Assembly: GCF_006874625.1 (NCBI RefSeq)
Contig: NZ_CP030034.1
Location: forward strand, 372,001-436,000
DNA: 64,000 nucleotides
DNA from: Bdellovibrio sp. NC01
Lineage (GTDB): Bacteria > Bdellovibrionota > Bdellovibrionia > Bdellovibrionales > Bdellovibrionaceae
Reading direction: 5' to 3'
A program made the position numbers and the translations under genes. Below, piece by piece: positions 1 to 64,000 of the stretch. Each line of letters begins with the position of its first letter. Position 1 is the stretch's first letter. The notes under the pieces are model-generated. The model had not been told where the DNA came from. It was given only the letters and a program-made list of their open reading frames with translations, and did not search any database.

Positions 1-15
1 AAAGGGGACATGACA

Positions 16-609
16 ATGAAGACGTTATCCGTTCTATTCGTTTTATTTTCGCTTTCTGCAAACGCGCAAGTTTTGGGCGAGCTGAAAGGCCAAGGCCAAA
101 TTAACGCGAGCTACGCAAACTTCGACGGTTCTTCAACGAAAAGAAGCAGCCCGTGCAATGTCGCGATGAACATTCATGCAGACGCAAAGTCTGTTGCTGT
201 TGAGTTCTCAGTGTTCGAATGCTCGAAACTGACTTCATGGAATGATTGGCCGGTCGCTTATTCTATCGTGGGCGATAAATTGGTTGATGCGAACGGCGTG
301 CAAAAAGGTTCTGTGCTTGCAGATGGCAGCTATCAATTCACTGAAGTTCTAGAGTCTTCGCAAACATACATGGACTACCACTATGATTTCGATTGCCGTA
401 TGTCTTACATCGGTAAAAAAACTCTGACTTTGCAAAATAAAATCACTTACAACCTAAAAGAGATCAATGGCTCTTGGATTTTGCACCGTACAGCTTCTGA
501 AGATCGCCAAGCTTGGAAGTCTCGTCGTGACTACGACAGATGCCCTGCCGTGACGATTCCAACGAAGTTGGGTTCTTCAACTGATCTGACTGTGACTTTA
601 TCTAAGTAA
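16..609 (+). CDS. Exported protein of unknown function
   Basis: I do not recognise this protein. It begins with a clear signal peptide (basic MKT, hydrophobic core LSVLFVLFSLS, cleavage after ANA), so the mature protein of about 178 residues is exported, probably to the periplasm or outer surface. Four cysteines are spread over the mature part (SSPCN, FECSK, FDCRM, DRCPA), consistent with two disulfides. Two in-frame ATGs exist, at 10 and 16; the purine-rich AAAGGGGA at 1-8 is well spaced only for the second, so 16 is preferred. A strong bidirectional terminator follows directly. The gene is monocistronic as far as can be seen, but what lies upstream is outside the window. Confidence 0.8.
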   Translation: MKTLSVLFVLFSLSANAQVLGELKGQGQINASYANFDGSSTKRSSPCNVAMNIHADAKSVAVEFSVFECSKLTSWNDWPVAYSIVGDKLVDANGVQKGSVLADGSYQFTEVLESSQTYMDYHYDFDCRMSYIGKKTLTLQNKITYNLKEINGSWILHRTASEDRQAWKSRRDYDRCPAVTIPTKLGSSTDLTVTLSK

Positions 610-635
610 TTTAGTCTGGACGAATTTTAGACAAT

Positions 636-665
636 AAAAAAGGGAACCGTGTGGTTCCCTTTTTT
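636..665. terminator. Bidirectional intrinsic terminator
   Basis: A 13-bp perfect stem (AAAAAAGGGAACC against its complement) with a 4-base loop, flanked by A and T runs so that it works on both strands. It ends the exported-protein gene on the plus strand and the speA transcript on the minus strand. Confidence 0.93.
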
Positions 666-684
666 ATTTTTAAAGAATGAATTC

Positions 685-2592
685 TTATTCTGCTTCTTCC
701 AAGTATGTGTAACCTGAAAGACCTTCTTCGTAGTGCTTGATCAGAAGTTTTGCTTCTTGTTTTGTGATCGTACCACGTTGGATAGATTCCTCTGTCGCTT
801 GACGAACGTTATCAACCATTTCTGAACGGCCGTACTGAACGTAAGAAAGAACCTCAGTCACAGTGTCGCCTGGAACGTAGTGGTCAATTGTGTAGCCCAC
901 GCCATTCAAAGAGATATGAACTGCATCCGTATCACCGAATAGATTGTGCAAGTCGCCCAAGATCTCTTGGTACGCGCCCGTTAGGAACACACCCAAGTAG
1001 TATTGTTGGCCGTCTTCGTATTTGTGCAAACGAACTGTATCTTTGGGCTCGCCTGATTCTGTGTCGATGAATTTTTCAATCACACCATCAGAGTCACAAG
1101 TCAAATCCGCCAAAGTTGCTTCACGAGTCGGCTCTTCGCCTAGACGGTGAATTGGCAACACTGGGAACAACTGACCAACAGCCCAAGAGTCAGGAAGCGA
1201 TTGGAACAAAGAGAAGTTCGAGTAATAAGTGTCGCACAACTCTTTAGACAAGACCGCGATGATGTCTTCAGTGTCCGGAACTGTCTTCGCTAATTTCACC
1301 ATCTTAGTTGCGATAGTGAAGTACATTGATTCACACCACGCGCGTTGTTCTAGTGAAAGAACGCCATATGTGAACAACTGCAAAGTTTCGTTTTTCGATT
1401 GTTCAAGGTCATTGAAACATTCGTTGATATTGTCTTTGTTCACTTTTTCGAAAATGTACTGCATGTCTTGCATGATCGAAGGATCAGCTTTTGTTGCAGG
1501 ACGAGGCGGTTCGTTACGGTGAAGGTCATTCATACCCAAAACGTTGAAAACCAAAACCGAGTGATGGGCCACCAAGAAGCGGCCTGACTCAGTTACGATG
1601 TTTGGATGTGGAATGCCTTTTTCATCGCAAAGAGTTTGCACGACCGACACGATGTCGTTCGCGTATTCTTGCTCAGAATAGTTCACAGAGCTGTCAGAGT
1701 GACCTGAACCGTCGTAGTCGATACCAAGACCGCCACCAACGTCCAAATACTTCAAGCCTGTTGCGCCCATTTTGTAAAGCTCAGTGAAGAAGCGCGCGCC
1801 TTCTTTCAAAGATGATTTGATAGATTGAATAGCAGGAACTTGCGAACCGATGTGGTAATGCATTAGTTCCAAGCACTCAAGCATGCCTTCAGCTTTCAAG
1901 TACTCAACGCCGTCTACGATTTCAGAAGCCGTTAGACCGAACTTAGAACGAGCACCCGAAGAATCAACCCATTTACCAGCGCCTTGAGTGTTCAATTTTG
2001 CGCGGAAACCGATTTTTGGACGAGTGTTGAACTTCTTCGCCACGTCCACGATCATTTTCAATTCTTCTTTACGATCGACAACGATGATTGTGTTGCGACC
2101 TAGTTTTTGTGAAAGGATCGCTGTCTCGATGTATTCAGCATCTTTGAAGCCGTTACAGATGATCAACGCGTTTTCAGTGTTCATCAGTGCAAGAACAACA
2201 AGAAGTTCAGGCTTAGAACCGCACTCAAGACCCATGCTGAAGTCTTTGCCGTATTTTACAAGCTCTTGAACCAAGTGACGTTGTTGATTCACTTTGATTG
2301 GGTAGACGCCGTTGTAGTTACCTTTGTAACCGTGATCGGCGAATGCTTTTTTGAAGCAACCATTCAAAAGCTCAACGCGAGATTTGATGATATCAGGGAA
2401 GCGGATCATGATTGGAACGCGAATACCACGATCCAAAAGATCTTGAGTTAATTCGTTTAGATCTACCGAAGGGCCATTTGCACCCATTGGAGTTACAGAA
2501 ACATTTCCTGATCCGTTAATTCTGAAATACCCGTTGCCCCAGTTGTTAATACCGTATAGCTCCGCGCTTTTTTCAGGACTCCAATTTGACAT
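685..2592 (-). CDS. speA: Biosynthetic arginine decarboxylase (SpeA)
   Basis: Cytosolic PLP enzyme that decarboxylates arginine to agmatine, the first step of the agmatine route to putrescine and spermidine. The 635-residue length matches the SpeA family. Seen in the sequence: the N-terminal SAELYGINNWGNGYF block, the PLP-binding lysine in VYPIKVNQQ (about K100), ECGSKPELL, the HYHIGSQ motif, the glycine-rich phosphate loop LDVGGGLGIDYDG, and C-terminal GRSEMV. It lies 58 bases downstream of leuS on the same strand, so it may be partly co-transcribed, although a small hairpin lies between. No other polyamine gene (speB, aguA) is in the window. Confidence 0.95.
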   Translation of the reverse strand: MSNWSPEKSAELYGINNWGNGYFRINGSGNVSVTPMGANGPSVDLNELTQDLLDRGIRVPIMIRFPDIIKSRVELLNGCFKKAFADHGYKGNYNGVYPIKVNQQRHLVQELVKYGKDFSMGLECGSKPELLVVLALMNTENALIICNGFKDAEYIETAILSQKLGRNTIIVVDRKEELKMIVDVAKKFNTRPKIGFRAKLNTQGAGKWVDSSGARSKFGLTASEIVDGVEYLKAEGMLECLELMHYHIGSQVPAIQSIKSSLKEGARFFTELYKMGATGLKYLDVGGGLGIDYDGSGHSDSSVNYSEQEYANDIVSVVQTLCDEKGIPHPNIVTESGRFLVAHHSVLVFNVLGMNDLHRNEPPRPATKADPSIMQDMQYIFEKVNKDNINECFNDLEQSKNETLQLFTYGVLSLEQRAWCESMYFTIATKMVKLAKTVPDTEDIIAVLSKELCDTYYSNFSLFQSLPDSWAVGQLFPVLPIHRLGEEPTREATLADLTCDSDGVIEKFIDTESGEPKDTVRLHKYEDGQQYYLGVFLTGAYQEILGDLHNLFGDTDAVHISLNGVGYTIDHYVPGDTVTEVLSYVQYGRSEMVDNVRQATEESIQRGTITKQEAKLLIKHYEEGLSGYTYLEEAE

Positions 2593-2615
2593 CTTCGTTG
2601 GCCCTCACTTGCAGT

Positions 2616-2635
2616 GCTCCGTTCAAAGACGGAGC
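2616..2635. other. CTCCG/CGGAG hairpin between leuS and speA
   Basis: Perfect 7-bp inverted repeat (GCTCCGT, six-base loop, ACGGAGC) in the 58-base leuS-speA gap. There is no T-run after it on the minus strand, so it is not a standard terminator. Similar CTCCG/CGGAG hairpins occur at 11770-11792 and 58524-58570. Confidence 0.5.
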
Positions 2636-2650
2636 TGTTGTTTTAAAAAA

Positions 2651-5050
2651 CTACTTAACGATCAAGTTCAAAATCTTACCGGCTTTATAAATCACCTTAT
2701 CGGGATTTTTTCCAGCAAGAACAGCTTCAACACTGGCAACGGCTTTCGCGGCAGCGAGTGCTTCTTCTTCAGAAGCCGCTACCCCAATTTCGATCGTGCC
2801 ACGCATTTTGCCGTTTACTTGCACGCCGATAGTTACAGTGTCGTCAGCGCACAGGGTACTATCATATTTTGGCCATGGAGCCAAAGAGCAAAGTCCCTCT
2901 CCGCCTAATTTTTCCCACAATTCTTCCGCCAAGTGCGGAGCAAACGGAGCCAAGATCTGCGCAAGTGGTTTTAGAACCAATTCCGAGCGGCATTCAGCCT
3001 TATACAGGTCATTTACCAGGATCATCATCGCCGCAATTGCTGTGTTAAAGCTCATGCTCTCGATGTCTTCTGTGACCTTTTTGATTGTTTTATGAAGTAA
3101 TTTCTCAATCGCTGGCGGTAAAGCTTCTTTTGTCGCCACATAAGCGCCGTCGTCAGAAACAACCAAGCGGCCTACGCGATCCAAGAAGCGTTTCACACCG
3201 TCGATCCCAGTCGGTGACCACGGTTTATCGGCGTTCAAAGGTCCCATGAAGCTGATAAATGTTCTGATTGAGTCAGCACCGTGAGTTTTCGCGATATCTT
3301 CCGGAGAAATCACGTTTCCACGAGACTTCGACATCTTTTGACCGTCTGGTCCCAAGATCATCCCTTGATGCGCTAACTTTTGGAAAGGTTCGTCGTGTGA
3401 TACCAAACCGCAATCGAAAAGAACCTTCATCCAGAAGCGCGAATACAACAAGTGACCCACCGTGTGCTCTGGGCCGCCAACGTAAAGGTCAACTGGCAAC
3501 CAGTACTTTTCAAGTTTTGGATCAAACGCGGCTTGGTCATTTGTAGGATCAATATAGCGCAAGAAGTACCATGAAGAACCCGCAGCGCCTGGCATTGTAT
3601 CAGTCTCGCGGCGACCTGTTTCGCCATTTTGACCGTGGTAGTTCACCCACTCGTGGATTTTCGCAAGGGGAGCTTCACCAGTTTCAGAGGGTTCATAGTC
3701 AGCCACTTCTGGCAAGACAACTGGAAGTTCGTTGTAAGGAACGCCGATTTGTTTGCCACCCGCAAGGTTCACGATCGGGAACGGTTCGCCCCAATAACGT
3801 TGACGGCTGAACAACCAGTCACGAAGTTTGTATTGAACTTCGCGCACGCCGATTTTTTTCGCTTCCAAGTGCTCAAGCATTTTTTGGATCGCAGCTGTTT
3901 TCGTTAAACCATTCAAGAAATCAGAATTAACTAAAGTGCCTTCGCCTTCGAATGGAAGTTCATCGCCACCTTCCAAAACGCGTTTTACTGGAAGATTGAA
4001 TTTTTTTGCGAATTCAAAATCACGAGCATCGTGACCAGGAACCGCCATGATTGCGCCCGTACCGTAGTCAGTCAGGACGTAATCAGCGATCCAGATTTCA
4101 ATGCGCTCGCCCGTGATTGGATTCAAGGCGTGTGCACCTGTGAAGACGCCGGTTTTATCCGTTGTCGCTTTTCTTTCAACTTCAGATTTACGTGATGTCG
4201 CAAGAACATAGTCCTCAACCGCTGCGTGTTGGGGTTGAGTTGTGATTTTTTTAACAAGTGGGTGTTCTGGTGCCATCACCATGAACGTCACGCCGAACAA
4301 AGTATCAGGGCGAGTCGTGAACACTTCAAAAGCTTCAGTTTCTCCTTCGATTTTGAAAGTCACGCGTGCGCCTTCAGATTTACCAATCCAATTGCGTTGC
4401 GCTTCTTTCGTGCGTTCCGGCCAGTCAACTTTATCCAAGTCGTTCAAAAGACGTTCAGCATAGTCCGTGATTTTAAGCATCCACTGTTTCATCGGAACGC
4501 GAATCACAGGGTGACCGCCACGCTCTGACTTACCATCGATGACTTCATCGTTCGCAAGAACTGTTTTCAATTCCGGGCACCAGTTCACAGGCACTTCTTT
4601 TTGATACGCAAGACCGCGCTCATAAAGTTTCAAGAAAATGAATTGAGTCCACTTGTAGTACTTCGGATCAGCCGTTGAAATCTCGCGCGACCAATCGAAG
4701 CTAAAACCAAATGATTGAAGAGTTTTGCGGAAGCTCGCAATGGCTTTGTCTGTTGTGATAGCAGGGTGGATACCTGTTTGAATAGCGTACTGTTCAGCAG
4801 GCAAACCGAAAGCGTCGTAACCCATCGGATGCAAAACGTTGAAACCGTTAGCACGCTTGTAACGAGAAACGATATCACCTGGAGTGTACGAGGCCATGTG
4901 ACCAATATGCAGGCCCGATCCAGAAGGATACGGAAACATATCTAGAGCATAATACTTCGGCTTTGATGAATGTGCCTCAGCTTGAAACGCTTTTGCGTCA
5001 GCCCATTTTTTCTGCCACTTACCTTCGTACTCTTTAAAATCTAAAGCCAT
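2651..5050 (-). CDS. leuS: Leucyl-tRNA synthetase
   Basis: Class I aminoacyl-tRNA synthetase charging tRNA-Leu in the cytosol. The catalytic core shows the HIGH motif as GLHIGHM (about residues 46-52) and the KMSKS loop as QKMSKSRG (about residue 570). The inserted editing domain has the TTRPDTLFG motif and the MAVPGHDARDFEFA stretch that hold the threonine-rich and aspartate determinants for clearing mischarged tRNA. The C-terminal anticodon-binding and Leu-specific regions are present, ending VIYKAGKILNLIVK. At 799 residues it is of the shorter, Bacillus-like length. It is likely the first gene of a leuS-speA transcript. Confidence 0.97.
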   Translation of the reverse strand: MALDFKEYEGKWQKKWADAKAFQAEAHSSKPKYYALDMFPYPSGSGLHIGHMASYTPGDIVSRYKRANGFNVLHPMGYDAFGLPAEQYAIQTGIHPAITTDKAIASFRKTLQSFGFSFDWSREISTADPKYYKWTQFIFLKLYERGLAYQKEVPVNWCPELKTVLANDEVIDGKSERGGHPVIRVPMKQWMLKITDYAERLLNDLDKVDWPERTKEAQRNWIGKSEGARVTFKIEGETEAFEVFTTRPDTLFGVTFMVMAPEHPLVKKITTQPQHAAVEDYVLATSRKSEVERKATTDKTGVFTGAHALNPITGERIEIWIADYVLTDYGTGAIMAVPGHDARDFEFAKKFNLPVKRVLEGGDELPFEGEGTLVNSDFLNGLTKTAAIQKMLEHLEAKKIGVREVQYKLRDWLFSRQRYWGEPFPIVNLAGGKQIGVPYNELPVVLPEVADYEPSETGEAPLAKIHEWVNYHGQNGETGRRETDTMPGAAGSSWYFLRYIDPTNDQAAFDPKLEKYWLPVDLYVGGPEHTVGHLLYSRFWMKVLFDCGLVSHDEPFQKLAHQGMILGPDGQKMSKSRGNVISPEDIAKTHGADSIRTFISFMGPLNADKPWSPTGIDGVKRFLDRVGRLVVSDDGAYVATKEALPPAIEKLLHKTIKKVTEDIESMSFNTAIAAMMILVNDLYKAECRSELVLKPLAQILAPFAPHLAEELWEKLGGEGLCSLAPWPKYDSTLCADDTVTIGVQVNGKMRGTIEIGVAASEEEALAAAKAVASVEAVLAGKNPDKVIYKAGKILNLIVK

Positions 5051-5154
5051 TAAAACACACCTACGGAAAGAGTTTATTTTCGCTCCATCTGAATACCGAA
5101 TTTTTCAGGACAATTCAAACCTTTACCTCACACATTTTGGCGCGAGAATCCGCG

Positions 5155-5203
5155 TTAGTCTGACAGCGACGAAGGCCTAGTTGGGCCGGCTTTTCCAGAC
5201 TAA
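5155..5203. other. Inverted repeat in the leuS/GGDEF divergent intergenic region
   Basis: TTAGTCTG at 5155-5162 pairs perfectly with CAGACTAA at 5196-5203 across a 33-base loop that itself contains a short GGCC...GGCC stem. It sits in the 250-base gap between the divergent leuS and diguanylate cyclase genes and could be a structured leader or an operator. It does not match the c-di-GMP riboswitch core that I know. Otherwise nothing specific was seen in this gap. Confidence 0.35.
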
Positions 5204-5300
5204 GATTTTGGTCCTGGGTCAGACGAATGGTGAGATTTTGCCCTAAATAAATTCGACAGTTTAACCGAAAAGAAGCTCTGAAGTTACACTGGTATGTAAG

Positions 5301-6299
5301 ATGAGTTTTGAGGTAAACATCAAAAATCCTAAAACCCGGCGCGTTCTAGTCATCGATGATGATAAGGACAGCATGGAAATTTTGTTAGAGCCTCTCCGTT
5401 GGGAGGGGTATGACGCCCGTGGAGTTTCTTCGGAAGAAGAAGCTCACAAACTCATTGAGTCATGGACTCCTCACGTTGTCATTTTGGATTGGATGGCGCC
5501 GTCAATGGCGGGTTTGCGCGTTTTGAAAGCTGTGCGCGAACGCCTGGCTCACGTTTCATGTGTCTTCGTTTCAGAGAACTCTTCCACTGAAGCGATTATC
5601 GAAGCCCTGGACTCGGGCGCTGACGATTACATTGTAAAACCTTTTGTTCCACTTGAGCTTCTTGCGCGCATTCGTACCCAACTTCGTATTCGCGATTTGA
5701 ACGAACAATTGCTCTATGCGAATGAACGTTTGAAAGAGCTTGTCGATACAGATGATCTGACAGGTCTATACAACATGCGTTCGTTGTATCAACGTCTGGA
5801 TTTCGAGATGGAGCGTGCTCGACGTTTCAATCGTGATGTGTGCGTTGTGATGATGGATATGGACTATTTTAAAACCGTGAATGACGGTCATGACCACTTG
5901 TTCGGAAGTTATGTGCTTTCGGAAGTGGGTAAGATCATTCGTGCGTGCACACGCAACATTGATATTCCGGCCCGTTACGGCGGTGACGAATTCCTTGTTG
6001 TTTTGACAGAGACAAATCACGAAGGTGCGATGCATTTCTGCCAACGCCTGCGTGAAAGTATCGAACGCACGACGTTTAAAAACGGTGAAGATTCGATTCA
6101 ATTAACGGCTTCATTAGGCTTTGCTATCACAGTTCCTGGCGAAGTCTTAAGCGCCCGCGAACTTGTGCGTAGAGCCGATCATGCGCTTTACGATGCCAAA
6201 CGTGGCGGTCGTAATCAGGTGTCTTACCACAAACCCGAGAAATCAAAAGTTGTGGAGCTTAATCCTGCCGCTTCAAAGCGCAAACGCGCAGCGGGCTAA
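5301..6299 (+). CDS. Response regulator with GGDEF output: diguanylate cyclase
   Basis: Predicted PleD-like enzyme making cyclic di-GMP from two GTP under phosphorylation control. Residues 13-125 form a receiver domain with the acidic pocket IDDD, phospho-acceptor D63 (VVILDW) and conserved K113 (IVKPF). Residues 140-310 are a GGDEF domain with DDLTGLYN, the substrate-binding DMDYFKTVND and an intact active-site GGDEF at 227-231. An inhibitory site RxxD (R218-D221) lies exactly five residues before GGDEF, so product inhibition is expected. Cytosolic, no membrane segments. It stands alone, divergent from leuS, with no kinase beside it. The C-terminal tail is basic (KRKRAAG). Confidence 0.93.
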   Translation: MSFEVNIKNPKTRRVLVIDDDKDSMEILLEPLRWEGYDARGVSSEEEAHKLIESWTPHVVILDWMAPSMAGLRVLKAVRERLAHVSCVFVSENSSTEAIIEALDSGADDYIVKPFVPLELLARIRTQLRIRDLNEQLLYANERLKELVDTDDLTGLYNMRSLYQRLDFEMERARRFNRDVCVVMMDMDYFKTVNDGHDHLFGSYVLSEVGKIIRACTRNIDIPARYGGDEFLVVLTETNHEGAMHFCQRLRESIERTTFKNGEDSIQLTASLGFAITVPGEVLSARELVRRADHALYDAKRGGRNQVSYHKPEKSKVVELNPAASKRKRAAG

Positions 6300-6340
6300 A
6301 TTTCATTGACTGTTTTTCGCTATGCTAGGACAACCTAGTC

Positions 6341-7369
6341 ATGGTGACAGTCGCTTCTACTTCCTCTGAAAAATTTCGTAATCGTGCTGCGTGGATTTCT
6401 GCTGCCGCAAGTCTGGCCATTTTTCTTCTTAAAATTGGCGCGTATCGTCTGACAGGATCGGCCGCGGTTTTATCGGATGCACTGGAAAGTATCGTCAACG
6501 TTGTTGCCTCTATCGTTGCGCTGTTTGTGATTCGTTTTGCTTCACAACCGGCCGATCATGAACATCCTTATGGTCATGGTAAGGCTGAGTATTTTTCTGC
6601 CGCTTTTGAGGGTGGTTTGATCTTTTTTGCGGCGTTGATGATCATCGGCGAAAGTGTGAAGGCCTTGTTAATGCACGAGCCTGCGCAGAAACTTGAAATC
6701 GGTGTGTTGATTATCGGTGTGGCAGCGGCGTTGAATTTAGTTTTGGGTATTTTCTTAAAACGTGTCGGTCGCAAACATCACTCGGAAGCCCTGGTTGCTA
6801 GTGGTGCACATGTTATTTCTGATGTCACAACTACAGTCGGCGTGATGGTTGGTTTGGGGCTTGTGATTTGGACGAAAATTCCATGGCTTGATCCAGCGAT
6901 TGCGATCCTTGTGGGCTTGCAATTGGCATGGCAAGGTTCGAAAATTGTGCGCAGTTCGTGGGGCGGTTTGCTTGACGAAATGGATGAAGGCGCACTTGAA
7001 AATTTGGCGCAAAGCTTAGAAAAAAATCGCCATCCCGGTATCATCGACATTCATCATTTGCGTATCATCCGCTCGGGCAGCTTTCATCACGTTGACGCGC
7101 ATTTAGTGGTCCCTGAATATTGGGATGTTTTAAAAACTCACACGGAAACAACTGCTTTCGAAGGTAAAGTCGTTCAGGATTATCCCTTTGATGGTGAGAT
7201 CGCGTTTCACGTCGACCCTTGTAAAAAATCCTACTGTGAAATCTGCAACGTCGAAAATTGCCCTATCAGACGCGCACCATTTCAGAGTTTGCGTCCCTTT
7301 ACCGTGAAAAGCTTGACCGACGGACCGACGCCGACTAATCAGTTGGCCTATGAAACCGGTAATCGATAG
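6341..7369 (+). CDS. Cation diffusion facilitator family metal transporter
   Basis: Inner-membrane proton antiporter expected to export divalent metals (Zn, Co, Fe, Mn or Cd). About six membrane segments occupy residues 15-210. Family signatures are seen: SAAVLSDALESIVN in TM2, the HPYGHGKAEYFSA loop and the second metal-site helix ASGAHVISDVTTTVGV. A cytosolic C-terminal domain (about 215-300) carries His-rich HHLRIIRSGSFHHVDAHLVV, followed by an unusual extension with a cysteine cluster (CKKSYCEICNVENC, about residues 290-305) that may bind metal. No clear ribosome binding site precedes the ATG. The last 20 bases overlap trmB. The metal cannot be told from sequence. Confidence 0.88.
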   Translation: MVTVASTSSEKFRNRAAWISAAASLAIFLLKIGAYRLTGSAAVLSDALESIVNVVASIVALFVIRFASQPADHEHPYGHGKAEYFSAAFEGGLIFFAALMIIGESVKALLMHEPAQKLEIGVLIIGVAAALNLVLGIFLKRVGRKHHSEALVASGAHVISDVTTTVGVMVGLGLVIWTKIPWLDPAIAILVGLQLAWQGSKIVRSSWGGLLDEMDEGALENLAQSLEKNRHPGIIDIHHLRIIRSGSFHHVDAHLVVPEYWDVLKTHTETTAFEGKVVQDYPFDGEIAFHVDPCKKSYCEICNVENCPIRRAPFQSLRPFTVKSLTDGPTPTNQLAYETGNR

Positions 7370-8054
7370 CTCAAGACGTCAGATCAATATTACGACAAAT
7401 CTTCCTCATCAAACAGAGTACACTCTGGCTTTGAACGGCGAGTATTCGCACGTCGCTTTTGATGAAGTGCGCGCTCCTTTGAACAAAGGCAAATGGCGTT
7501 CAGATGTTTTTAGAGCTGACGCGAACAAGCCGATGGACGTTGAAGTTGGTACAGGTAACGGGACTCACTTCGCGCATCACGTAACCAAACATCCCGAGCG
7601 TTTGCTTGTGGGTTTGGAATTGAAATACAAACCATTGATTCAAACAATTCGTCGCGCAGTGAATGCGGGCGCTAACAATGCAGCGATCACGCGTTTTCAT
7701 GCGTTCAATATCGAAGATCTTTTCACTGAAGGTGAAATTGATAACGTCTTCATTCATTTCCCAGATCCATGGACGTCACCGAAAAAACCTAAGAATCGTT
7801 TCGTACAAAAAAGAAATTTAGAAATCCTGCACCGACTGCAAAAACCAGGTTCTGTGATTGAATTCAAAACGGACTCATTGGTTTATTTCTTGTGGGCGAT
7901 GGATGAAATCCGTCAGTCTCCGTACAAAATCGTGTACGAGACTCAAGATCTTCACAACTCGCCAATCAAGGAACAAAACTTTGAAACTGCGTTTGAGAAA
8001 ATCTTCCTGCGCGAAGGAATCAAAATTAACTACGTAAAACTCGAAAAAGTGTAA
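7350..8054 (+). CDS. trmB: tRNA (guanine-N7-)-methyltransferase
   Basis: SAM-dependent enzyme that methylates guanosine 46 in the tRNA variable loop. The SAM-binding motif is VEVGTGNGTHFAHHV (about residues 60-75) and the family signature is IHFPDPWTSPKKPKNRFVQ, followed by GSVIEFKTDS. Length of 234 residues fits the family. The start overlaps the end of the metal transporter by 20 bases in another frame, suggesting translational coupling; a later start cannot be excluded because the first ~25 residues are poorly conserved. A terminator follows 28 bases after the stop. Confidence 0.94.
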   Translation: MKPVIDSSRRQINITTNLPHQTEYTLALNGEYSHVAFDEVRAPLNKGKWRSDVFRADANKPMDVEVGTGNGTHFAHHVTKHPERLLVGLELKYKPLIQTIRRAVNAGANNAAITRFHAFNIEDLFTEGEIDNVFIHFPDPWTSPKKPKNRFVQKRNLEILHRLQKPGSVIEFKTDSLVYFLWAMDEIRQSPYKIVYETQDLHNSPIKEQNFETAFEKIFLREGIKINYVKLEKV

Positions 8055-8082
8055 TCACAATTACTTGCAAAACGAGATTAAC

Positions 8083-8110
8083 AAAAGGGACCCAATGCGG
8101 TCCCTTTTTT
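8083..8110. terminator. Bidirectional intrinsic terminator
   Basis: Ten-base stem AAAAGGGACC / GGTCCCTTTT with a six-base loop and a T-run on the plus strand and A-run on the other side; it separates the convergent trmB and ferredoxin genes. Confidence 0.92.
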
Positions 8111-8111
8111 A

Positions 8112-8399
8112 TTACCAATAAGTCGTGTCGACCGTGATGTCCCCAAGTACTTCGCACTGGCAGCTAATTCGCTGACCCGCTGGAATGCCTTTAGATTCTT
8201 TTAAAAACTTCTCTGTTTCATTTGCGGGCGACAGGTTTTGCTCGCCTTCTAGGATCTGTATTTTGCATTTAGCGCACACGCCGTCACCGCCGCAGCTAGA
8301 AGCCACGGGCAGCCCACCATCAAGCAGAGCCTTCATCAGGTTCGCGCCTGGTTCAACGGACAGGGGAGTTCGGTTTTTCTTAAAAGAAATCAAAGGCAT
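8112..8399 (-). CDS. 2Fe-2S ferredoxin
   Basis: Small (95 residues) soluble electron carrier with a plant/vertebrate-type [2Fe-2S] cluster. The cluster ligands follow the family spacing: CGGDGVCAKC gives three cysteines (C-x5-C-x2-C, about residues 36-45) and a fourth lies in the ISCQCE segment near residue 80. The N-terminal beta-grasp strands are visible (MPLISFKKNRTPLSVEPGANLMKALLDGG). It is monocistronic, convergent with trmB and divergent from trxB; the partner reductase or enzyme is not evident nearby. The terminal YW is unremarkable. Confidence 0.92.
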   Translation of the reverse strand: MPLISFKKNRTPLSVEPGANLMKALLDGGLPVASSCGGDGVCAKCKIQILEGEQNLSPANETEKFLKESKGIPAGQRISCQCEVLGDITVDTTYW

Positions 8400-8519
8400 G
8401 GCTCATTGTACTGACGCGGTCCAAAACAAGCAAAGAACTAATGAAAACCACCTTGATTATTGCTAGGCTGGCTTCATATTTGTCTAACGAGTCCGTGTAG
8501 ACAATCGTGAGAGGTATTT

Positions 8520-9467
8520 ATGTCTGAAGAAACAAAAGTTGAAAACGTTATTATTATCGGTTCGGGCCCAGCGGGTTTGACCTCTGCGATTTATACTTCG
8601 CGCGCGAATTTGAATCCTTTGATGATCGAAGGTGAAGAAGCGGGCGGACAGTTGATGCTTACAACTGAAGTTGAAAACTTCCCTGGCTTTGAACACGGTG
8701 TAACGGGTTCTGAGCTTATTAGCGTGATGAGAAAACAAGCGGAGCGTTTCGGTACGCGTTTCATCACTCGCAACGTCACTAAAGTTGATTTGTCACAACG
8801 TCCATTCAAAGTTTGGATTGGCGATAAACTTCATCTGGCGAAATCAATCATCATCTCTACAGGTGCAAGCGCGAAGTACTTGGGTTTGCCTTCAGAGCGC
8901 GCGTACATGAATCGTGGTGTTTCTGCTTGTGCAACTTGTGATGGTGCCTTCTTCCGCAATCAAGAAATCATCGTCGTTGGTGGTGGTGATACGGCGATGG
9001 AAGAAGCGCAATTCCTGACTCGCTTTGCTTCAAAAGTTTACCTTGTTCACCGTCGTGACCATTTCCGTGCTTCAAAAATCATGGCGGATCGTGCGATGAA
9101 AAATCCTAAGATCGAAGTGATCTGGAATTCTGAAGTGACTGAAGTTTTGGGTGATGGCAAGTCAATGACAGGTGCCAAAATCCGAAATGTTATCGATGAT
9201 AGCGTTAAAGAACTTCCAGTGACTGGTTTGTTCCTAGCCATCGGTCATAAGCCGAATACTGATTTGTTTAAAGGTGTTCTCGATATGAACGAGACAGGTT
9301 ATCTTGTGACTCAACCAAACACGACTTACACAAACATTCCAGGTGTCTTTGCAGCTGGGGACGTGCAAGATCATGTATACCGCCAAGCGATTACAGCAGC
9401 AGGTACAGGTTGCATGGCTGCGATTGATGCTGAAAGATGGTTGGAAGCACAAGAAGCTCATCACTAA
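8520..9467 (+). CDS. trxB: Thioredoxin-disulfide reductase
   Basis: FAD enzyme passing electrons from NADPH to thioredoxin in the cytosol. The FAD-binding motif [16 protein letters not shown] lies at the N-terminus (about 14-29), the redox-active CATC centre is in [11 protein letters not shown] (about residue 140), and the NADPH-binding motif [12 protein letters not shown] with the HRRDHFRAS basic patch follows. The C-terminal [10 protein letters not shown] motif binds FAD. The 315-residue length is typical. A ribosome binding site GAGAGG precedes the start. The response-regulator gene begins only seven bases after the stop, so the two are probably co-transcribed. Confidence 0.96.
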
Positions 9468-9474
9468 GGATAGT

Positions 9475-9966
9475 ATGAAGAAGATCAACACCAAGGATTT
9501 GGTTGAGAAGATTGAGAAAATGACAAAGGCGCGCATCGCAAGCCAAGATGTGGTGCCTTTGGATCAATTTCGTGAAGCTAAAAAGAAATTGGATCCTAAA
9601 ATCATTTTAGTCATCGAAGACGACGAAACAATGCGTTTAGCGATGAAAAGAATTTTGGAAACTGAAGGGCACGTGATCAAACTTGCTGCCGATGCGACCG
9701 AACTTTCTACAGTTCTTGATGACCACTCTGTTGATCTTATTCTTATGGATGTGGGCTTGCCATGGGTGAACGGGTTTGAACTCGCGCAACTACTAAAAGA
9801 ACACAAAGACTTGAAAAAGATTCCATTGGTATTTGTTTCTGGCCAAGCTTCTGAAGACGATATGAAAAAAGCTTTCGATATCGGTGCAGACGATTACATC
9901 AAAAAGCCATTCGACGTTGAGAAATTAAAGAAAACTGTCGAAACGCTTCTTAAACTAAATACGTAG
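9475..9966 (+). CDS. Single-domain response regulator
   Basis: CheY-like receiver without an output domain. A 40-residue charged N-terminal extension (helix-prone, lysine-rich) precedes the receiver, which shows the acidic pair IEDDE, phospho-acceptor D92 (LILMDVGLP), the T/S switch residue (FVSGQ) and K144 (IKKPF). The ATG at 9475 follows an AAGGA site overlapping the end of trxB; a longer reading frame extends upstream inside trxB and is not credible. Role unknown; single receivers act in chemotaxis, phosphorelays or protein localisation. No kinase is adjacent. It converges with the amidotransferase gene with a 12-base overlap of the 3' ends. Confidence 0.9.
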   Translation: MKKINTKDLVEKIEKMTKARIASQDVVPLDQFREAKKKLDPKIILVIEDDETMRLAMKRILETEGHVIKLAADATELSTVLDDHSVDLILMDVGLPWVNGFELAQLLKEHKDLKKIPLVFVSGQASEDDMKKAFDIGADDYIKKPFDVEKLKKTVETLLKLNT

Positions 9967-10656
9967 TTTAAAAAATCCACTCAACATATTTTCAAACCAC
10001 AATTGCGAGATCGGCTGATGCAGGTCTCCCAGTTGTGTGATTTGTTCTTTGGTATGTGTTCTGCCTTCGTTTGGCAATTCACGGTCTTCCGCCATCAGAC
10101 GATTGATTTCTAAATCGCGTTCAGGATGAAACTGAAAGCCCACCACTTGGTTATTCCATACGTAACCTTGGGTTTGCCACCAATCGTTGTGGGCGATGAT
10201 TTTTGCATCTTTGGGCGCTTCAAAAATGTAGCGATGATATTGGGAAAACATCAGCGAACGATCTTCTTCAAAGCCGGCAAGATTTTCGGTTTTCTGTAAG
10301 TGCACCGTGTGCCAGCCTGTTTCCCATCCTTGCGGATGAGGATAAACTTCCGCACCCAAGATCTGTGCGCACAATTGACCACCCAAGCACAGTCCGACAA
10401 TGCGTGAACCATTCTTCATGCTTGCTTCAAGAAATTTTTTTTCGTCCTTCAACCACGGATATTTTTCTTCCTGATCGACATGCATCCCACCGCCACAAAT
10501 GATGATGTTTTCATAGTGCACGTCGCGTGGTAACGCGTGTTTTTGCATGTGAATAAGATCGAACTCCCTGCCGTTTTTTTCTAACCACGGAGAAACCACG
10601 CCAGGCGTGCTTGAATCGGTATGCTGAATCAGAAGGATCTTAGATTTTGTTTCCAC
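9955..10656 (-). CDS. Class I glutamine amidotransferase-like protein
   Basis: GATase1 fold, with catalytic Cys in the nucleophile elbow GLCLGGQLCAQ (about residue 95) and the His/Glu pair in VGFQFHPERDLE (about residue 175). The N-terminal ILLIQHTDSSTPG and the IICGGGMHVDQEEKYPWL segments match the GMP-synthase-like amidotransferase family (gamma-glutamyl hydrolase type), in which stand-alone members hydrolyse glutamine or gamma-glutamyl compounds. No synthase partner domain is present in the protein and the neighbours give no substrate. Cytosolic. Confidence 0.85.
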   Translation of the reverse strand: METKSKILLIQHTDSSTPGVVSPWLEKNGREFDLIHMQKHALPRDVHYENIIICGGGMHVDQEEKYPWLKDEKKFLEASMKNGSRIVGLCLGGQLCAQILGAEVYPHPQGWETGWHTVHLQKTENLAGFEEDRSLMFSQYHRYIFEAPKDAKIIAHNDWWQTQGYVWNNQVVGFQFHPERDLEINRLMAEDRELPNEGRTHTKEQITQLGDLHQPISQLWFENMLSGFFKLRI

Positions 10657-10743
10657 TCTTCCATTTTTAACAGAGTTCCAAAGGGGAGGTCCACGGCGAT
10701 TTTCTGGTCTACGAGTTGCAATATCGCAGAACCGGAGTACGTA

Positions 10744-11547
10744 ATGACTATAAATCGCTATTGGTTCTATTTATTAGTGTCAGTATTTGTCTCTGTCGGG
10801 TTTGTTGACAGCAGTTTTGCGTTAACGGCCCTAGAGCAATCCCTTATTCAAGAGCATAGCCTTTTGGATAATAATGGCTATGTCCCATGGGAATGGCAGA
10901 AGTCGACGTGCACGAATTGCGAAGTATTTTTGCTTCCAACACGCGATGAAGTTCGCACCGAAAAAGTTCGCCTTTTTATTCAAGCCTTGGCAGCGCACAA
11001 AGCAGAATTGCAAGAGCTTTACGGCGTTGATGGCCGCGAATACAACCTCCTAGCACACATGTCCGTGGGTATCTTGGGTCGCGAGTCCTTGTTTTTTACA
11101 AGCCGTCGCTACCGTTTGAAAGAAGCAATGCCGTGGGCTGTGCGTTTGGCAAAGATTTTGGAAATCTATATCGAAGGTTCAAACAAAAAGCCTTCTGACA
11201 ATAGCCGTGGTCCAACGCAAATCAAAATCGTTCCCACAAAAGTGGCAGAACGTTATGGGATTGAGCCAGACAATTTGTACATTCCAGAAAATGCAGCCAT
11301 TGCGACGGTGGGCTATTTAATCGAGGCATTAGGTGAATTAAAACGTCGCGTAGTGACTAACAAATTAGATTTCATTACGCCAGCGACATACGTTGATTAC
11401 TTGCCCTACATTTATTTCGGTGGAACAAGAGCCTTGGTGCAGAAAACAGCGACACCTGAATCGAATGGCTATGTCAGAGACATGAAGCGCTACATGTCGT
11501 GGATCGAAGTTTACGAGCGCAATAACAACACGCCACTTCTTCATTAG
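10744..11547 (+). CDS. Exported lytic transglycosylase-like (SLT fold) protein
   Basis: Exported protein of 267 residues with a signal peptide (MTINRYWFYLLVSVFVSVGFVDSSFA). The region SVGILGRESLFF...SRGPTQIKIVPTKVAERYGI...NAAIATVGYLIEAL follows the order of the soluble lytic transglycosylase fold: a catalytic Glu in a GRES motif, a GPTQIK block equivalent to GLMQI, then the helix preceding repeated substrate-side segments. By family knowledge this would cleave the glycan backbone of peptidoglycan, a plausible role in wall remodelling or prey invasion. The longer frame beginning at 10621 overlaps the divergent amidotransferase and is rejected; GGAG at 10733 supports 10744. Similarity is remote, so the function is inferred. 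Confidence 0.72.
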   Translation: MTINRYWFYLLVSVFVSVGFVDSSFALTALEQSLIQEHSLLDNNGYVPWEWQKSTCTNCEVFLLPTRDEVRTEKVRLFIQALAAHKAELQELYGVDGREYNLLAHMSVGILGRESLFFTSRRYRLKEAMPWAVRLAKILEIYIEGSNKKPSDNSRGPTQIKIVPTKVAERYGIEPDNLYIPENAAIATVGYLIEALGELKRRVVTNKLDFITPATYVDYLPYIYFGGTRALVQKTATPESNGYVRDMKRYMSWIEVYERNNNTPLLH

Positions 11548-11556
11548 TTTTTGAGC

Positions 11557-11593
11557 ATAAAAAAACCTGCCTAGTTATGTGGGACTGGGCAGG
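11557..11593 (-). terminator. Intrinsic terminator on the minus strand
   Basis: Nine-base stem (CCTGCCTAG / CTGGGCAGG with one G-U) at 11566-11593 followed on the minus strand by seven Ts. It would end a transcript coming from the lipoprotein gene at 11804-12901, about 210 bases beyond its stop. Confidence 0.75.
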
Positions 11594-11597
11594 CTTC

Positions 11598-11634
11598 AGG
11601 TCTAGCTTCGACAGAGTCTAGCTAGCTATCGAAC
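11598..11634. repeat. Short sequence element shared with 61382-61422
   Basis: AGGTCTAGCTTC at 11598-11609 followed by CTAGCTATCGAA further on; the same 12-base block followed by CTAGATATCGAA occurs at 61382-61422. Both copies are intergenic and in the same orientation. Confidence 0.4.
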
Positions 11635-11679
11635 GTACATGATCAAGAACGCACAAGTTTAAATTTCAAATCAAAACGC

Positions 11680-11699
11680 GCTTCAAGATGAGATATCGG
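11680..11699 (+). repeat. Direct repeat, copy 1 (flanks lipoprotein gene)
   Basis: GCTTCAAGATGAGATATCGG, identical to 12918-12937; the match extends four more bases (AACG) on the left after one mismatch. It lies in the transcribed 3' region of the lipoprotein gene, upstream of its terminator. Confidence 0.85.
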
Positions 11700-11769
11700 G
11701 TGCGCGATTCAAAAACTTCACGAAATCATGACAACTTTCCCGTTAACACGAATAAATCTAGACTTATCT

Positions 11770-11792
11770 CGACTCCGCTTTCGTCGGAGTCG
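11770..11792. other. Hairpin downstream of the lipoprotein gene
   Basis: Perfect 8-bp stem CGACTCCG / CGGAGTCG with a seven-base loop, 12 bases past the stop codon. No T-run follows on either strand, so it may protect the mRNA end rather than terminate. Confidence 0.5.
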
Positions 11793-11803
11793 TGGGTCAT
11801 TAA

Positions 11804-12901
11804 TTAATTCGCTAAAAACAGAGAGTTAATACAGCGACTGTTAATCGTTTCTCCAGCGAACGACGAAGACCCTACACGAGTCAGAGTCTTCGTTGTTGCC
11901 GAGTACGTGAACTTTTCGATCGTGTTGGAAAGGGCCGTCGAACCGTTCGCGATATAAACATAACCAGTTGTTGAGTCGTACGTCATTGCGGTCACGCCAT
12001 TTAAGACGCCAACGTTTGCAAAGGCCGCGTGATTAGTTGCCGCACTTGGCGTGATCGTATTTGCAGTCTCATCGACTGTATATTGACCAACCAAGTTTGA
12101 TCCGGCTGTTGAACTTGAATATGCAACAAGAAGATGACCAACGCCTGCGCCACCCGCATCAGTGATATAAGCCATTGCCGTCGGGAAGGCCGTTGCAGGA
12201 ATCGGTGAAGCTTGTGCTGCTAAACAGTCAGTACTTGCATTCATCGTGTCTGGTAAAAGACCGACGCGATTTTGATTGGCAGTTGCGTGCGAGAAAATAA
12301 TTTTTCCATTTTTAAGTTCCACGGCGCGAGTGACCAAAGTTGTCGACGTCGCACACGCACCAGCTGGTGCATTCAACCACGGGAATGTGCTTGTCGCAGT
12401 CGGCACACGCGAGTGACCACTGCTGTATTTTTCCATCGAAGCACTGCGTGGAATCATGTAACCACCTAATGCCAAAGGAACGATATCACGTGCGACAGAG
12501 TTCCACGTACCAGTCGGGTAGGTTGCAACTGTCGAACGAGTCATTGCCGTTTTCGAAACTTTTTCCAGGCGACGGCCGCTGGTGTTTTCAATCAGAACTA
12601 AAAGATAGTTATCATCAAAGTTCATCGCCGCAACCGGCGTATCACCTGCTGAAGAGTTGTAATCGTAAACTGTCCGATCAATATTTCCAGTCTCAAGATT
12701 GTAGCGAACGATTGTTTTCGATGCTGTCGAAATTGTCGCGCTTCCCGCATAACATCCGCCGCTGACGGCGTACAGATAACGAGTATTTGAAAGTGATGAA
12801 TTAGATCCGTTTTCATCCTCGACCTTAGGCTGACATGCGCCCATTGTAAGACCCAAAGATGAAATTGCGAGAATGGTAGCAGCGTACTTCAATGTACTCA
12901 T
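11804..12901 (-). CDS. Lipoprotein of unknown function
   Basis: Exported lipoprotein of 365 residues: the signal peptide ends in the lipobox LTMGAC, so Cys23 is expected to be lipidated. The mature part is rich in Ser/Thr/Ala and has repeated short motifs of the type YLYAVSGG, YVYIANGS and VGHLLVAYSS, suggesting a beta-propeller-like surface or periplasmic protein; this fold call is an inference. AAGGAGAG precedes the ATG. The gene is bracketed by two copies of a 20-base direct repeat, one 17 bases upstream of the start and one 105 bases after the stop, which is unusual. Style resembles the partial surface protein at 62144-64000 (tryptic-like TVCDID/SSTT composition) but no clear homology was traced. 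Confidence 0.82.
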   Translation of the reverse strand: MSTLKYAATILAISSLGLTMGACQPKVEDENGSNSSLSNTRYLYAVSGGCYAGSATISTASKTIVRYNLETGNIDRTVYDYNSSAGDTPVAAMNFDDNYLLVLIENTSGRRLEKVSKTAMTRSTVATYPTGTWNSVARDIVPLALGGYMIPRSASMEKYSSGHSRVPTATSTFPWLNAPAGACATSTTLVTRAVELKNGKIIFSHATANQNRVGLLPDTMNASTDCLAAQASPIPATAFPTAMAYITDAGGAGVGHLLVAYSSSTAGSNLVGQYTVDETANTITPSAATNHAAFANVGVLNGVTAMTYDSTTGYVYIANGSTALSNTIEKFTYSATTKTLTRVGSSSFAGETINSRCINSLFLAN

Positions 12902-12917
12902 GTGCTCTCCTTAACGT

Positions 12918-12937
12918 GCTTCAAGATGAGATATCGG
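12918..12937 (+). repeat. Direct repeat, copy 2 (leader of lipoprotein gene)
   Basis: Identical 20 bases to 11680-11699. Here it lies just upstream of the ribosome binding site of the lipoprotein gene, on the strand opposite to the mRNA. A 7-bp AT-rich palindrome (TTGTTAA-CTTT-TTAACAA) sits further upstream at 12966-12983. Confidence 0.85.
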
Positions 12938-12994
12938 AGCTCTATTAAGGGAACTTTATTAAAACTTGTTAACTTTTTAACAATCCGAAAAAAA

Positions 12995-13873
12995 CTAGCC
13001 TGCGGACTTGCGAAGTTGCGCTTGGTAAGCGACGTAAGCTTTCAACAAAGCATCTAGACGCAAAGTCATTGCAACGTCTTGCTCGATGAACATCAAGCGA
13101 CGGGGATCAGTCAGATCACCAACAATCTTTGCACGGAATAGAAGGCGCGCCTTAGAAGGATCGCGTTCGAATGGATTGACGATAATAAGGTCGAACTGTT
13201 GATTTAAAAAATCCCCTGGGATCTCGTCTTCAAGTTGAGTACCACTTAAAGAGATGTCGCGAGAATAAGTTCTGAACGAACGCATTTTCGAAACCAGCAC
13301 CACTTCGATTTTGAAGTTGTGACGAGTGTCTTTACGACGGTCAGCACCTGAACGACGCTCTTCCTGTTTTGCAGCCGGAGCTTCGCGGGTGATTTTCTTT
13401 TTCGTTGTTGGATCTACTTTGATTTGGCTGATTTTTTTCAAATCCAAATCATCACCATTGAAGTCTTGATGATAATAACCGTAATCGTCTTTTTCAGCCT
13501 TCATTGGTTCGCCCGCAACCACTTGTGTATAAGGGCTGTCAGGGTTTTGTGACGGTGGAGCATTGTGGGTCGCCGTCAGAGTATCTTCACTCACATCTTC
13601 TGCAACAGAAGCCTTGGGAACCGCAGGCAACACATCAACCACATCTTTCATTGGTTTTGGTGGTTGCATCATCACAAAATATTTTTGATTTGAAGCCAAG
13701 AAGTCGCGAACGCAGACCCAGTCAGTCCAACCTGGAGTCCAAAGGAAGAATTTATTGAAATCAGTTTGTTTCAACGTCAAAAGGTGAGCCTGTGCCTGAA
13801 CCAATGATAATGGTTTAGACTGTACTTTCTTTTCAGAATCAAAGAATAACCAGACTTTGCCTTGTGTTTTCAT
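12995..13873 (-). CDS. GYF_2-like and PilZ domain protein (c-di-GMP effector)
   Basis: A 292-residue cytosolic protein with two recognisable parts. Residues 1-60 (KVWLFFDSEKKVQSKPLSLVQAQAHLL...FFLWTPGWTDWVCVRDFL) resemble the GYF_2 domain that reads short proline-containing peptides. From about residue 170 a PilZ domain begins with RRSGADRRKDTRHNFKIEVVL (RxxxR c-di-GMP motif) and continues DISLSGTQLEDEIP, the D/NxSxxG partner motif. The middle is a charged, proline-rich linker. The longest frame starts at 13891, but the AGGGAG site lies directly before the ATG at 13873 and no site precedes 13891. The start is inside a perfect 12-bp inverted repeat (separate entry), so translation may be controlled by RNA folding. 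It follows oppF by 65 bases. Confidence 0.85.
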   Translation of the reverse strand: MKTQGKVWLFFDSEKKVQSKPLSLVQAQAHLLTLKQTDFNKFFLWTPGWTDWVCVRDFLASNQKYFVMMQPPKPMKDVVDVLPAVPKASVAEDVSEDTLTATHNAPPSQNPDSPYTQVVAGEPMKAEKDDYGYYHQDFNGDDLDLKKISQIKVDPTTKKKITREAPAAKQEERRSGADRRKDTRHNFKIEVVLVSKMRSFRTYSRDISLSGTQLEDEIPGDFLNQQFDLIIVNPFERDPSKARLLFRAKIVGDLTDPRRLMFIEQDVAMTLRLDALLKAYVAYQAQLRKSAG

Positions 13874-13918
13874 AAACTCCCTAACGAACATTCGAGTACG
13901 AACTAGTAGGGAGTTTAT
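13872..13918 (-). promoter_or_regulatory. Hairpin sequestering the RBS and start codon of the PilZ gene
   Basis: ATAAACTCCCTA and TAGGGAGTTTAT form a perfect 12-bp inverted repeat with a 23-base loop. On the minus-strand mRNA the second arm contains both the ribosome binding site AGGGAG and the AU of the start codon at 13873, so folding would hide the initiation region. Confidence 0.7.
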
Positions 13919-13938
13919 CGGAATTTTTCAGGACTTCT

Positions 13939-14907
13939 TTATACGCGGATACAAGACGCGACGTGATCTTTCGCCTTCAATTCCAAAGGCGGGACCTTAG
14001 TCTTGCACTCTTCGATAGCCATAGGGCAACGAGGATTGAAATGGCAGCCAGAAGGAGGATTGATTGGAGACGGAACGTCGCCAGTCAAAATGATACGGTC
14101 TTCCTTACGGCGTGGATCTGGAACTGGGATCGCAGACATCAATGCTTTTGTATATGGATGTTTAGGATTCATATACAATTCATCTGAAGACGCTTTTTCA
14201 ACGATCTTACCCAAGTACATCACTGCCACTTGTGAAGAAACGTGCTCTACGACTTTCAAGTCGTGGGCGATGAATACGTAAGTCAAACCTAGCTTTTGCT
14301 GAAGCTCCATCAACAAGTTGATAACTTGCGCTTGAATCGAAACGTCCAATGCCGAAACAGGTTCGTCACAGATGATCAATTCAGGATTTACAGCCAAAGC
14401 ACGAGCGATACCAACACGTTGACGTTGACCACCTGAAAATTCATGCGGGTAACGATTCAAGTGTTCACGACGAAGACCCACAAGGTCGATCAATTCGTAA
14501 ACGCGGTTCAAACGCTCTTCCGCAGTTGCACCAAGACCGTGAATGATAAGCGGTTCTTCAAGGATCGCACCGATCGTCATACGTGGATTCAAAGATGCAA
14601 ACGGATCTTGGAAAATGATTTGGATCTTTTTACGGATCTCGCGAAGTTCATCACCTTGAAGATTCGTGATGTCTTTGCCGTTGTAATAGATTTTTCCAGA
14701 AGTCACGTCATGCAAACGAGTCAAGCAACGACCTAGTGTCGATTTACCGCAACCAGATTCACCCACCAGACCCAAAGTTTGACCTTTTTGGATTTCAAAT
14801 GAAACGTCAGCAACTGCTTTTACGCTCGCAACTTCACGAGAAAAGATGCCGCCGTAAATTGGGAAAGACTTAACTAAATTTTCGACTTTTAAAAGAGGAG
14901 TGCTCAT
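13939..14907 (-). CDS. oppF: Oligopeptide/dipeptide ABC transporter ATPase (OppF/DppF type)
   Basis: ATPase subunit for a peptide import ABC transporter. Walker [12 protein letters not shown] (about 45-55), Q-loop [10 protein letters not shown], signature [15 protein letters not shown], Walker [13 protein letters not shown] and the H-loop IAHDL are all intact. The C-terminal oligopeptide extension with cysteines ([17 protein letters not shown]) is the OppD/F hallmark and may bind an Fe-S cluster. The stop of the oppD gene lies two bases before the ATG, so the two ATPases are translated together and should form a heterodimer. No permease or binding-protein gene adjoins. Confidence 0.94.
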
Positions 14908-14909
14908 AG

Positions 14910-15920
14910 TTATTTCACCTCTTCAGTCAATGGGTGATGGCACGCCACTTTGTGGATGCCGCGCATGTTTTCAAGAGTAGGATAAATGTTGCGGCAGTCT
15001 TCTTGAGCTGCTGGGCAACGATCCGCGAATCTGCAACCTTTTGGAAGATTGTAAAGACTTGGAACCATCCCTTTGATCGTTTGCAATTCTTTAAGTCTGT
15101 GACCTGTTTCGAAGTGCGGGATCGAATTCAACAAACCGCGAGTGTAGTGATGTTTCGGACGATAGAAGATATCTTCAACAGTACCGAACTCGACGATGCG
15201 ACCAGCGTACATAACTGCAACTTCTTGGCACATCTCTGCAACGACACCAAGATCATGAGTGATCAAGATCATGCCGGCGTTGAATTCTTTTTGTAGCTTT
15301 CTCATCAAATCCAAAATCTGCGCTTGGATTGTTACGTCCAATGCAGTTGTTGGTTCATCGGCGATAAGCAATTCAGGGTTGCATGAGATCGCCATCGCGA
15401 TCATCACACGTTGTCTCATACCACCTGAAAGTTGGTGCGGGAATTCGTGGAAACGTTTTTCCGGAGCTGGAATACCCACAAGACGAAGCATTTCGATTGA
15501 ACGCGCGCGAGCTTGTTCTTTCGTTAGATTTTTTTGGTGAAGAAGAACGGCCTCTTCGATTTGATCGCCGATTGTGTAAACCGGATTCAATGAAGTCATC
15601 GGCTCTTGGAAGATCATCGCGATTTCGTTACCGCGGATCGAACGCATTTTCTCTTCAGAGAGTGACAGAAGATCTTGGCCCTTAAATAGAACCTTACCTG
15701 ACTCGATGTTGCCCGGCTTTTGGATCAAACGCATCACTGACAACGATGTTACGGACTTGCCGCAACCCGATTCGCCAACGATTCCAAGGGTTTGACCTTT
15801 TTTAACGTAAAAACTAACGTCATCAACGGCTAGGAATTGACCATCATCCGTCTTAAAACGTGTCTTCAAATTTTGAACTTCTAAAAGGATATCACTCACC
15901 TGGGACAGCCCCCCATTCAT
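14910..15920 (-). CDS. oppD: Oligopeptide/dipeptide ABC transporter ATPase (OppD/DppD type)
   Basis: Partner ATPase of the OppF-like protein. Walker [15 protein letters not shown]-loop [10 protein letters not shown], signature [15 protein letters not shown], Walker [13 protein letters not shown] and H-loop ITHDLGV are intact, followed by the peptide-transporter tail [16 protein letters not shown]. The ATG at 15920 has no ribosome binding site; a GTG at 15899 with GGGGGG about nine bases upstream gives the more usual N-terminus ([14 protein letters not shown]) and may be the true start. Energises import of peptides through permeases that must be encoded elsewhere. For a predator digesting prey protein, peptide import is expected to matter. 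Confidence 0.93.
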
Positions 15921-16003
15921 AAAGTTTTCATCTTATATATTTCGCGCCGCCGTGAGGCAAGTCGTGAAAAGGCCCCAGGTTCTTTTTTCTGAGCGATAGT
16001 GCG

Positions 16004-16666
16004 TTACCTTGCGGGAAAGTACTCGCGAACCAGGCCGTGGAGGTCGTCATAGTGGCGTAAAAATCCACGGGGCTCATATTTGCCCAGAATCTCGGGCGCC
16101 GTGTAGCCGAAATGGATCGCCAAACTTGGAACACCTGCGTTGCGCGCCGACGCCATATCGGGGATGCCGTCACCAATCATCAGCGTGTTGTGCACGTCAT
16201 GACCGGCAAGTTTCATCATCGTTCTTAAGGGCAAGGGACTTGGTTTACGCTCTGCCAAGGTGTCTGCGCCAAAGACATTCACCCACGGGAGGCGATGAAG
16301 ATTTAAATGCTCCAAAATTCGTTTAGCGGGAGCTTCGTTTTTGTTCGTGATGATCGCGATCGGCCCCTGGTAGCTTTCCAAAAATTTCTCAACCCCTGGA
16401 AAAATACGAGTTTTGTTAAGCATCTCGGCCTGATAATTGTGAAGAAATTCTTCTTCAAGTGCGGTGACTTGTTCCGGGGAAAGGTTTTCACCAATAAATA
16501 AATCTGCGAGAAGTTTTTTAAGACCTTCCCCGATGTGCGAAATAATTTCAGCATCACCGAGCTGCGGTTTCTTGTGAGCCTTCAAAGTTTGATTTACTGC
16601 CGTGATGATATCAGGAGCGGAATCGATCAATGTGCCGTCGAGGTCAAAAACTAACAATGGATTCAT
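16004..16666 (-). CDS. gph: Phosphoglycolate phosphatase-like HAD hydrolase
   Basis: Haloacid-dehalogenase family phosphatase. Motif I is VFDLDGTLIDS with nucleophile D8 and acid D10; motif II is AIITNK; motif IV is MIGDGIPDMASARNAG. The helical cap between residues 15 and 85 and the total length of 220 match phosphoglycolate phosphatase (Gph), which removes 2-phosphoglycolate arising from DNA repair or oxygenase activity. Related family members act on pyrophosphate or other phosphomonoesters, so the substrate is an inference. It precedes oppD on the same strand by about 80 bases. Confidence 0.88.
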   Translation of the reverse strand: MNPLLVFDLDGTLIDSAPDIITAVNQTLKAHKKPQLGDAEIISHIGEGLKKLLADLFIGENLSPEQVTALEEEFLHNYQAEMLNKTRIFPGVEKFLESYQGPIAIITNKNEAPAKRILEHLNLHRLPWVNVFGADTLAERKPSPLPLRTMMKLAGHDVHNTLMIGDGIPDMASARNAGVPSLAIHFGYTAPEILGKYEPRGFLRHYDDLHGLVREYFPAR

Positions 16667-16690
16667 GACCCCATTTTGCAGCTTTTCGTG

Positions 16691-17215
16691 TTAGTGCACA
16701 ATCACAAAGTCGACACGAGAACGCGCCGTTTTCTTATCGTCACCTGGGACATTTAAACCTGTCGAGCCCATACCAATGGCCTCTAGTTTTCCGTCTGGCA
16801 CGCCCTGAGAAACTAAGTATTTCTTGATATTATCCGCACGGGACTGAGACAAAGTCAGATTTTTAGAAGCCGATCCACCGGCATCACCATAACCCGCCAC
16901 ACGAATACGTTCGAATGATTCAGAGCCTGTTTTCATACGCTGTGCAATTTGATCAAGTGCTGCTTTCGTATCGTCAGAAAGTTTTGAGCTTCCCGGAGCG
17001 AAGACAATTTGATTGCTGAGAATTTCTAACTGATTGTTGCGGCGAAGATCTTCACCAGCGCTGCCGACCCCAGAAGAATACGGAGAGCCTTCGGTAATGT
17101 CATGCGCGCGCAAAGGGTAGTTGAAGTCATCCTTCGGCATCGAGTTGCTGCATGCAAGCAGCAGTGTGGATGTTGCAAACAGCCCCAGCCCAATGTGCAT
17201 GAAGAACTTTGTCAT
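16691..17215 (-). CDS. OmpA/Pal-type peptidoglycan-associated lipoprotein
   Basis: Lipoprotein of 174 residues: MTKFFMHIGLGLFATSTLLLACSNS has a lipobox LLLAC, so the cysteine anchors the protein, presumably in the outer membrane. Residues from about 65 form an OmpA domain (IVFAPGSSKLSDDTKAALDQIAQRM, then AGYGDAGG in place of the usual GHTDxxG, NLTLSQSRADNIKKYLVSQGV, and the terminal ARSRVDFVI) that binds the diaminopimelate of peptidoglycan. The GHTD-to-GYGD variation is worth noting. GGAGG precedes the ATG at 17215; the longer frame from 17233 lacks a site. It tethers the outer membrane to the wall. Confidence 0.9.
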   Translation of the reverse strand: MTKFFMHIGLGLFATSTLLLACSNSMPKDDFNYPLRAHDITEGSPYSSGVGSAGEDLRRNNQLEILSNQIVFAPGSSKLSDDTKAALDQIAQRMKTGSESFERIRVAGYGDAGGSASKNLTLSQSRADNIKKYLVSQGVPDGKLEAIGMGSTGLNVPGDDKKTARSRVDFVIVH

Positions 17216-17286
17216 AACGCCTCCGTTATTCAATTGTCCCGCTGTTTCCAGTTAACTTCAAGATCATCTCGTGAGAAGATCGCTTC

Positions 17287-17946
17287 ATGCGTGAATCAGT
17301 GCTATCGAACAAAGAAGAATATTTGAACTCTCTATTTGCGAATGAAAGCGAGAATAAAAAACTTTCGCGCCAATTTGCAGAAGAGCTTGGTCTAGCTCGC
17401 ATCAGTGTTTCGGCTCCTGAAGCAAAATTAATCTCGTTGTTAGTGAAGCTTCATGGTTGCCGTAAGTTTGTCGAGATCGGGACTCTGACAGGATTGTCGG
17501 CTCAATATATTTTTGAATCTTTACCAGATGGTGGGGAGCTGTGGACTTTAGAAAAAGATCCCGCGCACGGTGAAAAATCTGCTGCGGTTTTTGCGAACTT
17601 AGATCAAAGCCCAAAGAAAATTCATTTAGTTATGGGCGATGCCCGTGAAGAGCTTGAAAAGTTATCAGCGCTGGGTCCCTTTGATGGTGTGTTCATCGAC
17701 GGTAACAAAGCAGCTTACATGGATTACTTGTTGTGGGCTGAAAAGAACGTGCGCCGTGGCGGTTTGATTTTAGCTGACAATGTGTTCTTGTCAGGTTCCG
17801 TGTGGGGCGATCGTTCTGCGCAAAAGTTTTCTGACAAACAAGTGCGCATTCTGCAAGAAGTGAATCAACGCTTGGCCGATCCGAATTTGTATGAAGGCGT
17901 GATTGTGCCGACGTTTGAAGGTCTGTATGTCGCAATTAAAAAATAA
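17287..17946 (+). CDS. SAM-dependent O-methyltransferase (caffeoyl-CoA OMT-like)
   Basis: Methyltransferase family 3 protein of 219 residues. SAM-binding motif I is KFVEIGTLTGLSAQYI (about 60-75), the acidic residue for the ribose is in WTLEKDP, and the metal-site segment FDGVFIDGNKAAYMDYL and LILADNVFLSG match cation-dependent small-molecule O-methyltransferases. The bacterial substrates of this family are mostly unknown. It is divergent from the OmpA-like lipoprotein. The D-lactate dehydrogenase gene starts 120 bases downstream. Confidence 0.87.
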   Translation: MRESVLSNKEEYLNSLFANESENKKLSRQFAEELGLARISVSAPEAKLISLLVKLHGCRKFVEIGTLTGLSAQYIFESLPDGGELWTLEKDPAHGEKSAAVFANLDQSPKKIHLVMGDAREELEKLSALGPFDGVFIDGNKAAYMDYLLWAEKNVRRGGLILADNVFLSGSVWGDRSAQKFSDKQVRILQEVNQRLADPNLYEGVIVPTFEGLYVAIKK

Positions 17947-18066
17947 TCTTTAAAAACTGTCATAAGTTCGGTCCGCGACAACTTGTTAAAAAACTCTATC
18001 GTCTTAGTCTTCATTTCAGGATTAAATAATCTAAGATCTTCAATGAGTTTTTACAGAGGCGGATTT

Positions 18067-19098
18067 GTGAAAGTCGCTTTCTTTGATACCCATAACTTTG
18101 AAAAAGATTTTTTCCTAGCAGCTAATCAGAAGTATTCCTTTGATATTGAATTTATAGAAACTCGCCTTAGCGTAAAGACGGCGACATTGGCGGCAGGCAG
18201 CCGAACGGTTTGTGTTTTTGTAAATGATAAACTCGACTCTGGCTGTGTGGCGAAACTTCGGGAAATTGGGGTTGAACATATCGCACTTCGTTCGGCAGGT
18301 TTTAATAATGTCGATTTAGCCTCTGCCAAGTTCAATGATCTTTTAGTCACTAGGGTCCCCGCTTATTCGCCTTATGCGGTCGCAGAATTCGCTGTCGGCA
18401 TTTTGATTTCCCTGAATCGGAAAATTCATCATGCATTTTTGCGGGTCAGAGATCTTAATTTTTCTTTGGATGGACTGGTGGGTTTTGATCTCCATGGGAA
18501 AAAAGTGGGAGTCATTGGCGCCGGAAGGATAGGCAAGATTTTCGCGAAAATTATGCTAGCGTGCGGATGTCATGTGCTCATTTACGATATCGCGAAAGAT
18601 CCAGAGCTCGCAGCCGAAAAGAATGTGCAGTATGTGGATCTGGATTTTGTGTGCAAAGAAGCAGATGTTATTTCACTGCACGTCCCTTTGACTCCGCAAA
18701 CGCATCACCTGATTAATGCCGAAAAATTTGCTCTTATGAAAAAGTCGGTTGTTCTGATCAACACCGGCCGGGGCGCACTGATTGATTCAAGGGCATTATT
18801 AGAAGTTCTAAAAAGCGAAAGTATTGCTGGCGCTGCTTTAGACGTTTATGAAGAAGAAGAGAATATTTTTTTTCAGGACCTGTCGGGAAAGGTTTTACAT
18901 GACGACATCCTTGCGCGCCTACTTACCTTTCCGAATGTCCTGGTCACCTCGCACCAAGCATTTCTAACCAAAGAAGCTTTAGAAAACATAGCCAGCACGA
19001 CCTTGGAAAATATAAATCGCTACTACCGTGGTCAGGCTGTAGATGCCGACAAGGTGGTGAATTCGCGGATTTTTAATTCGCGAAGTCGTGAACTGTGA
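18067..19098 (+). CDS. ldhA: D-lactate dehydrogenase (2-hydroxyacid dehydrogenase family)
   Basis: NADH-dependent reduction of pyruvate to D-lactate, a fermentative way to regenerate NAD+. The N-terminus VKVAFFDTHNFEKDFF is the LdhA-type start; I take GTG at 18067, preceded by GAGGCGGA, rather than the frame opening at 17983. NAD-binding GVIGAGRIGKIFAKI lies in the middle, and the catalytic Arg (INTGRGALIDS), Glu (DVYEEEENIFF) and His (VTSHQAFLT) are all present. The aromatic-rich loop GxxxFFQD is typical of the D-LDH subgroup. The histidine kinase gene follows after nine bases. First gene of what looks like a stress or low-oxygen island. Confidence 0.92.
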   Translation: MKVAFFDTHNFEKDFFLAANQKYSFDIEFIETRLSVKTATLAAGSRTVCVFVNDKLDSGCVAKLREIGVEHIALRSAGFNNVDLASAKFNDLLVTRVPAYSPYAVAEFAVGILISLNRKIHHAFLRVRDLNFSLDGLVGFDLHGKKVGVIGAGRIGKIFAKIMLACGCHVLIYDIAKDPELAAEKNVQYVDLDFVCKEADVISLHVPLTPQTHHLINAEKFALMKKSVVLINTGRGALIDSRALLEVLKSESIAGAALDVYEEEENIFFQDLSGKVLHDDILARLLTFPNVLVTSHQAFLTKEALENIASTTLENINRYYRGQAVDADKVVNSRIFNSRSREL

Positions 19099-19107
19099 GC
19101 AAAAATT

Positions 19108-20358
19108 ATGGAGAAGAAAGTTTCAGGCGATAGCGAGCGACTTAATTCGCTTCTTAGTAAAGTGTTGCAGGAAATCACTCATAAAATGGGTTCCGGCATT
19201 GCGTTTGATCAACTGCTGGATTCGTTTTTCGACTCCCTTGGTGTTTTGATTCCATTTGATCGTATGGGCATCGCTCTTTTAGAAGAAGGTGGCGAACGCA
19301 TTCGTTTGGTGTGGGTGCGATCCAAGTTACCAGTGGATTCGCTGCCCAAGAACTATTCCTCACTTCTTGTCAGTAGTAGTTTAAGAGCTATTATAGAAAC
19401 GGGAAAACCACGTATTATTAATGATCTTGAAGAGTATGCAAGGTTACATCCGACATCAGAATCCACGAAGCTGATATTAAAAGATAAAATATTGTCCAGT
19501 CTAACGTGTCCATTGCGAGCCAATGACCATGCGATAGGCGTCGTGTTTTTTTCCAGCCGCTTTAAACACACTTATGATGAATCACATGTTAACGTCTTCA
19601 CACCGATGGCAGATGAATTGTCGGTGATAGTCGAGCAGGCTCGGCTAAAAAACCTATTCGCACAAATCGAAAAGCGAGACAAAGCTTTTGCTAAAGTTCT
19701 GCATGATTTAAGATCCCCTTTGAATATCATCGAGGGATATCTTGATTTGGCTTCCAGCGAGGACTGGTATGATTCTCTTCCAGCGGATGTTAAAGATATT
19801 TGTGGTATTCTGAAGCGCAATGCAAATTCTATGGTGGCTCTTTTGAATGAGCTATCTGATCACAAAGAAAAAGAATCCTTCATCACTGCATTCCCGAAAG
19901 AAATAGATTTGTATGAATTTTGTAAAGAGCTTGTTTCATCTGGCAAAATTCTGTGTCGAAGCAAGGAAATTGAATTTACCGCGTCGATTGCTTCCGATTT
20001 ACCGGATCGATGCTTTTGCGATCACAACCTTATCCGCAGGGTCGTCGAAAATCTGTTTTCGAATGCAGTGAAATTTTCGCTAAGAAAGACCAGGGTAGAT
20101 TTTTCTGTTTGGGTGCAGCAGGCGCGCTTGCATTTTTCAGTAGCAGACCAAGGCCAGGGGATTCGCAATGACGACTTGCCAAAGCTTTTTACAGAGTTTG
20201 GTAAAACGCGCACGTTGCCGAGTGAAGGGGAGCACAGCACGGGTTTGGGACTTAGTATTGCGAAAGCAATCGTCGAACAACATGGTGGGCAAATTTATGC
20301 CAGCAGTGAATTTGGACATGGATCTACCTTCACTTTCTGGATTCCGATTACGCAATGA
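19108..20358 (+). CDS. Soluble GAF-domain sensor histidine kinase
   Basis: Cytosolic hybrid-free histidine kinase of 416 residues with no membrane segment. Residues 15-180 form a GAF domain that could bind a small ligand, haem or flavin; no diagnostic haem ligand can be assigned by eye. The HisKA dimerisation helix carries the phospho-acceptor H199 in KVLHDLRSPLN, and the ATPase domain shows N box LFSNAVKFS, G1 DQGQGI, F box LFTEFGKT and G2 STGLGLSIAK. It is coupled to the D-lactate dehydrogenase gene, and no response regulator is encoded within the island. Convergent with the flavoprotein gene, only five bases apart. Likely sensor for the surrounding stress genes. Confidence 0.92.
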   Translation: MEKKVSGDSERLNSLLSKVLQEITHKMGSGIAFDQLLDSFFDSLGVLIPFDRMGIALLEEGGERIRLVWVRSKLPVDSLPKNYSSLLVSSSLRAIIETGKPRIINDLEEYARLHPTSESTKLILKDKILSSLTCPLRANDHAIGVVFFSSRFKHTYDESHVNVFTPMADELSVIVEQARLKNLFAQIEKRDKAFAKVLHDLRSPLNIIEGYLDLASSEDWYDSLPADVKDICGILKRNANSMVALLNELSDHKEKESFITAFPKEIDLYEFCKELVSSGKILCRSKEIEFTASIASDLPDRCFCDHNLIRRVVENLFSNAVKFSLRKTRVDFSVWVQQARLHFSVADQGQGIRNDDLPKLFTEFGKTRTLPSEGEHSTGLGLSIAKAIVEQHGGQIYASSEFGHGSTFTFWIPITQ

Positions 20359-20363
20359 TTGCT

Positions 20364-20807
20364 TCAGTTTTCATAGCGACCAGTCATTGAAGTGATGTTA
20401 ATTCGATAAATAATCGCCGACTCAAGCTGCGAAGTCATATCCACAGCCAGAGAAGAAATTTTTGGTGCGAATTCATTCAGGCTCATAATAAGCATACGCA
20501 TGGCTTGAGTTGCTTCGTCACCACTTAATTCTTCGTAATTGCCCCATGCAAGGGCACTTTGCCAGTGGAAGAAGTCCTTAATTTTTTCGACTTGCACGCA
20601 AACATGGGGATTGCTTCTCATGATCTCAATTTTTCGCCCCGGTTCTGAGTGACTATAGAGCGCATTTTCAAAATATACATAGCTAATCGGAACCAAATAG
20701 ATCTCGTCATGATGATGGCAGGCTAGATGTGCGAACTTACATTCTTTAAATAGGTTTTTTACTTCTTCACTAGATAGGGTATGAATCGTTTCGTGCTGTG
20801 GTTTCAT
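20364..20807 (-). CDS. Pyridoxamine 5'-phosphate oxidase-like split-barrel flavoprotein
   Basis: A 147-residue protein of the FMN-binding split-barrel family (flavin- or F420/haem-binding stress proteins related to PNPOx). Seen: LFKECKFAHLACHHHDEIYLVPISYVYFENALYSHSEPGRKIEIMRSNPHVCVQVE, the typical strand order including the GRK phosphate-binding segment, then WQSALAWGNYEEL. The enzyme activity is not established for this subgroup; it may be a general stress reductase. AAGGGA about seven bases upstream favours the ATG at 20807 over the longer frame from 20855. The 5' end overlaps ppsA by 38 bases, so translation is likely coupled to it. Confidence 0.85.
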   Translation of the reverse strand: MKPQHETIHTLSSEEVKNLFKECKFAHLACHHHDEIYLVPISYVYFENALYSHSEPGRKIEIMRSNPHVCVQVEKIKDFFHWQSALAWGNYEELSGDEATQAMRMLIMSLNEFAPKISSLAVDMTSQLESAIIYRINITSMTGRYEN

Positions 20808-23241
20808 TTCGTTTCCCTTCATTGCCACGCTGAAGATTTTTTTCTTCCGCGACAATAACTTTAAAAGCTTTAAGCAAAGCGTCCGGATTCAATGAAATGC
20901 TATCAATGCCTTCTTTGATAAGAAGGGACGAATATTCCGGATAATCGCTTGGTGCCTGACCACATATTCCAATTTTCTTACCTTTCTTTTTTGCCGCCCT
21001 AATAGCTGCGGAGATCATGATTTTTACGGCGTCGTTTCTTTCATCGAATTGGTTTGCGAGCAATTGAGAATCACGGTCCACGCCCAACACCAATTGGGTT
21101 AGATCGTTCGAGCCAATTGAAAATCCGTCGAATATCTCTGCAAACTGTTCAGCAAGTAAGACGTTGCTTGGAATTTCGGCCATAACATAAACCTCAAGGC
21201 CATTTTTTCCTTGGGACAGGCCGTGTTTCGCCATTTCCGCGATCACTTTCTTTCCTTCTTCAGGAGTCCTGCAGAAAGGCACCATCACTTTCAAGTTTGT
21301 TAGTCCCATTTCATCGCGCACGATTTTGATTGCCTCACACTCCAACGCAAATCCTTTTTGGTACAGGGGATGATAGTATCGAGATGCTCCTCGAAAACCG
21401 AGCATGGGATTTTCTTCTTTGGGTTCGAACTGCTCGCCTCCGATTAAGTGTGAATATTCGTTGGTCTTAAAATCGCTAAAGCGCAAGATGACATCCTTTG
21501 GATAAAATGCAGAGGCAATAAGGGCGATACCTTGTGAAAGTTTGTCGACGAAGTACTGCTCTTTATGAATGTAATTTTTTGTTAACGCGCCAATTTCAGA
21601 CCGAATACGATAGTCTTTTAACTGATCGAAATTTATAAGCGCCAACGGATGCACTTTTACGTAGTTACTAACGATAAATTCCTCGCGCGCAAGACCGACA
21701 CCATCTTGCGGAAGAAACGACAGGGCCATGGCGCGTGCGGGGTCTGCCACGTTAACCATAATCTTTGTGGAAGGTTTTTCGATTTTCGACAGATCTATTT
21801 CTTGAGTGGAAAATTCAAGAAGACCTTCATAAATATTTCCTACTTCGCCTTCCGCACAACTGACGGTCACAGACTGCGCTTCATGTAAAATGGAGGTCGC
21901 ATTTTGCGTGCCGACGATGGCAGGTATGCCAAGTTCGCGACTAACGATCGCGGCATGACATGTTCGACTACCGCTGTTGGTGATAATGGCCGCGGCATTT
22001 TTCATGATGGGTTCCCAATCAGGATCGGTCTTATCGACAACTAGAACTTCTCCGGGTTTTAGTAAATCTCGTTCGGAAAGATCACGAATAATTCGGACTT
22101 TCCCTTGGCCTATTTTGTGACCTACGCTGTGCCCTTGAAGTAAGACCGTGCCTGATTCCAACAAATGTGATTCCGTTACAATGGTAGGACTTCGTCGAGA
22201 GTGAATAGTTTCTGGACGAGCTTGCACTAAGTATAACTTTCCATCTTTCCCATCTTTGGCCCATTCGATATCCATCGGAGTGTAACGCCCATGCAATAAA
22301 CTATAGTGTTCTTCGACGGCAGAACCCCACTTAGCGAGTTCCAGAATATCATCTTCTTCCAAAGCAAAGGATTGTCGATCTTGCGATGAAACTTGAACAT
22401 TTTTGGTCTGACGTTCACCGTTGACGTCATAAATCAGTTTCATTTCTTTGCTTCCAAGTTCTTTATTTAGAATCGGGCGACGGAAATTTTTAAGTGTGGG
22501 CTTAAAAACGGTGTACTCATCGGGAGTCACCAATCCTTGAACGACATTTTCACCAAGTCCGTAAGAAGCACTAATTACGACGACATTGTGAAAACCTGTT
22601 TCTGGATCAATAGTGAACATGACTCCAGAGGCCGCTAAGTCGGAACGTATCATCTTTTGAATACAGACAGATAGACTGACCTTAAGTTGATTAAAGCCCA
22701 TTCTATTGCGATACGAAATGGCACGTTCGGTATATAAAGAGGCAAAACATTTCCGACAGGCTTCTATCAGCTGATGTTTGCCGCGGACATTAAGATATGT
22801 TTCCTGCTGGCCAGCAAAACTCGCTTGTGGAAGATCTTCTGCTGTGGCACTGCTGCGAACTGCAACATCAGTTTCTGGTTCACCAGACTCCTGACTGAGT
22901 TCGGAGTATGCGCGAAGTATCGCGACCTCTAAAGCGGCAGGAAGTGGAGAGGTCATAATAAGTTGCCGAGCCCAATACGCTTTTTCACTAAGGCTTTTAG
23001 AATTATCGATATTAATTTCGTCAAAGAGTTCTTTAATCGGCTCCAACAAGCCATGTTCTTTTAAATGATCTTCAAATCCTTGTGCGGTGATCGCAAACCC
23101 GTTTGGCACACGAATCCCCAACGACGAAAGGTTATTGTACATTTCGCCAAGTGACGCTGTTTTTCCGCCGACTATTTTAACCTGATCTGAGTTAATTTCT
23201 TTTAGCCAAAGAATTCTTGAATCAGCTGGGGACGGATCCAT
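20770..23241 (-). CDS. ppsA: Phosphoenolpyruvate synthase
   Basis: Converts pyruvate, ATP and water to PEP, AMP and phosphate, allowing gluconeogenesis from pyruvate or lactate. The N-terminal ATP-grasp part shows VGGKTASLGEMY and VAVRSSATAEDLPQASFAGQQET; the swivelling domain has the phosphohistidine motif NSGSRTCHAAIVSRELGIPAIVG (His near 430); the C-terminal barrel has GFSIGSNDLTQLVLGVDRDS and KKIGICGQAPSDYPEY with the catalytic Cys. GAGGT before the ATG at 23241 gives 823 residues; the longer frame from 23280 has no site. The flavoprotein gene overlaps its 3' end. Divergent from hsp20; a palindrome lies in the shared intergenic region. Confidence 0.94.
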   Translation of the reverse strand: MDPSPADSRILWLKEINSDQVKIVGGKTASLGEMYNNLSSLGIRVPNGFAITAQGFEDHLKEHGLLEPIKELFDEINIDNSKSLSEKAYWARQLIMTSPLPAALEVAILRAYSELSQESGEPETDVAVRSSATAEDLPQASFAGQQETYLNVRGKHQLIEACRKCFASLYTERAISYRNRMGFNQLKVSLSVCIQKMIRSDLAASGVMFTIDPETGFHNVVVISASYGLGENVVQGLVTPDEYTVFKPTLKNFRRPILNKELGSKEMKLIYDVNGERQTKNVQVSSQDRQSFALEEDDILELAKWGSAVEEHYSLLHGRYTPMDIEWAKDGKDGKLYLVQARPETIHSRRSPTIVTESHLLESGTVLLQGHSVGHKIGQGKVRIIRDLSERDLLKPGEVLVVDKTDPDWEPIMKNAAAIITNSGSRTCHAAIVSRELGIPAIVGTQNATSILHEAQSVTVSCAEGEVGNIYEGLLEFSTQEIDLSKIEKPSTKIMVNVADPARAMALSFLPQDGVGLAREEFIVSNYVKVHPLALINFDQLKDYRIRSEIGALTKNYIHKEQYFVDKLSQGIALIASAFYPKDVILRFSDFKTNEYSHLIGGEQFEPKEENPMLGFRGASRYYHPLYQKGFALECEAIKIVRDEMGLTNLKVMVPFCRTPEEGKKVIAEMAKHGLSQGKNGLEVYVMAEIPSNVLLAEQFAEIFDGFSIGSNDLTQLVLGVDRDSQLLANQFDERNDAVKIMISAAIRAAKKKGKKIGICGQAPSDYPEYSSLLIKEGIDSISLNPDALLKAFKVIVAEEKNLQRGNEGKRNETTARNDSYPI

Positions 23242-23314
23242 ATTTACCTCATACGCATGTAGATGCTTCGATTTTTTCAAAACCTTTTAAAAAGGAATAT
23301 CGATTTTAAATGGT

Positions 23315-23330
23315 TGTGCGTGAATGCACA
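23315..23330. promoter_or_regulatory. CRP/FNR-like palindrome between ppsA and hsp20
   Basis: TGTGC-N6-GCACA, a perfect 5-bp inverted repeat with the spacing of CRP-family sites (consensus TGTGA-N6-TCACA), in the 248-base divergent region. Function is an inference. Confidence 0.4.
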
Positions 23331-23489
23331 TCCGCTTGAATTCCAAAATGTCCAATCAGTTCTTTAACACCGGCCTAAAATATAGAAGTGTGTCGTATTA
23401 AATGCGGTTGTTTTAAATCAACTCGACCTTGCATCAATTATTTTTTAAGCCAATCAGATTTATTCTTTGGCTACATCAAGGAGGATGCT

Positions 23490-23951
23490 ATGGCTAATTT
23501 ACCATCATTGTGGAAGGAGCATTTTTCTTCCAGTCCATTTAAAGAAATGTCGAATTTTCAGAATCGTATTGATCGGATGATGAACGAACTGTTGGAGCTA
23601 AAGGGACAGTCTCCAAGTGGCACCATGGATTTTTCGCCTTCAAGTGAAATCACGGAAGAGGAAAATCAATATCTATTAAAAGTAGATCTTCCCGGAGTAA
23701 AAAAGGAAGACGTCAAGGTGGAGGTTTCTGGCGATACCATGACCATCAAAGCGGAAAGAAAAACTGAAAAAGAAGAGAAAAGTAAAAAAAGATTTTTATC
23801 TGAAATTTCTTATGGCTCTTACATTAGAAGTTTCAGTCTGCCACAGTCGATTGACGAAAAAAAAGTAGACGCGAAGTTCGAAAACGGTGTTTTGCAAATT
23901 ACAATTCCAAAAACGGAAACTTCTAAATCTAAACAGATTTCCGTCCATTGA
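23490..23951 (+). CDS. Small heat shock protein, Hsp20/alpha-crystallin family
   Basis: ATP-independent holdase chaperone of 153 residues. The alpha-crystallin domain runs from about residue 45 to 140 (PSSEITEEENQYLLKVDLPGVKKEDVKVEVSGDTMTIKAERK) and ends with the A-x-x-x-n-G-V-L hallmark FENGVLQITIPKTE; the N-terminal arm has FQNRIDRMMNEL. AAGGAGG at 23478-23484 fixes the start at 23490; the frame upstream is not coding. Divergent from ppsA. Presence beside PEP synthase, UspA and CBS proteins points to a common stress regulon. Confidence 0.94.
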   Translation: MANLPSLWKEHFSSSPFKEMSNFQNRIDRMMNELLELKGQSPSGTMDFSPSSEITEEENQYLLKVDLPGVKKEDVKVEVSGDTMTIKAERKTEKEEKSKKRFLSEISYGSYIRSFSLPQSIDEKKVDAKFENGVLQITIPKTETSKSKQISVH

Positions 23952-23962
23952 TTATATCAGAC

Positions 23963-23989
23963 AAAGGCCATCAGCAATTGATGGCCTTT
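23963..23989. terminator. Hairpin between convergent hsp20 and MBL genes
   Basis: Perfect 11-bp stem AAAGGCCATCA / TGATGGCCTTT with a five-base loop. Only short T-runs flank it, so termination is likely but not certain. Confidence 0.6.
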
Positions 23990-24061
23990 GGAGTGAAACG
24001 GAAGAAGAAGCCAAGTGATAGTCAAGTTGGTGCGACGTTTTCGTGTAAGAAAGTGTGATGC

Positions 24062-25417
24062 CTAGTTAATTGTGTATAGCGCATTTAGAATTGGCACTAA
24101 AACCGGTACGTTATACTTTTCCTGTAAGATTTTTCTTAAATCGTCCGCAGCTGAAGGTTCCCCATGAATTAAAAATATTTTTTCTGCGGGATGAGGCATC
24201 TGTGCAAGCCATTTTAACAGTTCGCTTTGATCCGCATGAGCAGAAAATGAATCTGAATTGATAATTCGTGCCTTAATATCTATATATTCGCCATGCAGTT
24301 TGATTTTTCTTTGTTCATGCGCAAGAGCCCAGCCTCTGGTTCCGGCGGCTTGGAAGCCTGCTAATAAAATTGTATTATTTGAGTTTTCACCAAATGCTTT
24401 AAGGTGGTGAAGAACTCGTCCCCCGGTTAGCATTCCGCTTGCCGCGATGATAACGCATGGGCCGGCGCCCCTATTTAAATCCTTAGACTCTTCGGCGGTT
24501 CTAACGAAATGAATGGTTTTAAGACTGGCAGCAAAATCTATTTGCAAATCACCGGGAGGTAGAAAATCCCGATAAATATCGCAAATCTCCTGGCCCATCG
24601 GAGAATTCAAATAAACCGGAATTTCGTTTGGAATTTTTCCTTGTTTTTTTAGTAGGTGAATTTCGTAAATAAGATTCTGCGACCGCCCGAGCGCAAATGC
24701 GGGAATTAAAAGCACACTTTTTCTTCTCCAGGCGTCATTAATAAGTTCAGTTAATAGAGCAGAAGATTTCTGGTGAGCATGCAGTCTGTCTCCGTAAGTC
24801 GACTCCATAATAACCACGTCAGCATTTTGTGGTCGAGCAGGCGGCGACATGATTGGATCTATATATCTTCCCAAGTCACCAGAGAAGAGCATCGTGGTTT
24901 TGCCGTTTGAAACATATGCTGAAGCGGCCCCTAAAATATGTCCGCTAGACTCGAAGCGAATTTGCAAAGAATTTACGTGAACCGTTTGGTCTAGCGCTAT
25001 GGTTTTAAATAAAGGAAAGACTTTCTCTGCTTCTTCAATGTCGAAAAGGGGTTTTGCGGGATGATGTTTTGAGAAGCGTTTTAAATTCGCATAATCGGCT
25101 TCTTCAACCTGAATTTTAGCGGCATCTAAGAGTACAACCTTAGAAATTTCTTGAGTCGCAGCTGTACAATAAATCGGGCCGCGGAAACCTTGTCGCACAA
25201 TTAAAGGCAGGGCTCCGCAATGATCTAAGTGCGCATGAGTTAAAAAGATCGCATCAATCTTGTGAGCGTCTACATTAATATCTTCCCAGTTTAAAAGTCT
25301 AAGTTGTTTTAGACCTTGGAACATGCCGCAGTCGATTAAAACTTTTGTGTCTTCATCGGTAACAAGAAATTTCGAGCCAGTAACGGTGCTGGCTCCACCC
25401 AGGAATTGAATCTTCAT
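24062..25417 (-). CDS. Metallo-beta-lactamase/beta-CASP family RNase-like protein
   Basis: Predicted zinc-dependent nuclease of the beta-CASP branch (YSH1/CPSF73-like, RNA-specificity domain), acting in the cytosol. The MBL zinc motif is THAHLDHCGALP (H61, H63, D65, H66), followed by ESSGHILGAASA, the GDLGRYIDP loop and MESTYGDR. The beta-CASP motifs A-C are visible: PAFALGRSQNLIYEI, VIIAASGMLTGGRVLHHL, and the C-terminal FSAHADQSELLKWL and IFLIHGEPSAADDL. The 451 length fits. Members process or degrade RNA; this particular target is unknown. AGGAG precedes the ATG. Such genes often accompany Usp/Hsp20/CBS stress clusters. Confidence 0.92.
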   Translation of the reverse strand: MKIQFLGGASTVTGSKFLVTDEDTKVLIDCGMFQGLKQLRLLNWEDINVDAHKIDAIFLTHAHLDHCGALPLIVRQGFRGPIYCTAATQEISKVVLLDAAKIQVEEADYANLKRFSKHHPAKPLFDIEEAEKVFPLFKTIALDQTVHVNSLQIRFESSGHILGAASAYVSNGKTTMLFSGDLGRYIDPIMSPPARPQNADVVIMESTYGDRLHAHQKSSALLTELINDAWRRKSVLLIPAFALGRSQNLIYEIHLLKKQGKIPNEIPVYLNSPMGQEICDIYRDFLPPGDLQIDFAASLKTIHFVRTAEESKDLNRGAGPCVIIAASGMLTGGRVLHHLKAFGENSNNTILLAGFQAAGTRGWALAHEQRKIKLHGEYIDIKARIINSDSFSAHADQSELLKWLAQMPHPAEKIFLIHGEPSAADDLRKILQEKYNVPVLVPILNALYTIN

Positions 25418-25578
25418 AAGTCAGCTCCTAGTATCATTCTTAAATAAACAGAATTTTTTGCAAGCAGTTCGATCCGGATATGTGGTCACTCAGTTTGTCT
25501 AAAGTTTAATTGTGGCTTTTGTAGAAAGGCTTAAGATTTAAGCTAAAGGTAACAATAGCGAATCTCTCGGGGACTATT

Positions 25579-26136
25579 ATGACATCAGAGAGATATAAAA
25601 TCGAAAATGGTCTTCAAATAATCGAAATCAAAGTCAGCGATGTCAAACAGCTCTTTGATCTTCGTGATCCCGCACCTTTTCGTGAAAAAGACCTGGACGA
25701 AAATTTTACTCGTTACTTAGAAGCTTATACGGATGAAGTGACGACACGTTACCCATTAAAAATCAAAATTGGAATTACTAACCTAAGTGAAGATGTGACT
25801 CCAAATATTATCAAAGAGGCCATTCGCCAATATTTTGAATATCAGATTCTTCTTAAGCGATCTCAGCTAACTAAAAATATGAAGACCGCGCAGTTGTTTT
25901 TGTTAATTGGAATTTCACTGCTCTTTTTTTGCCTTGTTGTCGCACAGTGGATTCACAAGGAAATTCCGTCAAACGTCGGTACGACTTTACGTGAAGGTGT
26001 TGTGATTTTCGGCTGGGTTTCAATGTGGAAGCCCATCGAGTTGCTTTTGTTCGATTGGTATCCAATCTATGACCGCATCCGTGTTTACCGTCGGTTGTCA
26101 GAAGCAAAGACCGAGGTTGAGTTTGAAAGGAGATAG
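25579..26136 (+). CDS. Membrane protein of unknown function
   Basis: Unrecognised 185-residue protein, first gene of a six-gene run. An N-terminal charged cytosolic part (about 100 residues, with FREKDLDENFTRYLEAYTDEVTTRYP) is followed by two membrane segments (about 103-122, AQLFLLIGISLLFFCLVVAQW, and about 133-155, GVVIFGWVSMWKPIELLLF) and a short basic cytoplasmic tail. GGGGA precedes the ATG. The SDR-like gene starts two bases after the stop, so it is translationally linked. A 6-bp palindrome GCTTAA-GAT-TTAAGC lies 36 bases upstream at 25529-25543 and could be an operator. Confidence 0.75.
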   Translation: MTSERYKIENGLQIIEIKVSDVKQLFDLRDPAPFREKDLDENFTRYLEAYTDEVTTRYPLKIKIGITNLSEDVTPNIIKEAIRQYFEYQILLKRSQLTKNMKTAQLFLLIGISLLFFCLVVAQWIHKEIPSNVGTTLREGVVIFGWVSMWKPIELLLFDWYPIYDRIRVYRRLSEAKTEVEFERR

Positions 26137-26138
26137 CA

Positions 26139-26819
26139 ATGTCGTCGCTCACATATAATTATTCAGGACAAGTGGCCTTGGTAGCCGGAGGAGCATCTGG
26201 GATTGGGCACGCAACTGCCCGAGCGTTTGCGGAAGCCGGCGCGTGGGTGGCAGTTGCTGATATGAATGTTGATCAAGGCCTTAAGACCGTTCACGAAATT
26301 ATCGAAAACGGCGGTGACGCGATTTTTTATCAGTACGACATATTGCAACCAGAATCGATAAAGACACTGATTGAACATATTGAAAAAAGAATGGGCAGTC
26401 TGAGTTATGCATTTAATTGTGTGGGCACTAATGACTCAAGTAATTGCACGGAATGCACTATCGAAATCTGGGACCAGGTCATTGATGTGGTTCTGCGAGG
26501 AGCCCTTTTAAGTATGAAGTACGAGATTCCCCTGATCTTGCGATCGGGCGGGGGAGCCATCGTGAACTGCGCACCAAATATGGAATTGAGCGGGAAAAAT
26601 GTTACACCCGCGTATCTTGCCGGTGAACACGGTATGATGGGTTTAACGAAAGCAATGGCGTTGGAATACAGTAAGAAAAACATTCGCATCAATGCCATCT
26701 GTCCAGCGCAAGCACAACCGGAAGAAGTCGCGGCGGCGGTCTTATGGTTGTGTTCAGAGCAATCTTCGTTGGTGACTGGGCATTCACTAACTACTGAAGG
26801 CAGATGGGCATCGCAGTAA
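26139..26819 (+). CDS. SDR-fold protein lacking catalytic Ser and Lys
   Basis: Short-chain dehydrogenase fold of 226 residues. The cofactor motif is intact (VAGGASGIGHATARAF, residues 14-30) with an acidic D41 that favours NAD. The active site is not: the Tyr is kept (Y159) but the lysine four residues later is Glu163 (YLAGE instead of YxxxK), and the serine thirteen residues before the Tyr is replaced by Pro146 (NCAPNMEL). It may therefore be a redox sensor or scaffold instead of a dehydrogenase. AAGGAGA precedes the start; the gene is sandwiched between the membrane protein and the PfkB kinase with gaps of two and three bases. Confidence 0.85.
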   Translation: MSSLTYNYSGQVALVAGGASGIGHATARAFAEAGAWVAVADMNVDQGLKTVHEIIENGGDAIFYQYDILQPESIKTLIEHIEKRMGSLSYAFNCVGTNDSSNCTECTIEIWDQVIDVVLRGALLSMKYEIPLILRSGGGAIVNCAPNMELSGKNVTPAYLAGEHGMMGLTKAMALEYSKKNIRINAICPAQAQPEEVAAAVLWLCSEQSSLVTGHSLTTEGRWASQ

Positions 26820-26822
26820 AGT

Positions 26823-27755
26823 ATGTATAAACGACTATTAACTATTACTCCTAATCCCTCGTTAGATATTAGCGGCTTTGCGAAAACAATTAAGCCGAAT
26901 GAAAAGACTTATGTCTCTAATGAAATCACTTCGGCGGGCGGCAACGCGATTAATGTCGCAAGAATGTTAACGCGCTGGCGGATTCCAGTTATTGCCACAG
27001 GATTTATCGGTGGAAGAATTGGCGAAGAAGTTAATGATTTACTACTTCAGGAAAAAGTTCTTTGTGATTTTGTGAATATCAAAGGTTCAACTCGTGTCAA
27101 CGTGACAGTGTCGTTAATGAAGGATCATCGTCATACGCGCTTCAGTTTTCCGGGACCTAAAATTACAGACAGTGATGTTAAACGCCTTCAAAAGGTGATT
27201 CAGCGGAATGGACCTGAATTGCTTGTCATAGGTGGATCTCTTCCGCCGGGCTTTACTATTAAACATCTGAATAATTTGATTCATATCGCTGTGAAGAATC
27301 ATGTTGATGTCGTGATCGATTGTCCCGGCAAAATTCTACGTGAACTAAGATCGCCAAAAGTACTGCTGCTAAAACCCAATCTTGAAGAATTTCAGGAAAT
27401 GACCGGCAGTCATGTTCGCTCCATTGCTGCTGTGAAAAAGAGAGCTCAAGAATTTTTGAAATTTGCGAGTTATGTCTGTGTCTCCTCTGTGGAAGGGGGT
27501 GCATTGCTGATCACCAAGCAAGGCGCTTTTTTTGGTAAGACGGCTCCGATAAAAATCAAGTCTACCGTCGGTGCAGGTGATTCTATGGTGGCAGCAATGG
27601 TCGCGAAAATTTCAGCAGGTGTGACATCTGAAGAAGAGATTTTGCGCTGGGGCTTGGCTGCGGCAGCGGCGACTTTGTCAGAGCCGGGAACCGAGTTAGG
27701 TCACATATCCAAATTCAGATCGTTGTTCTTAAGGACAAAGGTCTTTGCCGTTTGA
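26823..27755 (+). CDS. PfkB-family sugar kinase (1-phosphofructokinase/Pfk-2 type)
   Basis: Ribokinase-fold kinase of 310 residues. Family marks: ITPNPSLDISGF at the N-terminus (FruK/LacC/PfkB subgroup), substrate motif SAGGNAINVARML, and the anion-hole/catalytic motif STVGAGDSMVAAM (catalytic Asp in GAGD). The closest known activities are fructose-6-phosphate or fructose-1-phosphate kinase and tagatose-6-phosphate kinase, feeding glycolysis. Within a cluster that has PEP synthase and D-lactate dehydrogenase this fits a switch in central carbon flux under stress; the substrate is inferred. Confidence 0.88.
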   Translation: MYKRLLTITPNPSLDISGFAKTIKPNEKTYVSNEITSAGGNAINVARMLTRWRIPVIATGFIGGRIGEEVNDLLLQEKVLCDFVNIKGSTRVNVTVSLMKDHRHTRFSFPGPKITDSDVKRLQKVIQRNGPELLVIGGSLPPGFTIKHLNNLIHIAVKNHVDVVIDCPGKILRELRSPKVLLLKPNLEEFQEMTGSHVRSIAAVKKRAQEFLKFASYVCVSSVEGGALLITKQGAFFGKTAPIKIKSTVGAGDSMVAAMVAKISAGVTSEEEILRWGLAAAAATLSEPGTELGHISKFRSLFLRTKVFAV

Positions 27756-27821
27756 ATGTTAAAGGACTTATATATCTTCCCGTGAGTCATTGGAATAATA
27801 AGGGCGAGTAAGAGGTCAGTC

Positions 27822-28283
27822 ATGGAACCGACACGATTAGAAGCTTATGAAATCGATGCTCTCCGTAAAAATCTTGGCAATCTTGTTGTTAGCAAAATCA
27901 TGCACAAAAATCCCAAAACGATAAAGACAGGTGATGGAGTCGCGCTTGCGAATGAAATCATGTTCGAAAATAACATTCGTCATTTGCCCGTCGTTAATGC
28001 GAATCAGGAACTGGAAGGCATTCTATCGGACCGAGATCTTTTAAGTATCGCGATGGAATCTCAATCTTGGGAAAGCATGGATAGCGTAATTGAGTTCTGG
28101 CGGTCAAAATCCGTCGTCAGTGTGATGACAAAATCTCCTGAAACAGTTTCCGCCGATACTTCCCTGACTAAAGTGGCGCAAATTATGTTGGAAAAGCAGA
28201 TTAGTTGTTTGCCAGTAGTCGAAGGCAAACGCCTAGTGGGGTTGGTTACAGATACGGATTTTCTGAAGCTTTTTAGTATCTAA
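27822..28283 (+). CDS. CBS-domain pair protein
   Basis: Stand-alone Bateman module of 153 residues with two CBS domains (about residues 20-80, VSKIMHKNPKTIKTGDGVALANEIMFENNIRHLPVV..., and 90-150, VSVMTKSPETVSADTSLTKVAQIMLEKQISCLPVV...). Such pairs bind adenine nucleotides (AMP, ATP, NAD) and report cell energy. AGAGGT precedes the ATG. It is followed after 17 bases by the tandem UspA gene, and lies in the same run as the kinase. No enzyme domain is attached. Confidence 0.92.
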   Translation: MEPTRLEAYEIDALRKNLGNLVVSKIMHKNPKTIKTGDGVALANEIMFENNIRHLPVVNANQELEGILSDRDLLSIAMESQSWESMDSVIEFWRSKSVVSVMTKSPETVSADTSLTKVAQIMLEKQISCLPVVEGKRLVGLVTDTDFLKLFSI

Positions 28284-28300
28284 CTTTCGTTGGAGTTTTT

Positions 28301-29233
28301 ATGGCAGCAAAACAAATTCTTTTAGCAGATGATCTTTCAGGTTCGACCAAAGCGGCGCGATCGCGATCACATCTGTTGCGTGATCTTGCGGCAGAAATGG
28401 CAAGAAGATTAAACGATCCCTTAAAAATAGTTTATTGCGCGGAAACGCCAAAATATTTTCATACAAAAAGTGCCGCTCTTAAAATCAAAGAGCAAACGCG
28501 ACGATCTCTTTTTGAACTTGAAGAAGAGATGTCACACTATCCAGTCATCAGCAAAACTGTTGTCCTTGAAGGTGATCCGGTGGAAGGGGTTCTTGCGCAG
28601 GAAGATGAACAGGGTCCTTTAGAAATGGTCATCTTAGGAGCGCAAGGTAAGACCGGTTTGCACAAAGCTCTAATTGGTAGTGTATCAGAAGAAGTTCTTA
28701 GACAGTCCCATGTACCTGTGATGATTCTTGGGCCTGAAGCTCGTGCGAATAAATTTGAGCTTCCTTACGACGATTCATTACGCATACTAGTGTTAACGGA
28801 TCTGTCATCTGCAAGTATTCCTGCCGAAGAATATGCGGCGTCTTTAGCTTTTCGCCTTAAAGCGAAGCTCACGTTATGCCATTCCGTTGGACATCAAATC
28901 TTGCATCTTAAGGAGATGCTGTATTCGCGCAGAGTCACCACCGGCTTTATAGACCAGATGTTTCGCGAAATGCGCGAAGACAGCGATAAGATGTTGCGTA
29001 AACGAGTTCAACAATTGCAAAGACGTGGCGTCGATGTCGACAGCATTTTGCTGATGGATGAAAAAAATCTTGAGGACATCGTTCCCAAAAAAATCGGTGA
29101 TGCGTGCGATCTTATTGTTATGGGCACTCACAGCCGAGGCAAGTTCATGACTGCGGTGGTCGGAAGTTCTGCACGAAATCTGATTTTGAATTCCCCAGTT
29201 CCGGTTGTGATCTGTCGAAGTTATGCCCACTAA
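28301..29233 (+). CDS. Tandem universal stress protein (UspA)
   Basis: Two UspA domains in one 310-residue polypeptide, likely a soluble ATP-binding stress protein. Each half ends with the nucleotide-binding pattern G-x2-G-x9-G-S/T: VILGAQGKTGLHKALIGSVSEEVL (about residues 110-135) and VMGTHSRGKFMTAVVGSSARNLI (about 270-295), followed by PVMIL and PVVICR. The first half begins KQILLADDLSGS; the second ILVLTDLSS. GGAG upstream supports the start. Genes of this type characterise dormancy, hypoxia and energy-stress regulons. Confidence 0.93.
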   Translation: MAAKQILLADDLSGSTKAARSRSHLLRDLAAEMARRLNDPLKIVYCAETPKYFHTKSAALKIKEQTRRSLFELEEEMSHYPVISKTVVLEGDPVEGVLAQEDEQGPLEMVILGAQGKTGLHKALIGSVSEEVLRQSHVPVMILGPEARANKFELPYDDSLRILVLTDLSSASIPAEEYAASLAFRLKAKLTLCHSVGHQILHLKEMLYSRRVTTGFIDQMFREMREDSDKMLRKRVQQLQRRGVDVDSILLMDEKNLEDIVPKKIGDACDLIVMGTHSRGKFMTAVVGSSARNLILNSPVPVVICRSYAH

Positions 29234-29243
29234 GGAGACGATT

Positions 29244-29558
29244 ATGAGACAGCTTTTCTTCTTTTTGTGTATAGTGCTTTTTGTAGGGGTAGTATCTGCC
29301 AAAGAAGTTTGGTTAGATGTTAGAACGGCGAAAGAATATTCTGAAGGGCACATTCCCGCGGCGATTAATTATGATGTGCTGAAACAAGACTTTGCGGCGA
29401 AAGTTTCAAAGCTGAGTCGAGAAGATTCTTACAAAGTCTATTGCAAGGGCGGCAAGCGTGCCGCCCAGGCTGTCACCATCATGCAGGATAATGGCTTTAA
29501 AGATGTGACTAACATCGGTGGATACGAGGATGCACAGCGAGTTTACGCTAATCCTTAG
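29244..29558 (+). CDS. Exported rhodanese-like protein
   Basis: Rhodanese domain of 104 residues with a signal peptide (MRQLFFFLCIVLFVGVVSA), so periplasmic. The domain shows VWLDVRTAKEYSEGHIPAAINYD and the active-site loop YCKGGKRAAQA with the catalytic cysteine C67. Possible roles are sulfane sulfur handling or thiol relay. AAGGAGA ten bases after the UspA stop fixes the start at 29244; the frame opening at 29223 overlaps the previous gene. Last gene of the run; convergent with the gene at 29555 with a four-base overlap. Confidence 0.9.
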   Translation: MRQLFFFLCIVLFVGVVSAKEVWLDVRTAKEYSEGHIPAAINYDVLKQDFAAKVSKLSREDSYKVYCKGGKRAAQAVTIMQDNGFKDVTNIGGYEDAQRVYANP

Positions 29559-30352
29559 TCCTTAATATACGCTTCAACATTCATGTCGATGGAATATTTT
29601 TTGGAAGCTTCGCCCAGTGGTGCGATTTCCCACGTCCACTTTCTCATCTCTTTATAGTTATTGAAGTTCACATCGTAGTGACCGCGGTAGATTTCTTTGC
29701 CTTCCGGATCTTTGTAGATAACTTCGCGATCGGCGTAGATTAACTTTTTGCCTTCGCAACCGTTCAGATTACGTAAGTGAGTTTGGGCAAAGTCTGAACA
29801 AATAGCGTCTTTTTCTTCTGTCGTCAGTTCGCGTTTCATCACTTTTTCAATCGCACTGATTGGTAAAAGTGCCAGTTGTGAAAGAAGATTTCCTGAAACA
29901 ATTAAATCCGCTTTGAATTTGAAGAGCTGTTCGCCGGCAAGATCGTTGGCCAGAGCATGCAGATCGCTCAGTGAATGCAATTTTTCAAGATGCTTGAGCG
30001 CTGAAGTGAGGTCTTGAGTCACTAAAGTGACTCGCGGATTCTTCTTTGCTAACCAGTGATGTTTTAATGGATGCACAACATCCACTAAAGTGATCTTTTC
30101 AAAGTTTTGCAGCAGCAAATGAATTGGAATTTCATGCAAGTGCGCGCTGCCCAAGACGACAACTGAATTTCGTTGCGGAAGGTCTTTAGCTGCCTCCAAG
30201 AAAACGTCTTGGCAGTTTTTCAGATGCGGAATCCATTTTTTCTTACAGCGCTCGTAACGGTGTCTTAGAGAAATTGATGAATAAAGAAATCCATACTTGC
30301 GTGCAAGAGGAGATGTCGGAGTTAAAAGATATTCGATGGATTCTACAAACAT
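29555..30352 (-). CDS. Conserved protein with methyltransferase-like Rossmann core
   Basis: Unrecognised 265-residue cytosolic protein. The segment NSVVVLGSAHLHEIPIHLLLQNFEKITLVDVVHP followed by NPRVTLVTQDLTSAL has the layout of a SAM-type Rossmann fold (glycine loop, then an acidic residue after the second strand), but the glycine-rich loop is GSAHLHE, which lacks the usual GxG. LIVSGNLLSQLALLPISAIEK also resembles motif IV of methyltransferases. Ends EIAPLGEASKKYSIDMNVEAYIKD. It lies just beyond the dnaE2 stop on the same strand (26-base gap), so may be transcribed with the mutagenesis cassette. Function not assigned. Confidence 0.72.
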   Translation of the reverse strand: MFVESIEYLLTPTSPLARKYGFLYSSISLRHRYERCKKKWIPHLKNCQDVFLEAAKDLPQRNSVVVLGSAHLHEIPIHLLLQNFEKITLVDVVHPLKHHWLAKKNPRVTLVTQDLTSALKHLEKLHSLSDLHALANDLAGEQLFKFKADLIVSGNLLSQLALLPISAIEKVMKRELTTEEKDAICSDFAQTHLRNLNGCEGKKLIYADREVIYKDPEGKEIYRGHYDVNFNNYKEMRKWTWEIAPLGEASKKYSIDMNVEAYIKD

Positions 30353-30378
30353 GGAGGCACTATAGCCCCGTAGAGCAA

Positions 30379-33300
30379 TTACTGCAATGGCAGAACACGT
30401 TCGGCGCGAATGTTAATAAGTTTTCCGACTTTTTCGACTTGTCCTTGAATTTCTAACAACGACTTGCCGTAAATTGCCATGCGGTCTTTCTGATAAACGT
30501 CAGGATGAATGACGATGTTCATAAAGCCAAACTCATCTTCTAGAGTGATAAAGCACATTCCCTTTGCCGTGGGTGGACGTTGGGTGACAGAAACAAGTCC
30601 TGCAAGACGAACTTTCCTTTTGTGAGGGAAATTTTTTAAATCAGCTGACGTTGCAAATGGCACGTAACGTTGTTTTATAAACTCAGCATTTTTCATTTTT
30701 AAATAACTGCGCAACACCGACATCGGATGAGAGTCGACAGAATAACCCTTGCTGTCATATTCACGCTGCATGCGGTCCCAATTCGACTCGAATGGTAAAT
30801 TGTCGGAATCATCGTCATCGAACTCTTGTTGCACCAAAGCCTCTTTCGGTTTGCCCCATAAGAAACTACTTTGATCCAAACTTAAACTTTCCAAATGCCA
30901 AATTAATTCACGTGCGTTGGTGTTGAAACATTCCATCGCACCAGAAGCTGCAAGTTTGACCAAGATCGCACGTGGCAAAGAGGTTCTGCGAATGAAATCG
31001 CTAAGGTCTGCGTAAGCGCCGTTAAGTTTTCTTTCGTCTTCAATTTTACGAGCCAGTTCTTCGGGCATACCGTAAAGCGAGCGTAAACCCACACGCAAAT
31101 CAAGATACCGGTTGCCGTGATCGTGAAGAGTGTAATCGTAATCAGAGTTCTGTACACACAAAGGCAAAACAGTGACATCGTGGCGTTGAGCTTCGGCAAC
31201 AAGTGTGCGAGGAGCATAAAAGCCCATCGGCTGGCTGTTTAACAATGAACAAGCAAAGACATCGGGATATTCTTTTTTAATGTAGCAACTTGCGTATGTG
31301 AGTAACGCAAAACTTGCAGCATGACTTTCCGGAAAGCCGTAGTTCGCAAAGCCTTCGATCGTTTTATAAATTTGCTCTGCATATTCTGCACTAATGCCTT
31401 TGGACTGAAATCCTATGAGAATTTTATCGCGTATAGCATCCATGCTGGATTTTTTTCTCCAAGCAGAGGACATGATTCGTCGTAACTCATCCGCTTGTCC
31501 TGGGGTAAATCCTGCGGCAGCAATTACGATTTGCATGACTTGTTCTTGAAAAATAGGTACGCCGTGAGTTTTGTTAAGAATGGGCTCTAAAAGTTTACTA
31601 GGATAAGTCACCTTTTCTAAACCTTGGCGGCGTTTTAAATACGGATGCACCATGCCCCCTTGTAAAGGGCCGGGGCGGACGATCGCAACTTCCACAACCA
31701 AGTCATAAAATTTACGAGGCTGCATGCGGGGCAAAGTCTGCATTTGCGCGCGTGATTCAATTTGGAAAACGCCGACAGTGTCAGCTTCGCAAATCATATC
31801 GTAAGTAGGAACATGATCTTGAGGGATGGTCGCAAGATTATAATCTTTATTTTTATGCTTCTTCAAAAGATCGAAACACTTTCGCAGACACGTCAGCATC
31901 CCCAAACTTAAAACGTCGATCTTCATCAATCCTAAAGCAGCAACATCATCTTTATTCCACTGAATCACATAACGACCATTCATCGTCGCTTTTTCAACCG
32001 GAACCATCTCGGTGATCGAATCTTGCGTGATAAGAAAACCGCCAGTGTGAATTCCTAAGTGACGGGGAAAGCCATGAACTTGTTGCGCCATCGCAAGCAT
32101 CAACGTCCAACGAGCAGGATCAACACCAAAGCGGGCAGCGGCATCGGGCTCTACCAAACGGCGCATGCCATCGCGACCCATGTACTTCACCATTTCATTG
32201 ATTGTCGCCAGCGGAATACCAAACACTTTTGCGGTTTCGCGAATCGCCATACGCGAGCGATAGCGGATCACCGTGCACACCATGGCCGCATGACGTTCAT
32301 CGTACTTTTGATAGATATGTTGGATCACTTCTTCGCGACGACTGTGTTCAAAGTCGATATCGATGTCAGGGGGCTCATGTCGTTCTTCTGAAATGAACCT
32401 TTCAAATAAGACATCTATGGCATTCGGATTCACGGAAGTCAGACCTAAGCAAAAACACACCACCGAGTTCGCAGCCGATCCACGCCCTTGATATAAAATT
32501 TTTTTTTTGTCAGCGAACTGACAGATTTCTCGTAAGGTGATGAAGTAATCTTCGTACTTCATGCGACTGATAAGTGTCAGTTCTTTCTCAATGATTGCTT
32601 GAATGCGTGGTGGAGTCCCCTCAGGAAAGCGCCATTTTTGCCCTTCTTCCGTAAGCTTTCTCAAATATTCAGCAGGAGTCAGGTTGTCAGGAATATTCGA
32701 ACGTGGATATTGATAGCGCAATTCCTTTAATGAAAACTTTGAACGTGCGGCGATATCCACCGTTTTTTCCACAAGATCAAGGCGATCGCTCCATACATAA
32801 GATAGGTGTTCGATCGAGTGTAAAGCGCGCTCGCCATTCTGGATAAGCTTATCCCTGGCCTCTTCCAGGGTGGTGTGATGAAGAATGCATGTTAAAATAT
32901 CGAACAAAGGTTTGCGATCTGGCGTATGCATAAATGGCCGTTGTGTAACAAACAGTTGTGCATTTAATTTTTCTTCCAGCGCAAAAGCTTGTTTGCAGAA
33001 TTCATGCGACTCCCATGTCAGGTCCCGCCACACAGGAATGTAAAGACGGTCGCCAAAAATTTCATGCAGGCTCTTAAAGCGTTCTTCATTAATTGGCGGT
33101 ATGGCAAAACACAAAAGATCCTGATTATACTTTTCTATTTGATGCAAATGCAGGGCTGAAAAACCTTTACCAGCTTGGCGTTTACCCAGCGTCAGAATCT
33201 CGCATAAGTGCGAATAGCCCTGTTTGTTGATAGGAAGCAGAGTGATGGCGGTCTCATCTGTTAACGTCAGCTCTGAGCCCACGAGATAATGAAAACCCTC

Positions 33301-33582
33301 TTTCGCTTTTACTTGTGTGGTCAATCCCGAGGGCGCTTGTAACAACGAATATCCGCGGGCCACGCCATACAAACCATTAAGGTCGCACATTGCGATGCCG
33401 TCATAATCATGATGAATCGCTTCCGTAACCATCTCTTCAGGTGACGAAGCTCCACGCAGAAATGAAAAATTACTGCGCCCAAGTAATTCAATAAAACCTT
33501 TCGCGCGCACAACCGGAGTCACCGCTTTATTGGAAGGCTTTACGAGATTGTTTTTAAGTCCGGGCTTAATCAAAATAGCCAT
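30379..33582 (-). CDS. dnaE2: Error-prone DNA polymerase DnaE2
   Basis: Second C-family DNA polymerase, needed with ImuA and ImuB for damage-induced translesion synthesis. The N-terminal PHP domain begins ELLGRSNFSFLRGASSPEEMV...AMCDLNGLYGVARGY; the palm holds the catalytic acids in PDIDIDFEHSRREEVIQHIYQKY; GRGSAANSVVCFCLGLTSVNP and the helix-hairpin-helix and OB-fold (VRLAGLVSVTQRPPTAKGMCFITLEDEFG) parts follow. At 1067 residues and without the tau-binding tail of DnaE1 it fits DnaE2. Its start overlaps imuB by 17 bases. Under the LexA-type promoter of imuA. Confidence 0.95.
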   Translation of the reverse strand: MAILIKPGLKNNLVKPSNKAVTPVVRAKGFIELLGRSNFSFLRGASSPEEMVTEAIHHDYDGIAMCDLNGLYGVARGYSLLQAPSGLTTQVKAKEGFHYLVGSELTLTDETAITLLPINKQGYSHLCEILTLGKRQAGKGFSALHLHQIEKYNQDLLCFAIPPINEERFKSLHEIFGDRLYIPVWRDLTWESHEFCKQAFALEEKLNAQLFVTQRPFMHTPDRKPLFDILTCILHHTTLEEARDKLIQNGERALHSIEHLSYVWSDRLDLVEKTVDIAARSKFSLKELRYQYPRSNIPDNLTPAEYLRKLTEEGQKWRFPEGTPPRIQAIIEKELTLISRMKYEDYFITLREICQFADKKKILYQGRGSAANSVVCFCLGLTSVNPNAIDVLFERFISEERHEPPDIDIDFEHSRREEVIQHIYQKYDERHAAMVCTVIRYRSRMAIRETAKVFGIPLATINEMVKYMGRDGMRRLVEPDAAARFGVDPARWTLMLAMAQQVHGFPRHLGIHTGGFLITQDSITEMVPVEKATMNGRYVIQWNKDDVAALGLMKIDVLSLGMLTCLRKCFDLLKKHKNKDYNLATIPQDHVPTYDMICEADTVGVFQIESRAQMQTLPRMQPRKFYDLVVEVAIVRPGPLQGGMVHPYLKRRQGLEKVTYPSKLLEPILNKTHGVPIFQEQVMQIVIAAAGFTPGQADELRRIMSSAWRKKSSMDAIRDKILIGFQSKGISAEYAEQIYKTIEGFANYGFPESHAASFALLTYASCYIKKEYPDVFACSLLNSQPMGFYAPRTLVAEAQRHDVTVLPLCVQNSDYDYTLHDHGNRYLDLRVGLRSLYGMPEELARKIEDERKLNGAYADLSDFIRRTSLPRAILVKLAASGAMECFNTNARELIWHLESLSLDQSSFLWGKPKEALVQQEFDDDDSDNLPFESNWDRMQREYDSKGYSVDSHPMSVLRSYLKMKNAEFIKQRYVPFATSADLKNFPHKRKVRLAGLVSVTQRPPTAKGMCFITLEDEFGFMNIVIHPDVYQKDRMAIYGKSLLEIQGQVEKVGKLINIRAERVLPLQ

Positions 33583-34888
33583 GCAAATAATATTGCGTGC
33601 TCACTCGATCTTGAAAGACCCAAAGCAATTGTCCCTGATGTGAAAGTGCAAAGTAGTAATCGCGGTTTTTGAGATCTTGCGTGGTAAGTTGCCACCACGC
33701 CGATTCGATGCGCTCGCTGGGAAGAGATGAAACAAGACGAATCTTGCGAAAATCTTCCTCGGAAAGAGGTTGAGGTTGTTCCAGTAATAACGACGGACGA
33801 GGACTTTGTGCTAAGCCCTTCGCGTATGTCGATTTAATTTGTAAAGCATCATCTAGTCGTTCGACGAAATCTTCCGATTTAAAATCTTCAGGCCAGTCGG
33901 TCACGAGTTTAAAACTTTTTTCAGGAAAGTGATTTGCTTCTAATTGTAAGAAGCCCATTTCGCAGTTTGCTTGTTTCGCAAAACTGACCAAACGGCGCCA
34001 GCGATCTTCATTGTTATCGCGTGGTTCAAAAAAATCCAGTTGCTGAATTTTTTCAGGCACATCGTAAACGATGATTTCAAATTCACGGATAGGATTTTCA
34101 AGCGCGGTTTTTTCCATACGCTTAAAAAGTAGATCTTCAAACAGCTCTTGATCGCGACTGGCGCTTACCGGTTCGATATCTAAGATGTGTTTTTTATCCG
34201 AATATTCGCAGTGTAAAATCACTTCCATTTTTTGCGCGTATCGCGAAAGACCAGTTAAGCGTGCGAACAAAATATCAATGTGTGGTTTGATGCGATTAAA
34301 AAGAATCGGTGCAACCCCTATGGGATCGTCCATGTAACCATAGCCCACAAGAGGATCGCGAGGAACAAGAGGTGAAATGACCTGAGAGTCCTGAGCGTGC
34401 AAACGATTCCAAAGTAAAACACCGAAATCCCCCCATCTTTCGCGCAGTGAAATCAAACGGAAGTTATAAACTTCTTCCAAGGTGCAAATTCCCAAAGAGT
34501 GAGCAAACGAAATCACATGTTCAATCTGACGTTTCTGTGTCCACGGCAACAAGCCTTCAAGATCCTTCAAAGCATCAAGGCCCAAACCCTGAAAAGCTTT
34601 ATGCTCTTGACGGTGAGGAGCGACCGCGAGCGGTTTCCACTTCGCCAGCATTTGTGCCACCGGTGCAGTATCAGCAATCGCCACTGATGGATCGGCAGAA
34701 AACTTACGCGCAATCTGCAAAGCTTGTTGCATGCACGCAAGTTCGCCACCTAAAAGATGCGCGGTCGATTCAATATCAATGAATACAAAGTGCGGAAAAC
34801 GAAACTGCACCTTGGGACTTAAAACCAAAAAAGCCTCAGCCGAGGAGCTTTCTTGCGGCGTTTTTAAGTTGAGGCATAAAGTTCGCAT
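33566..34888 (-). CDS. imuB: ImuB, catalytically inactive Y-family polymerase homologue
   Basis: 440-residue Y-family protein that by family knowledge is not a polymerase but an adaptor linking DnaE2 to the beta clamp. The N-terminal strand is FVFIDIESTAHLLGG where active DinB proteins have the metal-binding DMDAFFA motif, so the catalytic acids are lost. PSVAIADTAPVAQMLAKW and the HhH region GLDALKDLEGLLPWTQKRQIEHV follow; QLDFFEPRDN looks like a clamp-binding peptide. Starts within imuA (53-base overlap) and ends within dnaE2 (17-base overlap), so the three are one operon. Confidence 0.9.
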   Translation of the reverse strand: MRTLCLNLKTPQESSSAEAFLVLSPKVQFRFPHFVFIDIESTAHLLGGELACMQQALQIARKFSADPSVAIADTAPVAQMLAKWKPLAVAPHRQEHKAFQGLGLDALKDLEGLLPWTQKRQIEHVISFAHSLGICTLEEVYNFRLISLRERWGDFGVLLWNRLHAQDSQVISPLVPRDPLVGYGYMDDPIGVAPILFNRIKPHIDILFARLTGLSRYAQKMEVILHCEYSDKKHILDIEPVSASRDQELFEDLLFKRMEKTALENPIREFEIIVYDVPEKIQQLDFFEPRDNNEDRWRRLVSFAKQANCEMGFLQLEANHFPEKSFKLVTDWPEDFKSEDFVERLDDALQIKSTYAKGLAQSPRPSLLLEQPQPLSEEDFRKIRLVSSLPSERIESAWWQLTTQDLKNRDYYFALSHQGQLLWVFQDRVSTQYYLHGYFD

Positions 34889-35492
34889 TGATCGTACTCC
34901 CAGCTACGCTGAATGGGGTTGGGCGGTGAAGGGCGCGTTGAATTGTGACGAAGTCCCTTTGAAATTGAATAACCAAACTGAAAAGAGGATTCACAAAGCG
35001 CATGGCTTTATGACACACAAAAATCAAAGCCACTTTGTGAAAACGGCAGAGCTTTTTTAATTTCTGCAATTGATGATTTTTAAAAAACATCTCTTTCAAT
35101 TCACAACCGATGACTTCGAACAGTGAACTTGTGATCAGCTCTTGCAAAACCCAAAATAACTGTTCGGCTTCACGCGGCTCTTTGACCACCAGAAGTTTTT
35201 TAAGATTCACTTGGCGACTGACCAAATGAGTTGGCAACAACTGCGCGCCACCGTTGATCCACGCCACCCACTTATTTTGTTCGTGAGCTTTCTGGGTCAT
35301 CGACACCCACAATGACGTCGCCCCGGTGCCGGGACTGCCTTGAAACAAAGTCAGATCCCCCTTGGGAACGCCTTTCCATAAAAGAAAGTCATCCAGGGTG
35401 TTCACGCCAGTTGGAACGCCTGCAGGGGGTTGAAGGTTTTCTGCAGAGACGAACGGAATGTTTGCTAATTCGGGAAGGGCAAGGATACTCAT
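34836..35492 (-). CDS. imuA: ImuA, RecA-like mutasome accessory protein
   Basis: 218-residue RecA-fold protein. The Walker A-like loop is GSPGTGATSLW (about residues 52-62) with the usual K replaced (TGATS), as in many ImuA proteins; the N-terminal segment VPTGVNTLDDFLLWKGVPKGDLTLFQ matches the RecA/ImuA start. It recruits and regulates ImuB and DnaE2 on damaged DNA in well studied species. GGAGAG lies seven bases before the ATG, and a promoter with a TTAC-N3-GTAA box stands immediately upstream, so it heads the damage-inducible operon imuA-imuB-dnaE2. Confidence 0.87.
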   Translation of the reverse strand: MSILALPELANIPFVSAENLQPPAGVPTGVNTLDDFLLWKGVPKGDLTLFQGSPGTGATSLWVSMTQKAHEQNKWVAWINGGAQLLPTHLVSRQVNLKKLLVVKEPREAEQLFWVLQELITSSLFEVIGCELKEMFFKNHQLQKLKKLCRFHKVALIFVCHKAMRFVNPLFSLVIQFQRDFVTIQRALHRPTPFSVAGSTINANFMPQLKNAARKLLG

Positions 35493-35511
35493 ACGCTCTC
35501 CATTTACATAG

Positions 35512-35541
35512 AAATTACTATGTAAATAATGTGTAAGTCAA
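35512..35541 (-). promoter_or_regulatory. Promoter of imuA-imuB-dnaE2
   Basis: On the minus strand TTGACT (35541-35536) and TAATTT (35517-35512) are spaced 18 bases, about 20 bases upstream of the imuA ATG. The operator below lies between and over these elements, as expected for repression. Confidence 0.6.
35515..35525. promoter_or_regulatory. LexA box TTAC-N3-GTAA
   Basis: TTAC-TAT-GTAA, a perfect match to the LexA motif described for Bdellovibrio. It is part of a larger inverted repeat with 10-bp arms, ATTTACATAG and CTATGTAAAT, at 35502-35527. Implies SOS control of the imu operon. Confidence 0.85.
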
Positions 35542-35683
35542 AGAGCGGGTGCGGGATCTAGACCTTTTTGTGGGAGTTTGGAGAAAACCCCTTAAAATAT
35601 AAGCAGTTAAGCTTAATGACATTGCGGAGCAGTTTAAGATTTTGCCCCATTGAAAATGTGAATTTACTTAGATTGGCTGAAAA

Positions 35684-35713
35684 TAAAAAAGCCGGTGTTT
35701 AGTCACCGGCTTT
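35684..35713 (-). terminator. Intrinsic terminator of ogt
   Basis: Seven-base stem GCCGGTG/CACCGGC with a six-base loop, followed on the minus strand by a T-rich run (TTTTTTATTTT). Confidence 0.9.
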
Positions 35714-35718
35714 CATAA

Positions 35719-36228
35719 TTAAAGAGCGCCTTCGGATTGAAGCAAGTTGCGCTTCAACTCTGTACCCCAGTGATACTTCAACTTCGCAGCCAGCGAAGAA
35801 CCCTTACCCACAACGCGGTGGCAAGGGATGTAGAATGCAACAGGATTTTTCGCGACGGCAGAAGCAACCGCGCGAACTGCTTCAGGTTTGCGAATTTTTT
35901 TCGCAAGCTCAGAATAGCTGACAGTTTTTCCAGCCGGAATTTTCAGAAGCTCCAACCACACTTTCATTTGGAAATCTGTGCCTTGGATTTTGATTTTGTG
36001 TTTTGTTTTCCAGAAATTTCCCTTCGTCCATTTGGCCGCTTCGAATTTGCCGACTTTGAACGAATAGTTCTGCTCGAAAAGTTTTGCGAGGTCGTCTTGA
36101 ACAAGAGTTTTGCTTGTGCCGTAGTGACCTAAGAAGATCAACTCGTCAGCTTCGAACGCTGCAAGCCATTCACCGAATTCAGAAGGAACTTTATAAATTT
36201 TAAACTCTAGATCTGCCATGTCTGCCAC
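35719..36228 (-). CDS. ogt: Methylated-DNA-protein-cysteine methyltransferase (Ogt/MGMT)
   Basis: Suicidal repair enzyme that moves methyl groups from O6-methylguanine to its own cysteine. The active-site motif YIPCHRVVGKG carries acceptor C136. The preceding DNA-binding helix-turn-helix GKTVSYSELAKKIRKPEAVRAVASAVAKNPV has the Arg-finger arrangement of the family. Length 169 is normal. It sits next to the imu cassette on the same strand but has its own terminator and is separated by about 220 bases of non-coding sequence, so co-regulation is not shown. Confidence 0.94.
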   Translation of the reverse strand: MADMADLEFKIYKVPSEFGEWLAAFEADELIFLGHYGTSKTLVQDDLAKLFEQNYSFKVGKFEAAKWTKGNFWKTKHKIKIQGTDFQMKVWLELLKIPAGKTVSYSELAKKIRKPEAVRAVASAVAKNPVAFYIPCHRVVGKGSSLAAKLKYHWGTELKRNLLQSEGAL

Positions 36229-36267
36229 CTCGTGTGGAGGCAGACATAGCCTGTCATGCTTTAAAAA

Positions 36268-36708
36268 TCAAGATGGATGCTGCGTTGGTGGCGTCAGTTC
36301 TTCATTATATAAGGGATCTATATAGCGAATCGAATGCCCGCCGTTTAAAAGCATGAGATCCGCGACGTCTTCTTTATCTTGCTCATCCACCGTAAGAACG
36401 CTCATCAGCAAGTGTCCTTCGCGCAGCTCTTTATCTGCTTCGGCAACCAAGTCCCATTCGCCGGTGCCCAAGAATTTTTGCACCCAACGGGCCCACGCTT
36501 CTTTGATAGAGTGCGCTTCACCGTTAGCATCCACCGCCTCTAAACCACGTTCACCTTCGTAAACGCTAATGCATTGTTCGTCAAAGCCCTGACGAATAAT
36601 CGCATCGGCTGCGTTTTGCGCTTGTTCTTTCGTATTGAAAAAACACAGCGTGTGTTTCTTTGGGTATTTCAAGTAATCCGGGTGAGGAAGACTTTCGATC
36701 TGTACCAC
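36268..36708 (-). CDS. Small conserved protein, possibly general-stress (YflT-like)
   Basis: Unrecognised 146-residue soluble protein, acidic, ending ELTPPTQHPS. It begins with a hydrophobic-alternating segment HTLCFFNTKEQAQNAADAIIRQGF followed by QCISVYEGERGLE, reminiscent of the ferredoxin-like fold of general stress proteins of the YflT family, in which an amphipathic helix ages the strand; this is a weak visual similarity. VQKFLGTGEWDLV and LLMSVLTVDEQDKEDVADLMLLNGGHSIRYIDPL complete it. Good GGAGG-like site precedes the ATG (AAGGAGGCC). It follows a protease-like gene by 13 bases on the same strand. Confidence 0.65.
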   Translation of the reverse strand: MVQIESLPHPDYLKYPKKHTLCFFNTKEQAQNAADAIIRQGFDEQCISVYEGERGLEAVDANGEAHSIKEAWARWVQKFLGTGEWDLVAEADKELREGHLLMSVLTVDEQDKEDVADLMLLNGGHSIRYIDPLYNEELTPPTQHPS

Positions 36709-36721
36709 AATGGCCTCCTTG

Positions 36722-37741
36722 TTATTCGAACATTCCGTCCATGGTAATGAATTTCTGATTTCGATCTGTCATTCTTAGTTCTTTATAAAAAGATTTCTGA
36801 CATTGCCCACGAAGAACAGCGTCGACGGCACCAATCATCGCCGTGTAAACTTCGTTCACGTTTAAAACCGCTGTTGAAGTAATCACACCGGTATGCGGGG
36901 CCGCGGTACGTAGTTTGCGCCAAAAGTGATCGCGTGAATCGCACGACATCAAACCAAAAATTTTAGTCTGTTTCGGTGAATCCAAAGCCGCCATCATTTT
37001 TTGTAAGCCAGGGCGTACAACTTCGTAATAGCCCGAGTAATTTACCTTGCGTGCACTAGTTAAGCGCGGTGGCGCAAAGTCAGGCCCGCCGCCATTGCGT
37101 GAATGTCCGAAATAAAAAGCGGCGTCAGCATTGCGAAGGGCATCGGCAAAATATTTTTCCATGAATGCTGTACGCGCCTGCTGTTGCGCCGAATATTTAC
37201 CAGTGTTGCTTTCGAAATATTCTGTCGCCGAAGAAAATTGTATCTCTAAGCGCACCGGATACTGCTTGCCGAATAAAGTAACATTGCGAGTGAAGGCGTA
37301 AGCATTATTTGCCGACTGTTGTTTGAATCCGCAGATACGCAAATTACCGCTACAGCGCGAAGTGATGAGATCTTTTAAAGCAGCATAGCCGCCCAGATCC
37401 ATTGATGGAGAATAACCATAGTTGTAAACAGTCGAACCCGTCGTCCAATCGAAGTAACCAAGTGCTATGCGAATATCAATCACGCCGTCATTTAAAATTC
37501 CATCGTAGCGTTGACGACACATTTGTTGTTGGTCTGCGGGAAGTATCGCAATGTTGTCGTTAGGAAGATCTTCCAGCAACGCCGTATAGCCTTTACCCAT
37601 ATTGCGAAACTCTTGTTCGTAAAGATAATTTGCCGGAGCTTGATTGCTATCGCGACCACGACCGAACCACCCCGCAAAAGATGTCGAAGCAAAAGTCGTC
37701 AGGGCAGTAAAAATAAGAATGGTTTTTTTAGAAACGTGCAT
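36722..37741 (-). CDS. Exported protein with a caspase-fold-like His/Cys pattern
   Basis: Exported protein of 339 residues with signal peptide MHVSKKTILIFTALTTFASTSFA. The second half has AAFYFGHSRNGGGPDF (H213) and then, 53 residues on, KIFGLMSCDSRDHF (C267), each following a hydrophobic strand. This is the His-then-Cys arrangement (GHG...CxS) of clan CD cysteine peptidases such as caspases, gingipains and C25/C11 relatives. No further motif could be confirmed, so protease activity is a hypothesis. Seven cysteines in the mature part suggest disulfides. GGAGG before the ATG supports the start. Confidence 0.8.
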   Translation of the reverse strand: MHVSKKTILIFTALTTFASTSFAGWFGRGRDSNQAPANYLYEQEFRNMGKGYTALLEDLPNDNIAILPADQQQMCRQRYDGILNDGVIDIRIALGYFDWTTGSTVYNYGYSPSMDLGGYAALKDLITSRCSGNLRICGFKQQSANNAYAFTRNVTLFGKQYPVRLEIQFSSATEYFESNTGKYSAQQQARTAFMEKYFADALRNADAAFYFGHSRNGGGPDFAPPRLTSARKVNYSGYYEVVRPGLQKMMAALDSPKQTKIFGLMSCDSRDHFWRKLRTAAPHTGVITSTAVLNVNEVYTAMIGAVDAVLRGQCQKSFYKELRMTDRNQKFITMDGMFE

Positions 37742-37806
37742 TGCCAGTTCCTCCAGAAATCAGACTAGAGAAATTGGCATGGAAGTCCCAGTTACACTGG
37801 GGAAAT

Positions 37807-38667
37807 CTACTGTTGTGCTTCGGCGACCATAGCAGGACTAGCAGTCGCGACTTCGCTTAAGAATTTTTCAACGACCGGAATGTATTCACTTGGAAAATCA
37901 CGCAAGCCTGTCAAATGGTCTGATTCAGGCAAGGACAGTTTGCTCCAATTCAAATTGTGATGGGGTTCAAATACTTCATCGATGTGTGCGGGCGGAATTA
38001 ATTTATCTTTCCAGCCGCGAATCGAAAGAATTCTAAATCCTTCAGGAAATGAATCGAGTTGCGCATGTATGTCTTTATGCAAATGCGTGCTCCAACCAAT
38101 GCTCAACACCGGTGTCAGAGCGACTTTCAGAAAGAACGAGCGGACTTTGTATTCTTCCGCGAACAAGTTGTAAGCAGAAGGAATAAAGCGCGCCGTCGGC
38201 CCACTGTCACAGATCAAAGCGACTGTGTCCGAACAATGACGACGTGCCATCGCTTCAATCGCAGCCGCTGAAGGATTTGAAAAAGCGTAAATGATTTTTT
38301 TGCCGGGAACTTCGTTCAGCAATTTTTCAATTTGATCGGCATACAAATGTTTTACGCCAAAGTGATTGTCCGAACTGATCGGCAGTTTCTTCCACAGATC
38401 TTTCGCTGTGCCTTGCAGTTGAAACGCAAAGGCATCAAACCCCAGATCGTTAACCATGCGGATGTGACGAAGCAATTGTCTTTTGCCGCCTTCATAAAAG
38501 TGCACGAAGAAGATCAACTCTTCATACTTCTTTTTGCGCGATAAATAGAATTCGCCTTCGAATGGTAATTTAACGTCTTTAAACGGGGAATAATCCATCT
38601 TGTTCATCATAAGGTCGATCACTAAGGGGAGCAAGGTTCGTAGGTTGGTTGTGCCTGTGCGTTGCAA
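37807..38667 (-). CDS. Alpha/beta hydrolase-like protein with atypical nucleophile elbow
   Basis: Protein of up to 286 residues with the alpha/beta hydrolase layout: LIFFVHFYEGGKRQL, GFDAFAFQLQGT, the elbow IIYAFSNPSAAAI, SIRGWKDKLIPPAHI (Asp) and LPESDHLTGL (His). The elbow is AFSNPS where GxSxG is normal, so the nucleophile is a serine in an unusual context or the enzyme is altered. The N-terminal ~20 residues (MQRTGTTNLRTL...) have no ribosome binding site and the true start may be one of the methionines MMNKM at 38610-38598. Substrate unknown; no lid or signal peptide apparent. Confidence 0.7.
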   Translation of the reverse strand: MQRTGTTNLRTLLPLVIDLMMNKMDYSPFKDVKLPFEGEFYLSRKKKYEELIFFVHFYEGGKRQLLRHIRMVNDLGFDAFAFQLQGTAKDLWKKLPISSDNHFGVKHLYADQIEKLLNEVPGKKIIYAFSNPSAAAIEAMARRHCSDTVALICDSGPTARFIPSAYNLFAEEYKVRSFFLKVALTPVLSIGWSTHLHKDIHAQLDSFPEGFRILSIRGWKDKLIPPAHIDEVFEPHHNLNWSKLSLPESDHLTGLRDFPSEYIPVVEKFLSEVATASPAMVAEAQQ

Positions 38668-38777
38668 TCAACATTGGTATAGACGTGTGCTCTATGCCGA
38701 AAACCATGAATACAACCGGGCATATATTCTCTAGGCTTGATCAAACAACGGATGCGCAACAATGAAGGAGAATTATT

Positions 38778-39176
38778 ATGAAAATAAATAGCTCTATGAC
38801 CTTAGTACTTATGCTAAGTCTTTCAGCAGCGATTGCGCAGGCTCAATCCGGCAGCGGCTCCGGTGGTTCACCCGGCACACAAAGCACGGCCCCTTCGGGA
38901 AGTGTCGGGGCGCCACGTTCTTCAAACATGAATACAATCGGTAGAAGTAATACGACGCCAAATCTTGGTAATCCACCGACCGGTCCTGGCGTTAACACGC
39001 AATCGCCGGGCTCTACGATTCAAACAGCGCCATCGACATCGCAGAATACGTTGGGGGCTCCTGATCAGAACTTACAGAATCAACGAATGGAGCAAGAGCG
39101 GGAAATTCAACGAATGCGCCAAGATCAACAACGCATTCAAGATGAACAAAGAATGGAACAGCAAAGAACTCAATAA
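38778..39176 (+). CDS. Small exported low-complexity protein
   Basis: 132-residue exported protein: signal peptide MKINSSMTLVLMLSLSAAIAQAQ, then a Ser/Gly/Pro/Thr/Asn-rich disordered stretch (SGSGSGGSPGTQSTAPSGS...) and a highly charged Gln/Arg/Glu C-terminus (MEQEREIQRMRQDQQRIQDEQRMEQQRTQ-type pattern) that should form a helix or coiled coil. AAGGAGA precedes the ATG and a strong terminator follows, so the gene is real. No function is assigned; similar short exported proteins are common in predatory bacteria. Confidence 0.82.
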   Translation: MKINSSMTLVLMLSLSAAIAQAQSGSGSGGSPGTQSTAPSGSVGAPRSSNMNTIGRSNTTPNLGNPPTGPGVNTQSPGSTIQTAPSTSQNTLGAPDQNLQNQRMEQEREIQRMRQDQQRIQDEQRMEQQRTQ

Positions 39177-39183
39177 AAAGAAT

Positions 39184-39215
39184 AAAAAAAGGGAGCTTCA
39201 TCAGCTCCCTTTTTT
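39184..39215. terminator. Bidirectional intrinsic terminator
   Basis: Stem GGGAGCT/AGCTCCC, five-base loop, flanked by seven As and seven Ts; separates the small exported protein gene from the convergent E1 gene. Confidence 0.93.
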
Positions 39216-39232
39216 ATTTAGTGTCGATCAGT

Positions 39233-42046
39233 CTAGTGTTTGTGCACAGGCGATTTAGCCGGCCACAAATCAGTCCAGTGTGCAGAGCGTGCTTCTGCTT
39301 GGTGAGTCTCGCCCAAAGCATTTTCAGAAACGATGACTTTTTCAAGTGCTGTTTCAGCCAATACTTTACCGCAAGCTTCAACTACAGATTCAGCGTCGAT
39401 GCCATGGTAAGCGTAGATTTCAGAAGGGCGACCGCACTTAGAGTGCTTGCGAACTCCCAAAGCTTCCTGACGAACACCGATCACAGAACCGATATTGTCT
39501 AGAAGACCCGCTTCACCGTCAGCAACGCTGACCACTGGAACGCGTTTACCCGCTACAGTGATAAGATCGCCAGTAGAAACTTCTTCCGCTTTTCTCAAGT
39601 ACAAGTTTGAGTTGATGCCCAAACCGTTTTTCAAATATTCATAATCGCTGTCGTGAGCTTGGATGCCGACCAATAGATCAGGTGAAGTCACCACGATCAC
39701 GTTTGCATAGATACCGCGAGCAAGAAGAGCTTCAGAAGCCTTGATGCCTTCAGTAACCATTGTACCCAACGCGAAGATGTTCACAACGTTGTCACCTGGT
39801 TCATAGCCAGCGTAACCACGGTAATCGATCAAGTAGTATGCGCCTTGCAATACTTCTTCACGAATTGTCGACAAGATTGCTGCGTCTTCAATTGTGCCAA
39901 GTTCTTCTTCGTTAGCAGCGCCAGTGATTGGGAATTCTGCACGAGCTAGAGCACCCTCAAGACCTGATTTGAAACGAGCTTGTTTCTTCAAGTAGTGAAG
40001 CATGTCTTTTTGTTCCGCACCACGAGTTACTAGACGAAGCAACGTACCTGTACGGCCCGCATTGTCGTTCATAACGTGACGTTTGATTGTATCGCACATG
40101 ATCCAATCCAACTCTTGAGTGAAGAACGGTTCCCACGTGATTTGGTTCGGGATTTGGATGTCAGACTTCCAACCATGTTGCGCACCTTCCGGAGAAAGAG
40201 TCACGCCTGATGGAGTACCCACGCAAATGAACGAAGACTTCCAGTAAAGGTTGTAGAAGTATTGATCCAATGCACGTTTGATGAAGAAGTCATAAACCGT
40301 CATCAAAGGAATGATTGGTACGCCTACGATATCACGCATTTTACCAAACGCGCCTACGCAAGACATAACGTTGCCTTCAGCGATTTCAAAACGCAAGAAG
40401 CGGTCTGAAACGTCTTCGCCAGGAACCAAGTCAGGAAGCTTATGGTCTTTAACGCCAAGATCTGTTTCGTGGTCAGTGACTACTGGCGCACCGAAGATCT
40501 TACCGTCCATCGCTGGATTCAAGTTTGTTGAAGTACCAACGTCAGGAGCCATAGAGATAAACAATTCACCAGGCAACTTGAATGGTTTTTCCAAGTCAGT
40601 CAGTGGCTTTTGTTTGTCTGCCAATTTTTTCTCATCAAGCGGAGTGTTCGCGATACGAGTCAACTTCGCAGTCAACTGACCCAACATCCATTGCGTGTGA
40701 GGGTAGCTTGTCATTTTTGTGTTAATATCAAGTGATTGAGGGATTTCTCCGAACTCAGTCAATTTTTTCAAGAAGTACTCTTGGTTTTTCGCTTTCAAAG
40801 CATGTTGCGCTTTGATTTCGCCCAAGATTTTTTCACCACGAGCCGCCAAGAACTTACCTTCAGCAGAGTTTGCTGGAAGACGTTCATAAAGTTTGTCGCC
40901 AGTGATGCCTTGTTTTGCTTTCAATTCCATCACTTCTTCTTCTTGTGGAAGAGACGAGTGATTGCCCGGTTGAGCTGCAGATTTCAAGCCCCAACCTTTA
41001 AGAGTGTGGGCGATGATGATTGTTGGTTTGCGAGTTGAAAGTTTTGACTTCGCCATTGCTTCAGCCAAAGCCAACATGTCATGACCACCGAAATCGCGGA
41101 TAGCATCGAACAACTCTTCGTCAGTGATGCTGTCTAAGAACTTCTTCATAGAAGGATGTTCTTTTGCGATACCTTTTTTCAAAGCTTTCATGTCTTGAAC
41201 AAGAAGCAATGCTTGAAGTTCGTAGTCTTCCAATTCTTTCTCTAGGAAATTTTGGAAAAGAGCGCCGTCTTTTTTAGCGAACAAAGCTTGGCGTTTTGAA
41301 CCGTGACGTACTTGGATAACTTCCCAACCGTTGGCAGCCATAGTGCGCTCAACACGGTCAGCATCCGTACCGTTCATGATTTCTTTATTTGTGATACGGT
41401 GACCATCAAGTGATTGACGGTTGTAGTCCAAGATCCAAGTCAATGAACCCAACTCACGCTCTGCAAAGTCTGGAACGGCTTCGTACATTGAACCCTCACG
41501 GAATTCAGAGTCACCGCACACAGCCCAGAAGTGAGCATCTGGAACTTCATAACCGTGCTCGCGAGCATAACGGTAAGCCAAAGCCATGTAACCAGCTTCA
41601 ACAGGTGGAATACCTACAGTACCAGAAGGGAAGAAGTTGTGATGATCAGGATCGTAAGCAGAGTGATATGATTGGAATACGAATTCGCTGCCATCAGAGA
41701 ATTTACGTAGACCGTGCATCGCTTGGTCTGCTTGTTCTTGAGTTAATTTTGAAAGATCGCTCTTCAACAAATTATCAAGCAAGTAGTTGTATGAGTGATC
41801 GACTGGTGAAGCATGCGGTTTGTTCGCGATGTGATCGAAGCCAGTTTTAACCAACAAGTGCAAAGCACCCATGATGTGAAGCGAGCTGGCACAAGCAGCA
41901 GGGTGACCACCAACTTTTGGATCGCCTTTTTCTTTATCAGAGCGATGGTTGGCTTGCCAGATCATCTGAGTGGACAAGTAAAGCGCGCGTTTCGCGATTA
42001 CGTCCAAAACCTCAGGTTTGACATTCTTAAATTGAGAGTTATCCAC
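39233..42046 (-). CDS. Pyruvate dehydrogenase E1-like (homodimeric AceE / transketolase superfamily)
   Basis: Thiamin-diphosphate enzyme of 937 residues. The ThDP/Mg motif is GDSEFREGSMYEAVPDFAERELGSLTWILDYNRQSLDGH (GDG/S...N pattern) with the LHIMGALHLL start resembling AceE; the pyrimidine-domain segment SFICVGTPSGVTLSPEGAQHGWKS is the AceE signature TRQGVS-like glutamate region. E. coli AceE is 887 residues. The GTG at 42046 with AAGGAG eight bases upstream is a better start than the frame opening at 42097. No E2 or E3 gene is adjacent, so E1 role is inferred; related bacterial genes may act in other oxo-acid reactions. Confidence 0.82.
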   Translation of the reverse strand: MDNSQFKNVKPEVLDVIAKRALYLSTQMIWQANHRSDKEKGDPKVGGHPAACASSLHIMGALHLLVKTGFDHIANKPHASPVDHSYNYLLDNLLKSDLSKLTQEQADQAMHGLRKFSDGSEFVFQSYHSAYDPDHHNFFPSGTVGIPPVEAGYMALAYRYAREHGYEVPDAHFWAVCGDSEFREGSMYEAVPDFAERELGSLTWILDYNRQSLDGHRITNKEIMNGTDADRVERTMAANGWEVIQVRHGSKRQALFAKKDGALFQNFLEKELEDYELQALLLVQDMKALKKGIAKEHPSMKKFLDSITDEELFDAIRDFGGHDMLALAEAMAKSKLSTRKPTIIIAHTLKGWGLKSAAQPGNHSSLPQEEEVMELKAKQGITGDKLYERLPANSAEGKFLAARGEKILGEIKAQHALKAKNQEYFLKKLTEFGEIPQSLDINTKMTSYPHTQWMLGQLTAKLTRIANTPLDEKKLADKQKPLTDLEKPFKLPGELFISMAPDVGTSTNLNPAMDGKIFGAPVVTDHETDLGVKDHKLPDLVPGEDVSDRFLRFEIAEGNVMSCVGAFGKMRDIVGVPIIPLMTVYDFFIKRALDQYFYNLYWKSSFICVGTPSGVTLSPEGAQHGWKSDIQIPNQITWEPFFTQELDWIMCDTIKRHVMNDNAGRTGTLLRLVTRGAEQKDMLHYLKKQARFKSGLEGALARAEFPITGAANEEELGTIEDAAILSTIREEVLQGAYYLIDYRGYAGYEPGDNVVNIFALGTMVTEGIKASEALLARGIYANVIVVTSPDLLVGIQAHDSDYEYLKNGLGINSNLYLRKAEEVSTGDLITVAGKRVPVVSVADGEAGLLDNIGSVIGVRQEALGVRKHSKCGRPSEIYAYHGIDAESVVEACGKVLAETALEKVIVSENALGETHQAEARSAHWTDLWPAKSPVHKH

Positions 42047-42115
42047 GATGGTTCTCCTTGAGTTTTTCAGTCGTATTATCGGCTGGAAAACTAGCACTCT
42101 ACAGAGGAGGAGTCC

Positions 42116-42202
42116 ATGTATTTAAACCCCGCAGCAAGAGTACTGGCTCTATTCGGGACAAAGGGGTTGTGTTGGGTGCGAAAAACCTTAAAAAGGTCCT
42201 GA
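42116..42202 (+). other. Possible 28-codon small ORF
   Basis: ATG at 42116 with a strong GAGGAGG five bases upstream, encoding M-Y-L-N-P-A-A-R-V-L-A-L-F and ending at TGA (42200-42202). It lies in the 276-base gap upstream of the divergent E1 gene. It could be a small protein or chance; no homologue recognised. Confidence 0.3.
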
Positions 42203-42245
42203 TCACAGCTAGTTAGGAGTATTTAACATTCGTGTCGAGCGACTC

Positions 42246-42285
42246 TTAAGGGCTCATATTTTGAAAAATGTCTTAGAGCCCTTAA
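42246..42285. other. 10-bp perfect stem downstream of the phosphodiesterase gene
   Basis: TTAAGGGCTC and GAGCCCTTAA with a 20-base loop, in the 3' region of the phosphodiesterase gene. No T-run follows on the minus strand, so it may be a processed or protective hairpin or a weak terminator. Confidence 0.5.
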
Positions 42286-42322
42286 TAGAATCTTCAGTTT
42301 TGAGAGTGAAAAACCGCTGTTT

Positions 42323-43378
42323 TTAGAATGAGTTTTCGCTCTGAGCTCTGCCGCTCACTGCGCCATATTTCAGACCCAAGAAAGCTAAAATCGTCGGATG
42401 AACATCCATGTGCGTGACAGGGTAACGAAGAGATTCAAGTCGTTTTTTTGTACCGTAAGTCGCCATGATAAAGGGAATCGCATCGTCTTCACCTTCACGT
42501 TGATCATGCAGGCCCCACAACAAAACTTTATGCCCGCCATGATCCGACGTCAGAATCACCAACCATTCTTCTGAATTTTTTTGTGCGCGTGATTTCACCG
42601 CCTCAAGAAGTGGTTTGATCAAGCGATCGACTTCGCTGAAGGCTGCTAGGTAGCCGTCGTTGGAAGTGAAACCATAACGATGACCGGCGTGATCGACGCC
42701 ATCAAAGACAGACATGATCACATCCGTTTGCTCGTCTTGAATTTGCTTTAAAGTAAATTGCGCTAATTTTTTATCACGTGAGGCAGAGTTGTTATCGTTT
42801 GCCATGCGCACGTTCAAATTGCAACTGCTGTTCGCGGAGTTTTTCACTGTCGACCAAAATGAAGATTTGATTCCGCATTCATAGTCGAGAATTCCCGGTT
42901 TTGATTTGTCACCGGTTGAAGTCAGAAAATTGGCAACACCACCTGCGGCTGTTTTTAGGCCAGCCTCTTTCGCGCGCATCATGAAAGTGGGATAGCGATC
43001 GCGAACTTGCACGTAAGCTGCAAGACTTTCTGGTTTGTTGTCTTTCACGCCATGCAAATTGTTATCGACGCCGGTTAAAACCGAGAGCCATCCGGGACCG
43101 GTAAGCCATTGAAACTCTGATCCTGATTTTGGACCACTATGCGCGCGAGCACAACGCGGATCTTTGTGGCCGCCATACGCAGGATGATCGTCGTTGATAC
43201 ACGGAGCATAGATTCCTTCGTGCATCAGTTGTGCGGTCGCGGGCATTTTTTTTTGAATAAGCGCGCGATAGTGCAGTTGGTTTCCGGTGGCGCCATCGAT
43301 CCCGATGACTAATACGCGACGTTTTGCGAACGACACAGTTGCGAATACAGTTATCAAAGTAAAGATGAAGAGTTTCAT
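42323..43378 (-). CDS. Exported type I phosphodiesterase/nucleotide pyrophosphatase-like protein
   Basis: Exported (MKLFIFTLITVFATVSFA signal peptide) metal-dependent phosphatase of 351 residues in the alkaline phosphatase superfamily. Metal and nucleophile marks: VIGIDGATG (D28), LTGPGWLSVLTGVDNNLHGV with the presumed Thr nucleophile, SVFDGVDHAGHRYG, and LTSDHGGHK near 280. This arrangement is typical of nucleotide pyrophosphatases and phosphodiesterases, which could harvest nucleotides or lipids of prey. No good ribosome binding site is apparent. Monocistronic; the next gene upstream ends 36 bases before. Confidence 0.87.
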   Translation of the reverse strand: MKLFIFTLITVFATVSFAKRRVLVIGIDGATGNQLHYRALIQKKMPATAQLMHEGIYAPCINDDHPAYGGHKDPRCARAHSGPKSGSEFQWLTGPGWLSVLTGVDNNLHGVKDNKPESLAAYVQVRDRYPTFMMRAKEAGLKTAAGGVANFLTSTGDKSKPGILDYECGIKSSFWSTVKNSANSSCNLNVRMANDNNSASRDKKLAQFTLKQIQDEQTDVIMSVFDGVDHAGHRYGFTSNDGYLAAFSEVDRLIKPLLEAVKSRAQKNSEEWLVILTSDHGGHKVLLWGLHDQREGEDDAIPFIMATYGTKKRLESLRYPVTHMDVHPTILAFLGLKYGAVSGRAQSENSF

Positions 43379-43414
43379 TTTATGCTCTTGGGGTTCGAGT
43401 TAAAATTTATTTGG

Positions 43415-44899
43415 TTATGAGATTCCTTGAAGATAGTTAAATATCTCTGTGAATGCGCGGAGGCCGGTCGAGTGCGCGCCGTGAACAGAAGCGGGCTGTT
43501 GCACAAGTGAAGTCGCTTCACCCGCCCAAAACACGGGACGAGTTTCTTGTGCTAAAGTCTTGCGCGCATTTTGAGTTGAAACTTTTCCCTGTGATCCATG
43601 CACTTGCAAATACGAAATGCCACCTTTCGCAAAAGGATCGTCCATCCATTTCTTGCACGAATAAATAAGCGACTTATCTTTGCGCAGAACAATTTTCTTG
43701 AATGAAGAACTTTGCAACTTAAACATCACATCTAAATCCTTGCATACTTCCATGACGATATCTTTGCTCGCCATTGGTAACAAGCGCTTCGCTGGATCAC
43801 CACTTATTAGAGCGGTTAATACTGGAGGTTTGTCGCCCTCTTTATAATTGGGAACAAAATAAGTGTGACCTGTTCTGCGTTCTGATTTTTCTAGGTGATT
43901 GAGCATGCACATATCATCGGGCCAGAACTGTTTACTAAAACGAATCGAGACTTTGATTTGATGGGCAGATTCCAGGAATTGCAAAGCGGTGTCTTTATCA
44001 GTTGTCCAGTAAGGACCAAAATCGATCGAGTGAGACTTCAACATTCCTAAAGAGGCCGTTGATAAAACAGACCTCGCAGTGAATGTCCCTTGTGAGGTTT
44101 GCACGACGACGGTGTTGTCTTTTCCTGGGCGCAGTTTTTGAACTTTATGATTAAGTAAAATTTTTTCCGCGGTTATTTCATTACACATGCCTCTCAAAAT
44201 CTGATCGTAGCCACCTTGTACATAAAACTCATGCGTGCCTTTTATTTGTGGAATGATGTGATCGTACTGAAAGCCTTTCATGCTGACGGCGTTAAGGGGA
44301 GCGCCCAGATGACCGGTTAATAGTGCTTCCGCAGATTCAGCGGGGAAACCGTCATAACCCATAAGCTTCATAAACTTTGCGCCAGAAATATCGGGCCCGT
44401 CATAATTTTGAATGTCTTTAAATATTTTGTACGAACGAAGAATTTTAAAATTCAGATGGCCAATGGAATATAAAGGGGAATGCGGCGTTGGCGCTAAGAA
44501 TTCGGAGTTGTACAGATAGCCTTTCAAAAGCTTTGGATAAGATTTCGTCTCAAGCCTGTATCGAGAAACTTCATCCCAAATCGGTGCGAGGCCGGGAGCA
44601 ACGTGAATGTATTCTGCACCTAACTCTAAAGGTGAACCAAAATCTTTTGCCAGGGAACGATCCGTGAACATGCGCCCACCAATACGAGCGCTGCCCTCTA
44701 ATATTAGGATTTTTAAAGATTTTCCTTTTATGCGCGTGTTCGCTAGGTTGCGAGCTGTTGTCAACCCCGCTGGGCCGGCACCAATAACGATACAATCATA
44801 GATTGTTTTATCTTCGGCAACTGCGCACAAGGGAAGCTGTGCCAAAAGACTCGATCCTAATAAACCCAAAGAGTTCTGCAAAAATCTTCTTCGTTGCAT
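43415..44899 (-). CDS. Tat-exported FAD-dependent amine oxidase
   Basis: Flavoprotein of 494 residues with a twin-arginine signal MQRRRFLQNSLGLLGSSLLAQL. The dinucleotide motif is VIGAGPAGLTTARNLA, followed by the GSARIGGRMFTDR loop of monoamine oxidase/LSD1-type enzymes and the C-terminal FWAGEATS and GAHSTGLRAFTEI FAD-binding segments. Expected to oxidise amines (producing H2O2 and ammonia) outside the cytosol; substrate unknown. AAGGA six bases before the ATG at 44899 defines the start, as the upstream residues (from 44971) would bury the Tat signal. Confidence 0.9.
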   Translation of the reverse strand: MQRRRFLQNSLGLLGSSLLAQLPLCAVAEDKTIYDCIVIGAGPAGLTTARNLANTRIKGKSLKILILEGSARIGGRMFTDRSLAKDFGSPLELGAEYIHVAPGLAPIWDEVSRYRLETKSYPKLLKGYLYNSEFLAPTPHSPLYSIGHLNFKILRSYKIFKDIQNYDGPDISGAKFMKLMGYDGFPAESAEALLTGHLGAPLNAVSMKGFQYDHIIPQIKGTHEFYVQGGYDQILRGMCNEITAEKILLNHKVQKLRPGKDNTVVVQTSQGTFTARSVLSTASLGMLKSHSIDFGPYWTTDKDTALQFLESAHQIKVSIRFSKQFWPDDMCMLNHLEKSERRTGHTYFVPNYKEGDKPPVLTALISGDPAKRLLPMASKDIVMEVCKDLDVMFKLQSSSFKKIVLRKDKSLIYSCKKWMDDPFAKGGISYLQVHGSQGKVSTQNARKTLAQETRPVFWAGEATSLVQQPASVHGAHSTGLRAFTEIFNYLQGIS

Positions 44900-45052
44900 A
44901 GAGTGTCCTTGGTGAAGCACATTCAAATTGTTGAAGGTGTTCAGCGTCGAACATTCATTCTCAAAGGGCAAGTTGCAGAGTCGTTAGATGCTTTCCTACA
45001 ATAAGTCGTTCCTGAGAAGGCCGTAAAACTTAATGAGCACTGGCCGCGAAAA

Positions 45053-46138
45053 TTATGGGTAAAGAATCGGCCCTTGAACGAAGCGCTCGATGTATTCGCG
45101 TTTTTGTTTGAAGCGTTCAGAGTAATAGATCTCTTCTGTGCTAACGCCGAAATCAGTCGATGCCTTAATAACGATGTTTTGTTTCTTGGTCTGCAAGATC
45201 CAACGAGCCGCCCAGGCTTCTGCGAAGTCATCCATTGGATTTGTCGATCCATATGTAGATGCAAAAGTTGATTTTGAAAAACCAGTATAAAGAGGCAGAA
45301 CGTCCGTTTCTGGATTCATCACTTCTTTGCATTCGTAGAAGCACAACTTACTTCTTAACGTGTAGTCTTTTTCTGTTTTTACGTTGAACGGCGTAGCCCA
45401 GTCGAATGAACCCCAAGAACCCTCTGCGAATACAGGCTTACATTTCTCCATGTATTCTTCTGCAGAGTGGATGTCGTTCATGTCACAATCAAGGGTGTTG
45501 TGATAGTTATTCAGTTGATTTGCGAAATCCAGAAGATGTCCTACTTCGTGCACCAAGGCGTATTCTAGCAACGGCAATTCGTCGGAAGCTTGATAGCGCG
45601 GAAATGCTAGAGGAGTTTCTAACTCGCCAACGCGGGCGAAGTTTTGTTGTTCTTTCCAAGAAGCCCATGGTGCATATGCCGGCGCTTTCGTAAGCAATGT
45701 TTTTCTAACACCAATCACGCCACCAGGAAGTTGGACGTATTTGCCATCAGCATCACGAGTGAAGACCTGTGATGCATAAGCTGTCGCAAAGAATTTATTT
45801 TCGATAAAGATACGACGAACATGGCAAAACGCACCCTGTGTAATTGGATCAAAAGCGTCGTAGATTTTTTCAACGGCTGCAAGATACTGTTCTTCACCGC
45901 CAAGACATTTTCTATCTAGTGTCGAGCCGTTGTTTTCGTCATCAACTTCGCACAGAACCTTTGCAATATTGGCGCGGCAATCAGTGGCTGGTGTCCAGCT
46001 TGCGTCTTTATCGGTTAGGTTTTCATCAACGATGTGGAATACGTCAGGGCTTCCACTTGAAGGGATATAGCTTTTATCGTTGGATTTCGAGCACGCAGCT
46101 AATGCGATGAAGGCACAAAGAAGTAATGACTTTTTCAT
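45053..46138 (-). CDS. Lipoprotein zinc metalloprotease candidate (HEVGH)
   Basis: Lipoprotein of 361 residues: signal peptide MKKSLLLCAFIALAAC with the lipidated Cys16. The zinc-binding HExxH motif is HEVGHLLDFANQL (H197, E198, H201), and DDFAEAWAARW about 105 residues later (E307) is a plausible third ligand in the style of gluzincins such as lethal-factor-like peptidases. Several cysteine pairs (CRAN/LCEV, CDMN/CKP, CFYECK) suggest disulfides. Sits between the amine oxidase gene and the lipid operon on the same strand. A prey-digesting or envelope protease is a reasonable guess. Confidence 0.85.
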   Translation of the reverse strand: MKKSLLLCAFIALAACSKSNDKSYIPSSGSPDVFHIVDENLTDKDASWTPATDCRANIAKVLCEVDDENNGSTLDRKCLGGEEQYLAAVEKIYDAFDPITQGAFCHVRRIFIENKFFATAYASQVFTRDADGKYVQLPGGVIGVRKTLLTKAPAYAPWASWKEQQNFARVGELETPLAFPRYQASDELPLLEYALVHEVGHLLDFANQLNNYHNTLDCDMNDIHSAEEYMEKCKPVFAEGSWGSFDWATPFNVKTEKDYTLRSKLCFYECKEVMNPETDVLPLYTGFSKSTFASTYGSTNPMDDFAEAWAARWILQTKKQNIVIKASTDFGVSTEEIYYSERFKQKREYIERFVQGPILYP

Positions 46139-46293
46139 TCTATAAAACCCTGACTTCCTAAGTTAATGAACTCAGCATATATATCAGGGTTTTGAAGGCT
46201 ATCAAAATTTTAATGCGATTTACTCGGTGCAAAGCGTTTCTAAAAACTCAATGACTATGTCACTAGTTCACAGCCGTCAAAGATCTTTACACT

Positions 46294-48270
46294 TTAGCGA
46301 CGCCAAGCCTTCGCAACTTGTTTGCTGAAGAAGTCCGGAGCCACGGCATTAATCCACACTTTCATTTGTAAACCGAACTCGGCCTGCTTGGATTTGCCAG
46401 AGTAAAACTGATTCACTACATCGAGCGCTACGTCTTCAGGAATCGCATAATCAAAGGATTTGCCGATTTGATAATAACGCAATGAAGTTCGGCCCATATC
46501 TTTTTGCAGTGGGGAATGCTGGCTTTGCGCGATGTACACCATAAACGGAACTTCGCCAGCGACTTCACGTTGTAAGGATTCCGTTAAAGTCCACAGTGCT
46601 GCATGTGACGAGGCATAAGTGCTCAGCAGGGGATAACCGACGCGTCCGCTTGAAGACAGGACATTCAAAACACCCAGTGGCTTTTTGCTTTTCCATTCTT
46701 TCAAGAAGTTTTGCATCAACACCAAGGGCCCAAAGAATTGGGCATCAAAGATGCCTTTGATTTGTTCCAGCGACTGGTTTTCTAAAAGATCGACGGTCAA
46801 TCCACCCGAGGCATTCACCAAGCCTGTGAATTTCATCGCAGGTAATTGTTGTTTTAATTTTTCTAACCAGCCATCTTCAGAGTAATCGACAACGGCAGAA
46901 CCCACGATCAGTTTGCGCTCTTTGTCGGAAAGATTTTGTAGAAGGCTTGTCATCTTTAGATCACTTCGCCCAATAAGGAACAAAGGTTGATCGCGTAATA
47001 AGAACTGCTTCACAACGAGGGCACCAAGATTTCCAGTAGCACCATTAATGATAACGGGCTCGGAAGAAGTGATAGCAGAATGAGCCGCGACTTGCGTTTG
47101 AGACGCCACTGGTTGGGCGAGTGGCTTATTCACAAGTTCACTCACAGCGGCGATGAAAAATTCTAGCTCTGAATGCAAAGTAAAGAAATGTGGTGAGACG
47201 CGCACATAATCGCCACGCACGGTGACCGAGATCTTCTTTTTATCAAAGAACTCGTGCACTTTGCGGTGATCGACTTTTTGTGGAATTTTAAAACAGATAA
47301 TGCCCGCAGAAAGATCTTTTTCGCCGGTCATGAGTTCTAGATTCAAAGCTTTTAGCTGCTCACGTAAAAACTTTAAGTGCGTTTGCAGGCGCGTATAAAT
47401 TTCTTCAATACCAAACTTTTGGAAAAGTTTTAACGAAGTTCCCATTCCCAGAATTGGAATATAATTGGGAAGTCCTGGTTCGAAGCGGGTCATTTCGTTC
47501 GAGAATTCTAGCTTTGTTAAATCAAAATATTCAGGATAGCGATGGCTTGTCCAGCCCACCATCGGAACGAAAAGAGTTTCCAAAAGTTCTTTGCGGGCAT
47601 AGATAAAGCCTGCCCCTACAGAACCCAGCAACCATTTTTGTGAACCGGAAGCTAAGAAATCAAAACCCATATCATGACAGTGAATAGGGGAGTTGCCGAT
47701 GGCTTGAATCGCGTCGACGCATGAATAGATTTTATTTTTACGACAGAAGTTAGCGAACTCTTTTAAATCAATACGTTTGCCCGTTTCAAAACTAACAGCA
47801 CTGATGCTAATAACTTTGACATTAGAAAGATCCAGCGAACTTAATGCTTCTGTGATCGTTTGATCTTTCTTAATAGTAAAAGGAACAAGTTCAACACCGA
47901 AGCGTTGCAAGTTCTTCCACGGATAATAGTTCGAAGGGAATTCATTGTCGGGAACTAGAACTTTATCACCTTCTTGTAGGTTCAGAGCAAGGGCAATGGT
48001 GCTGACTGCACTAGAGGTATTTTGTACGAATGCGATTTCACCGGCGTGGGCGCCAAGGAAGGCAGCAAGTTCTTTGCGGATCATTTCTACTTTGTTGAGG
48101 CTTTGATAGAAATGTTTCCCCAAAGGTTCTTGCATCAAGCCGATTTCTTCTTGCATCGCTTGAATGCTGGATGTGGGAACCGGGCAAGTTGCGGCATAAT
48201 TTAAAAAGCATTGCCCTTTCAAGAAGGGCAATTGATTGCGCAAATCTAAAATCGCTTGATCGTTGCTCAT
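46294..48270 (-). CDS. Fusion: class V aminotransferase and SDR-like domain
   Basis: A 658-residue two-domain protein. Residues 1-385 are a fold-type I PLP enzyme of the class V (cysteine desulfurase/isopenicillin epimerase) kind: FLNYAATCPVP, the phosphate site NTSSAVST, SVDAIQAIG, and Schiff-base lysine K212 in ASGSQKWLLGSVGAGFI. Residues 405-650 are a short-chain dehydrogenase: INGATGNLGALVV, NASGG, SSSGRVG with Ser539, and Y552 but with His556 where Lys is expected (YASSH). The start at 48270 overlaps the previous gene in ATGA, with GAGG upstream. Last gene of the lipid operon; the longer frame from 48390 is rejected. Substrate unknown. Confidence 0.85.
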   Translation of the reverse strand: MSNDQAILDLRNQLPFLKGQCFLNYAATCPVPTSSIQAMQEEIGLMQEPLGKHFYQSLNKVEMIRKELAAFLGAHAGEIAFVQNTSSAVSTIALALNLQEGDKVLVPDNEFPSNYYPWKNLQRFGVELVPFTIKKDQTITEALSSLDLSNVKVISISAVSFETGKRIDLKEFANFCRKNKIYSCVDAIQAIGNSPIHCHDMGFDFLASGSQKWLLGSVGAGFIYARKELLETLFVPMVGWTSHRYPEYFDLTKLEFSNEMTRFEPGLPNYIPILGMGTSLKLFQKFGIEEIYTRLQTHLKFLREQLKALNLELMTGEKDLSAGIICFKIPQKVDHRKVHEFFDKKKISVTVRGDYVRVSPHFFTLHSELEFFIAAVSELVNKPLAQPVASQTQVAAHSAITSSEPVIINGATGNLGALVVKQFLLRDQPLFLIGRSDLKMTSLLQNLSDKERKLIVGSAVVDYSEDGWLEKLKQQLPAMKFTGLVNASGGLTVDLLENQSLEQIKGIFDAQFFGPLVLMQNFLKEWKSKKPLGVLNVLSSSGRVGYPLLSTYASSHAALWTLTESLQREVAGEVPFMVYIAQSQHSPLQKDMGRTSLRYYQIGKSFDYAIPEDVALDVVNQFYSGKSKQAEFGLQMKVWINAVAPDFFSKQVAKAWRR

Positions 48271-48902
48271 GCTTGGCCTCGATCTTTTCTGCCGGCTTCT
48301 TTGTACACGCGCGTGTAACGTAAGATCAAAGTGATCGTTCCGCCGATGATTACCCAATAGAAGAAATAAAGTATGAAGTCGATGCCCCAATGAAATTCCA
48401 AGCTAAAATACTGAAAAAGTGAAAGAAGCATCAACGCTGCTAACCGATCTGTTTGTCCAACGGGTCCTACACTTTGAACGGCTAATCCGGAAGGAGCGCC
48501 GAACAATCCAAAGAAAGGAACAGCCCAGGCAAATAGCATCACGAAGACACCCAGAGGATAAATCCCCTTCATGACCACAAGTGTAGGGATCAACATCAAA
48601 TCACAAAGTTCAGGAGTAATTCTATTTAAGATATCCCCTTTTACCGAGGACTTGTTGTAGTGAACTGCAACAAGTCCGTCTAGCGTTGCGACGATCATTC
48701 GCAGGATTCCAAGCAGTCCACCAATAATAAAGAAAATTTTGTGTCCGCCAGATAAGGCATAGTAATAGCACCACGCCATTGCGACACCCACGGGTAACAA
48801 AGCATAACTGATTTTATTTGGGTCAACGTTTTCGCAAGCAGGAATTAAGAAACTAATCACTTTGCGAAACGGATATTTTAATAAATAAAGTCCTACGTCC
48901 AT
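48267..48902 (-). CDS. CDP-alcohol phosphatidyltransferase family protein (second copy)
   Basis: Integral membrane protein of 211 residues with about six membrane segments. The family motif D-G-x2-A-R-x8-G-x3-D-x3-D appears as DGLVAVHYNKSSVKGDILNRITPELCD: the leading DG and A are kept, Arg is Val-His, and the later acids are shifted (N and D), so this member is more divergent than the copy at 49933. It would join a CDP-activated lipid to an alcohol or amino alcohol. AGGAG precedes the start; overlaps the fusion gene by four bases and follows the cytidylyltransferase by nine. Confidence 0.82.
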   Translation of the reverse strand: MDVGLYLLKYPFRKVISFLIPACENVDPNKISYALLPVGVAMAWCYYYALSGGHKIFFIIGGLLGILRMIVATLDGLVAVHYNKSSVKGDILNRITPELCDLMLIPTLVVMKGIYPLGVFVMLFAWAVPFFGLFGAPSGLAVQSVGPVGQTDRLAALMLLSLFQYFSLEFHWGIDFILYFFYWVIIGGTITLILRYTRVYKEAGRKDRGQA

Positions 48903-48911
48903 GAAACGCTC

Positions 48912-49931
48912 CTACAAAAATTTAAGTATGAAATAGGCGACGGGTACCGTGAATACGAGTGCATCGATGCGGTCGATGATGCCCGATCCTCCCGGTAACC
49001 AGGTGCCGGAATCTTTTTGACCGTGAATTCGTTTGATCAATGAAAATGCCAGATCACCATACAAACCTAAGATGCCAGTTGTTACAATCATCAGGAATAT
49101 TTTGAAAAAGCCCAAGCCTTCAAGATGAAAAACAGAATAGCTAAGTGGTAAACCCAAAATTAAAAGAGCGAATGTACTTAAAACTCCAACCCACCAAGTT
49201 TTTTGCGGACTGACTTGGGCTGCGACTTTTTTGTGAACCATACGGCTTAGTGGTGTATCGTTCACTGGGGTTTTACTGAACGCTTTTCCCACCCAGTAAG
49301 AAATCAAATCGCGAATTTCAGTTAAGAACACGATCAATAGGAAGGCGTACGCTTCTAATTTATAGAATGCAAATGACAACGGCAAAAGGACCGCAAAGAA
49401 ACTAAAACCTAAGCTAAGTGCCGATAGGGAAGTGGCCTTGCCGCTGGTTTGATTTTTCATTACGTAAAATAATGGCATTAGCACGCCAACGAAAGTGGCA
49501 CTGAAAGCAAAGAACTCATTTTCTAAGCCGAAATACAAAAGAACGTAATTCGCAATGCACGCCAAAGCGGGAAACTGAAAATAAGGATCAGCGACAATTT
49601 TCCCAAGAGACTTTTCTTCCGGGAAAACCAGGCTGTGATATTCAGCCAAAGATAGTAAACTTCCGCACGCAAGCAATGCCGCTAAAACAGAGGGATGTAA
49701 AACCAAGGCGATGCCGAATAGTGACAACATCCACCAAAATGTTAGGGTGCGAGCCATGAGTTCATGGGCACTCTTGTGGCCTTTCTTTTCTAGACGTGTG
49801 ATAAGCACGGAAAAGAAAGTCAAAAGAGCGATACAGATTAAAAAGAAAATCAGAAGCGCGTTTTGTCCCGTGCTGCCGAATTGATATAGTGCAAGCCCAT
49901 TTGCGACCACAAAGAAAGCAATCTGAAACAT
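48912..49931 (-). CDS. Phosphatidate cytidylyltransferase (CdsA-like)
   Basis: Polytopic membrane protein of 339 residues (about eight hydrophobic segments) with the C-terminal CDP-diglyceride synthase signature SLIKRIHGQKDSGTWLPGGSGIIDRIDA: S-x-K-R-x4-K-D-x-G-x2-L-P-G...G-x-x-D-R-x-D, in which the usual PGHGG is PGGSG. It makes CDP-diacylglycerol or a related CDP-lipid from CTP and phosphatidate. Sits between two CDP-alcohol phosphatidyltransferases, only one base after the first, so it supplies their donor. It may be an additional copy besides a housekeeping cdsA elsewhere. Confidence 0.88.
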   Translation of the reverse strand: MFQIAFFVVANGLALYQFGSTGQNALLIFFLICIALLTFFSVLITRLEKKGHKSAHELMARTLTFWWMLSLFGIALVLHPSVLAALLACGSLLSLAEYHSLVFPEEKSLGKIVADPYFQFPALACIANYVLLYFGLENEFFAFSATFVGVLMPLFYVMKNQTSGKATSLSALSLGFSFFAVLLPLSFAFYKLEAYAFLLIVFLTEIRDLISYWVGKAFSKTPVNDTPLSRMVHKKVAAQVSPQKTWWVGVLSTFALLILGLPLSYSVFHLEGLGFFKIFLMIVTTGILGLYGDLAFSLIKRIHGQKDSGTWLPGGSGIIDRIDALVFTVPVAYFILKFL

Positions 49932-49932
49932 C

Positions 49933-50586
49933 TTACCTGCCGTACAAAGTGTGTGATTGGTAGCTAAGCCCTTGTGTTTGTTTTTTTATTTTATAAATTC
50001 TAAATAAACCAGTTAAGAACGTCAGTACCGATAACGCCATGATGAAGTGATTTATATAAAAAGCACTCATCGGTCTGAAGAAACAGCAAATGGCAAAAAG
50101 GCAGAACCACAAACTGCGCTCGGGCTTTCCACCTAAAATAGATTCTTGTCTGCGAATGTGGCCGGGAAGTGCGCGGCCTAATAAGCCCGTGAACTCTGCA
50201 AACCAACAGCACACGATAAAGATCGCAAGATAAAGACCATTAACGTAAGGAATGAAGAAGAGCGAACCATAAGTGATCGTATCACCCCAGATATCGCCAA
50301 GTTCATTCAGAACTTCGCCCATCGGAGTGGCGCGATTTTGTGCTCTGGCAATCATTCCATCTAATGCGTTAAACACTAAACGAAACAAAACCAGAGCTGG
50401 AAATGCGAGTAAAGGCCAAGCTGTTTGAATATTCTCAGGATTTAAATTGCGAAAGCCACTATACAGAGCAGCCGTCGATAGAAATACGAAAAGCCAACCC
50501 AGCAAGCTTGCATGGTTGGCGGTCATTCCTGAAAACGCAAATGAATTTGCCAGTTGTTGAAATCTGGCTTTCAGGGAATATAACAT
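49933..50586 (-). CDS. CDP-alcohol phosphatidyltransferase
   Basis: Membrane enzyme of 217 residues with about five membrane segments. The catalytic motif is well preserved: DGMIARAQNRATPMGEVLNELGD (D-G-x2-A-R-x8-G-x3-N-x3-D), the variant with NE in place of the third position acid. The family links CDP-diacylglycerol to an alcohol such as glycerol phosphate, serine, inositol phosphate or an amino alcohol; the acceptor cannot be read. Start codon overlaps the TonB-like stop (TAATG). Followed by the CdsA-like gene after one base. Confidence 0.88.
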   Translation of the reverse strand: MLYSLKARFQQLANSFAFSGMTANHASLLGWLFVFLSTAALYSGFRNLNPENIQTAWPLLAFPALVLFRLVFNALDGMIARAQNRATPMGEVLNELGDIWGDTITYGSLFFIPYVNGLYLAIFIVCCWFAEFTGLLGRALPGHIRRQESILGGKPERSLWFCLFAICCFFRPMSAFYINHFIMALSVLTFLTGLFRIYKIKKQTQGLSYQSHTLYGR

Positions 50587-51560
50587 TAGCTTTCTAAAAC
50601 GAAGTCCCAGCGAATTTTCACTGTACCGTCTCCTTCAATAATTCCTTTTGGAGGATTAGGGAACGGAGCAGCTGCACGGAATGCATCGATGGCAGCATCA
50701 TCCAAATCTTGAACACCTGAATCCATAAGGACTTGCACACGAACTAGAGTTCCTTTGTCATTCAATACGATCATCAATTTAGTGACGCGGTCTTGTCCTG
50801 TGGAAGCAGGATTACGACCCTCTTTAAACATTTTGGAAAGTTTATCGCGAACACGGCCTTCCCAGTGTTGGGCCAATTGTCTGCGAATACGATTATAGTA
50901 AGAGTAATACTTGAACTCGCGCGTATTCAGCATCGTTTCAAGTCCCTGATCGACATCTTTAATATAATCGTTTGTGCGGCTTGCATCCGCACCGTCTTTC
51001 GCAACTTCAGAACCGTCACCATTACCTAGACCTTGGCCTGCTTCTTTAGCAGCTTGGGCTTGGTCACGTTTTTTCTGGCGTTCTAATGCTTCACTAGGAT
51101 CAAAACTTTTGAATAAATCTTTAGCCACACGCTCGTGAGTAGCCTCTGTCGATTCCTTCGCTTGTTCTTTCACTTTGCCATCACCTTTAGGACCTGATTT
51201 TGGTGGGGCGGCTTTTTTCAAGTTTTGAAATTGGCCTTTATCCACAGCAATAGTCTGTTTGGTAACGACTTGGTTTTTAGCGCTCAAGAAACGAGAATCC
51301 ACGGGCTCTTTTTCGTTCACAGAGTTTTCATTCTGTTCAACGATTTGATTAGCAGGATTAAGTTGTGATCTTTGCTCCTGAAGTTTTTGGGCAGCAGCAA
51401 GCTTAGCCATATCTTCAGGCGTAAGAAGATCGATACTCACGCTTTGCTCTTTGGGTTTTAATTTATCCAGCTCTCCAAAAAGGAAGAGTCCTCCGAGTAC
51501 AACAACGTGGACGATCAACGAAAGGGACACATACTTTTTGAAAGACGGTGACTTTTTCAT
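50586..51560 (-). CDS. TonB-like energy transducer (TonB C-terminal protein)
   Basis: 324-residue protein with one N-terminal membrane segment (about residues 10-28, VSLSLIVHVVVLGGLFLF), a long charged, Gln/Ala/Lys-rich periplasmic linker (KPKEQSVSIDLLTPEDMAKLAAAQKLQEQ... RQKKRDQAQAAKEAGQGLGNGDGS), and a TonB/TolA C-terminal fold (KLMIVLNDKGTLVRVQVLMDSGVQDLDDAAIDAFRAAAPFPNPPKGI...VKIRWDFVLE). It spans the periplasm to transmit energy to outer-membrane receptors, or in this setting may act like TolA. No exbB/exbD adjoins. GAGGTCCT precedes the ATG. First gene of the lipid operon. Confidence 0.88.
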   Translation of the reverse strand: MKKSPSFKKYVSLSLIVHVVVLGGLFLFGELDKLKPKEQSVSIDLLTPEDMAKLAAAQKLQEQRSQLNPANQIVEQNENSVNEKEPVDSRFLSAKNQVVTKQTIAVDKGQFQNLKKAAPPKSGPKGDGKVKEQAKESTEATHERVAKDLFKSFDPSEALERQKKRDQAQAAKEAGQGLGNGDGSEVAKDGADASRTNDYIKDVDQGLETMLNTREFKYYSYYNRIRRQLAQHWEGRVRDKLSKMFKEGRNPASTGQDRVTKLMIVLNDKGTLVRVQVLMDSGVQDLDDAAIDAFRAAAPFPNPPKGIIEGDGTVKIRWDFVLES

Positions 51561-51692
51561 AGGACCTCGCCTCTCTATCGGTATTATGACACGACAAAAT
51601 GAGCTTTAGGTGAGCCAGGTTTTAAAGATTCGACAGAGGTCCAGGCCTGGACTTTGACTGTTATCGATTCTTTGAGTGAAAATGATACATCT

Positions 51693-52418
51693 ATGAAATT
51701 TGACTCTTGGTACCTGACAGATAAAGGCCTCCGACGTGAATCCAATCAAGATTCTTGCTTGATCAATAGAGAGCTAGGCCTCTTTATTGTTGCAGATGGC
51801 ATGGGAGGTCACTCCGGCGGGGAAGTGGCGTCCAGTATGGCTGTCGAGACGGTTGAAGAAATCATGCTGCAACCAGATGCCATGAAAAAATCACCACGCG
51901 AACTTCTGCAGTTGAGTTACGAAGAAGCATCAAAGCGTATTTTTGATAAAGCTGCTAATGAGCGTCCCGAGCTTGCAGGCATGGGCACAACGATGGTGAT
52001 GGCGCACATTCGTGGTCGTCATCTTTACATCGGTAACGTCGGTGATTCGCGTTGCTACCTATTTAAGAAACCAAATTTGTGGCAAGTGACTGAAGATCAT
52101 TCTTTGATCAACGAGCAATTGCGCGCCGGTGTCATGAGTGAAGAACAAGTGATGCAATTTGTCGGACGTAACGTGATCACACGAAGTGTCGGCTACGAGC
52201 GCGATGTTTATCCCGATATCATCGAGAGAGAAGTGGCTCCAGGCGAAATTTTCTTGATGTGTTCCGATGGACTTTCAGGATTAGTTCCCGATCAAAGAAT
52301 TTCTGAGATTTTAAATCAAAATACACCTGACAAAGCGGTCAAAGCCTGTGTAGAACAAGCCCTGGCTAATGGTGGTGACGACAACGTCACAGTTATGCTT
52401 TTACACTTCTACGAATAA
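51693..52418 (+). CDS. PP2C-family serine/threonine phosphatase
   Basis: Soluble Mg/Mn-dependent phosphatase of about 241 residues. Motifs in order: TDKGLRRESNQDSC, ADGMGGHSGGEVASS (metal ligands), GTTMVMAHIRGRHLYIGNVGDSRCYLF, DHSLINEQLRAG, RNVITRSVG, LMCSDGLSGLVPD and NGGDDNVTVMLLHF; all aspartates for metal binding are there. I place the start at 51693, where the family alignment begins, though a TTG at 51654 is in frame. The kinase partner is not nearby. The M23 peptidase gene follows after 27 bases on the same strand and may be co-transcribed. Confidence 0.92.
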   Translation: MKFDSWYLTDKGLRRESNQDSCLINRELGLFIVADGMGGHSGGEVASSMAVETVEEIMLQPDAMKKSPRELLQLSYEEASKRIFDKAANERPELAGMGTTMVMAHIRGRHLYIGNVGDSRCYLFKKPNLWQVTEDHSLINEQLRAGVMSEEQVMQFVGRNVITRSVGYERDVYPDIIEREVAPGEIFLMCSDGLSGLVPDQRISEILNQNTPDKAVKACVEQALANGGDDNVTVMLLHFYE

Positions 52419-52445
52419 GCAGCGAGAGAGAAGGGATCCCAGGTT

Positions 52446-53450
52446 TTGGAGAAAAAGAAAGTCACCTTATTTGTTGTGAGCAATCAAACGGGTAAAACTC
52501 GTAAGATTGTTCTATCAGCCGCTTGGCTAAAGGCGATTTCTTTTATTTCTGCGATCGTGATCGTCATTTTTGCTGCCGGTATGGTCGATTACTTCGGTTT
52601 GCTTTTGCAAGCGATGGAAAATAAGCGTTTGAAAGTTGAAAACGCTCAATTGATCAAACAATTCCAAATCGTGGAAAGTAAAGTCAGTGCGCTTGAGAAT
52701 TCTTTAGAGCGCGTAAAAACATTCACAACGAAATTGAAATTGATCACGAACGTCGATTCGGATGACCGTATCACGAAGTTGACGATGGGACCAAAACCAG
52801 CTGCGGGTCAGCAGGTTGAAGAGTACGAACCGATGGAGCAACGTGCAGACGGCGAAGCTTTAACGGAACAAGATCAAGTGTTTGCTAATAAAAAGCCTTT
52901 GAACGATCAAACGGGTGAGTTGGCAAATGAAACGACGGACAAAGATTACGCTTCACTGGTTGTGCGTATCGATAAAGCCGTTAAAGAAACTCAACTTAAA
53001 GAACAAAGTGTTATCGATTTGTGGGAAGGTCTTTCAGAAAGACAAAGTTTGCTTTCTGCCACACCAAACATCAAGCCAGCTAAAGGTTGGTTGACGTCAC
53101 GTTTCGGTTACAGAACTTCGCCGTTTTCGGGTAAATCCGTTCTGCATGCGGGTCTTGATATCGCGGCAGCTCCAGGTTCACCGGTGTATGCGCCAGCAGA
53201 TGGTGTCGTGACGTTCGCGAGTTACGATGAAGGTTACGGTAAGCTTGTTAGTATCGATCACGGTTACGGCGTTAGCACTCGTTTCGGTCACATGTCGCAG
53301 ATCTACGTTCAGGTGGGTCAGCGTATTAATAAATGGGACGTTTTGGGTGCGGTAGGTAACACAGGTCGTTCGACGGGTCCGCATCTTCACTATGAAGTTC
53401 GTATCAACGGAACTCCAGTCGATCCAATCAACTACATCCTTGACGAATAA
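52446..53450 (+). CDS. Membrane-anchored M23 (LytM) peptidase with coiled coil
   Basis: 334-residue envelope protein that probably cleaves peptidoglycan cross-bridges or regulates amidases. It starts with TTG, then a cytosolic stretch (KKKVTLFVVSNQTGKTRK), a membrane segment (about 27-46), a coiled coil (about 52-105, QAMENKRLKVENAQLIKQFQIVESKVSALENSLERVKTF) and a linker, then the LytM domain: SRFGYRTSPFSGKSVLHAGLDIAAAPGSPVYAPADG with H-x3-D and the HLHYEVR zinc motif. This is a MepM/NlpD-like arrangement. Because the metal ligands are intact, activity is expected. Confidence 0.92.
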   Translation: MEKKKVTLFVVSNQTGKTRKIVLSAAWLKAISFISAIVIVIFAAGMVDYFGLLLQAMENKRLKVENAQLIKQFQIVESKVSALENSLERVKTFTTKLKLITNVDSDDRITKLTMGPKPAAGQQVEEYEPMEQRADGEALTEQDQVFANKKPLNDQTGELANETTDKDYASLVVRIDKAVKETQLKEQSVIDLWEGLSERQSLLSATPNIKPAKGWLTSRFGYRTSPFSGKSVLHAGLDIAAAPGSPVYAPADGVVTFASYDEGYGKLVSIDHGYGVSTRFGHMSQIYVQVGQRINKWDVLGAVGNTGRSTGPHLHYEVRINGTPVDPINYILDE

Positions 53451-53518
53451 CACGTTAATATAAGTTTGAACTTTTCTGCAAAGGCCTAAACTGAATGGAG
53501 ACATCAGTGGAGGCAATT

Positions 53519-54130
53519 ATGAAAGTTCTAGGATTTACTTCTTCACTTTTATTCGCGCTAATGACGTGTTTTTCACTGCCAAGTATGGCGGCACTTCCTC
53601 CACAATTTTCTGAATGTTTGAACGGTGACAGTGGTACGGTTTCAAGCGGTGATATTGCCGATATCGCAAAAGTTTCCAAAGTCACTTATTGTCAAAATCA
53701 ATTGGGCTTAACCAATAAGCTTGATACGCAAGAGCTTTTAAAAAATAAAAATATTCAGTTGGGAATTTCCATCGCGAAAACCAATTACACTCGCGAAGAT
53801 CTGATGGATTTGGCCAAAACGGGAAGTTACGTTTTGTACGTCGACTCAACCAGAATTCCAAAAGAGTATTTGATTGATATCGCTAAAGCCGGGGCGCAGC
53901 TGGTGATTATCAGTGCAACTGCAGGGTTAAGTACTTTTGATTTGCGTGACATCGCTCGTGCGAAATCTTTTGTCTATAACGTGAATTCGGCGGTCACTAA
54001 AGACGATTTAAAATCTTTGGTAGATGTCGGGGTGCAAGTGGTGATTCGTTCGAATCAATCAGCACTTACGAAGGATGACATCGTCGAAGTTGCACGAGTC
54101 AACTCCGACTTAGTCACTGTGATGCCATAA
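53519..54130 (+). CDS. Exported repeat protein of unknown function
   Basis: 203-residue exported protein: signal peptide MKVLGFTSSLLFALMTCFSLPSMA, two Cys early in the mature part. After about residue 60 there are four to five tandem units of 22-25 residues with a common pattern, T-x-DDL-x-DIAK-x-G-x-x-V-x-V-x-S (TREDLMDLAKTGSYVLYVDS, PKEYLIDIAKAGAQLVIISA, STFDLRDIARAKSFVYNVNS, TKDDLKSLVDVGVQVVIRSN, TKDDIVEVARVNSDLVTVMP). This suggests a regular solenoid. GGAGG before the ATG at 53519 decides the start; the frame from 53495 is rejected. Function unknown. Confidence 0.82.
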   Translation: MKVLGFTSSLLFALMTCFSLPSMAALPPQFSECLNGDSGTVSSGDIADIAKVSKVTYCQNQLGLTNKLDTQELLKNKNIQLGISIAKTNYTREDLMDLAKTGSYVLYVDSTRIPKEYLIDIAKAGAQLVIISATAGLSTFDLRDIARAKSFVYNVNSAVTKDDLKSLVDVGVQVVIRSNQSALTKDDIVEVARVNSDLVTVMP

Positions 54131-54136
54131 AACGGA

Positions 54137-56404
54137 CTACTGATTCATGACCGATACAGCTGGAAGTGGACACTGCAATTCTTTAAGCTTGCGGCTTACA
54201 AGTGCAGCTTCATTGTGATAGCCCTTGCTGATCAAAATATTTTTTTGTTGATTCACGATTGATTCAGATTGCATGCGACCGTTCAATTGGCCGACACCGC
54301 GGCAAGCTGCCACAACTGAAGAATCCATTTTCACGTCAAGAACCGGATCAATCATATCGCAGAAGAATTGGATCGCACCAAGGTGATCCATCGCTGCACT
54401 CCAATCAAGCCATGCACCTTCAAGTTGTTGGCAGGCGATTTCGTTTTCACGAGAACCCAACGGCAAATTGTCGAGTGTGAAATTCGCAAGGGTGTTCATG
54501 ATTTTCGCATCTTGCGCTTGTTTCACAGGATCAGAGTACATGCCACCCCCCGGAGTGATGATCACGTTTTTACCTTGGCCTGTTCCTGTTAAACTCCAAG
54601 AACCTGACTTCACCGCTTTCAAACCAATCAAGAATGCGGAAATCGATTGAGAGTGCATCGTTCTTGTATGTTCAATCCAAGCAAGCACCGGCGACTTGCC
54701 TAAGCTCCAGAATTTATTTGCGCCGAACAAACCAGCTTTCAAGATCACCATACGTTGTGCAAGTTCAGAACGATCGATGATGGAATTGTCTTTAGAAAGC
54801 TCTTGCATCGCTTTTTCAACACGTTGAACAGTCACTTGTTGTACTTGGATGCGGCTGTATTGAGCTTTCCAAGAACGGTATTCCATATTTTGGTTCAATT
54901 CATTTTCCAAAGCGATTTTGTTTTGGCCAATGATTGCCGCCGTTGCTGTGATTGATTGGCGAATGCCAGCAATCCACGAGCGACCTGCTTGCGCACATGA
55001 TTTCAAAGCGTTGTCACTTTCCGAAGCTTGTGGAGCTGTTTCAGAAATGCGCTTGATAGAAGCTTGGTGAAGCGACTTCATCGTCATTGCTTGCAAACGT
55101 TGCGATTTATTGTTTTGGGCGCTTGCCGCTGACAGGTTGTTAAATACAGAAGCTGGGAAGGACGTTCCATCTTGTGACCAGTTCACAAGTTCTTGCGCCA
55201 ATGTACAAACCATCATGTCGTCATTATTGGAATTCACTTGGCCGTCAATTGTTGCAAGATCCGTTTGGTCGCTAGCCAATTGTTTTTGAACTTCAGTGAT
55301 TTGTTTTGTCGCTGTGTCTTTATATTTCAACAACGAATAAAGCTCCGCAGAAGGTTTTGCGAAGTTTTGTTTGTACATTGTTACGTCTTTTTCAAGCTCT
55401 TGCGTGATCTTGTCGATCTTGCCACTTTGGGCAAGCTGCATGAAGCGAACTTTTTTCGCCACTTTCGTGAATTGACAAGTGTTTTGCAAAACGGCTTTGC
55501 GATGCTCTGGATTTTCCATATCCAAAGTGTTTGCATTGATCATTTTCGCCAATGCCGAGATACCAGAAGTCGCAACCACGCCACCAATTACGAAAGGCAA
55601 TGCTGGCGCAAGGGCTGCATTCATTGATACTGCGAACAACGCATAAGGAGCGATACCATTGATCACGTCATTCAACGCAATCAAAGCTTTACCCGTCGAC
55701 ATAGTTTGACGACCGCATTTTGAATTTAAGAAGACGTTATTATTCAGAACTTCACCGATGCTTGAAACCGCTTGCAATGCCGTCGTCATTGATTGATCGA
55801 TCTGCGCCGTATTTACTTGTGTTGGATCTTGGGTATCCATGATCGTTTGCAATGTTGTGATATTGTCTTTGATTGTCTTACCACTATCTTGCAACGATTT
55901 GACGTTTGTATCGTCACTACATTCTTGTGATGCACGAACTTCTTTAGTCAAAGCATCGACGGCAGAAATCAACTCGGCATGAGGTCTATTTTCAAACAAT
56001 GGGCACGCGTAGGCGTCTGGCACCGTCGCTGGCGACATACGTTGTGGTTGTTGTTGGCCAGGACGAGTTGTCGTGCTTGAAGAAGAACTGCCATTGCCAG
56101 TGCGTTTTTGCTGACCACTACGAGAACCAGAGCCTGAGCCATTGCCACCAACATTTAGCTCTGGAAATGAAACTCCTAAGCCTGTGTCGCTTGTATCGGA
56201 ACTGTCTGCGGTTGCCGTGTCGCTTGATGAAGTATCATTGAAAAGATCGACAGGGAAAAGGTCATCAACACTTTGTTGTTGTGATTGAGAACCACCGCTT
56301 TGATGTGCGCGATTTTTAGCGAACGCCGAAACGGGCATCTGCGCGCCTACCGTAAATGATAGCGCCATCAAGATTGCTTTTTTAGAGATCGAACTCTTTT
56401 TCAT
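54137..56404 (-). CDS. Large exported protein of unknown function
   Basis: 755-residue exported protein (start at 56404, with GGAG upstream; signal peptide MKKSSISKKAILMALSFTVGAQMPVSAFA). The first 130 mature residues are low-complexity (Ser/Gln/Asp/Gly-rich, e.g. SGSGSRSGQQKRTGNGSSSSS and a TRPGQQQPQRM patch). The rest is helical, with a hydrophobic hairpin near residues 260-285 (PYALFAVSMNAALAPALPFVIGG) that may insert in a membrane, and coiled-coil stretches (QTTLQ..., KDTATKQITEVQKQLASDQTDLATID). No known domain recognised. Long exported helical proteins of this type occur in predatory delta-proteobacteria. Divergent from the gene at 56757. Confidence 0.82.
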   Translation of the reverse strand: MKKSSISKKAILMALSFTVGAQMPVSAFAKNRAHQSGGSQSQQQSVDDLFPVDLFNDTSSSDTATADSSDTSDTGLGVSFPELNVGGNGSGSGSRSGQQKRTGNGSSSSSTTTRPGQQQPQRMSPATVPDAYACPLFENRPHAELISAVDALTKEVRASQECSDDTNVKSLQDSGKTIKDNITTLQTIMDTQDPTQVNTAQIDQSMTTALQAVSSIGEVLNNNVFLNSKCGRQTMSTGKALIALNDVINGIAPYALFAVSMNAALAPALPFVIGGVVATSGISALAKMINANTLDMENPEHRKAVLQNTCQFTKVAKKVRFMQLAQSGKIDKITQELEKDVTMYKQNFAKPSAELYSLLKYKDTATKQITEVQKQLASDQTDLATIDGQVNSNNDDMMVCTLAQELVNWSQDGTSFPASVFNNLSAASAQNNKSQRLQAMTMKSLHQASIKRISETAPQASESDNALKSCAQAGRSWIAGIRQSITATAAIIGQNKIALENELNQNMEYRSWKAQYSRIQVQQVTVQRVEKAMQELSKDNSIIDRSELAQRMVILKAGLFGANKFWSLGKSPVLAWIEHTRTMHSQSISAFLIGLKAVKSGSWSLTGTGQGKNVIITPGGGMYSDPVKQAQDAKIMNTLANFTLDNLPLGSRENEIACQQLEGAWLDWSAAMDHLGAIQFFCDMIDPVLDVKMDSSVVAACRGVGQLNGRMQSESIVNQQKNILISKGYHNEAALVSRKLKELQCPLPAVSVMNQ

Positions 56405-56723
56405 GGATACTCCACTGTCTAACTTTGCGACGAGTAACTGTTTGCGCGCGCCAAAATGAGGCATTCAATCCCTCTTTGTCATTCCAAGTTGTTGAAATGA
56501 CTGAATAGAATCCGTGCTTTTGCAGATCTCGTTTTATCAATTGTGTAGGAGTGCAAAGTGGATGCTTGCACTGATCTCATCTTGAGACAGTGAACTGTCT
56601 AAGGATCAGCAAGCAGTGTCGAATTATCGTCAATCGAATTCGCATTGGGCACCGAATGACTGTTTTCTGAAGATTCCTTTTTATATTGGTTATGAATTCC
56701 AATTTAAGTGGTGAAGAGGTGCT
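56405..56723. promoter_or_regulatory. Divergent intergenic region with operator-like palindromes
   Basis: 319 bases without a gene. It holds AGTGCAA/TTGCACT (56550-56556 and 56566-56572) and a tight 16-bp perfect palindrome AGACAGTGAACTGTCT at 56585-56600, followed by AT-rich sequence. Both look like operator half-sites; no regulator was assigned. Confidence 0.45.
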
Positions 56724-56756
56724 TTGGCTGGAACAGTACTTGAAATGAGTTATGGT

Positions 56757-57317
56757 ATGAGATTTTTTATTTCATGCTTTTTATTATTCATTGGTGGTCT
56801 TCTAATTTGCCCGAAGTGCAAGGCGAAGGTGTCTCTTGCTGACACAAAACCTCTTGTTATCCCGGTGGATAACGTGACGCCCACTTTTACCTCTAAGGAT
56901 ATGGCTAAGTTTGTTCCTTGCGATTCTTCTGTTCCAGGCTCTTCAACTTCAACGATGATGTATCGTATTGCCGATAAGAGTTTTAACGTGTGGTTCAATT
57001 CCCCGGCAGTTAAATCTAGTTTGCTGGGTCGAGCTGTTGATGAAACTCAGGAAAAATTGAAAACTGACGTAATTGTTCCAGCGGATTCAGCTGAAGGTGT
57101 CACACATAAATTCTCATTCCGCATCGAAGCATTTCAAGCATTAGCGAAACTCGAATACACGGGCTGGATGAAGGCAGCGATCAATTATGACGCAAAGGCC
57201 GCAGCCACTGACGTTTCATTCAAAGAGAAGCTCTTCTCTGATAAAGAACTCGTTCTAAGCCACAAAGGAAATAAAGAACAAGGTCTATCAATGATTGGCC
57301 TTGCCTGGCAGTGGTAA
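56757..57317 (+). CDS. Exported protein of unknown function
   Basis: Unrecognised protein of about 186 residues, exported through a signal peptide (MRFFISCFLLFIGGLL) when begun at the ATG at 56757; in-frame starts at 56724 (TTG) and 56745 are alternatives because no clear ribosome binding site distinguishes them. The early mature part has CPKCK, a C-x2-C pair that is not a lipobox (Ile precedes the Cys). The rest is beta-rich (TKPLVIPVDNVTPTFTSKDMAKFVPCDSSVPG, then SFRIEAFQALAKLEYTGW) and ends LAWQW. It lies 19 bases upstream of the thiolase gene on the same strand, so could be co-transcribed. Confidence 0.68.
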   Translation: MRFFISCFLLFIGGLLICPKCKAKVSLADTKPLVIPVDNVTPTFTSKDMAKFVPCDSSVPGSSTSTMMYRIADKSFNVWFNSPAVKSSLLGRAVDETQEKLKTDVIVPADSAEGVTHKFSFRIEAFQALAKLEYTGWMKAAINYDAKAAATDVSFKEKLFSDKELVLSHKGNKEQGLSMIGLAWQW

Positions 57318-57336
57318 TCAGTCCTACCCTTAGGAC

Positions 57337-58518
57337 ATGGAAAATATCGTATTTATCTCTGGAAAAAGAACTCCCTTTGGAGCATTCGGCGGATCTCTAA
57401 AGGATGTATCAGGAACTGATCTAGGCGTTGCTGCCGCTAAAGCAACTCTAGAACAAGCCGGTCTATCGGCTGACAAAATTGATCACGTTGTTTTTGGTAA
57501 CGTTGTTCAATCTTCTGCAGACGCAGCTTATCTTCCAAGACATATTGGTTTGAAAACAGGTGTACCGGTTGGTGTTGGTGCATTGGGCGTGAATCGTTTG
57601 TGCGGTTCTGGTTTCCAATCATGGGTCAATGCAGTTCAAATGATTCAAACCGGTGAAGCCACAGCAGTTCTTGCTGGTGGTGTTGAGCAAATGTCTTTGA
57701 TTCCTTACGTTGCTCGTAAAGTTCGTTTCGATGGCATGCGCATGGGTAACTTCGAACTTGAAGACATGATGACAGGTGCATTGACGGATTCTTATGCGAA
57801 AACACCGATGGCAATTACAGCTGAAAACTTGGCAGTGAAATACAACATCACTCGTGAACAAGCCGATCAATTCTCGATCCGTTCACAACAGCGTTATCAC
57901 GCAGCCGCACAAAAAGGTTACTTCGCGCAAGAGATCACTCCAGTGACTGTTGAAACTCGCAAAGGTCCTGTGGTTGTAGAAAAAGATGAACATCCAAAAC
58001 CAGATGTGACTTTGGAAAAACTAGCAACGATGAAACCAGTCTTCAAAAAAGACGGCATTGTCACTGCTGCCGGTTCTTCTGGTATTGTGGACGGTGCTGC
58101 TTGTTCATTGTTGATGAGCGAAAGCAAAGCCAAAGAGTTGGGCATGAAACCACTTGCGCGCATCGTAAGTTATGCGTCTGTGGGTTGTGATCCAACGATC
58201 ATGGGTATCGGCCCTGCGGGCGCTGCTCGTAAAGCGTTGGAAAAGGCCGGTTTGAAATTGGAACAAATGGATCTTGTTGAAGTGAATGAAGCATTCGCGG
58301 CGCAATATCTTGCTGTTGAAAAAGAACTTGGTTTGAATCCAGAAAAAACAAACGTCAATGGTGGCGCGATCGCCGTAGGACATCCATTGGGTGCTTCTGG
58401 CACTCGCATCATGAACCACTTGGTTTATGAGCTTCACCGCAGAGGCGCGAAATACGCTTTGGGTTCTGCGTGCATCGGTGGCGGTCAAGGTATCGCTGTT
58501 ATTATCGAAAGACTCTGA
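57337..58518 (+). CDS. Acetyl-CoA acetyltransferase / thiolase
   Basis: 393-residue thiolase that condenses or cleaves acyl-CoA (biosynthetic acetoacetyl-CoA or degradative 3-ketoacyl-CoA). The catalytic residues are present: C89 in NRLCGSGFQSW, H349 in GGAIAVGHPLGASGTR and C379 in ALGSACIGGGQG. The loop KVRFDGMRMGNFELEDMM and GSSGIVDGAACSLLMSE are regular. Length and lack of a long covering loop match the tetrameric AtoB/PhaA type. A well-formed terminator follows; the next gene, SDR-like, lies 118 bases on. No classical fadB or crt is nearby. Confidence 0.93.
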   Translation: MENIVFISGKRTPFGAFGGSLKDVSGTDLGVAAAKATLEQAGLSADKIDHVVFGNVVQSSADAAYLPRHIGLKTGVPVGVGALGVNRLCGSGFQSWVNAVQMIQTGEATAVLAGGVEQMSLIPYVARKVRFDGMRMGNFELEDMMTGALTDSYAKTPMAITAENLAVKYNITREQADQFSIRSQQRYHAAAQKGYFAQEITPVTVETRKGPVVVEKDEHPKPDVTLEKLATMKPVFKKDGIVTAAGSSGIVDGAACSLLMSESKAKELGMKPLARIVSYASVGCDPTIMGIGPAGAARKALEKAGLKLEQMDLVEVNEAFAAQYLAVEKELGLNPEKTNVNGGAIAVGHPLGASGTRIMNHLVYELHRRGAKYALGSACIGGGQGIAVIIERL

Positions 58519-58574
58519 TCTGCACTCCGGCGTTGCCGGAGTAAGGTCTGCACTCCGGCTTCGCCGGAGTAGGA
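58519..58574 (+). repeat. Two tandem 28-base hairpin repeats
   Basis: TCTGCACTCCGGCGTTGCCGG-type unit repeated at 58519-58546 and 58547-58574 (second copy with a TTC loop). Each forms an 8-bp stem ACTCCGGC/GCCGGAGT with a three-base loop (58524-58542 and 58552-58570). Lies in the thiolase-SDR gap. Confidence 0.8.
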
Positions 58575-58584
58575 GTGTCTGCTC

Positions 58585-58622
58585 GCGGCGGTTAAGCATG
58601 ACTGCCGCAACTTTCTTTTTTT
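58585..58622 (+). terminator. Intrinsic terminator of the thiolase gene
   Basis: Stem GCGGCGGT/ACTGCCGC (one G-U) with an eight-base loop, then CTTTCTTTTTTT (58611-58622). Confidence 0.9.
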
Positions 58623-58636
58623 GAGTTAAGGACGAC

Positions 58637-59410
58637 ATGGAAAACGGATTAAATTTACATCAAAGAGTAGCCCTGATTGCTGGCCCAATGACGACAACTG
58701 TTTCAAGTATCGTAATGAGTCTGACAAGATTAGGTGCTGACTGTGTGATCTTAGATACGGATAAATCCGTTGCCTCAGCTTTCACAAATCAAATCAACGA
58801 TCAGCGCGAAATCAACGACAAGTACGGTCGCGCCATGGTGATTCAAGGTGAATTTAAAACTCCTGAACAAGTGAAAGACGCTGTCGGCAGAGCCGCACAA
58901 ACTTTCGGTGGCTTGGATATCTACATCGACGCTTTGATGATTCAACAGCCGACACCTATGAAATTTGATGGTTCCATTGAAAACTTCGATGGCTTGATCG
59001 ACAAGCATTTGAAATTGCCGATGATGCTAACTCAAAGTGTGATGGCTTATTTGAAAAGTCGTAAAAAAGGCCGTGTGGTTTATTTGTTGAATGAATCACC
59101 CGTTGCAAAAATAAAAGAAGATATCGCAGCTCAAGCTGTGCGTTCGGGTCTTGTGCAATTCGCCCAAGCTTTAGCGAAACAAACAAGTGAATTCAATGTG
59201 ACTGTGAATGCGATGACCGTGGCGCTGACTGAAGAATACATCTTAGCTCACGACCCGGAATCGAAATCGATCAAAGAAGCGATGGAAAAAATGAAAGCCA
59301 TTGATCCATCTTTGAAAATCACAGAGGCAGATAAGATTTCACAAACAATCGCCTTCATGGTGAGCCCAATGGGTGCGACTATGAATGGACAGAAGTTCGC
59401 TCTTTCTTAA
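58637..59410 (+). CDS. Degenerate SDR-like protein (no catalytic Tyr/Lys, no glycine motif)
   Basis: 257-residue protein with the length and strand order of a short-chain dehydrogenase (RVALIAGPMTTTVSSIVMSLTRLGADCVILDTD, FGGLDIYIDAL, KKGRVVYLLNESPVAK, VTVNAMTVALTE) but with the cofactor loop TGxxxGxG replaced by AGPMTTTV and with AAQAVRSGL where YxxxK should be. It may be an inactive homologue, an accessory subunit or bind another ligand. AAGGA upstream sets the start. The hotdog thioesterase gene follows after 17 bases. Its position after a thiolase suggests a fatty-acyl role. Confidence 0.78.
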   Translation: MENGLNLHQRVALIAGPMTTTVSSIVMSLTRLGADCVILDTDKSVASAFTNQINDQREINDKYGRAMVIQGEFKTPEQVKDAVGRAAQTFGGLDIYIDALMIQQPTPMKFDGSIENFDGLIDKHLKLPMMLTQSVMAYLKSRKKGRVVYLLNESPVAKIKEDIAAQAVRSGLVQFAQALAKQTSEFNVTVNAMTVALTEEYILAHDPESKSIKEAMEKMKAIDPSLKITEADKISQTIAFMVSPMGATMNGQKFALS

Positions 59411-59427
59411 GTTTAAGGGATGTATCC

Positions 59428-59964
59428 ATGAATATGTTTTTCCGTCTGTTATGGACATACTTCATTTCCAAATACAGAAGTAAACTGCATCTCTTGGATA
59501 CTTGTCCTACTCCGTTCCGTGTTCTGCCGACAGACCTTGATGTGCTGATGCATATGAACAACGGGGTTTATTTTTCTCTGCAAGATTTAGCTCGTACTGA
59601 TTATATGATTCGCATCGGTGGACTGCATTTGTTCACCGAACGTGGCTGGTATCCCGTTGTCGTGGCCGAACGTTTGCGTTTTAGAAAGTCTTTGCAGCTT
59701 TTCAAAAAATTTGAAATCCACACGAAGCTTGCGTACTGGGATGATAAGTATATTTACATTGAGCACACTTTTGTCAGCGGTGGTGAAGCAGTTGCGTGGG
59801 GAATGATTCGTGCGCGCTTCTTATCTAGAAAGGGTGGCCTGGTGGCGCCTCAGGAATTGATGGATGCGATGGGATCTAAAGAACAGCCACCTGCGATGAC
59901 TGATTATCTTAAAAACTGGATCGCCGCTGAAGATGCTCATTCAACAGCGATCCATCCGAGTTAG
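59428..59964 (+). CDS. Hotdog-fold acyl-CoA thioesterase (THEM6-like)
   Basis: 178-residue protein with an N-terminal hydrophobic/basic helix (MNMFFRLLWTYFISKYRSK) that may bind the membrane and a hotdog domain: FRVLPTDLDVLMHMNNGVYFSLQDLARTDYMIR (the catalytic Asp and HMNNG motif), PVVVAERLRFRKSLQLFKKFEI, AYWDDKYIYIEHTFVSGGEAVAWGMIRARFL. This matches 4HBT-type thioesterases of the THEM6 branch and would hydrolyse acyl-CoA. AAGGGATG precedes the ATG. Ends four bases into the convergent HD gene. Confidence 0.88.
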   Translation: MNMFFRLLWTYFISKYRSKLHLLDTCPTPFRVLPTDLDVLMHMNNGVYFSLQDLARTDYMIRIGGLHLFTERGWYPVVVAERLRFRKSLQLFKKFEIHTKLAYWDDKYIYIEHTFVSGGEAVAWGMIRARFLSRKGGLVAPQELMDAMGSKEQPPAMTDYLKNWIAAEDAHSTAIHPS

Positions 59965-61277
59965 AACTTCAAAGATTTCAAAACCTTTTCTGCATTTGCA
60001 AAGTCTTCTGGCGCTACGTAAATACGATCGATGATACGTGTTCCTTCGTAGCGTTTAAAGATCTCTGTCGATTGATTGATTGGCGTTGGTTTGCTCCATG
60101 GATCGAATTGGTCGACGACATAGATCTGCGCCGCACGCTCTTCCGGAGAAGCGGTGTGGTACTTCGACAAGCGCGCTTTCGAGCTTGCCCAAATAACTTC
60201 CAAACCTTCTTTTTCCAAAAGACCTTTAATCATCTCAGGACGATCAGATTCAGTGGTGTGATGTTGCTCTAGCAAAACTTTGAATGGACGACGTTCAGCA
60301 ATACGACGGGCCCATGGGTTAGAAACGCTACGCAAGTGTTCATGCAGGCGATAGTCGTTGTACAGAGTGTACTCTTTAATATCGCCTGGCAATTTGAACG
60401 TGCAATCAGGTGACGTCAAATAGCGATTCAGCATTTCTTCATAGATGATACTTTTATGATGACCGTAAACCATCAAATGCATGTGATGGCGCGAAATCAA
60501 GAAATCGTCGAATGAATAAAGGGCGCGACGATTCATTGCCAGATACAATTTATTTTCCACACGGTGGAAAGTCATGTTTTGGATCAACCAGTTTGAATCA
60601 ATTTTACCGTAGTTCGTTCCGCAAAAATAAGAATCACGCTCTAGGTAATCCATACGATCTGCATCGATTTCGCTGCTTACGAGTTGCGAAAGGATAGGAC
60701 GGAAATCTACGCCGGCATCGACGAAGAAATCGTCAGGGCAATGCAAAGCCTTGTCGATCAAGCATGCGATGTGTACTGGAGAAATATCAGGGAACTGTTT
60801 GATGATCGTTTCAGAAATCGGCGAATCCGTTACGTACTTAATCGTATAGTCTTCGTGATTCGCTTTACGATTTTTGTACATCACTGTGTGTGCGGCATCG
60901 CCGTACTTTTGTTCTTCTTCGTAAATTTTAATTTGCAAATCAGCCAAGGGCGGCATCACTTGCTCTGTCGTATGACTTAAAGGACCGTGGCCCACGTCAT
61001 GAAGAAGAGCCGCCAAACGCACGACCTGGCGGAAGCGCGTTTTCACAGATGGTTTTGAAAATGGATAAACTCTGAAAATAGAATCGAACACGAGGCTTGC
61101 TAAATGGGCGACACCAATCGAATGGATGTAGCGATTGTGAGTGGCTCCTGGGAAGCTGAACTCTGAAAAGCCAAGTTGCTTGATCGCGCGAAGGCGTTGG
61201 TATTCAGCGGTATCTAAGATCGCGACTTCAGGGTCAGCATAATAGATTGAACCATGAACGGGATCTCTGATTTCCAT
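59961..61277 (-). CDS. HD-domain phosphohydrolase (dGTPase/SAMHD1-like)
   Basis: 438-residue soluble metal-dependent phosphohydrolase. Seen: EIRDPVHGSIYY at the N-terminus, RLRAIKQLGFSEFSFPGATHNRYIHSIGVAHLA (first His), LLHDVGHGPLSHTTE (the HD pair H93-D94), VSSEIDADRMDYLERDSYFCG (downstream Asp) and YEEMLNRYLTSPDC. This order is that of YwfO/SAMHD1-like nucleotidohydrolases, which cleave dNTPs or other nucleotides; (p)ppGpp hydrolysis is also known among HD enzymes, so the substrate is open. GAGGAG precedes the ATG. Convergent with the thioesterase. Confidence 0.9.
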   Translation of the reverse strand: MEIRDPVHGSIYYADPEVAILDTAEYQRLRAIKQLGFSEFSFPGATHNRYIHSIGVAHLASLVFDSIFRVYPFSKPSVKTRFRQVVRLAALLHDVGHGPLSHTTEQVMPPLADLQIKIYEEEQKYGDAAHTVMYKNRKANHEDYTIKYVTDSPISETIIKQFPDISPVHIACLIDKALHCPDDFFVDAGVDFRPILSQLVSSEIDADRMDYLERDSYFCGTNYGKIDSNWLIQNMTFHRVENKLYLAMNRRALYSFDDFLISRHHMHLMVYGHHKSIIYEEMLNRYLTSPDCTFKLPGDIKEYTLYNDYRLHEHLRSVSNPWARRIAERRPFKVLLEQHHTTESDRPEMIKGLLEKEGLEVIWASSKARLSKYHTASPEERAAQIYVVDQFDPWSKPTPINQSTEIFKRYEGTRIIDRIYVAPEDFANAEKVLKSLKF

Positions 61278-61363
61278 AATAGGGCTCCTCGGGCGAACGT
61301 TTTCAGACTGATATATGAGTACTAAGAATTATTCTGTCAATAGAGGGGATTTGTCGAGGTTAG

Positions 61364-61433
61364 GGATGTCAGAAAGCCACTAGGTCTAGCTTCAGGGGCC
61401 CCTTTATCACCTAGATATCGAAGCCTGACATCC
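61364..61433. other. Nested inverted-repeat element
   Basis: Outer stem GGATGTCAG (61364-61372)/CTGACATCC (61425-61433), inner stem CTAGGT/ACCTAG (61380-61385 and 61409-61414) and an apical AGGGGCCCCT palindrome. A folded RNA or a DNA cruciform is possible. It lies in the 180-base gap between two minus-strand genes, 25 bases past the barrel protein gene's stop; no T-run follows. Confidence 0.55.
61382..61422. repeat. Short sequence element shared with 11598-11634
   Basis: AGGTCTAGCTTC followed by CTAGATATCGAA, as at 11598-11634 (CTAGCTATCGAA there). It overlaps the nested inverted repeat. Confidence 0.4.
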
Positions 61434-61457
61434 TATGCCGAGAAATTTTTCTAATAT

Positions 61458-62141
61458 CTAGAAGCCATAACGAATCAAAGCGCTTAAGTACCCGGCAGAG
61501 AAAGACTCGTTACTATTCGTCATATTGGTAATTTCGAAGCCCAATTCGGCCCCATAAGCCCAATTTTTACGAGTCACCGTATATTGAACTCCGGCCTTGC
61601 CGTACAGGCCAACAGGGAACTCTTTTTTATAGCCAACACTTGATGATGGAATCGGTGCTGTCGTATCGACGCTTGTAATTTCTTGTGAAGCGTACGACAG
61701 GCCCAATGCCGTAATTAAATTATAACGTGGGCGAAGTCTTAAACGACCTTGCGCTCCAAGTGCATAAGAGTTGATGCGACTGTGGCGTACTTCGGTGTAA
61801 CCCGTCGATGGGAAGTTCACAGTCTCTTTGCCATCGGCTAAGAAATACGCGAAATAAGGTCCCCACTTCCAATTGCCTGCATCCCACAAATCAAGACTGA
61901 TGCTTAGATGCTTGCTTGGTGCTTCAAGAGCATTGCCTGGGTAACCTACACCTAAAGAGAAGTTAAGAATTTTCGGAACCCGTTTTGGTTTCGCGGAAGT
62001 TTTCGTCGCTTTCGCTGGTGTTTGCGCCGGTTCTTGAGTTTGAGATTGCGCTTTAGCATTCACACAAATAGCGACGACGAAGATGCAGAACATCTTCGAA
62101 ATTTTTAGTGGTGTGGTGATTAAGGCAAATTTTATCTTCAA
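61458..62141 (-). CDS. Outer-membrane beta-barrel-like protein
   Basis: About 227 residues if started at the TTG at 62141, which has GGAG eight bases upstream and gives a plausible signal sequence (KIKFALITTPLKISKMFCIFVVAICVNAKA). After a charged linker (QTQEPAQTPAKATKTSAKPKRVPK) the rest has alternating-hydrophobicity strands (LNFSLGVGYPGN, SISLDLWDAGNW, SYALGAQGRLRLRPRY, LITALGLSYAS, YGKAGVQYTV, YGAELGFEI) and ends in an aromatic residue, LIRYGF, like outer-membrane barrels. The frame upstream to 62336 is not credible. It follows the surface-protein gene on the same strand and is probably co-transcribed. Confidence 0.8.
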   Translation of the reverse strand: MKIKFALITTPLKISKMFCIFVVAICVNAKAQSQTQEPAQTPAKATKTSAKPKRVPKILNFSLGVGYPGNALEAPSKHLSISLDLWDAGNWKWGPYFAYFLADGKETVNFPSTGYTEVRHSRINSYALGAQGRLRLRPRYNLITALGLSYASQEITSVDTTAPIPSSSVGYKKEFPVGLYGKAGVQYTVTRKNWAYGAELGFEITNMTNSNESFSAGYLSALIRYGF

Positions 62142-62143
62142 AT

Positions 62144-64000
62144 CTAAAGCTCCGGTGTTAATCCAATGTTTGCGAGTCCTAAACGTTGCGTAGTGGCTGC
62201 GTAAGGAACGACGAGCAGTTTTCCTGTCGTATTGTAGTAAGAACGACGAGAGTAAACAGTCGCTGGATTGCCAGAGGTCGCTTGAGTTAAGTAAGCGCTT
62301 CCCGCGCAAGTCGGTGTTGTTGCCGTCGTCGTACAATAGCGTACTTCGTAGCGTGGGCTGTTGAGACGATCCCCGTAATCACCAGTCACAACATAGTTAA
62401 TCCAAAGATGTGCGCCGGTGCCGCTCCCCACGATTTGTAAACTCGGATATAGACCTAATCCCGAAGAATCAGCACTTTGTGCGGTGACTTGGGAAGCACA
62501 TGTGAATGTTGTTGTTGAAGTGAAGTCACACGTTGAAAGCTTAGATGCTTTATAGATGTTTTCGCCCGCTTGATGAGCGACATAGAATTTCGTTCCATCC
62601 ATAACCATTGATGGATAAACACCGGGTTCAAATGTATCGCCGCCGATAACAACGCTTTGATTATCGATCACAGAATTTGATCCACATGTTGGCGTGTTAT
62701 CCCCACCAATCGTACATGCTGTGCCCATTAAGACTCGGGTTGAAGCTTGCGTAAAGTATGAAACGACAGCTTGCGCCCCATTGAAGGCCAGGCTGATGTA
62801 AGATGCGTTGTTGTCGCCTAAAGTGGCGTTCTCATAGGCTTTACAAGTATTAACATTTACGCCGTTGGAAGGATCAGTGCCTGCGGTATCGATATCGCAG
62901 ACTGTGATGATGAATCCGGTATGAGTTTGATTAGCCATAGCGAGTTTGTCGCCAGAGATTACCATTGCAGGATACAAACCAGCACCAGCTTTATTAATGG
63001 TTGGCGATGTATGTGGTTTCAAGATCGCACAGTCTGAAAGAGTGGGGCTAGATGAACCTTTTTTGATGCAACTTAGAATCGTCGCATCACCATACCCGGA
63101 ACTATCATTTTCTTGATTTTGAAGAGCGACAAATATTTTATTTCCGCTTTGTTGGATGCGCGGACCGGAACCGTTTCCAATTCCTGATAGGAACAATCTT
63201 GTACCATCATTAATTTCACTTTGTTGACAAGAAGTCGTATTAACTGCCGACTCTGTCGTCATCGGGCATACCGTAATTACGGGACGAGAGTACGCGCTGG
63301 CTACTGTGCCATCTGTACTGCGAGATGCAAAGTAATAGTAAGTTCCATCTGAAGTGACGTCACCTTCCAAACCAAATCTGACTGCTCCAAGGGTTCCGGT
63401 TGTTTCGTTATAACTGGCAGCCTTTATTGCTAAAGCCGACGTTGTAGTTTGTTGTGTTGTAACTACATCTTGGGCTGCGACGAACGAAGCGGCTTGTGTA
63501 GGGCTGAATAAGATTGAATAAGTACAGCTAGCTTGACCAGCAAGAGTCGAACCACATGTTGAACTTGTGACGGTGAACACGCTTGAATTTGTGCCCGTGA
63601 AAGTTGAAAGACTTAAGCCCGTTGCAGTGCGATCACCGTTGTTTGTGATTGTAATTGTCCCTGAAGTTGCGGTTTGAGTCACTTTCGTTGGGCCGAAAGT
63701 AATCGAAGCCGGCGAAGACGTGATCGAAACAGATCTCAATGAGTGACCTACGACGTGCGAAGCGGCTGCCGTAACTGTATTGCCACTCAGGACGCTTGTG
63801 CCAGTGACGGTCAAAGCATAATCAGACGTTTCATTGTTTGTTGTTGGCGTATACACAACATCGAAAGTACAAGTTGCAAGTGCCGCAATTGTTGTTCCCG
63901 TACAAGTGTCATTTGCAACTGTCATTGTGCCAGTCGCACCACTTGATGAAACAAGGCCCACAGTAAGACCCGAGATATCGCCTGCACCAGATGCATTATT
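62144..64000 (-). CDS. Choice-of-anchor-D type surface protein, C-terminal part (5' end outside window)
   Basis: Only the C-terminal 618 codons are inside the window; the frame is open from 64000 with no stop or convincing start, so the gene is partial at its 5' end. Two Ig-like repeats of the choice-of-anchor-D kind are seen (about residues 1-70, CTGTTIAALATCTFDVVYTPT, and 90-170, SITFGPTKVTQTATSGTITITNNGD...CGSTLAGQASCTYSILFSPT), each ending ATCxFxVxYTPT or ASCTYSILFSP with a paired cysteine. The later part is Ser/Thr/Cys-rich with possible beta-propeller-like repeats (PVITVCPMTTES, TILSCIKKGSSSP, GFIITVCDIDTAG). Secreted or surface-bound; likely adhesion. Confidence 0.85.
   Translation of the reverse strand, partial: NNASGAGDISGLTVGLVSSSGATGTMTVANDTCTGTTIAALATCTFDVVYTPTTNNETSDYALTVTGTSVLSGNTVTAAASHVVGHSLRSVSITSSPASITFGPTKVTQTATSGTITITNNGDRTATGLSLSTFTGTNSSVFTVTSSTCGSTLAGQASCTYSILFSPTQAASFVAAQDVVTTQQTTTSALAIKAASYNETTGTLGAVRFGLEGDVTSDGTYYYFASRSTDGTVASAYSRPVITVCPMTTESAVNTTSCQQSEINDGTRLFLSGIGNGSGPRIQQSGNKIFVALQNQENDSSGYGDATILSCIKKGSSSPTLSDCAILKPHTSPTINKAGAGLYPAMVISGDKLAMANQTHTGFIITVCDIDTAGTDPSNGVNVNTCKAYENATLGDNNASYISLAFNGAQAVVSYFTQASTRVLMGTACTIGGDNTPTCGSNSVIDNQSVVIGGDTFEPGVYPSMVMDGTKFYVAHQAGENIYKASKLSTCDFTSTTTFTCASQVTAQSADSSGLGLYPSLQIVGSGTGAHLWINYVVTGDYGDRLNSPRYEVRYCTTTATTPTCAGSAYLTQATSGNPATVYSRRSYYNTTGKLLVVPYAATTQRLGLANIGLTPEL

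Follow-up and report, generated by a model that had tools for sequence, protein, structure and literature searches.

Which product is to be expected from a locus that combines a CDP-lipid synthase, two CDP-alcohol transferase-like proteins and a fusion of a PLP enzyme with an SDR? Such a locus is found on the minus strand of the Bdellovibrio sp. NC01 genome, within the window, i.e., the whole stretch of 64,000 nucleotides that was analyzed. Five open reading frames follow one another there, listed in the direction of transcription:

51560-50586, minus strand: TonB/TolA-like protein, 324 aa, with TonB_2/TonB_C domains; first gene of the run, outside the conserved unit
50586-49933, minus strand: CAP1, YnbA-like CDP-alcohol phosphotransferase, 217 aa (Pfam CDP-OH_P_transf PF01066, 1.1e-7; YnbA-like HMM)
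49931-48912, minus strand: CdsA/YnbB-like CTP:phosphatidate cytidylyltransferase, 339 aa (CTP_transf_1/CdsA PF01148, 1.2e-31)
48902-48267, minus strand: CAP2, divergent YnbA-like CAP homologue, 211 aa (YnbA-like HMM, 92.4 bits; hhalign E value, 2.5e-14)
48270-46294, minus strand: class-V PLP enzyme-SDR fusion, 658 aa (Aminotran_5 PF00266, 4.3e-52; adh_short PF00106, 4.9e-16)

The domain and family matches agree with the sequence-only reading of this DNA, which had described genes for CDP-lipid supply, two CAP-type proteins and a PLP enzyme fused to an SDR. The junctions between the five open reading frames (-1, +1, +9 and -4 bases) also reproduce exactly the packing that it had given, with overlaps of 1 and 4 bases and gaps of 1 and 9. 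Close packing is common in the window, where 12 of 37 same-strand neighbors are at most 10 bases apart, and it is weak evidence when taken alone. The start of the fusion was placed at the ATG at 48270, as the TTG at 48390 in the open reading frame list had no support from the orthologue. The span 46294-51560 takes in the TonB-like gene, which the title of the sequence-only reading did not name.

Stronger evidence for a unit than the packing is the recurrence of four of the genes in two other genomes (G130 and G201), in one of them at a different place. Every one of the 24 genus genomes has the TonB-like gene, and the four lipid genes stood behind it in only two, the window genome and G130. Wherever the contig extends, the TonB-like gene adjoins PP2C and M23 peptidase genes, and the genes behind it differ by genome; in G201, it and the four lipid genes are at separate places. 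The TonB-like gene thus occurs irrespective of the lipid genes, which recur without it, indicating that the unit consists of CAP1, CdsA, CAP2 and the PLP-SDR fusion. The TonB-like gene was rejected as a member, and the claim of five genes in one operon did not hold. A neighborhood survey, which had been proposed as a check for the same five genes, found the four lipid genes kept together in three genomes but all five only in the window genome and G130.

When the occurrence of the module was assessed by a CAP2 profile search over 369 Bdellovibrionota genomes, the complete four-gene module was present in only three (the window genome, G130 and G201), which are also 3 of the 24 genomes of the genus. 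The best match beyond these carriers was an ordinary YnbA-like protein. Beyond the Bdellovibrionota, coverage consisted of a single scan of genome contigs with weak peptide patterns derived from the CAP2 alignment, and this matched only the known G201 contig. G201 is a Bdellovibrionaceae MAG that was also found as CANFQX010000001. In the plasmid collection, class-V PLP homologues were found at about 30%, and at no place did a match span 80% of the fusion. The order of the four genes in G130 and G201 was the same as in the window genome, and they were adjacent or overlapping in every copy. The module occupied two distinct chromosomal places among the three carriers, G201 being the one that differed, and the G201 copy has an additional YnbB-like CdsA gene directly upstream. 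The module is rare and patchy within one genus, which is consistent with gain by transfer or with repeated loss.

The module proteins of G130 shared 78 to 82% identity with the window copies, and those of G201 shared 36 to 60%. Between the window genome and G201, CAP2 was the best conserved gene of the module (60%), followed by CAP1 and the fusion (approximately 43%) and CdsA (36%). Between the window genome and G130, dN was 0.12 to 0.19 and synonymous sites were near or at saturation, so that a dN/dS ratio was not obtainable for most module genes. These values indicate that the module genes are under purifying selection.

The window genome has a separate canonical cdsA (in the order tsf-pyrH-frr-uppS-cdsA), pgsA and pssA, indicating that the module does not serve housekeeping phospholipid synthesis. 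Another pair of a YnbA-like CAP and CdsA (L009 5202-6772, at G000 3.432 Mb) is present in the same genome, as is a CdsA-like and PlsC pair (L011). The sequence-only reading had overlooked both the ynbA-ynbB counterpart of the CAP-CdsA pair and the second copy in the same genome. Of the loci in the phylum that CAP1 or CAP2 matched, 19 were examined. In nearly all of these CdsA is close by, with PlsC in many and a ynbC homologue in some. Together with E. coli ynbAB and the L009 pair, they show that a CAP next to CdsA is the norm in this family.

CAPs are dimers that move the phosphatidyl group from CDP-DAG, the product of CdsA, onto alcohols. An HMM for YnbA-like CAPs, built without any module member, scored CAP1 at 91.7 to 105 bits and CAP2 at 89 to 92.4 bits across the three genomes (91.7 and 92.4 bits, respectively, for the window copies), against 10 bits for PgsA and 4 bits for PssA of the same genome. 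CAP2 had no Pfam match and reached NF040950 only at 1.5e-13, far under its cutoff, but hhalign aligned it with the CAP1/YnbA set over 190 columns (E value, 2.5e-14). In the tree, CAP1 and CAP2 fell into the YnbA-like group as two separate clades (support of 100/99 and 99/98, respectively), away from PgsA/PssA, on long branches that make their exact position tentative. By these sequence criteria, both proteins belong to the YnbA-like family and not to PgsA/PssA. Structural searches did not add to this placement: AlphaFold models from two-sequence alignments (pLDDT 50 and 55) were too poor for use, and a fold search with the low-confidence CAP2 model matched mostly designed helical proteins and was set aside. 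The matches of CAP2 to designed "Pizza" proteins in a phmmer search of the PDB were rejected as compositional artifacts.

Canonical CAPs have eight invariant residues, D1xxD2G1xxAR...G2xxxD3xxxD4, of which D1 to D3 are metal ligands and D4 is the probable base; the D4N exchange almost abolishes the activity of PIP synthase (PMC4634129). CAP1 and CAP2 share homology and the D2-G motif with canonical PgsA, PssA and PIP synthase but depart from them at several of these positions. The signature of CAP1 is N73-x2-D76-G-x2-A-R...G90-x3-N94-x3-D98, in which Asn replaces D1 and D3 and the Asp residues at D2 and D4 are retained. The N/D/N/D pattern (N-x2-D-G-x2-A...G-x3-N-x3-D) was present in CAP1 of all three carriers and in each of 21 further YnbA-like proteins examined, among them YnbA of E. 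coli and the paralogue at L009. CAP2 departs even from this YnbA-like signature in the three genomes. Its sequence, A72-x2-D75-G-x2-A-V...G89-x3-N93-x3-P97, has Ala at D1, AV for AR, Asn at D3 and Pro at D4, identically in all three carriers, and retains D2, the glycines and the P-N-x-x-S nucleotide motif, the last also in common with the canonical enzymes. The changes are consistent across copies and appear not to reflect decay; the finding that CAP2 is the best conserved gene despite its altered signature argues for a specific function. The description of the two proteins as "two ways of attaching an alcohol" had assumed ordinary transferases and does not fit two YnbA-like proteins with altered signatures, one of which is without the base Asp.

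The module CdsA was clearly recognized (CTP_transf_1, 111 bits against a cutoff of 24). When it was aligned to YnbB of E. coli and to the canonical CdsA of the genome, its C-terminal signature proved otherwise intact, including the SxxKRxxxxKDxG...DRxD core. Ahead of the DRxD core, however, PGG[ST]G replaces PGHGG in all three module CdsAs, whereas the CdsA upstream of the module in G201 retains PGHGG, as does every other relative with a readable motif. The module CdsAs also form a distinct clade in the tree (100/100).

The fusion comprises a class-V (SufS-fold) PLP domain at residues of approximately 1 to 380 and an SDR domain at approximately 400 to 640, and the two are fused in all three carriers. 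Residues K211, D185, Q188 and R356 of the PLP domain (numbered without the initial Met) are invariant and align with the PLP Lys, the DxxQ motif and the carboxylate Arg of SufS. Class-V PLP enzymes bearing this Arg use alpha-amino acids. The solved structures closest by sequence were 5b7s, 5xt5 and 1elq, and a fold search with a low-confidence model of the fusion returned the SufS-fold assignment and the same families again. The domain shares its fold type and PLP residues with SufS-like enzymes and the cysteine-cystine lyase C-DES but differs in its fusion to an SDR and in lacking the Cys-bearing SufS loop, where it shows a gap when aligned to E. coli SufS. A SufS/Fe-S role was rejected because this loop is absent; the score with the SufS model was 131 bits against a cutoff of 475. 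SDRs reduce keto groups. In all three fusions, the YxxxK motif is replaced by YxxxH (H555), in which the His aligns to the Lys that the L009 SDR has, and with the catalytic Lys lost in every copy the SDR may not be a working reductase.

The closest known system is E. coli ynbABCD, in which a YnbA-like CAP with the N-x2-D-G...G-x3-N-x3-D pattern is directly followed by a CdsA paralogue, as in the CAP1-CdsA order. Unlike ynbABCD, the module lacks ynbC (hydrolase/methyltransferase) and ynbD (phosphatase), and it gains the more altered CAP2, the PLP-SDR fusion and the substitution of G[S/T]G for HGG in CdsA. The CAP-CdsA-PlsC clusters of the Bdellovibrionota (L086-L103) and the L009 pair likewise join a YnbA-like CAP to CdsA, but their CAPs are only approximately 23 to 35% identical to those of the module, many occur with PlsC or stand alone, and no PLP-SDR fusion is present. 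The module is a rare modified version of the ynbA/ynbB pair, which E. coli and many relatives of these predators carry, and it differs from the threonine and phosphonate lipid routes already described. It probably makes an unusual membrane lipid. No described pathway with exactly this gene set was found in the literature searched, in agreement with the sequence-only reading. That literature also gave no reaction or biochemical data for any YnbA-like protein, and neither it nor PHROGs provided a functional lead for the module.

From the gene content and order, the co-inheritance in three genomes, the family placement and the conserved signature changes, we infer every reaction and the product as follows. 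The four genes may constitute an accessory pathway of the YnbA/YnbB type to a minor phospholipid whose head group derives from an amino acid, a reading which we hold to be about evenly poised between right and wrong. CdsA would charge phosphatidic acid, or a related phospholipid, to give a CDP-lipid, and CAP1 would transfer the phosphatidyl moiety to an acceptor, either a small alcohol or an alcohol-phosphate. This acceptor would be produced or remodeled from an alpha-amino acid by the PLP-SDR fusion. CAP2 could either partner CAP1, since CAPs are dimers, or act on the same CDP-lipid with altered chemistry. Both the SDR step and the CAP2 step are in doubt, given the changed residues of the two proteins. 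A bolder version, tentative and rather unlikely, is that CAP1 and CAP2 form a matched pair that transfers phosphatidyl groups in the absence of the metal ligands D1 and D3 (and, for CAP2, of the base D4 as well) and, together with the fusion, makes an undescribed class of phospholipid.

A serious rival, although in itself improbable, would be a lipid-pyrophosphate-sugar, i.e., GlcNAc-PP-DAG or an MPIase-like glycolipid, for which CdsA/YnbB would provide CDP-DAG and CAP1 would use a sugar phosphate as the acceptor. In E. coli, MPIase levels rise with YnbB and with CdsA, the latter being reported to synthesize GlcNAc-PP-DAG, and YnbB does not substitute for CdsA in bulk lipid synthesis (PMC6362211). 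A phosphate nucleophile may also depend less on a general base, which could fit the altered CAP signatures. However, deletion of ynbB left MPIase almost unchanged, and YnbA is never mentioned in that study (PMC6362211). Furthermore, the module has no glycosyltransferase, and the PLP-SDR fusion has no role in this route.

Somewhat less probable still is that CAP1 and CAP2 are no longer transferases but bind or sense CDP-lipids, with the fusion acting in an unrelated pathway and the operon being a transcriptional grouping only. The loss of two of the four Asp residues in CAP1 and three of four in CAP2, along with the degenerate SDR signature, would fit this. The CAP1 change is, however, family-wide, in more than 20 proteins that nearly always have CdsA near, and the four genes have remained linked at more than one chromosomal location, with CAP2 the best conserved among them.

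We regard it as quite improbable that the product of the fusion is a long-chain amino ketone or amino alcohol, i.e., a sphingoid-like backbone to which the CAPs would add head groups. A PLP enzyme joined to an SDR does resemble the combination of serine palmitoyltransferase and 3-ketosphinganine reductase, and sphingolipids are reported in these predators, as cited in PMC3539863. The PLP domain is, however, of class V (SufS-like) and not an alpha-oxoamine synthase, the SDR lacks the catalytic Lys, and the module has no acyl-carrier or acyltransferase gene.

The least probable product, at a very low likelihood, is the phosphatidylthreonine or phosphonolipid that had been proposed earlier: CAP enzymes do attach amino alcohols, and phosphonosphingolipids are reported in Bdellovibrio strain UKi2 (Steiner et al. 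1973, as cited in PMC3539863), but the canonical PssA elsewhere in the genome is the ordinary candidate for serine/threonine transfer, and a module missing from 21 of the 24 genus genomes cannot account for a genus-wide lipid trait. No paper in support of the phosphatidylthreonine idea was found in the literature searched. The phosphonate route was rejected, as none of the 24 genus genomes had a PEP phosphomutase above the TIGR02320 cutoff of 319.55; subthreshold matches scored 113 to 120 bits, and similar ones occurred in E. coli and other control genomes. The PLP domain likewise scored only 48.7 bits with the AEP-transaminase model against a cutoff of 360.8.

The module is a compact natural version of the ynbA/ynbB family, which is widespread but poorly understood. 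The altered catalytic signature of the family occurs twice in the module, in two degrees, beside a PLP enzyme whose presence suggests that the head group comes from an amino acid. The locus also cautions that a CDP-alcohol transferase-like gene does not always encode a standard phospholipid synthase. As the carriers are a few strains of a predatory genus, a comparison of carriers and noncarriers could reveal the product.

The L009-type YnbA-like pair is present in 7 of the 24 genus genomes in total, among them all three module carriers. As a lead rather than a result, this co-occurrence (hypergeometric value of 0.017, not corrected for relatedness) hints that the module and the L009-type pair may act on a common lipid.

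The four-gene lipid module (CAP1, CdsA, CAP2 and the PLP-SDR fusion) is extended in G201, one of the other two genomes that carry it. The G201 genes form one run with two CdsA and two CAP genes, which includes an additional CdsA with a PGHGG motif that scored 226 bits against the YnbB HMM.

L108 6497-7546: additional YnbB-like CdsA of G201, directly upstream of CAP1

Bigger clusters were found in more distant relatives within the phylum (loci L094, L095, L096 and L102). These contain a YnbA-like CAP, a ynbC-type hydrolase/methyltransferase, an O-methyltransferase-like gene, CdsA and PlsC, and at L095 the CAP is directly preceded by an MMPL-family exporter gene. The clusters look like complete units for lipid synthesis and export.

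The genome of the window has a second CAP and CdsA pair. An inositol-monophosphatase-like gene, named from its sequence alone, lies near this pair and also adjoins the pair in G130, the other module carrier, and in G142. The second pair may have an inositol-phosphate link. The same genome also has a CdsA-like gene and a PlsC-like gene without a CAP; the CdsA motif of the former is atypical.

L009 5202-6772 (3.432-3.434 Mb): YnbA-like CAP and CdsA, second pair
L009 7167-8045: inositol-monophosphatase-like gene
L011 4459-6200 (3.057 Mb): overlapping CdsA-like and PlsC-like acyltransferase genes

Downstream of the module, the phosphodiesterase/sulfatase-like and flavin amine oxidase genes showed no sign of module membership. 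Positions 39233-51560 of the window are a variable region behind the TonB-like gene. The transketolase-domain gene is located directly behind TonB in four genomes (G092, G199, G061 and G065), and other genomes have unrelated genes there.

Window 42323-44971 (-): type I phosphodiesterase/sulfatase-like gene and flavin amine oxidase gene, same strand as the module
Window 39233-42097: transketolase-domain gene, 954 aa
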